This document shows positions 1 through 23,388 of a stretch of DNA of 23,388 nucleotides, piece by piece (the stretch's first letter is position 1; the number at the start of each line of letters is the position of its first letter). The DNA comes from a virus. The position numbers and the translations under genes are program-made. The stretch is from positions 1 to 23,388 of the IMG/VR virus record IMGVR_UViG_3300022562_000223. The stretch is one strand, 5' to 3'. The notes under the pieces were generated by a model, which was not told the origin of the DNA, made no database searches, and was given only the letters and a program-made list of their open reading frames with translations.

Positions 1-213
1 CGCAATAACACGATTGTTGTGGAGCCAAAAGAGAAGGTAATTGAAAGGCTTGGGCGATCTACAGACAAAGGTGATGCGGTAATGATGTGCTGGTTTTATG
101 GTAACAAGTTGGCTAATTCCGCACTCGAATGGGCTGAACTGGCAGAACGCAGAAAAGGCAAGGCCGGTGGGTTCAAGGTCGTCATGGGCAGACAAAACGC
201 AAGGAGAAGGTGA
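1..213 (+). CDS. Terminase large subunit, C-terminal end (partial)
   Basis: The reading frame is open from base 1 and ends at TGA 211-213, so only the last 70 residues of a longer gene are present. The motif GRSTDKGDA followed by a short hydrophobic run resembles the end of phage terminase large subunits, where this aspartate-containing segment closes the RNase H-like nuclease domain that cuts concatemeric DNA during packaging. The tail is basic (ends ARRR). The position directly upstream of a small basic protein and the portal gene agrees with this. A GTG at 19 is in frame but is internal, not a start. Family assignment rests on one motif plus gene order, since the ATPase domain lies outside the window. 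Confidence 0.75.
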   Translation, partial: RNNTIVVEPKEKVIERLGRSTDKGDAVMMCWFYGNKLANSALEWAELAERRKGKAGGFKVVMGRQNARRR

Positions 214-500
214 TGGGATGGGGAAGAAAATTAAAGAAAGCCGTTAAGAGCGGCGCAAAAAGTGTTGCCGGTGCTGCGGGTAATGTAGCGGCTGCCACAA
301 TTGGCGCAGGCGTTGATGCCATAGGCAAAGCCCTGACGCCGGATATTAATATCCCTGAGATGACTCCTGAAGGGAAACCGGTCATGCCCATCCCTGATGA
401 AGAAGCGCAAAGACTCAGCGCGCTCAGATCAAGATCACGCAGACGTGGACGGGGTGGCCGGAGCGCATCAATTTTGAGTGGCGGGGATTCACTTGGATGA
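213..500 (+). CDS. Small basic putative virion protein
   Basis: A protein of about 95 residues of unknown function. ATG 213 shares its A with the TGA of the terminase gene (TGATG). AAGGAG at 201-206 lies 6 bases before it, which favours ATG 213 over the in-frame GTG 210. The N-terminal half is rich in Lys, Ala and Gly (GRKLKKAVKSGAKSVAGAAG), like a short amphipathic helix. The C-terminus is very basic (RSRSRRRGRGGRS) and ends with SILSGGDSLG. Small proteins with an RGRxS-[TS]-IL-[TS]G...LG ending occur in many podovirus morphogenesis regions beside portal or terminase. That recollection and the location suggest a head or DNA-contacting structural role, but no function can be assigned. The gene overlaps the portal start by 4 bases (ATGA). 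Confidence 0.7.
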   Translation: MGWGRKLKKAVKSGAKSVAGAAGNVAAATIGAGVDAIGKALTPDINIPEMTPEGKPVMPIPDEEAQRLSALRSRSRRRGRGGRSASILSGGDSLG

Positions 501-2110
501 ACATAAAGCAGCTCAAAGAGCAGGCTGATCAGTTATTCACTAAACGCACCTCGTATATCTCACTGCTTCAGGAGATAGCGAACAACTTTTACCCGCAACG
601 CGCAAACTTCACTTATGAACGCTCGCTGGGGCAGGAATACGCTGATCAACTGATGTCCTCATACCCTGTGATGGTGACCAGAGACTTAGGGAATCAACTG
701 GGGTCAATGCTGCGCCCTACGAACCAGGAATGGTTCCGAATGGGGCTGAAAGAGGGCGACCCTGATATTGATGGCAAGCGCTATCTGGAATGGGTAGCGA
801 AGGGCATCAGACGGATGATGTACCACCAAGGGTCACAGTTTCATCGGGCAACCAAGCAAGGCGATCATGATTTCGGGGCATTTGGCCAATGTGTTATACA
901 AATAACCCCCAGCCGAGATGCTTCTCATTTCCTGTACCGAAATCACCACTTGAAAGACTGCGCCTGGTCAGAGAACGAAGACGGCAATATTGGATTCTTC
1001 GCTCGACGGGATAAGATGACAGCCCGTGATCTGTACCGGTTGTTCGGGGATAAGATAGACCCGAAGGTCAAAACGAAAGTCCACAAAGAGCCATGGACTG
1101 AATTTAACTGTGTTCATATCGTGTGTGAGGCTGACTACTACAGTAACAACGCCAACGGCAAACCGTACTGGTCACTGTATTACGACTGTGACAATGACAA
1201 ATTGCTGGAAGAAGTGGCCATGTGGGACTTTGAGTACCTGATCCCACGCTGGCAGACTGTTTCTGGCTCTCAATACGCATTCTCTCCAGCCACGATTACG
1301 GCGTTACCGGATGCTCGCTTGATTCAATCCATGACTTTATCCTTACTGGAAGCGGGGGAAAAGGCGGTGAATCCTCCCATGGTGGCCACACATGATGCAG
1401 TGAAATCCGATGTGGCTATTTATGCCGGTGGAATAACTTGGGTGGATATGGAGTATGACGAAAAAACAGGCGAAGCACTGCGCCCACTGTCTCAGGACTT
1501 CCGGGGTATGCCCTTTGGGTTCGAGATGCAGGCTGATATTCGGATGCAATTACGACAGGCGTTTTACCTGGACCGCTTGCAACTGCCTGTGAATGCACCA
1601 GAGATGACCGCTTATGAAGTGGGGCAGCGGGTACAGGAATACATACGACAGGCCATGCCGATCTTCGAGCCTATGGAATACGAGTACAACGGGCAACTGT
1701 GCGAGATCACGTATCGCCGGATGTTACGGGCGGGATTCTTTGGTAATCCTGCTGATAATATGCCCAAGTCATTGAGTAACCGGGAGTATAACTTTGAATT
1801 TGAATCGCCCTTACACGATGCCATCGAACAACAAAAAGGCCAGAAATTCCTCGAAGCCAAGGCGCTTATCGCAGAAGCGGCAAGCCTTGATCGCACCACG
1901 TATGCGGCCATCGATGCCAAGAAAGCCCTGCAGGAGTCGTTGCAAGGTATCGGCATACCTGCGGAATGGATACGCTCACGTTCTGAATTAGACGAGTTTG
2001 AGAAACAGCAGCAGGAGCAATTACAGTCTCAGAGTAAACTGGATGAAATGGAGCAGAGTTCACAGATTGCCGTGAATTTAGCACAGGCGAAGGAGGCGAA
2101 CGTTGCCTGA
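497..2110 (+). CDS. Portal protein (head-to-tail connector)
   Basis: This 537-residue protein forms the dodecameric portal ring through which DNA enters and leaves the head. It belongs to the podovirus head-to-tail connecting protein family (T7 gp8-like) and has almost the same length as T7 gp8. Supporting stretches include an N-terminal helical segment ending in YPQRANFT, the motif GNQLGSMLRPTNQEWF near residues 70-85, HDFGAFGQC near 125-133, and the LPVNAPEMTAYEVGQRVQEY region near residues 360-380, which matches the clamp/crown helices of the family. The last 60 residues are Gln/Glu-rich and predicted helical. ATG 497 overlaps the previous stop as ATGA. The ribosome site is weak (GGCGGGG upstream), so translational coupling is likely. 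I am confident of the family and less so of the subfamily. Confidence 0.92.
   Translation: MNIKQLKEQADQLFTKRTSYISLLQEIANNFYPQRANFTYERSLGQEYADQLMSSYPVMVTRDLGNQLGSMLRPTNQEWFRMGLKEGDPDIDGKRYLEWVAKGIRRMMYHQGSQFHRATKQGDHDFGAFGQCVIQITPSRDASHFLYRNHHLKDCAWSENEDGNIGFFARRDKMTARDLYRLFGDKIDPKVKTKVHKEPWTEFNCVHIVCEADYYSNNANGKPYWSLYYDCDNDKLLEEVAMWDFEYLIPRWQTVSGSQYAFSPATITALPDARLIQSMTLSLLEAGEKAVNPPMVATHDAVKSDVAIYAGGITWVDMEYDEKTGEALRPLSQDFRGMPFGFEMQADIRMQLRQAFYLDRLQLPVNAPEMTAYEVGQRVQEYIRQAMPIFEPMEYEYNGQLCEITYRRMLRAGFFGNPADNMPKSLSNREYNFEFESPLHDAIEQQKGQKFLEAKALIAEAASLDRTTYAAIDAKKALQESLQGIGIPAEWIRSRSELDEFEKQQQEQLQSQSKLDEMEQSSQIAVNLAQAKEANVA
2091..2105 (+). promoter_or_regulatory. Ribosome binding site deciding a TTG start
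   Basis: AGGAGG at 2091-2096 lies 6 bases before TTG 2103, inside the last codons of the portal gene. The next in-frame ATG (2142) has no comparable site, so the TTG is the likely start of the following gene. Confidence 0.6.
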
Positions 2111-2447
2111 ACAGCCCAGCAATAAGCTCCCGAAGAAAACAATGAATAAGGTAAAGGGGCAGCCTGATTTCAGTGCTCCCTTTATGTTTGCTCCCTATGA
2201 TGACCGGATAGCCATCGCGGTGACAGCGGTAGTGGAAGGAAATGCCAATGAAGGACAGCAGAAGCTGGCAATCGATTGGATTATTAATAGTGTATGTGGG
2301 TATTACGACATTTCTTTCCGTCCGGGCGATGGGGGCGCTAGGCTTACTGATTTTGCTGAAGGTAAGCGGTTTGTTGCAGCGCAGATAGTAAAGATGACTC
2401 GATTAAAGATAGGACGACTACAAGGAGGAAACGATGAGAAGATTTAG
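2103..2447 (+). CDS. Bbp19-like small morphogenesis protein
   Basis: This 114-residue protein begins at TTG and overlaps the portal gene by 8 bases. Its C-terminal 70 residues have the layout of the Bbp19 family from Bordetella phage BPP-1: a short segment with GQQKLAIDWIINSVCG, then an aromatic stretch (YYDISFRPGD), then FAEGKRFVAAQIVKM. In the family these correspond to a helix, a Cys/aromatic turn, and an F-x-E-G-x-R helix. The family's exact role is not known to me. Its constant place between portal and scaffold genes suggests head assembly or packaging. The first 25 residues are basic and probably disordered. Assignment is by pattern recall, so a profile search would be needed to fix it. 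Confidence 0.6.
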   Translation: MPEQPSNKLPKKTMNKVKGQPDFSAPFMFAPYDDRIAIAVTAVVEGNANEGQQKLAIDWIINSVCGYYDISFRPGDGGARLTDFAEGKRFVAAQIVKMTRLKIGRLQGGNDEKI

Positions 2448-3348
2448 ACAGCCGTATTGGTTTATGGCAGATCCCGCCCTGGATATGGGTGGCGGTGATC
2501 CTGCTCCCAGCGATCCACCAGCGGACCCGCCAGCGGATCCACCTTCAGACCCGGTTGCCGGCGTATGGCCGGACAATTGGCGTGAAGCCTATGCCGGTGA
2601 AGATGAGGCGAAGCTGGCCAAACTTGCCCGGTACCAGTCACCCAACGCGGCACTGGATGCACTGTTCTCTGCCCAGCAAAAGATCAGCTCTGGAGAGTAC
2701 AAATCAGCGGCACCTTTCCCTGTTGATGGCAGTGATGAGGAAAAGCAGGCTTGGCGTGAAAGCAATGGCATTCCGTTAAAGCCGGATGAATACGGGATTC
2801 AGGCGATTGATGACGACAAGGATTTTGTGGCGGCTGTTGCTCAGTTTGCGCATGAGAACAACATGCCCAAGGAACATGCACAGGCGGTATACAAGTTTCT
2901 GACTGAGCAGGAGCAGGCTGAGCTGGCTGAGGAAGCCGAAGCCGACGCTCGGTTAAAGCAAAAGACCGAAGACGAATTACGGGCTGAAATGGGCGGGGAT
3001 TATCGTCGCAACATTAACCTGGTCAACGGTATGCTGGCACAAGCCCCTGAAGGGGTGAAGGACATGCTTTTTGAGGCGCGGGACAGTGAAGGTCGACCGA
3101 TTGGATCAAATGCTAACGTAATACGCTGGCTCACGGATCTTGCGTTACAAATCAATCCAGTAGCGACACTGATTAACCCGGCAGGTAACAACGTAGCATC
3201 GACCGTGGATGATCAGATCAAAGAGATTGAGGGCTGGATGAGAGCGCCATCAGGATCGGCTGATCATGGCAAATACTGGAAAGATGAGTCTGTTCAGAAG
3301 CGTTATCGTGACTTAATAGCGTATAAAGAGCGACAAGGCTCCAAATAA
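2434..3348 (+). CDS. Scaffolding / capsid assembly protein
   Basis: This 304-residue acidic, mostly helical protein lies immediately upstream of the capsid gene, the standard place for the scaffold that directs procapsid assembly and then leaves the head. Residues 22-40 are a DPPA-type proline repeat. The segment DNWREAYAG with ARYQSP (about residues 47-70) and an Ala/Glu/Lys-rich coiled region around 150-190 are typical of podovirus scaffolds, as is the basic helical end (KRYRDLIAYKERQ), which could bind the capsid shell. AAGGAGGAA ends 3 bases before ATG 2434. A second in-frame ATG at 2464 starts MADPALDM but lacks a ribosome site, so 2434 is preferred. The gene overlaps the previous one by 14 bases. 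Confidence 0.82.
   Translation: MRRFRQPYWFMADPALDMGGGDPAPSDPPADPPADPPSDPVAGVWPDNWREAYAGEDEAKLAKLARYQSPNAALDALFSAQQKISSGEYKSAAPFPVDGSDEEKQAWRESNGIPLKPDEYGIQAIDDDKDFVAAVAQFAHENNMPKEHAQAVYKFLTEQEQAELAEEAEADARLKQKTEDELRAEMGGDYRRNINLVNGMLAQAPEGVKDMLFEARDSEGRPIGSNANVIRWLTDLALQINPVATLINPAGNNVASTVDDQIKEIEGWMRAPSGSADHGKYWKDESVQKRYRDLIAYKERQGSK
2512..2553 (+). repeat. 12-bp tandem repeat encoding DPPA units in scaffold
   Basis: Three near-identical 12-bp units plus a partial one encode DPPA-DPPA-DPPS-DP (scaffold residues 27-40). Third-base changes between units (gatcca, gacccg, gatcca) show it is not a recent pure duplication. It probably forms a stiff extended linker. Confidence 0.75.
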
Positions 3349-3523
3349 TCGCAATTGCGGTAGACAGGAAGTAAGTAGTTGTTTTAAATATAAAGTGAAC
3401 ACTAAATAGCTTGGCCCCAGATCAACAGGACTCAGCCCCATTATGGACACCCTGACGAGCGTTGTGACGGATACCCCTTAAGCGAGAAGTGTACTTAAAC
3501 TTTTTTCTTTTAGGAGAACCGTT
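3349..3523 (+). promoter_or_regulatory. Non-coding leader upstream of the capsid gene
   Basis: This 175-bp gap is the longest in an otherwise packed operon and has no convincing open frame. It starts with a perfect 10-bp palindrome, CGCAATTGCG (3350-3359), just after the scaffold stop. An AT-rich segment at 3379-3407 contains TATAAA (3389-3394), a fair -10 box, but no -35 box at proper distance: TAGACA 3361-3366 is 22 bases away. TTAAG 3478-3482 and CTTAA 3494-3498 can pair and are followed by a T-rich run (3501-3510), forming a weak stem-loop. AGGAG 3512-3516 is the capsid ribosome site. An extra late promoter or mRNA-stabilising leader for high capsid expression is plausible but not proven. 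Confidence 0.4.
3350..3359. repeat. Perfect 10-bp palindrome after scaffold stop
   Basis: CGCAATTGCG reads the same on both strands and starts 2 bases after the scaffold TAA. It could be an operator half-site or chance. No second copy was noticed in the window's intergenic sequence. Confidence 0.4.
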
Positions 3524-4369
3524 ATGACTGATACAGCGTTTCAGACGCAGTACCGTCAGGAGTTCATCTACGGGTTCGAACAGCGCCAATCGTTACTGCG
3601 AGAAACAGTAACCACTGAAGCTGAGATCAAGGGCAATCAAGCAGTGTTCTTGGTCGCAGATTCAAACAGTGCGACTGCAACATCCCGTGGCGTGAATGGC
3701 TTACTGGCGGCACGCGCAGACAACAACACCCAGAACACAGCCACTCTGCAAGAATGGCATGACCTGGTGCGTAAGACACGCTTCAACATCTTTGCCTCAC
3801 AGGGCAATCAGCGTGAAATTATGCAACAAACCACGATGGCCGTTGTGAATCGTAAGATTGACAGCGACATCATCACCACGTTGGGTGGCGCAACTGTCAC
3901 AATGACAGCCACTATCCCTACCGTTTCTGACTTCCAGAAAGCAACGGTACTGCTTCAGAATGCTGAAGTGCCGTGGGATTCCAACATCACCTTGCTCTGT
4001 CAACCTTCATTCCTGTCGTACCTGGAAGAAGCGCCAGAGTTTTCTTCAGCTGACTACATTGAACTGCGTCCGTATGCAGGTCAGGATGCCAACTGGAGAG
4101 ACAAGCCGACAGTGTACCGGTGGAAAAATACATTAGTAATTTCCCATCCGAACCTGACGGGCAAAGCGACAAGCTCTGAAAAATCGTACCTGTACCATAA
4201 GAGCGCAATTGGCCATGCTGCAGACACTGCGGGAATGGACAATGCTGTTGGGTACAACGATGAGCATGACTATTCATATGCACGTTGCTCAATTTTCATG
4301 GGTTCTGTGCTAATGCAAGCGGCTGGCGTTGTGGAAATCACCCACGATGGCTCTGCTCGCGGCGCATAA
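3524..4369 (+). CDS. Major capsid protein
   Basis: This 281-residue protein is assigned as the shell subunit. It follows the scaffold gene, has its own leader and good ribosome site (AGGAG, 7 bases before ATG), and is followed by a small head-type gene and a terminator. The N-terminus (FQTQYRQEFIYGFEQRQSLLRETV) matches the start of a podovirus capsid family found beside BPP-1-like portals. The pattern of a mixed middle region with KIDSDIITTLGG and DFQKATVLLQNAEVPWD, then a late YARCSIFMGSVLMQAAGVVEI segment, fits an HK97-fold capsid with its long spine helix and axial domain. It is shorter than T7 gp10A (345) and epsilon15 gp7 (335, from memory). No protease gene is seen nearby, so it is probably not processed. 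Confidence 0.85.
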   Translation: MTDTAFQTQYRQEFIYGFEQRQSLLRETVTTEAEIKGNQAVFLVADSNSATATSRGVNGLLAARADNNTQNTATLQEWHDLVRKTRFNIFASQGNQREIMQQTTMAVVNRKIDSDIITTLGGATVTMTATIPTVSDFQKATVLLQNAEVPWDSNITLLCQPSFLSYLEEAPEFSSADYIELRPYAGQDANWRDKPTVYRWKNTLVISHPNLTGKATSSEKSYLYHKSAIGHAADTAGMDNAVGYNDEHDYSYARCSIFMGSVLMQAAGVVEITHDGSARGA

Positions 4370-4382
4370 GGAGGACTGAAAA

Positions 4383-4739
4383 ATGGCTTATTACGGCTCA
4401 ACTGCATCGTCCTCGCTGGTGAATCCGCCTCGCATGATCATCCCTGGTGTTGGTCAGGTCGCGGGAACGACTGGGTTAAGTACCACTCAGAACCAGCAAC
4501 GACAACAAGGGGGCGCCTTGTGGTTTTACAGTTCTACCAATAAAACCACAGACATCTTCGTGAGTAACTTTTTCACCGATGGCAAGAACCTGGGCATGAA
4601 GCCTGGCGACATGGTCATGGGGAATCAGTTTACTTCAGCGGGTTCCAGTGTAATCACCTTCTTTGGCACTGTTACCGGAGTCAGTACTTCCGGCGCAACA
4701 CTGTCAACGGGTGCATCACTGACATCCACACACGCTTAA
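4383..4739 (+). CDS. Putative head decoration / minor capsid protein
   Basis: This 118-residue protein has no charged coiled segments and is rich in Ser, Thr and Gly. It looks like an all-beta protein: it has GGALWFYSSTNKTTDIFVSNFF (about residues 41-62), then GMKPGDMVMG, then a Ser/Thr-rich beta end. AAGGAGG at 4368-4374 overlaps the capsid stop and lies 8 bases before ATG 4383, so it is co-translated with the capsid and shut off together with it by the hairpin just downstream. Small beta proteins in this position are often decoration, cement or head-fibre proteins. I do not recognise the precise family, so the role is inferred from context. Confidence 0.6.
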   Translation: MAYYGSTASSSLVNPPRMIIPGVGQVAGTTGLSTTQNQQRQQGGALWFYSSTNKTTDIFVSNFFTDGKNLGMKPGDMVMGNQFTSAGSSVITFFGTVTGVSTSGATLSTGASLTSTHA

Positions 4740-4747
4740 GACGTAAC

Positions 4748-4771
4748 GGGGCGGGGAAACTCGCCCCTTTT
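4748..4771 (+). terminator. Intrinsic terminator after capsid genes
   Basis: GGGGCG (4748-4753) pairs with CGCCCC (4762-4767) across an 8-base loop and is followed directly by TTTT. It begins 8 bases after the stop codon of the small head gene. The short T-run suggests partial read-through to the tail genes. Confidence 0.8.
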
Positions 4772-4786
4772 CTAAGGAGGAAAACC

Positions 4787-5257
4787 ATGGAAGCACCAAA
4801 AGCGAAAGAAACCCCAGAACTGTTCGGGGCACGCGTACAGTATTCAGAAACAGCACGAAACAGTTTTTTCATCACAATCCCAGCCGAGACACCGATTGAC
4901 GCTGTTCTGCAACCAGCCTACTGGAAGCACGTATCCAAGAAATTCAGCCCGTATACCCGCATCGAGGTCGTTACCGATGACGGTGAGTACTTTGCTGAAC
5001 TGCTGGTACTGAATGCCGGTGATAACTGGGCAGTGGTTAAGAAACTCTCATACCACGATTTGAACAACGTGGCAGACATCAAAGAGGCCGAGAAACATAA
5101 TGGTCTGGAATTAAAGTATCGCGGTCCACACTACAAATGGTGTGTGATGCGTAAGAATCCTGAGAACAATCAGATGGATGTGATTAAGGAAGGATTCGAC
5201 CGAAAAGAAGAAGCGGCCAGAGAACTGGCACAATACGCAAGGACAATTAGCCGATGA
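4787..5257 (+). CDS. Conserved hypothetical morphogenesis protein
   Basis: This 156-residue soluble protein starts at ATG 4787 with AAGGAGG (4774-4780) 6 bases upstream, just after the terminator hairpin. Residues 35-85 (PAYWKHVSKKFSPYTRIEVVTDDGEYFAELLVL) look like a small beta barrel that puts an acidic turn next to hydrophobic strands. The second half has YRGPHYKWCVMR followed by a likely DxxxxEGFDRKEEAARELAQYA helix, which resembles a small alpha/beta 'modified amino acid' type repeat domain. Similar proteins sit between capsid and gp11-like genes in podoviruses. No function is known to me. The stop overlaps the adaptor start as ATGA. Confidence 0.7.
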   Translation: MEAPKAKETPELFGARVQYSETARNSFFITIPAETPIDAVLQPAYWKHVSKKFSPYTRIEVVTDDGEYFAELLVLNAGDNWAVVKKLSYHDLNNVADIKEAEKHNGLELKYRGPHYKWCVMRKNPENNQMDVIKEGFDRKEEAARELAQYARTISR

Positions 5258-5895
5258 CAACACGCCTGTATCTGTACAATGAAGCCCTGAGAATGTGCGG
5301 TGAGCGCTCAATCGCTTCGTTGACAGAGGCGCGTGAACCTCGTTATTTACTGGATGCAGTCTGGAACAATGGCGGGGTGGATTACTGTCTGGAACAGGGA
5401 TTCTGGCAATTTGCCACCAAGTCTGTGCAGGTAGATTACGACACGGACATTACCCCAGCCTTTGGCCTGAAGCGGGCATTTTCCAAGCCCACTGACTGGG
5501 TCAAGACAGCGGCAGTCTGTTCGGACGAACACTTTACTTCTCCCTTGACGCAATACACCGATGAATCGGGGTACTGGTATGCCGAACTGGATACCATTTA
5601 CGTCAAGTACATTTCCAATGACACAGACTATGGGAATGATTTAACCCTGTGGCCACAATCTTTTGCTGACTTTGCAGCCTGTCACTTTGCTTCTCGTATT
5701 GTCACCAAGCTAACCAGTGACGAGGCCAAAGAAGAAAAGCTCATTGCCCAGCGTAAGAAACTGTTATTGGCAGCCAAAAACCACGATGCATCGGGCGATC
5801 CTCCCAAATTCCCAGCGCCTGGACGGTGGGCGCGTGCTCGCAGTTCACGCATAGGACAGTATGACAGGGGCAACAACGGCTCCTTAATCGGGTGA
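5254..5895 (+). CDS. Tail tubular protein A (gp11-like adaptor)
   Basis: This 213-residue protein is the ring adaptor between portal and nozzle (T7 gp11 is 196 residues). The N-terminus LYLYNEALRMCGERSIASLT, followed by REPRYLLDAVW and YCLEQGFWQFA, is the characteristic signature of the family. FSKPTDWVKTAAVC and WPQSFADFAACHFASRI complete the alpha-helical core with its beta insertion. The C-terminal extension GRWARARSSRIGQYDRG is rich in Arg and may reach into the nozzle or portal. ATG 5254 overlaps the previous gene (ATGA), with AAGGA at 5239-5243. Confidence is high because of the signature and its place next to the nozzle gene. Confidence 0.93.
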   Translation: MTTRLYLYNEALRMCGERSIASLTEAREPRYLLDAVWNNGGVDYCLEQGFWQFATKSVQVDYDTDITPAFGLKRAFSKPTDWVKTAAVCSDEHFTSPLTQYTDESGYWYAELDTIYVKYISNDTDYGNDLTLWPQSFADFAACHFASRIVTKLTSDEAKEEKLIAQRKKLLLAAKNHDASGDPPKFPAPGRWARARSSRIGQYDRGNNGSLIG

Positions 5896-5898
5896 TCT

Positions 5899-8784
5899 AT
5901 GCCCAAAATAAACACTAGCCTCTACGCATTTAACCGTGGGCTGGTATCTCCCTTAGCGCTTGCCCGTACCGATCTTGACCGGTTAGCGTTATCTGCTGAA
6001 ACATTCACTAACTGGATGCCCAGATCCTTGGGGTCGATGATGCTCAGAGCAGGGGCGGCTTATCTGGGGGCAACGGCTTCCAACAATGCGGCAAAGTATA
6101 TCCCGTTTGTTTTCTCCACCGATGATGTAGCACTGGTGGAAGTGACCAATGCACTGGTGCGGGTGTGGGTATCTGATGCACTGGTGACTCGATCAACGGT
6201 CACAGCAGCCTTTACCAATGGCACGTTTGACAGCGATCTGACCGGTTGGACGGATGATGATGAATCCGGGGCTGCATCAGCCTGGGTCACGGGCGGGTAT
6301 CTTGGGTTAACAGGGGATGGGACGAATTTCGCTATCCAAACCCAGCAAGTCACGGTAAATGAGGCCAGTACAGAGCATTCTATTTTGATCGTGATTCAAC
6401 GAGGTCCGGTGATCTTCCGGTGCGGATCGACCGATGGGGGTGATGAGTACATTACCGAAACCACGCTGGATACCGGGTATCATTCGTTATCATTCACACC
6501 CACGGGCGATTTCTATGCACAATTCAAATCACGGTTAAAAAGACAGGTATTGGTTAATTCTATTGCCGTGGAAAGCTCCGGCACCATGACGATAGTAGCC
6601 CCTTGGGTAACGGCTGACCTGCCTAATCTGAGATGGACGCAATCAGGGGATGTGATCTTTGTTGCCTGTCCTGACAAACAGCAGTACAAGATTGAACGCC
6701 GAAGCTCCACCTCATGGTCAGTGGCTGAATATGTCACAACCGATGGGCCATTACGCTCATTAAATACCAGTACCACGACATTAACTGCCAGCGCGGTAAG
6801 CGGAAACATTACCCTGACAGCATCGACCAATCTGTTTAAAAGCACCAATGTAGGATCACTGTACAAAATAACCTCAGATGGCCAGTTGGTGACTTCAGCG
6901 ATCAGCAGTGGCGGTAACTGGACAAACACAATCCGAGTCACGGGGGTCAGTACTTCACGGGCATTTACCATTACCAGAGCAGGCACATGGTCGGGAACAG
7001 TCACATTACAACGCTCATTAACCGCTTCCACGGGACCGTGGGAAGATGTCACCACATACACGACTAATGCCACGGTGTCCTATAACGATGCGCTGGATAA
7101 CCAGATAGCCTGGTATCGCATTGGGGTGGATACCAGTGATTTTAGTACGGCGACGATTACGAACGTAACACAGGCCAATCCCGGTCAGGTGACTACCTCA
7201 GCAGCTCACGGATTTACCACAGGGGAGATTGTAGGCATTACCGGTGTTGTGGGCATGACTGAATTAAACGGCAATTCCTATACGGTAACGGTAGTGGACT
7301 CCACCAATTTCACGATAGGCGTGGATACTTCTGGATACACGGCATACACCTCAGACGGTACGGCGACCTCAGAGGGGCCGGTGACATTAACGCTGGATTA
7401 TCCACTGGGTAATATCGATGGATTTGTGCGGGTCACGGCGTACACCAATGAAACAACGGTGAGTGCCGAGGTCATTACGGATCTGGGGGGATTGACAGCC
7501 ACAGATGATTGGGCAGAAGGGGCATGGTCGGATCGACGCGGCTGGCCTACTGCTGTGGTGCTGGCTGAGGGTCGCTTAACCTGGTCAGGCAAAGACAACA
7601 TCTGGATGTCGGTCAGTGACAGTTATTATTCATTCGACTCTGATACCACGGGGGATTCTGGGCCAATTGATCGCTCTATTGGCGCGGGGCCGGTGGATAC
7701 CATTAACTGGATGGTGTCATTGCGCCGGCTGTTACTGGGTGCTGAGGGGGCTGAATGGGTATGCCGGTCAAACGGGGATGACGAGCCATTAACGCCTACG
7801 AATTTCAACATGAAAACCTTTTCCTCACAGGGATCAGACAACGTCAATGCGGTGAAGGTTGATAACAATGCGTTGTACGTCCAGCGAGGCGGCTACAAAT
7901 TGCTTGAGGTCGCTTACGGGGAATACGGGGAATATGACTCGAATGATCTGACACTATTCTATCCAGATATTGGCAGTCCGGGCATTACCCATATCGCAGT
8001 GCAACGCCAGCCCGATACGCGGATACATTGCGTGCGCTCTGACGGAACGGTGGCCATACTGGTTTATGACAAGGGCGAGAATGTCTTTTGCTGGGTTAAT
8101 TATTCAACAGGCGGGACGGTTGAGGATGTGGTGGTGTTGCCGGGGTCGGGTGGTGAGGATGCGGTGTACTACCTGGTGAACCGCACGATTAACAGTTCTA
8201 CAGTCCGTTATCTGGAGAAATGGGCGTTAGAGTCTCAATGTCAGGGTGGGTCAGTGAGTCGGCAACTGGATTCTCATCTGGTGTTATCACAGGCATCATC
8301 CACCACGATATCAGGACTGGATCATCTGGAAGGTGAAACCGTGTACCTGTGGGCGAACGGCAAAGACTTGAGCAGCTACACCGTATCGAGCGGGGCGATC
8401 ACTGCATCAGAGGCTGTGACCACGGGCTGTGTGGGATTGACCTATACCGGGCAATGGAAATCCACTAAGCTGGCATATGCAGCTGGGTTAGGTACTGCCT
8501 TGACTCAAAAGAAGATTTTACGCCGATTAGGTCTAATATTATACAATACGCATTATCAGGGGCTGCAGTACGGACCGGATTTTGACAATCTTCAGGCATT
8601 GCCGGCGGTGAAAGATGAAACGGCCATTGCGTCGGATACCGTACACAGCACATTCGATGAGGAAAGTTTTATGTTCAACGGTAACTGGGACAGTGATTCT
8701 CGCCTGTGCTTACAGGCTGATGCCCCTAAACCGGTAACTGTATTGGCGGCTGTTATCAGTGTAGAAACACACGACAAGTATTAA
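5899..8784 (+). CDS. Tail tubular protein B (gp12-like nozzle), domain-expanded
   Basis: This 961-residue protein forms the tail nozzle (T7 gp12 is 794). The family start is seen as FNRGLVSPLALARTDL then NWMPRSLGSMMLRAG. Residues about 103-230 hold a jelly-roll, carbohydrate-binding-module-like insert (FTNGTFDSDLTGWT up to FYAQFKSRLKRQVLVNSIAV). Residues 350-415 contain GTWSGTVTLQRS and DNQIAWYRIGVD. Residues about 419-490 are a compact beta unit of the type found in phage nozzles and annotated as E1 FCCH-like (TSAAHGFTTGE, GMTELNGNSYTVTVVD). The core resumes with EGAWSDRRGWPTAVVLAEGRL near 535-555 and SVSDSYYSFD. The ribosome site is weak (GGGTGA immediately before ATG), so coupling to the adaptor gene is likely. 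Inserts may point outward and contact surface sugars. Confidence 0.9.
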   Translation: MPKINTSLYAFNRGLVSPLALARTDLDRLALSAETFTNWMPRSLGSMMLRAGAAYLGATASNNAAKYIPFVFSTDDVALVEVTNALVRVWVSDALVTRSTVTAAFTNGTFDSDLTGWTDDDESGAASAWVTGGYLGLTGDGTNFAIQTQQVTVNEASTEHSILIVIQRGPVIFRCGSTDGGDEYITETTLDTGYHSLSFTPTGDFYAQFKSRLKRQVLVNSIAVESSGTMTIVAPWVTADLPNLRWTQSGDVIFVACPDKQQYKIERRSSTSWSVAEYVTTDGPLRSLNTSTTTLTASAVSGNITLTASTNLFKSTNVGSLYKITSDGQLVTSAISSGGNWTNTIRVTGVSTSRAFTITRAGTWSGTVTLQRSLTASTGPWEDVTTYTTNATVSYNDALDNQIAWYRIGVDTSDFSTATITNVTQANPGQVTTSAAHGFTTGEIVGITGVVGMTELNGNSYTVTVVDSTNFTIGVDTSGYTAYTSDGTATSEGPVTLTLDYPLGNIDGFVRVTAYTNETTVSAEVITDLGGLTATDDWAEGAWSDRRGWPTAVVLAEGRLTWSGKDNIWMSVSDSYYSFDSDTTGDSGPIDRSIGAGPVDTINWMVSLRRLLLGAEGAEWVCRSNGDDEPLTPTNFNMKTFSSQGSDNVNAVKVDNNALYVQRGGYKLLEVAYGEYGEYDSNDLTLFYPDIGSPGITHIAVQRQPDTRIHCVRSDGTVAILVYDKGENVFCWVNYSTGGTVEDVVVLPGSGGEDAVYYLVNRTINSSTVRYLEKWALESQCQGGSVSRQLDSHLVLSQASSTTISGLDHLEGETVYLWANGKDLSSYTVSSGAITASEAVTTGCVGLTYTGQWKSTKLAYAAGLGTALTQKKILRRLGLILYNTHYQGLQYGPDFDNLQALPAVKDETAIASDTVHSTFDEESFMFNGNWDSDSRLCLQADAPKPVTVLAAVISVETHDKY

Positions 8785-8794
8785 GGAGGTTGCT

Positions 8795-9319
8795 ATGCCA
8801 TCAATGGTAGGTAGACCAACAACATATGGAAGCGGTGGGGGATCTTCTCCATCGGCATCGAGCGGTGGGGGATTCGCAGCGGCACAAGGCTGGATGGCAG
8901 CATCTGGGATTGCGGGAGCATTGGGCGCTTATCAGGGTGGCCGGATTGCTCGAACCGTGGGCAGGATGCGCAAACGTATTGCGCAAGATCAGGCGAAACA
9001 AGTTGTGGCCAGCGCTCAACGCCAGGCACTGAACGAGAAGAAGAATGCAGAATTAATTGCCTCCAGAGCCATTGCAGTGGCGGCTGCTGGTGGCGGTGGG
9101 GCTGATGATATTACTGTAACTAACATTGTGGCTGATATTGATGCTGAAGGGGCTTATCGGGCAGCGGTGGCAATGTATGAAGCAGAGACAGAGGCGGCTA
9201 ACCTGCGGTATCAGGGTGAACTGTCAGAATGGGAAGGAAATCAGGCTTACAAAGCGGGTAAGGTCAAAGCCGTAGGATCTTTACTGGAAACAGGGGCAAG
9301 GATATTTGCATATGGCTAA
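8795..9319 (+). CDS. Internal virion protein, gp14-like position
   Basis: This 174-residue protein has a strong ribosome site (AAGGAGG, 8784-8790) before ATG 8795. The first 30 residues are Gly/Ser-rich and flexible. Residues about 28-50 (GGFAAAQGWMAASGIAGALGAYQGG) form an Ala/Gly hydrophobic segment that could insert in membrane. The remainder is Ala/Glu/Lys-rich helix with AAAGGGGADDITVTNIVADID in the middle, a pattern shared with small ejection proteins of podoviruses. Length is close to T7 gp14 (196). Position between nozzle and a 560-residue helical protein supports a packaged ejection protein that could form the outer-membrane part of the DNA conduit. The assignment is by context and composition, not by sequence identity. 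Confidence 0.7.
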   Translation: MPSMVGRPTTYGSGGGSSPSASSGGGFAAAQGWMAASGIAGALGAYQGGRIARTVGRMRKRIAQDQAKQVVASAQRQALNEKKNAELIASRAIAVAAAGGGGADDITVTNIVADIDAEGAYRAAVAMYEAETEAANLRYQGELSEWEGNQAYKAGKVKAVGSLLETGARIFAYG

Positions 9320-10991
9320 GTTACCGGACGTTACCAGTTTAGGCAGCAGACCCGTACCACGACCGGGCGGGATGCCCAATGTGCCTATGCCTCAATCATC
9401 GGGTGTGGCTGAAGCGGTATCGTCATTCAGTGACACGATGGCCAAGATCAAAGAGTACGATGACAAACTTCAGGCTGAGGATGCCCAGAACCGACTGCAA
9501 CAGCGCACCATTGAATTGCGTAACGGGGATAATGGATTCAGCCGGTTAAAGTCCGGGGATGTGGCCAATCGCCCTGTCTATAAGGAATACGATGACCAGT
9601 TCACAGAAGCGGTCAATGAAATATCCGGCTCACTGACTAACGATTATCAACGTAAGTTATTCCAGCAACGGGCGAACGTGGTCAGGATCCAGTATGGCAA
9701 TGACCTGACTAATCACATTATGAAAGAGAAAGAGGCTTACTTTCAGCAAACTGTGGAATCTGGGATAGCGTTGGAAGTACAGAATGCCGGTGAGCACTGG
9801 AATGAGCCAGGCTCGATTAAGCTCTCGGTAGCACGCACCCATCATTTGATCGATCTGAAAGCCGACAAAGACGGGCTACCTTTCGCGGCCAGAAAAGCCC
9901 TGAAGTTACAGGCGACATCCAAAATTCACTCTACGGCGATTGATCAGGCGATAGCAAACGAAAATGCGCTATACGCCAAACAGTATTTTGAGAACAACAA
10001 AAAGGATATCGATGCGACCAAGCATGACGATATCACGAAACTCATTCGCAACACTGAGTTGCGCGTACTATCCCAAACCGTGGCTGATGAGATCATGCCA
10101 CAGAATCTGGAGGAAAAAGATGCTCTGGAAAAAGTACGCAAACAGTATAAAGGCGAAGAAGAAAAGGCAATTGTCGACGCCATTAAAGCCCGATATACCG
10201 AGCAGCGTGACGCAAAGAAACAATCCGAGATATCTGCTACTGACGAAGCATGGAATTACTACAATAATGCCGTCGATGCGGGAAGTGCTGATCCATACGG
10301 ACAGATTCCATTAAACTTGCTCAATGAAATGGACCCACAATCACGCGCTACATTGAAAGCCAAATCGCAAGGGGCTGATTTCAAGAGCGGTGGTGCTGAT
10401 TATTATGCGCTACGCATGCTGGCCATGACCGATCCGAAATCATTCCGTGATCCGCGAAAGACCAATATCCTGTCATACAAACTCTCTGATGCTGATGCAA
10501 AAGAACTGATCAAGCTGCAGACTGACCCACAGGAAATTGATTACTTTGATACTGAGCTATCTATTGTTAATTCAGGGTTGCGTGCCATAAAGGTCGACAA
10601 AAAAGACCTTGATAAAGACAACTCTGACGGGCAGCGTGGCCGGGCATTCATGAACGAAGTCAGGCGCAGACAGAAAGCGTACCAATTGGCTGCCGGTAAG
10701 CCTATGGACGAAGATAAGCTGATGGAAACAGTGGATAAGATGACTATTGAAATTGCCCGTAAAGCAAAACCGTTATTTGGTGAGACTATCCACGACTGGA
10801 CGAATCCTGATTTTCTCCCTGCCTGGATGACAGAGCCGATGGGTAGCGAGAAAACACCAGCATTTGAGGCAGAAATCGAAGGTATTCCCAACGAAATGGT
10901 ACAGGAACTGGCCAAATCCATACGAGATTCCGGGCAACCAGTCACAACAGAGAATATAAAGAAACTGTATTATGGCTCAGCCAAACGATAA
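9312..10991 (+). CDS. Internal virion protein, gp15-like position
   Basis: This protein of about 559 residues is largely helical and hydrophilic, without a signal or membrane helix. ATG 9312 is chosen over the in-frame TTG 9306 because AAGGA (9298-9302) is 9 bases from ATG but only 3 from TTG. It overlaps the upstream gene by 8 bases. After a Pro-rich start (PRPGGMPNVPMPQ) come RNGDNGFSRLKSGDV and YDDQFTEAVNEISGSLTNDYQRKLF, a pattern I recognise from podovirus internal or 'lytic transglycosylase-neighbour' proteins. No catalytic motif is visible. By size and place it corresponds to T7 gp15 (747), which lines the periplasmic ejection channel. It overlaps the next gene by 20 bases, suggesting equal, coupled expression. 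Confidence 0.7.
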   Translation: MAKLPDVTSLGSRPVPRPGGMPNVPMPQSSGVAEAVSSFSDTMAKIKEYDDKLQAEDAQNRLQQRTIELRNGDNGFSRLKSGDVANRPVYKEYDDQFTEAVNEISGSLTNDYQRKLFQQRANVVRIQYGNDLTNHIMKEKEAYFQQTVESGIALEVQNAGEHWNEPGSIKLSVARTHHLIDLKADKDGLPFAARKALKLQATSKIHSTAIDQAIANENALYAKQYFENNKKDIDATKHDDITKLIRNTELRVLSQTVADEIMPQNLEEKDALEKVRKQYKGEEEKAIVDAIKARYTEQRDAKKQSEISATDEAWNYYNNAVDAGSADPYGQIPLNLLNEMDPQSRATLKAKSQGADFKSGGADYYALRMLAMTDPKSFRDPRKTNILSYKLSDADAKELIKLQTDPQEIDYFDTELSIVNSGLRAIKVDKKDLDKDNSDGQRGRAFMNEVRRRQKAYQLAAGKPMDEDKLMETVDKMTIEIARKAKPLFGETIHDWTNPDFLPAWMTEPMGSEKTPAFEAEIEGIPNEMVQELAKSIRDSGQPVTTENIKKLYYGSAKR

Positions 10992-13900
10992 AGAATTACT
11001 GGATAAGATCAAAGATCCCAACTATGTGCGCAGTGTACTGGATGGGACGCTGGATAAGTCCGTGGAATATGGGGTTAAACAGAATCCCCAGTCTTTTGCG
11101 CAAACCTCAAAAGCGGCCAAACAGTTAAACATTCCCATCGATGTCGCTGAACGCCAGTCCGATGAAGTAAAGCGGGTAGCACGCGAAAAAGAAATACTTA
11201 AGAAGATACAGGATACCGAGTACGTCAAGAAAGCATTGGCCAATCCTGATTTCTCTGCCATTGCCCACAATGATGTGGATGCCTTGACGAAGATTGAAAA
11301 AACAGCAAAGGCCACTGGCGCTGGCGCAATACAGGCCACATTGGGTATGTCTGAATCCATATTAAGAACCCCATCTGCTGCCAGACAATGGCTTGAGGGG
11401 ATGAACGAATGGGGTAAGAAATTCCTGCCTCAATGGATGACCGAGAAAGTATTGCCAGATCCTTTTCAGCCTATCGAGCGTGGTTTATGGGTGGGCGGTA
11501 AGCAGATCGTTGCCGGTATGACAGATGCTGCTGATGCTATTCGTGAATCCACACAGAAACTTGCCAAAGACCCTGCCACATTCGGAGAAACATTCAACCG
11601 GATAATGACGAAAGGGGCTGAAGCAGATCAAGCATTTTCAAAAGCCGTGCAAGGTGATATTGAACCATTAGCCAATGTGATCACAGACCCTGAGGCATGG
11701 GCTGGGTTTATTGGTCAGGCTGCTCCATCTCTCTATACCGCGTACAAATCAGGAGGTTCAATCCCGTTTATCGCATGGCTGGAAGGAATGGAAGCGGCTA
11801 ACGATGCGGCTGAGTTTGAGAAAATAACAGGACAACGTATCGATCCGCGCATGTTCATGCAGGCCACGGCACAGGCGGCGGGTATTAATGCTGTGCTGGA
11901 GAAATTTGGATTGGATAAAGTATTTGGGCAAGCCGGGAAAGGCGTGCTGTCATCCACATTGAAAGGCGCATTGGTTGAGGGCGGCACTGAAGGTTTACAG
12001 CAATTCAACAGTAACCTGGCGGCATTGCTGGCCTATAACCCTGAAAAAGATTTATCCGAGGGAGTGATTGGTTCAATCATGGGTGGCGCAGGAACAGGCG
12101 GCCCAATGGGTGGCTTGTCTGCCATTGGCAGAGCGTCTGGCCCCAACTCAGAATTCTCTCGTAATGCGATTGCGGCAGATCGCGCTCACGCCAGCAAGAA
12201 ATCAATGGATACTCTGGTTGAGGAAGTCAAGAAAACAGAATTACACAAGATTGATCCAGAGGTAACAAAACAGTTTCTGGATGATGTGCTGGGGGCTGAT
12301 AACAATGTATTTATCAACTTCGAGGACGCTGATGGATTCTTTCAATCGCACCCTGAGATATTCGAGAAACTGCCCAAAGAAACAGCGGAGGCTATTCGGG
12401 ATTCCATTGGGCTGAGTACGGATGTTGTTATTCCAAAATCAGAGTACATCACTTATTTCAATGAATATCATGATCAGTTATCTGATGTGATTCGTAACGA
12501 CCAGGACGGGATGAGCGTAAAGGAAGCCAATGAGTTTGAGACTACGTTGGCCGAGGATCTGGATCAAAAACTGGATACCATGTTTGAGGAAGGGCAGAAA
12601 CAGGCCGACTTTGAGCAATCAGCCCAGAAAGTCCACGAAGATATCAAAGCCCAGATCATGCGTACCGGACGATTTAAGGAAGATGTGGCCGACAGATACG
12701 CTGCATTGCATACCGCTTTTGCCAAAGTAGCCGCAAAGAAAACAGGCAGGCTGCCGTATGAGGCGTATTTCGAGATCGGACTGACTGTGAAAGCTACGCC
12801 AGTGACGGGTGAAAAGTTAACGCAGGAACCTGCTGCCCTCAAAGAAAACGACAGGGTAATGATGTTTATTGCTGACGAAGAAGGAAACAAAGAAGCTGAT
12901 ATTGGTCATGTAAGAATTCCCGGAGAAAAAGAATCCGTAGTAGCCACCTCTGATGACACATGGGTAACGGTCAAGAATGAGGATTTGGAGTTGATGGATG
13001 AGGGGAGGTTGTTTCAGAAAGAAAGGGGGTTCTATCAACCAGATACTAACATTATTGGGTTGCTGCAAGATGCTGATTTATCTAGTTTTTTGCATGAAAC
13101 TGGTCATTTTTTCCTCGAAACCATATCCCGTATGCCTGAGTTTCAGGAGGAAATGGATAGTACCCTGAAATGGTTCATGCTGGATCGCCCAACATGGGAT
13201 TCTATGTCACTGGAAGATAAGCGGGAATATCACGAACAATTCGCCCGTGGCTTTGAGGCATATCTGATGGAAGGGAAGGCGCCAAGCCTCGAACTGCGCG
13301 ATGTGTTCCAGCGTTTCCGTGACTGGCTGGTGAACATCTACCGATCACTGCGTAACCTCAATGTGCCGATGACTCAGGAAATCCGGCAGGTGTTTGATCG
13401 CCTGCTGGCAACTGATGACCAGATACGGGAAGCGGAAGCGGCCAGAGCCTATGAGCCACTGTTCAAATCCATTGAAGATGCGGGGATGACCGAAAACCAA
13501 TGGAGCGAATACCAACGGCTGGAAGGTGAACGCCGTGATCAAGCCCGTGACGAGCTACAGACACGCTCCCTGAAAGACATGAAATGGATGTCTAATGCCA
13601 AGGCCAAAGCCCTGAGAGAGATCCAGAAATCAGTTAAGGGTAAACGTGCGGCCATTCGTGAACAGGTGGCTAAAGATGTTTCACGTGAAACAGTGTACCA
13701 GGCTATTCGGTTCTTCCGGCGCGGTGAGGTGCTGGATGAAAATGATGAATTAGTAACCTTCGATAATCACCGATTAGATATTGACGCTGTTGAACAATTG
13801 TACGAAGGGGTTAAAACAACACCAAAAGATACTGTTGCCCCTGAAGTAGATACGCTTATGGTAGCTATCGCCAAACTCGGCGGTGTAAAGAAATCAGAGG

Positions 13901-16900
13901 CAGAACAACAGGGTATTGATCCCGCTCACTGGAAGGGCAGAGATGCCATCACATCAAACCAACCGGTATTTGGAAAGCGCATTTTCAGAGAGGACGGACT
14001 TACGTTTGATGATATGGCAACCATTATTTCCCAGTACGGCTATGAAATGGAAGGGGCTAATGATCTGCTGGAGGCTATTTCATCTTCATTGATGGGGAAA
14101 GACCAATACTCGAACCAGGTGGATTGGAATTTGGTAACTTCCACCTATGAATGGGTGGATTGGCGCAAGCTGGGTTACGGGAAATTCGGGATGCTGGCGA
14201 AGGATGGAGTCGACCCTGAAGATGCCGCCCATATGTTTGGCTATTCCTCAGCCGATCTGATGATTCAGGAAATGCTGGAAGCGCCAGATCAAAAAGAATA
14301 CATCGACGCCGTGACTGATCAACGGATGCTGGAAACTTACGGGGATATCACTAATCCGGTGGCCATGGAACGGGCAGCAGAGGAAGCCATTCACAACGAT
14401 GTGCATACGCGAATGCTCCACACAGAACTACGGGCATTGACGGTGGGACAACGTGAAAAAAATGTGCTGGCTAAAGCGGCCAAACAATACGCAGAACAGG
14501 CCATTGCCAACAAAAAAGTCAGGGATATCAAGCCAAACCAGTACATGGCTGCCCAGACGCGCGCGGGGAACAATGCACTTAAGGCACTGGGTAAAGGTGA
14601 TCATGATTCGGCTGTGGATCATAAACGTGCACAGGTACTGAATAATCATTTCTACCGGGCGGCCAATGATGCGTCTAAGTACGTAGATAAGAAACTGAAT
14701 TACTTACGAAAGTTCAGCAAGGAAGGTGTGCGCAAGAACCTGGACACCGAGTACCTGGAGCAGATTGATGACCTGTTGGCTCAGTTTGATATTCGGGCTA
14801 TGTCCGATAAAGCAGCGAAGAAACGCCAGACCCTGAGTGAATTCATCAAACAGCAGGAAGAAGAAAACAGCTTTCAACCGGCTATCGACGAGGCATTGGT
14901 AGAAGAAGCCAAGCGCCAGCACTATAAGAATATGACTTACTCCCAATTCCGTGGGATGGTCGAAACCATTGAAATGATTGAGCATCTGGGCAGGCTGAAG
15001 AAGAAACTGCTCACGGCCAAAGACCAGCGGGAATTTAACCAGCGCATGGATGAGGCCAAGCGGTCTATTGAATTGCTGAGAAATCGGCAGGTTAAAGAGC
15101 GCGGAACGGCTACTGATGTACTTGGTCAGGTAGGGCAGTGGGGTCGACAGTTTGCGGCTATCCATCGCAAGTTTTCATCCATCATCAGGGAAATGGACGG
15201 GAACAAAGATGGTGGCATTATGTGGAATCTGTTCCTGCGCACGATGAATGAGGCTGGGGATAATGAGATCGAAATGCACCAGCAGGCGACAGAGAAGCTA
15301 TCTACATTGTTTGATGCGCTCGATCTTCGTACAGGTTTTGGTAATATCTACGCAGTTAAGCGGGTCATTCCCGGTACAGACATCAGTTTGACTGACGAAC
15401 AGCGGATCATGGTGGCCATGAACTGGGGCAATGAAGGAAACCGGCAAAGGCTGGTGGATGGTGGATTTCCCGGCAAACGCCAGATCACTGAGGCTGACAT
15501 TCAGAAGATTCTCGATACCCTGTCCAAAAAGGAATGGGATTTTGTGCAAGGCGTCTTTGATTTTCTGGAAGAATACCGAACACAGGTTGGTGAGCAGGAA
15601 AAACGACTGACCGGTAAAACACCGAAATGGGTGGAATCAGCGCCTATTGAGACTCGGTACGGTACTTATCGCGGCGGGTATTTCCCAGCCAAGTATGACG
15701 CACAGCTTTCTGACAGAGCATCGATTCTGGAGGCTGTGACTGACTTGCGCATGGCCATGAAAGGCATGTTCGGCGCTGCAGCCACACGCTCTGGCTATAC
15801 CAAGCAACGGGCGCAGGCGATAAAAGACAGGCCGCTATTGCTAACGTTTGACACGATTACCCAGCACGTCAATGAAGTGACGCATCGACTGGCTTGGCAG
15901 GACTGGATCACAGACGCCAATCGGAGCATCAAGGCATTGGCCGGCACGATCCAAAAGTACTATGGCAAAGAGAACCTGGACGAAATGCGCAAATCCATTG
16001 AGGATATTGCCAAGGGTGATACGCCAGCCACCAATGCGTTTGAGCGGTTCATTAACCATATCCGAGTGGGTACCACGATTGTCGGCATGGGGTTCAGGGT
16101 AACTACCGCAGCCATCCAGCCCACAGGTTTTGCCCAGTCTTTTTACCGGGTAGGCAGACCCTGGATGATCAAAGGGATGCGTAAGTTTATCTCAAATCCA
16201 CTGGAAGCCTCACGGGAAGCCAATGAGAAATCAAAGCTCATGCGGGACCGTGACCGCACCATGATGCGGGAAATGAATGAGGTGCTGACCAAGATCAGGG
16301 GCAATAACCAACTGAACTGGGTTAAGGCGCACGCATTCTGGCTGATCCAGAAAACCCAGCGGGGGGTTGATTTACCGACCTGGTGGGGAGCCTATGAAAA
16401 GGCCATTGATCAACTGAAACTGGAAACAGCCCGTGATGATGCCGAACGAGCCGAGATTGAAGCCAAAGCGGTGGCCATGGCAGATCAGGCGGTGATCGAT
16501 TCACAGTCAGGTGGTCAGACCAAAGACCTGGCGCGGATCCAGCGCGGCGGGCCACTGATGAAAATATTCACTAACTTCTATTCGTATTTCTCGGCCACTT
16601 ACAATCTGAACGTGGAAGCATTCAGGAAGATGCAGGTGAACAAAAAACTCAGTGCGCCACAGGCTTATCTGGAATACATGGGTGATCTGATTACGCTTAA
16701 TATTATCCCAGCCATTATGGGTGCATTGATCAGGGAAGGGCTGAAAAACGAATGTGAGGGTGATCTGGAGTGTATTGCCAAGAAAGTAAAAGATGAGCAA
16801 ATTGATTACCTTACAGGCATGACCCCGCTTACCCGTGAACTGGGCGGTGGCATTAAGGCATTAACCGGTGGGCAGTATTTTGGCTATCAGGGACCACCCG

Positions 16901-17124
16901 GCATTCGGTTCCTGTCAGATACTCAGAAGTTCTTTGTTCAATCGAAGCAGGGTGAACTGGATGACGCATGGCGCAAAGCATTTCTGAATGTTGTGGGGCA
17001 ACTTACCCATCTGCCAGCTGGCCAGTTGAATACGATTATTGATGGATTTCAAGCGATAGAAAACGGCGATGTGGAAGGTGCCGGTACTGTGTTAGCTCCA
17101 TTGGCGGGGCCGCCGAGGGAGTAA
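10972..17124 (+). CDS. Giant internal virion protein with zincin-type HETGH motif
   Basis: This 2050-residue protein is the largest in the window and sits in the gp16 position (T7 gp16 is 1318). Residues 1-130 are charged helices. Residues about 335-390 include GGTEGLQQF and a Gly-rich hydrophobic stretch. Residues 704-716 read SSFLHETGHFFLE, so H708-E709-T710-G711-H712 is an HExxH zinc site. E762 in FARGFEAYL, 50 residues later, is a candidate third ligand. Residues about 1090-1180 have a YGDITNP/AAEEAIHND pattern known from large polyvalent proteins. Residues 1694-1990 resemble the LPD38-type C-terminal domain, with a hydrophobic helix at about 1904-1924. No lytic transglycosylase active site was recognised. 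It is inferred to be ejected with the DNA and to act on peptide bonds in the envelope, host or virion. The start overlaps the previous gene by 20 bases with only a weak ribosome site. Confidence 0.82.
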   Translation: MAQPNDKELLDKIKDPNYVRSVLDGTLDKSVEYGVKQNPQSFAQTSKAAKQLNIPIDVAERQSDEVKRVAREKEILKKIQDTEYVKKALANPDFSAIAHNDVDALTKIEKTAKATGAGAIQATLGMSESILRTPSAARQWLEGMNEWGKKFLPQWMTEKVLPDPFQPIERGLWVGGKQIVAGMTDAADAIRESTQKLAKDPATFGETFNRIMTKGAEADQAFSKAVQGDIEPLANVITDPEAWAGFIGQAAPSLYTAYKSGGSIPFIAWLEGMEAANDAAEFEKITGQRIDPRMFMQATAQAAGINAVLEKFGLDKVFGQAGKGVLSSTLKGALVEGGTEGLQQFNSNLAALLAYNPEKDLSEGVIGSIMGGAGTGGPMGGLSAIGRASGPNSEFSRNAIAADRAHASKKSMDTLVEEVKKTELHKIDPEVTKQFLDDVLGADNNVFINFEDADGFFQSHPEIFEKLPKETAEAIRDSIGLSTDVVIPKSEYITYFNEYHDQLSDVIRNDQDGMSVKEANEFETTLAEDLDQKLDTMFEEGQKQADFEQSAQKVHEDIKAQIMRTGRFKEDVADRYAALHTAFAKVAAKKTGRLPYEAYFEIGLTVKATPVTGEKLTQEPAALKENDRVMMFIADEEGNKEADIGHVRIPGEKESVVATSDDTWVTVKNEDLELMDEGRLFQKERGFYQPDTNIIGLLQDADLSSFLHETGHFFLETISRMPEFQEEMDSTLKWFMLDRPTWDSMSLEDKREYHEQFARGFEAYLMEGKAPSLELRDVFQRFRDWLVNIYRSLRNLNVPMTQEIRQVFDRLLATDDQIREAEAARAYEPLFKSIEDAGMTENQWSEYQRLEGERRDQARDELQTRSLKDMKWMSNAKAKALREIQKSVKGKRAAIREQVAKDVSRETVYQAIRFFRRGEVLDENDELVTFDNHRLDIDAVEQLYEGVKTTPKDTVAPEVDTLMVAIAKLGGVKKSEAEQQGIDPAHWKGRDAITSNQPVFGKRIFREDGLTFDDMATIISQYGYEMEGANDLLEAISSSLMGKDQYSNQVDWNLVTSTYEWVDWRKLGYGKFGMLAKDGVDPEDAAHMFGYSSADLMIQEMLEAPDQKEYIDAVTDQRMLETYGDITNPVAMERAAEEAIHNDVHTRMLHTELRALTVGQREKNVLAKAAKQYAEQAIANKKVRDIKPNQYMAAQTRAGNNALKALGKGDHDSAVDHKRAQVLNNHFYRAANDASKYVDKKLNYLRKFSKEGVRKNLDTEYLEQIDDLLAQFDIRAMSDKAAKKRQTLSEFIKQQEEENSFQPAIDEALVEEAKRQHYKNMTYSQFRGMVETIEMIEHLGRLKKKLLTAKDQREFNQRMDEAKRSIELLRNRQVKERGTATDVLGQVGQWGRQFAAIHRKFSSIIREMDGNKDGGIMWNLFLRTMNEAGDNEIEMHQQATEKLSTLFDALDLRTGFGNIYAVKRVIPGTDISLTDEQRIMVAMNWGNEGNRQRLVDGGFPGKRQITEADIQKILDTLSKKEWDFVQGVFDFLEEYRTQVGEQEKRLTGKTPKWVESAPIETRYGTYRGGYFPAKYDAQLSDRASILEAVTDLRMAMKGMFGAAATRSGYTKQRAQAIKDRPLLLTFDTITQHVNEVTHRLAWQDWITDANRSIKALAGTIQKYYGKENLDEMRKSIEDIAKGDTPATNAFERFINHIRVGTTIVGMGFRVTTAAIQPTGFAQSFYRVGRPWMIKGMRKFISNPLEASREANEKSKLMRDRDRTMMREMNEVLTKIRGNNQLNWVKAHAFWLIQKTQRGVDLPTWWGAYEKAIDQLKLETARDDAERAEIEAKAVAMADQAVIDSQSGGQTKDLARIQRGGPLMKIFTNFYSYFSATYNLNVEAFRKMQVNKKLSAPQAYLEYMGDLITLNIIPAIMGALIREGLKNECEGDLECIAKKVKDEQIDYLTGMTPLTRELGGGIKALTGGQYFGYQGPPGIRFLSDTQKFFVQSKQGELDDAWRKAFLNVVGQLTHLPAGQLNTIIDGFQAIENGDVEGAGTVLAPLAGPPRE
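13081..13260 (+). other. Putative zinc metallopeptidase core within giant protein
   Basis: This segment encodes residues 704-763. HETGH (13093-13107) supplies two His ligands and the catalytic Glu. E762 in GFEAY (codon 13255-13257) is the likely third ligand, a gluzincin-like spacing. Hydrophobic residues flank the motif (SSFL before, FFLE after), as in an active-site helix. Similar zincin domains are described in phage polyvalent proteins. Activity itself is not shown by the sequence. Confidence 0.7.
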
Positions 17125-17221
17125 ACTGCGGAGATGGCGGGCTTTGTTCCTCCTTAGCCTGCCTGATCCGTTTAACGCAGATGCGGTTGTTTAATTGACT
17201 GAATAGTATATAAAACATTTT
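17125..17221 (+). promoter_or_regulatory. Intergenic segment before tail appendage genes, possible promoter
   Basis: This 97-bp gap separates the internal protein genes from the appendage genes. TTGTTT (17187-17192) and TATAAA (17209-17214) are 16 bases apart and could be a sigma-70 promoter. Transcription would then begin almost at ATG 17222, giving a leaderless message. This fits the absence of a ribosome site there, but the -35 match is modest and the call is tentative. Confidence 0.3.
17136..17163 (+). terminator. Stem-loop after the giant internal protein gene
   Basis: GGCGGGCT (17136-17143) pairs with AGCCTGCC (17156-17163) with one G-U pair and a 12-base loop. It starts 11 bases after the stop codon. 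No T-run follows, so it may be an mRNA end-stabilising or Rho-type element rather than a true intrinsic terminator. Confidence 0.35.
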
Positions 17222-17794
17222 ATGGCTAACATCGTAAAACGAATAGAAGCAGCACGAAAAGCGAAGGTAAAGAAGTCGCCTGATCAGCTTACCGACATGG
17301 ATGCCGTCATAGCCAAGTCATATATCAATGATATTAAAGACAAAACCCAGAAAGACACCGAGAAGAAAGTGCGGGGAGAGTTAGAAACCCAGTACAAAGC
17401 GGAATTGGAAGAAACCAATGCAGAGCTTTCGCTGGCACAGGAACAGGTAAAAAAACTGGATGAATTGCTGAAAAATGAGAGATCACAGACAGCGCAATTG
17501 ACCGATCTTGTTAAGTCATTGAAAGCTGAGGTGAATAATCAAACGATAGCTATGGAAAAGCTGCAAAATGTACACGAATCAGCCATGGCAGAGCACAAAC
17601 AAGGAGCAACGGATCTTAATGAACGTATCAAAACACTGGAGATCGCCTTGATTGAGGAAAAGAACAGGCCAGCCCCTGTGGTTCAGTCTATACCGCGTAT
17701 CACACCGTCATCCTTTACCGCCACGCCTATCCGTGGACAGGACGGGAAAACCATTAGCGTAACTCTGGAGCCGGTCTATGAGCGGCCAAACTGA
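17222..17794 (+). CDS. Coiled-coil protein, probable tail appendage or chaperone
   Basis: This 190-residue protein of unknown function has a basic N-terminus (KRIEAARKAKVKKS). It then has a long Glu/Lys/Gln-rich helix from about residue 35 to 150 with leucine-type heptads (for example LSLAQEQVKKLDELLKNE), followed by a Pro-containing tail (RPAPVVQSIPRITPS) with a short beta segment at the end. No ribosome site is visible before ATG 17222 (upstream bases TATAAAACATTTT), unlike nearly all neighbours. It overlaps the fibre gene by 17 bases. It may link or trimerise tail fibres, or act as their assembly chaperone. These roles are guesses from shape and location. Confidence 0.65.
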   Translation: MANIVKRIEAARKAKVKKSPDQLTDMDAVIAKSYINDIKDKTQKDTEKKVRGELETQYKAELEETNAELSLAQEQVKKLDELLKNERSQTAQLTDLVKSLKAEVNNQTIAMEKLQNVHESAMAEHKQGATDLNERIKTLEIALIEEKNRPAPVVQSIPRITPSSFTATPIRGQDGKTISVTLEPVYERPN

Positions 17795-19541
17795 GTACAT
17801 AACCAAGGGGTCATCCCAGTTCATTGTGATAGTGAATCTATTGCAAGATAATTCAGGCACCAATCCCGGCGATCCATTAACAGGGTTGGCTTATAACTCC
17901 ACGAATCTGGTGTGCTATTACAAGTCTGGGGGCACTGGAACGGTCACAGCATTATCACTGGCTACGCAAACCTCATCAGGGTCATTCAGTCTGGGGGGCT
18001 TTGCTCAATTAAGCTCTGCCAATATGCCGGGTGCCTATCGCCTCGATTTATCAACAACGCTATTTAGCAGCGGAGATAACTTCGGGCAAGTGATGTTGTC
18101 GGGTTATGCTGATCTTGCAGCGCACGCGATCCATGTAAAATTCACTGATCTTGATTTGTATCAATCTATGAATGATGCGCTTTCTACTTACGGCGTCAGC
18201 ACAATGACCTCCACAGATGTTGATGATTCATTGGCAACGTATGGGCCGTCAACGCATACCACAACCGATATCACGGATGTACTGGGCGCGTATGGGGTGA
18301 GTACCTTGACCTCCACGAACACTATTTTACTTTCCAGTGCCGCGACTTCTCCCCAATTAGTGGATGATATCTGGGATGAGTCATTGACTGGAGCTACTCA
18401 TAACGTAGCAAATTCTGCCGGTCGTCGTTTAAGAACACTACAGACAGGCGGTAATTATGAGAGTGGTTATGTCTGGGTGGATACAATAGATGGGACGGCT
18501 GGCACAACCGTAGATGAAAATGGTGTTGTTACTAATCCGGTCGACACTATTGCAGACGCATTAACCATAGCAGCAGCGGCTAATTTGAAAGGGATGCATT
18601 TTAACGCGGGGTCTTCAATTACAGCAGCAGCGGCAATAGAAGGGTACATTCTTGAGGGGCATGGCTGGACTCTTGCGATGGGTGGGCAGAGCTTTAATAA
18701 CTCTCATATATTTGATGCTGTAGTTTCTGGTATTGGTACAGCAGCCACAGAGATGGAGTTCCATAATTGTGAGATAGGGACAGCCTCAATACAGAAATGC
18801 CACAGTTATAACTGTACTTTTGATGGTACAGTCACAATGACATTAGCAGGCAATTATAATTATATTGACTGCCAATCAGGTGTTGCTGGCGCTAGTGCTC
18901 CAACATTCACAAAGACAGCAGGACAGGCTATTACCGCTCAATGGCGTAAGTGGTCAGGCGGGATCACAGTATCTGGATTAGAGGCTGGCGATACAGTTTC
19001 TATAGATGTTGTATCCGGTGGAACAGTTACCATTAACGGATCAGGCGGAACAGTTGTTGTGCGTGGCACGTGTAACGTTGTAGATGGATCAAGCGGCGCA
19101 GTGACCATCACTGAAACATCAGTGATTAACATGACAAAGATCAACACCGAATGCGATACCGCGTTGAGTGATTACGGTGCATCGACTCATACTACCACAG
19201 ATATTACCGACACACTTTCATCCTATGGAGTCAGTACTTTAACATCAACTGATTTAACCGATGCTCATAATGCCTATGGCGCGTCTACCCATACGACAAC
19301 TGACATCACAGATGTTTTAGGCACTTATGGTGTGAGCACCCACACCTCTACTGACATTACTGACGCATTGAATACCTATGGGGGCAGTACACATACCTCG
19401 ACAGATATTCAGGATTTATTGCCATCCGGGTTTAGCTCTGTCTCAGCATCGAGCGGGTATCTGCATTCAAATGTACAGGCTGTTAATGACGTAGTGATAA
19501 CCGGCGACGGCAGTGGAACACCATTTAATGTGAGTACGTAA
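17778..19541 (+). CDS. Tail fibre / appendage protein with 17-residue repeats
   Basis: This 587-residue Ser/Thr/Gly-rich protein has GGAG at 17767-17770, 7 bases before ATG 17778. Residues 1-130 form a beta domain common at the base of phage fibres (TGLAYNSTNLVCYYK, GAYRLDLSTTLFSSG). Residues 138-188 hold three copies of a 17-residue unit (YG-x-ST-x-T-x-TD-xx-D-x-L). DDIWDESLTGATHNVA follows. Residues about 230-450 look like a parallel beta-helix or pectate-lyase-like domain (IDGTAGTTVDENGVVTNPVD, HNCEIGTASIQKCHSYNC). Residues 466-550 hold five more repeat units. The end, VNDVVITGDGSGTPFNV, is typical of phage fibres. It probably forms a trimeric appendage, with repeats as stalk segments around a globular or helix domain. 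Confidence 0.75.
   Translation: MSGQTEYITKGSSQFIVIVNLLQDNSGTNPGDPLTGLAYNSTNLVCYYKSGGTGTVTALSLATQTSSGSFSLGGFAQLSSANMPGAYRLDLSTTLFSSGDNFGQVMLSGYADLAAHAIHVKFTDLDLYQSMNDALSTYGVSTMTSTDVDDSLATYGPSTHTTTDITDVLGAYGVSTLTSTNTILLSSAATSPQLVDDIWDESLTGATHNVANSAGRRLRTLQTGGNYESGYVWVDTIDGTAGTTVDENGVVTNPVDTIADALTIAAAANLKGMHFNAGSSITAAAAIEGYILEGHGWTLAMGGQSFNNSHIFDAVVSGIGTAATEMEFHNCEIGTASIQKCHSYNCTFDGTVTMTLAGNYNYIDCQSGVAGASAPTFTKTAGQAITAQWRKWSGGITVSGLEAGDTVSIDVVSGGTVTINGSGGTVVVRGTCNVVDGSSGAVTITETSVINMTKINTECDTALSDYGASTHTTTDITDTLSSYGVSTLTSTDLTDAHNAYGASTHTTTDITDVLGTYGVSTHTSTDITDALNTYGGSTHTSTDIQDLLPSGFSSVSASSGYLHSNVQAVNDVVITGDGSGTPFNVST
18189..18341 (+). repeat. 51-bp (17-residue) repeat array A, 3 units
   Basis: Units begin at Tyr codons 18189, 18240 and 18291, exactly 51 bp apart. 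The units read YGVSTMTSTD..., YGPSTHTTTD... and YGVSTLTSTN.... The last is degenerate at its end. Confidence 0.85.
19173..19427 (+). repeat. 51-bp (17-residue) repeat array B, 5 units
   Basis: Units begin at Tyr codons 19173, 19224, 19275, 19326 and 19377, exactly 51 bp apart with no indel. The consensus is YGxSTxTxTDxTDxLxx. Many synonymous differences between units show selection on protein rather than recent DNA duplication. Confidence 0.9.
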
Positions 19542-19546
19542 TTATG
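19539..19546 (+). repeat. 8-bp direct repeat, left edge of HNH insertion
   Basis: TAATTATG spans the fibre stop codon (TAA 19539-19541) and the HNH start codon (ATG 19544-19546). An identical copy is at 20158-20165. Confidence 0.6.
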
Positions 19547-20152
19547 AATAATTTGACTATTATAAAAGATTTTTCAACAGAGAAAAATGGGATAAAAAGA
19601 CGTATGTTATTATGTCGCTGTGTTTGTGGGAATACTACTGAAATAAGGCGACATAATTATGGGAAAACATTGTCGTGTGGGTGCTTAGCAAAAGAAAAAG
19701 CAAGAAAAATGAAAACAAAACATGGTGGCGCATACTCCTATGAGTATAGGTCATGGAGACACATGAAAGAACGGTGTTTGAATAAAAATAATCACGCTTA
19801 CAAAAATTATGGAGGTAGAGGGATATCCATAAGCGATAGATGGGTAAATGATTTTTCTGTATTTCTTCAAGATATGGGAGAACGTCCATCTTTGAGCCAT
19901 ACATTAGAGAGAACAGATAACAATAAAGGATACTATCCAGATAATTGTTATTGGGCTACAAAAAAAGAACAGGGCAGAAATAGGTCTACTACTATATTGG
20001 ATGAAGATTCAGTTTCTTTGATAAAAGCGCATTTAAAATACAAATGGTTACCTCAAGTTAAGATAGCTAAATTATTTAATGTTACAAGTTCGTTAATATC
20101 TTCAATAAATGCTGGAAAAGTATGGAGAGATGTTCCATGTTTTCCAATCTAG
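19544..20152 (+). CDS. HNH homing endonuclease (free-standing)
   Basis: This 202-residue mobile endonuclease starts 2 bases after the fibre stop. Residues 24-47 hold a CRCVCG...SCGC zinc-binding pair (Cys 26, 28, 45, 47). Residues 68-143 show the HNH-type signature: W71, RC at 77-78, YGGRGI (89-94), RW (99-100), DMGERPS, LERTDNN (121-127) and NCYWAT (134-139). Residues about 165-197 look like a helix-turn-helix (VKIAKLFNVTSSLISSINAGK) for DNA binding. It makes DNA breaks that drive its own spread into phages lacking the gene. It is strikingly AT-rich (about 28% G+C in 19561-19620 by hand, against 50% in 17041-17100) and has no clear ribosome site, both signs of recent arrival. Confidence 0.9.
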   Translation: MNNLTIIKDFSTEKNGIKRRMLLCRCVCGNTTEIRRHNYGKTLSCGCLAKEKARKMKTKHGGAYSYEYRSWRHMKERCLNKNNHAYKNYGGRGISISDRWVNDFSVFLQDMGERPSLSHTLERTDNNKGYYPDNCYWATKKEQGRNRSTTILDEDSVSLIKAHLKYKWLPQVKIAKLFNVTSSLISSINAGKVWRDVPCFPI

Positions 20153-20157
20153 GTAAT

Positions 20158-20165
20158 TAATTATG
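20158..20165 (+). repeat. 8-bp direct repeat, right edge of HNH insertion
   Basis: TAATTATG here ends in the start codon of the Trp-repeat protein (ATG 20163-20165). It is identical to the copy at 19539-19546, so removing one copy with the HNH gene would place this start 2 bases after the fibre stop. Confidence 0.6.
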
Positions 20166-20447
20166 TCTATGGAGATAGATGGAGTATGGAAAGCTGGCGT
20201 ATGGAGCACCTCAGTGTGGAGCAATTGTGTTTGGTATGAACCAGGTTGTGCAGCAGCACCGGCACCAGCGCCAGCCCCAGCGCCAACACCGGCAAGAGAA
20301 AGTACAGGCGGCGGGGTAAGCAGTGATTTTAGACGCAACGCAGAGAAACGGAAGAAACGCAGATTACAGATCGAGGACGATGAGGAAATCATGCGCATGA
20401 TACAGATGGCCATGCCAGAACTTATAAAGGAGTATTTCGATGACTAG
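20163..20447 (+). CDS. Small Trp-repeat protein
   Basis: This 94-residue protein starts at ATG 20163, with another in-frame ATG at 20169. The N-terminus has Val-Trp pairs every 5-6 residues (GVWKAGVWSTSVWSNCVW). Residues about 31-43 are an alternating Ala-Pro linker (APAPAPAPAPTPA). The C-terminal half is charged and helical, basic (RRNAEKRKKRRLQ) then acidic (EDDEEIMRMI). Proteins with GVWxxGVW repeats are familiar next to phage fibre genes, but I know no established function. The ribosome site is poor (AGG at 20151-20153, just inside the HNH stop). The stop overlaps the first spike gene by 8 bases. A fibre-associated structural or assembly role is a guess. Confidence 0.65.
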   Translation: MSMEIDGVWKAGVWSTSVWSNCVWYEPGCAAAPAPAPAPAPTPARESTGGGVSSDFRRNAEKRKKRRLQIEDDEEIMRMIQMAMPELIKEYFDD

Positions 20448-22107
20448 TGTAACCACCAGTCAGCGGTTCGGTGTGAATGCGTCGATGGCGGTTAAGGTGC
20501 CATGTAAGGCCGCATCAACATCTAATATTACTCTTTCTGGGGAACAAACCATCGATGGCGTATCTGTGGTTGCTGATGATCGTGTATTGGTAACAGGCCA
20601 GACAGACGGTACTGAGAATGGGATTTATAAAGTTGCATCAGGCTCATGGAGCAGATCACAGGACTGGAACGACAGTAAAGACTGCGTGCAGGGTACGGCT
20701 GTGTATGTTCATTCGGGTACTAGCAATGCAGGGTGGTATGGGATATCTACCAGCGGGACGATAACGCCTGGAACCACTGATGTAACGATAGGGCAGTCGA
20801 TACCAGGCGGCAGTAATGATGCAAATATAAATGTACAAAGAACTGATACCTCGGCGGAATTAACTACTGTACATAACTTCAATGAAAAACGAATAACAAT
20901 AATGGGAGTTGATTACGGCGCTTCGTTATCTGCTGATGGCGTAGACGATTGGTACACCGTATTAACTAATGCAATGACTGATGTTAATGCATCTGGGGGC
21001 GGGGTTATCTTTTTCCCATGTGGGACTTTTTTGGTCGGTACAGCATTAGCTATTCCATCCAACGTTGTTTTAATGGGTAGCGGGAAAGGCAATACCACTA
21101 TAAAAAGAGGTTTTACTGGGAACCTTGCAACGCAAGCCGGTTACTCTGGATTAATGTATTTAACTATAGATGGTGATACTGCCACTCAAGGAGCAGGGAA
21201 GGGGATTGTGTTTTCTGGGTCTACTCCATCAGCCTACCATTTGTTGGTTGAGATTAAGAACTTTGTTGAGCCTTGTTTGGAGTTTGGGGTGGATGCTGGA
21301 GCTACTTTTAGGGGTATTTGTTCGGATTATTACACCACAGGCTCAGTGGGTTCTGTTGGCGCTGTAACGGTTAACGGCACAGATACGGGGGCAACATCAA
21401 GGCATTTTATAGGGTGTGAATCTGGGGGATGCACTTTATACGACTTTGGTGGGGCTAATGATTTATACGTAACTGGCGGGTTTTCTAATCTTCTAATTTT
21501 TGGCGCTGCTGGTTCTAAAATATTTATCAACAATATGCGAATCGGTAACACAGGAACCACGACTATATCATCTGATAATTGTAGATTAGCTGATTGTGTT
21601 TTTGCTGGCCCAGTTATTATTAGCGGTGACGGGAACCATTTTGACTGCGAAGTACCTAGTTGGAATATTACTGATAATGGGACAACAAATCAGATAACCC
21701 ATCCTACGATTACTTACACAAGCTCATGGACATCATCTGGTACGGCTCCATCGTTAGGCAATGGGACTTTAAACGCTTACTACTCCAGACAGGGCAGCAA
21801 GATAAAAGTCACTGTTGATTTTACAATAGGCTCAACCTCCACCGTAGGGACTGGCGCATGGCGTTTTTCGCTTCCAAGGGCGGATTATTCTTCTACCGTA
21901 CAAATGTGTGGGAGTGGCTGGTGTAGTAATGCAGCCGGGACAGCGGCAGCAACTTTTGCTGTTAGGGTTAGCCCTGGGAATCAATATGTAGAATTGTTTT
22001 ATGCCGATTCATCAGAGGCTCCTCAGAATGTTGGGGCAACTACCCCGGCGGCAACATGGGGTACAGGCGCTACAGTTAGATTTTCATGTGAGTATATAAC
22101 TACATAA
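20440..22107 (+). CDS. Tail spike 1, beta-helix receptor-binding protein
   Basis: This 555-residue protein has AAGGAG (20427-20432) 7 bases before ATG 20440. Residues 1-115 are an anchor domain found in many podovirus fibres (SNITLSGEQTIDGV, DRVLVTGQTDGTENGIY, GTTDVTIG). Residues about 150-420 look like a right-handed beta-helix of the pectate-lyase type. They open with VDYGASLSADGVDDWYTVLTNA, the usual entry motif of such spikes, and continue with GGGVIFFPCGTFLVG. Residues about 425-555 form a separate beta-sandwich C-terminal domain (LGNGTLNAYYSRQGSKIKV). It probably binds, and possibly cleaves, surface polysaccharide. No catalytic residues can be named by eye. Middle and end are more AT-rich than the anchor, suggesting module exchange. 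Confidence 0.85.
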   Translation: MTSVTTSQRFGVNASMAVKVPCKAASTSNITLSGEQTIDGVSVVADDRVLVTGQTDGTENGIYKVASGSWSRSQDWNDSKDCVQGTAVYVHSGTSNAGWYGISTSGTITPGTTDVTIGQSIPGGSNDANINVQRTDTSAELTTVHNFNEKRITIMGVDYGASLSADGVDDWYTVLTNAMTDVNASGGGVIFFPCGTFLVGTALAIPSNVVLMGSGKGNTTIKRGFTGNLATQAGYSGLMYLTIDGDTATQGAGKGIVFSGSTPSAYHLLVEIKNFVEPCLEFGVDAGATFRGICSDYYTTGSVGSVGAVTVNGTDTGATSRHFIGCESGGCTLYDFGGANDLYVTGGFSNLLIFGAAGSKIFINNMRIGNTGTTTISSDNCRLADCVFAGPVIISGDGNHFDCEVPSWNITDNGTTNQITHPTITYTSSWTSSGTAPSLGNGTLNAYYSRQGSKIKVTVDFTIGSTSTVGTGAWRFSLPRADYSSTVQMCGSGWCSNAAGTAAATFAVRVSPGNQYVELFYADSSEAPQNVGATTPAATWGTGATVRFSCEYITT

Positions 22108-22139
22108 TGAAAAACATAATCCTTGAGGTAGAAAAGTAA

Positions 22140-23388
22140 ATGACCAGCGTAAACACAAACCAACGATTTGGCGTTAACTCCTCCAAGGCGGTGAAAGTCC
22201 CTTGTCGTGTTGCCTCGACTTCAAACATCACGCTCTCTGGCGAACAGACCATTGATGGCGTGGCAGTGGTTGACGGTGATCGCGTACTGGTAACTGGCCA
22301 GACAGACGCCTCAGAGAATGGCATATACGATGCTGATACAGGCGCATGGACAAGGGCTAAGGACTGGGATGGTGTTTATGATGTGGTGACAGGGACAATT
22401 GTTTTTGTCACGGCAGGCACTTCTTACAACGGTTATTGGCAGGTATCAACCACAGGAACAATAACGGTAGGCACTACAGATGTCTCTATCGTGCAGACAG
22501 TTCCTGGCGCTTACGCTGATGCGCTGCTAGAAGTGCTGAATACAGATTCCAACGCGATTGCTACTACGCAGCACGAGGTCAATGAAAGAACCATCCACCT
22601 CTTAGATTTTATGTCTGCCGCTCAAAGAACTGATTATGGCGCTTATACGGCAAGCGTGGACATTTCTGGAGCTATTACCAATGCTATTGCTGCCCTTCCT
22701 TCAGTTGGTGGGACAATACACTGTGGCAGAGGGAATGGATTAATTTCCAGCAAGGTCACTTTTAATAAGGCTGTCAACTTTTTGGGCGAAGGGATAGAAG
22801 AATCAGCTAATCCTGGCGGCACGACATTCACAAAAGCTGCGGCTTTAAATGATATAGGATTTGAGGTCACTGTAGGGGGGGTTACTTTTGATAACTTTGT
22901 CCTCGACGGGGAGAATGGTAACGGTGGTAATGGTATTCAAGTTAAAGGCAATCGATTTAAGATAGGTCGGTTGGCTGTTTACAATCAAGGCAATGATGGG
23001 GTGAGAATTGGTGACGACGCTGGAACCAGCGTTAATGTCAACCTATGGCAAATTGACAACCTAATCACTCGATCCAATGGTAGACATGGGTTATTTATTT
23101 CTGATGACGACGGGGCGACGGTTGCCAGTGCTAATGCCAACGCAGGAACTCTTATTCATCTTGATTCATCCAGTAATACTGGGGATGGACTGAAAGTAGA
23201 TAACGCATTTTTTAATGTTTTTATTAACCCTGTATGTCAATCCAACACAGGAGCGGGGATAAGATTAACCCAATACGCAAAAAAGAATACCTTCTTCGGT
23301 GGGGATACCAATGAAGGGAACACTGCTGGCGAGTTTATTATCGAAAGCGGCGCTGTCACTAACCAGCTTATCGGTGTCCAGCCTGAAG
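22140..23388 (+). CDS. Tail spike 2, beta-helix protein (partial at window end)
   Basis: The frame starts at ATG 22140 and is still open at the window end (416 codons visible). GAGG at 22125-22128 is 11 bases upstream, a somewhat long spacing. Residues 1-72 match spike 1 at 55 of 72 positions by eye, so both have the same anchor. After about residue 150 the two diverge completely. Here HLLDFMSAAQRTDYGAYTASVDISGAI and GGTIHCGRGNGLISSKV lead into a beta-helix with turns such as GNGIQVKGNRFKIGRLAVYN, GVRIGDD and GAGIRL. It probably targets a different glycan from spike 1. The C-terminal domain lies beyond the window. Confidence 0.85.
   Translation, partial: MTSVNTNQRFGVNSSKAVKVPCRVASTSNITLSGEQTIDGVAVVDGDRVLVTGQTDASENGIYDADTGAWTRAKDWDGVYDVVTGTIVFVTAGTSYNGYWQVSTTGTITVGTTDVSIVQTVPGAYADALLEVLNTDSNAIATTQHEVNERTIHLLDFMSAAQRTDYGAYTASVDISGAITNAIAALPSVGGTIHCGRGNGLISSKVTFNKAVNFLGEGIEESANPGGTTFTKAAALNDIGFEVTVGGVTFDNFVLDGENGNGGNGIQVKGNRFKIGRLAVYNQGNDGVRIGDDAGTSVNVNLWQIDNLITRSNGRHGLFISDDDGATVASANANAGTLIHLDSSSNTGDGLKVDNAFFNVFINPVCQSNTGAGIRLTQYAKKNTFFGGDTNEGNTAGEFIIESGAVTNQLIGVQPE

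Follow-up and report, generated by a model that had tools for sequence, protein, structure and literature searches.

The window analysed here (the whole stretch of 23,388 nucleotides) is a 23.4-kb virus fragment with podovirus late genes, and the 2050-aa protein encoded in its gp16 position is, by homology and gene order, a polyvalent protein of the Bbp10 type in a BPP-1-like podovirus. As aligned with its relatives, this protein has a chassis made up of a conserved N-block, a zincin domain and a helical core. A slot for exchangeable cargo lies immediately ahead of the zincin, which is thus placed at the site where these podoviruses swap effectors that are probably injected. The favoured reading, with about an even chance of being right, is that the zincin would process the polypeptide of which it is part.

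The gp16-position protein and its gene neighbours

The late genes of the window are ordered as head-tail connector, capsid, two tail proteins, gp14-like protein, gp15-like protein and the 2050-aa open reading frame, the last three being:

8795..9319, + strand: gp14-position internal virion protein (PHROG 418 internal virion protein, E = 1.7e-19)
9306..10991, + strand: gp15-position internal protein of the short class, 561 aa, no SLT or lysozyme (PHROG 10475 and 1044)
10972..17124, + strand: gp16-position polyvalent or ejection-type protein, 2050 aa, Bbp10 family, PHROG 9880 (open reading frame)

The gp15-position protein matches only the N-terminal parts of PHROG 10475 and PHROG 1044. The 2050-aa protein is matched by the PHROG 9880 profile over residues 683-2037 (E = 0) and by Bbp10 of Bordetella phage BPP-1 over residues 683-2040 (40% identity); its named relatives also include proteins of Caulobacter Rauchvirus phages, Pseudomonas phage AF and others. 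As the earlier note had proposed, it is plausibly delivered with the genome: it would enter the virion and leave it together with the DNA, as T7 gp16 or N4 vRNAP does.

Elsewhere in the window, two tandem tail-spike-like genes (20440-22107 and 22140-23387, the second continuing past the fragment end) have near-duplicate N-termini (88 of 139 residues identical), and a 202-aa open reading frame amid the tail genes (19544-20152) resembles, by eye only, an HNH-type homing endonuclease. The tail-tubular-B-like protein (961 aa, 5899-8784), which has a Pfam E1_FCCH match at residues 427-490 (E = 4.5e-15), is long for its PHROG profile (length 712) and so seems to contain an inserted domain.

Conservation of the zincin domain

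13018..13371, + strand: zincin (metallopeptidase) domain, about residues 683-800 (alignments, AlphaFold2 model)
13093..13107, + strand: HETGH, predicted zinc-binding and catalytic motif, residues 708-712 (invariant, 159/159)
13234..13236, + strand: E755, likely third zinc ligand (invariant, 109/109 and 159/159)
13255..13257, + strand: E762, conserved, in the same helix as E755 (158/159)

Residues 683-800, approximately, very probably form a zincin-type domain, as the earlier note had suggested from the HETGH motif. HETGH is the sole HExxH of the 2050-aa protein (composition predicts 0.034 per protein), and a chance occurrence is ruled out by the conservation of HExxH in 159 of 159 full-length zincin-bearing homologues, for which IMG/VR, GTDB genomes and three phage records were the sources. 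The constraint on the domain is strong: 109 aligned zincin domains (selected at less than about 75% mutual identity), with a mean column identity of 27%, all have H708, E709, H712, E755, P771 and Y790, and residues 691-720 and 751-780, at 55-67% identity, rank with the most conserved parts of the protein. In the AlphaFold2 model of residues 640-880 (mean pLDDT 79, but mostly about 90 or higher in the HExxH and third-ligand helices), HExxH lies in a predicted helix at residues 703-720, and E755 and E762 both lie in another at residues 747-767. E762, previously put forward as the third ligand, is indeed conserved, but E755 is more likely on this alignment, being the invariant glutamate of the second conserved helix, with E762 two turns further on. 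A single zinc would thus be bound via H708, H712 and E755, with E709 as the general base.

The peptide FLHETGHF had helped to find the first set of homologues, which came from the zincin region and so favours HETGH; the search was therefore redone with the C-terminal core only. The resulting second set, found only via two core peptides more than 1000 residues away, is unbiased; it was built on a closer alignment, a single-sequence query having found little and a broad alignment having no usable stretch. HExxH is directly visible in 102 of its 110 zincin matches (window included), and the remaining eight are all from one clade. Loss of the motif in these eight loci was considered and rejected: seven have HExxH upstream of an insert, and the other (L091) is on a contig that ends at the insert, hence has no sequence upstream of it. 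Where a core-bearing open reading frame has no zincin match, it is truncated at a contig end, broken or a fragment. Loss of HExxH in close homologues, which would have spoken against the earlier note, was therefore seen in no interpretable core-found locus, and every core-bearing open reading frame that reaches the region has the motif. In L156 (about nt 7860-8537) the zincin is just upstream of the core in another reading frame, a frameshift that is either real or due to assembly. Four relatives (L010, L018, L044 and L084) have a second HExxH, of the form HE(I/V)QHxIQ, 190-300 residues before the zincin, and Pfam DUF6782, a putative metallopeptidase, matches two of the N-termini scanned.

The domain is homologous to Bbp10 (40% identity), of which residues 700-1000 are a seed of the zincin family CLCA_X (Lenart et al. 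2013, PMC3650047), but has no clear match to a curated peptidase family (Pfam, 107 zincin domains), the best of the kind being Peptidase_M3 (E = 0.011). In a Foldseek comparison with the PDB the first eight ranks are all anthrax lethal factor and the twelfth is IrrE, none of them significant (E of at least 0.096, TM about 0.2), and comparison with viral models gives significant matches, apparently to the same family. Alignment with the MPTase region of N4 vRNAP by hhalign is weak and based on a single sequence (probability 5%, E 0.0075).

The zincin of the Bbp10 protein family is thus already known, as CLCA_X since 2013. For polyvalent proteins in general, zincin-like domains (MPTases) were described in 2017 by Iyer et al., who put forward two kinds of role for them, autoprocessing or an attack on host targets (PMC5512222). 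Novelty of role, as claimed in the earlier note, was overstated. What is new relative to the literature searched is the layout of chassis and slot, the seam motif and the check on whether the zincin replaces a transglycosylase, all described below.

A conserved chassis with an exchangeable slot

10972..12789, + strand: conserved N-block, residues 1-606 (N-block HMM)
11056..11331, + strand: LPD22 domain, residues 29-120 (Pfam PF18834, E = 1.8e-12)
12790..13017, + strand: cargo slot, short in the window phage, residues 607-682 (distance from N-block end to HExxH)
13549..17121, + strand: conserved C-terminal core, about residues 860-2050, mostly alpha-helical (alignment, AlphaFold2)

The N-block is covered by a fraction of about 0.9 or higher of the 159 homologues over most of residues 31-600, and LPD22 was found in 73 of the 74 N-termini scanned. 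Measured with an HMM of the N-block, the distance from its end to HExxH ranges from 33 to 1792 aa among 109 non-redundant homologues (median 501) and is 102 aa in the window phage. Slot lengths and groups from psiblast mapping were discarded as unreliable, the alignment having bridged cargo; the residue counts are still valid. Slot content is unrelated in 68 of 84 pairs that have similar cores, and the N-block, zincin and core co-vary (Spearman 0.31-0.51, versus 0.01-0.07 for the slot). Recognised cargo comprises ART-PolyVal (26/74), the nucleases PBECR1, PBECR3 and PBECR5, zeta toxin, GNAT, RES, RadC, LPD3, LPD23, LPD37 and others. The layout marks where these podoviruses exchange probably injected effectors. 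Nine non-redundant members, including the window phage, have a short or empty slot (33-136 aa), and all of them keep the catalytic residues; cargo release alone therefore cannot be the constraint on the zincin.

One clade has a second slot inside the zincin, with domains inserted between HExxH and E755 (roughly 160-370 aa). These inserts differ between phages (L088, L089, L092, L094, L096, L097 and L100), several being of ART type: six were scanned, of which three have ART-PolyVal above the Pfam cut-off and a fourth has a sub-threshold match. They are framed by a constant seam, mostly ...GDLGQS and xQGG(D/E)PGTPG(E/D)LPPGRTPEEVW. L093 and L095 have no such insert, and their downstream sequence is nearly identical. 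Variable inserts between the two zinc-ligand helices of MPTases were already noted by Iyer et al. (PMC5512222).

The AlphaFold2 model of the core (residues 861-2050) is confident and mostly helical (mean pLDDT 86.6), and comparison with the PDB gave no significant match; 7eyb, a T7 core-protein entry, appeared with one chain at rank 8 (E = 1.3, TM 0.1). The label "gp16-type" consequently rests on gene position.

Candidate seams at the slot edges

12817..12825, + strand: [LF]xQ seam after the N-block, LTQ, residues 616-618 (motif position)
13009..13017, + strand: [LF]xQ seam before the zincin, LFQ, residues 680-682, followed by conserved R685-G686 (motif position)

An [LF]xQ motif recurs at both edges of the slot and is a candidate processing site, as judged from its position and recurrence. 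Of 100 proteins, 57 have it in the first 15 residues past the N-block; of 109, 63 and 37 have it in the two 15-residue windows ahead of the zincin. The background in the core and slot interior is 9-11%. The enrichment persists after clustering at 50% identity, and its P-values are too small because they assume independence. At the seam before the zincin, Q682 and R685 are each conserved in 95 of 107 proteins and G686 in 98; common descent of the domain accounts for part of the motif's conservation there. Where ART domains are inserted in the zincin loop, they finish with a similar xQ-GG seam, and [LF]xQ may instead serve as a linker in the structure or be a tail typical of ART domains, which often end in this way. 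Cleavage after glutamine is not known as an established zincin specificity.

Possible roles of the zincin

Self-processing by the zincin is favoured by the invariance of HExxH and E755, the strong conservation of the domain, its position at the slot boundary, the effector-like cargo, the [LF]xQ motif at both slot edges and the similar seam of the ART inserts. There is also a published precedent in DdrB of phage P1, which is processed before packaging and whose own MPTase has been proposed as the responsible protease (PMC5512222). Cutting of its own polypeptide by the zincin, whether in cis or in trans, would take place at the linkers that join N-block, cargo and core, for which the [LF]xQ seams would be the best candidate sites, and would free the parts during assembly or after entry. 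With the slot of the window phage nearly empty, the main cut there would part the N-block from the core. Counting against self-processing are the catalytic residues kept by short-slot members, N4 vRNAP, which also has an HExxH domain and is packaged uncut (PMC5512222), and the other readings of [LF]xQ given above, together with the glutamine specificity that cutting there would require. No [LF]xQ was found near the reported processing size of DdrB, and a literature search found no cleavage product, virion proteome or zinc assay for any member, and nothing usable on the virion proteome of a relative. A bolder, unlikely extension is that Bbp10-type proteins are phage polyproteins in which the zincin cuts at [LF]xQ seams framing exchangeable effector cassettes, including the ART cassettes inside the protease itself; if so, one ejected chain would deliver several separate effectors.

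An injected zincin that cuts a host protein after entry, for example a defence or regulatory protein, is a somewhat unlikely alternative to self-processing. The adjoining cargo is effector-like, as in other polyvalent proteins, anthrax lethal factor and IrrE, both zincins with other proteins as substrates, are among the weak Foldseek matches, and members with little or no cargo retain the catalytic residues; an effector, however, would probably come and go as the cargo does, whereas the zincin co-varies with the chassis and is never missing in an interpretable locus. For the choice between self-processing and attack on host proteins by polyvalent zincins, the Bbp10-type family offers a clean test, because its zincin is invariant and at a cargo boundary, candidate seams are present and there are culturable phages of Caulobacter vibrioides CB15, a laboratory host that is harmless.

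The invariance of the catalytic site regardless of cargo, together with the late-gene location, would also suit an assembly protease that cuts not itself but, in trans, a different virion protein (the scaffold, gp15 or the capsid). This is quite improbable, as no seam of the [LF]xQ[GASPEK] type was found in the connector, scaffold, capsid, gp14 or gp15 proteins of the window, with the proviso that the true specificity may differ.

Peptidoglycan cutting by the zincin in place of the T7 gp16 transglycosylase, to open the wall during ejection, had been suggested by the gp16 position of the protein and by the lack of a recognised transglycosylase. The latter observation is correct for this fragment: Pfam found no transglycosylase in the gp16-like or gp15-like protein, neither of which has a recognised muralytic domain, and the gp15-position protein has no Pfam match at E<=0.01. 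The suggestion itself is weakened by the relatives. Among gp15-position proteins of the long class (673-765 aa, n = 38), 32 have a muralytic domain (SLT in 29, GH108 in two and Phage_lysozyme2 in one), compared with 0 of 48 of the short class, window included (Pfam, non-redundant set), and 0 of 74 gp16-position N-termini (Pfam). Lysozyme on gp15-like proteins has precedent in K1E and K1-5 (PMC8954989). Since relatives have their muralytic domain in gp15 and the zincin does not vary between the two classes, it is judged not to substitute for the transglycosylase, and replacement as its main role was rejected. The domain also has no Pfam or NCBIfam match to a known peptidoglycan-peptidase family, and a peptidoglycan peptidase is very unlikely. 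Database entries for the Caulobacter phage and BPP-1 relatives bear the labels "lysis protein", "lysin" and "crystallin beta/gamma motif-containing protein"; no muralytic match backs the "lysin" labels.

Equally improbable is a structural zinc-binding fold that keeps the HExxH geometry and has lost cutting, a reading that accords with the lack of reported activity for the family and with the insert of roughly 160-370 aa that parts the two zinc-ligand helices in one clade, but not with the general base E709, which is as invariant as the histidines (159/159) and would be dispensable at a zinc site of purely structural function.

Comparison with known systems

The window protein resembles T7 gp16 in following gp14-like and gp15-like genes and in being large and mostly helical, but the N-terminal lytic transglycosylase of gp16 is absent from it and its core has no significant structural match. 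N4 vRNAP, for which a structure preprint reports a conserved HExxH domain (PMC12633501), is a giant ejected virion protein, as the window protein probably is, with that domain (C1) likewise ahead of a large helical C-terminal part; the C-terminal parts of N4 vRNAP have no detectable similarity to the core, and the window protein contains no RNA polymerase.

The published CLCA_X consensus is HExxHxxxD (PMC3650047), whereas its last position (716 in the window protein) is mostly glutamate here (E in 89/109, D in 5/109), as it is in the seed Bbp10 itself. Bbp10 of BPP-1, a Rauchvirus, is a direct homologue with HExxH in the same place (HESGHFFLE) and the same position after a gp15-like gene, although the gp15-position protein of BPP-1 belongs to the long class (720 aa) and that of the window phage to the short class (561 aa), without SLT.

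The zincin, or MPTase, is the commonest domain of polyvalent proteins, with 12 published clades (PMC5512222). The window protein and its relatives share with these proteins the combination of HExxH and a glutamate in the next helix, the variable inserts between the helices, and the large chain that joins the MPTase with LPD or effector domains, here LPD22 and, in relatives, ART, PBECR and zeta toxin.
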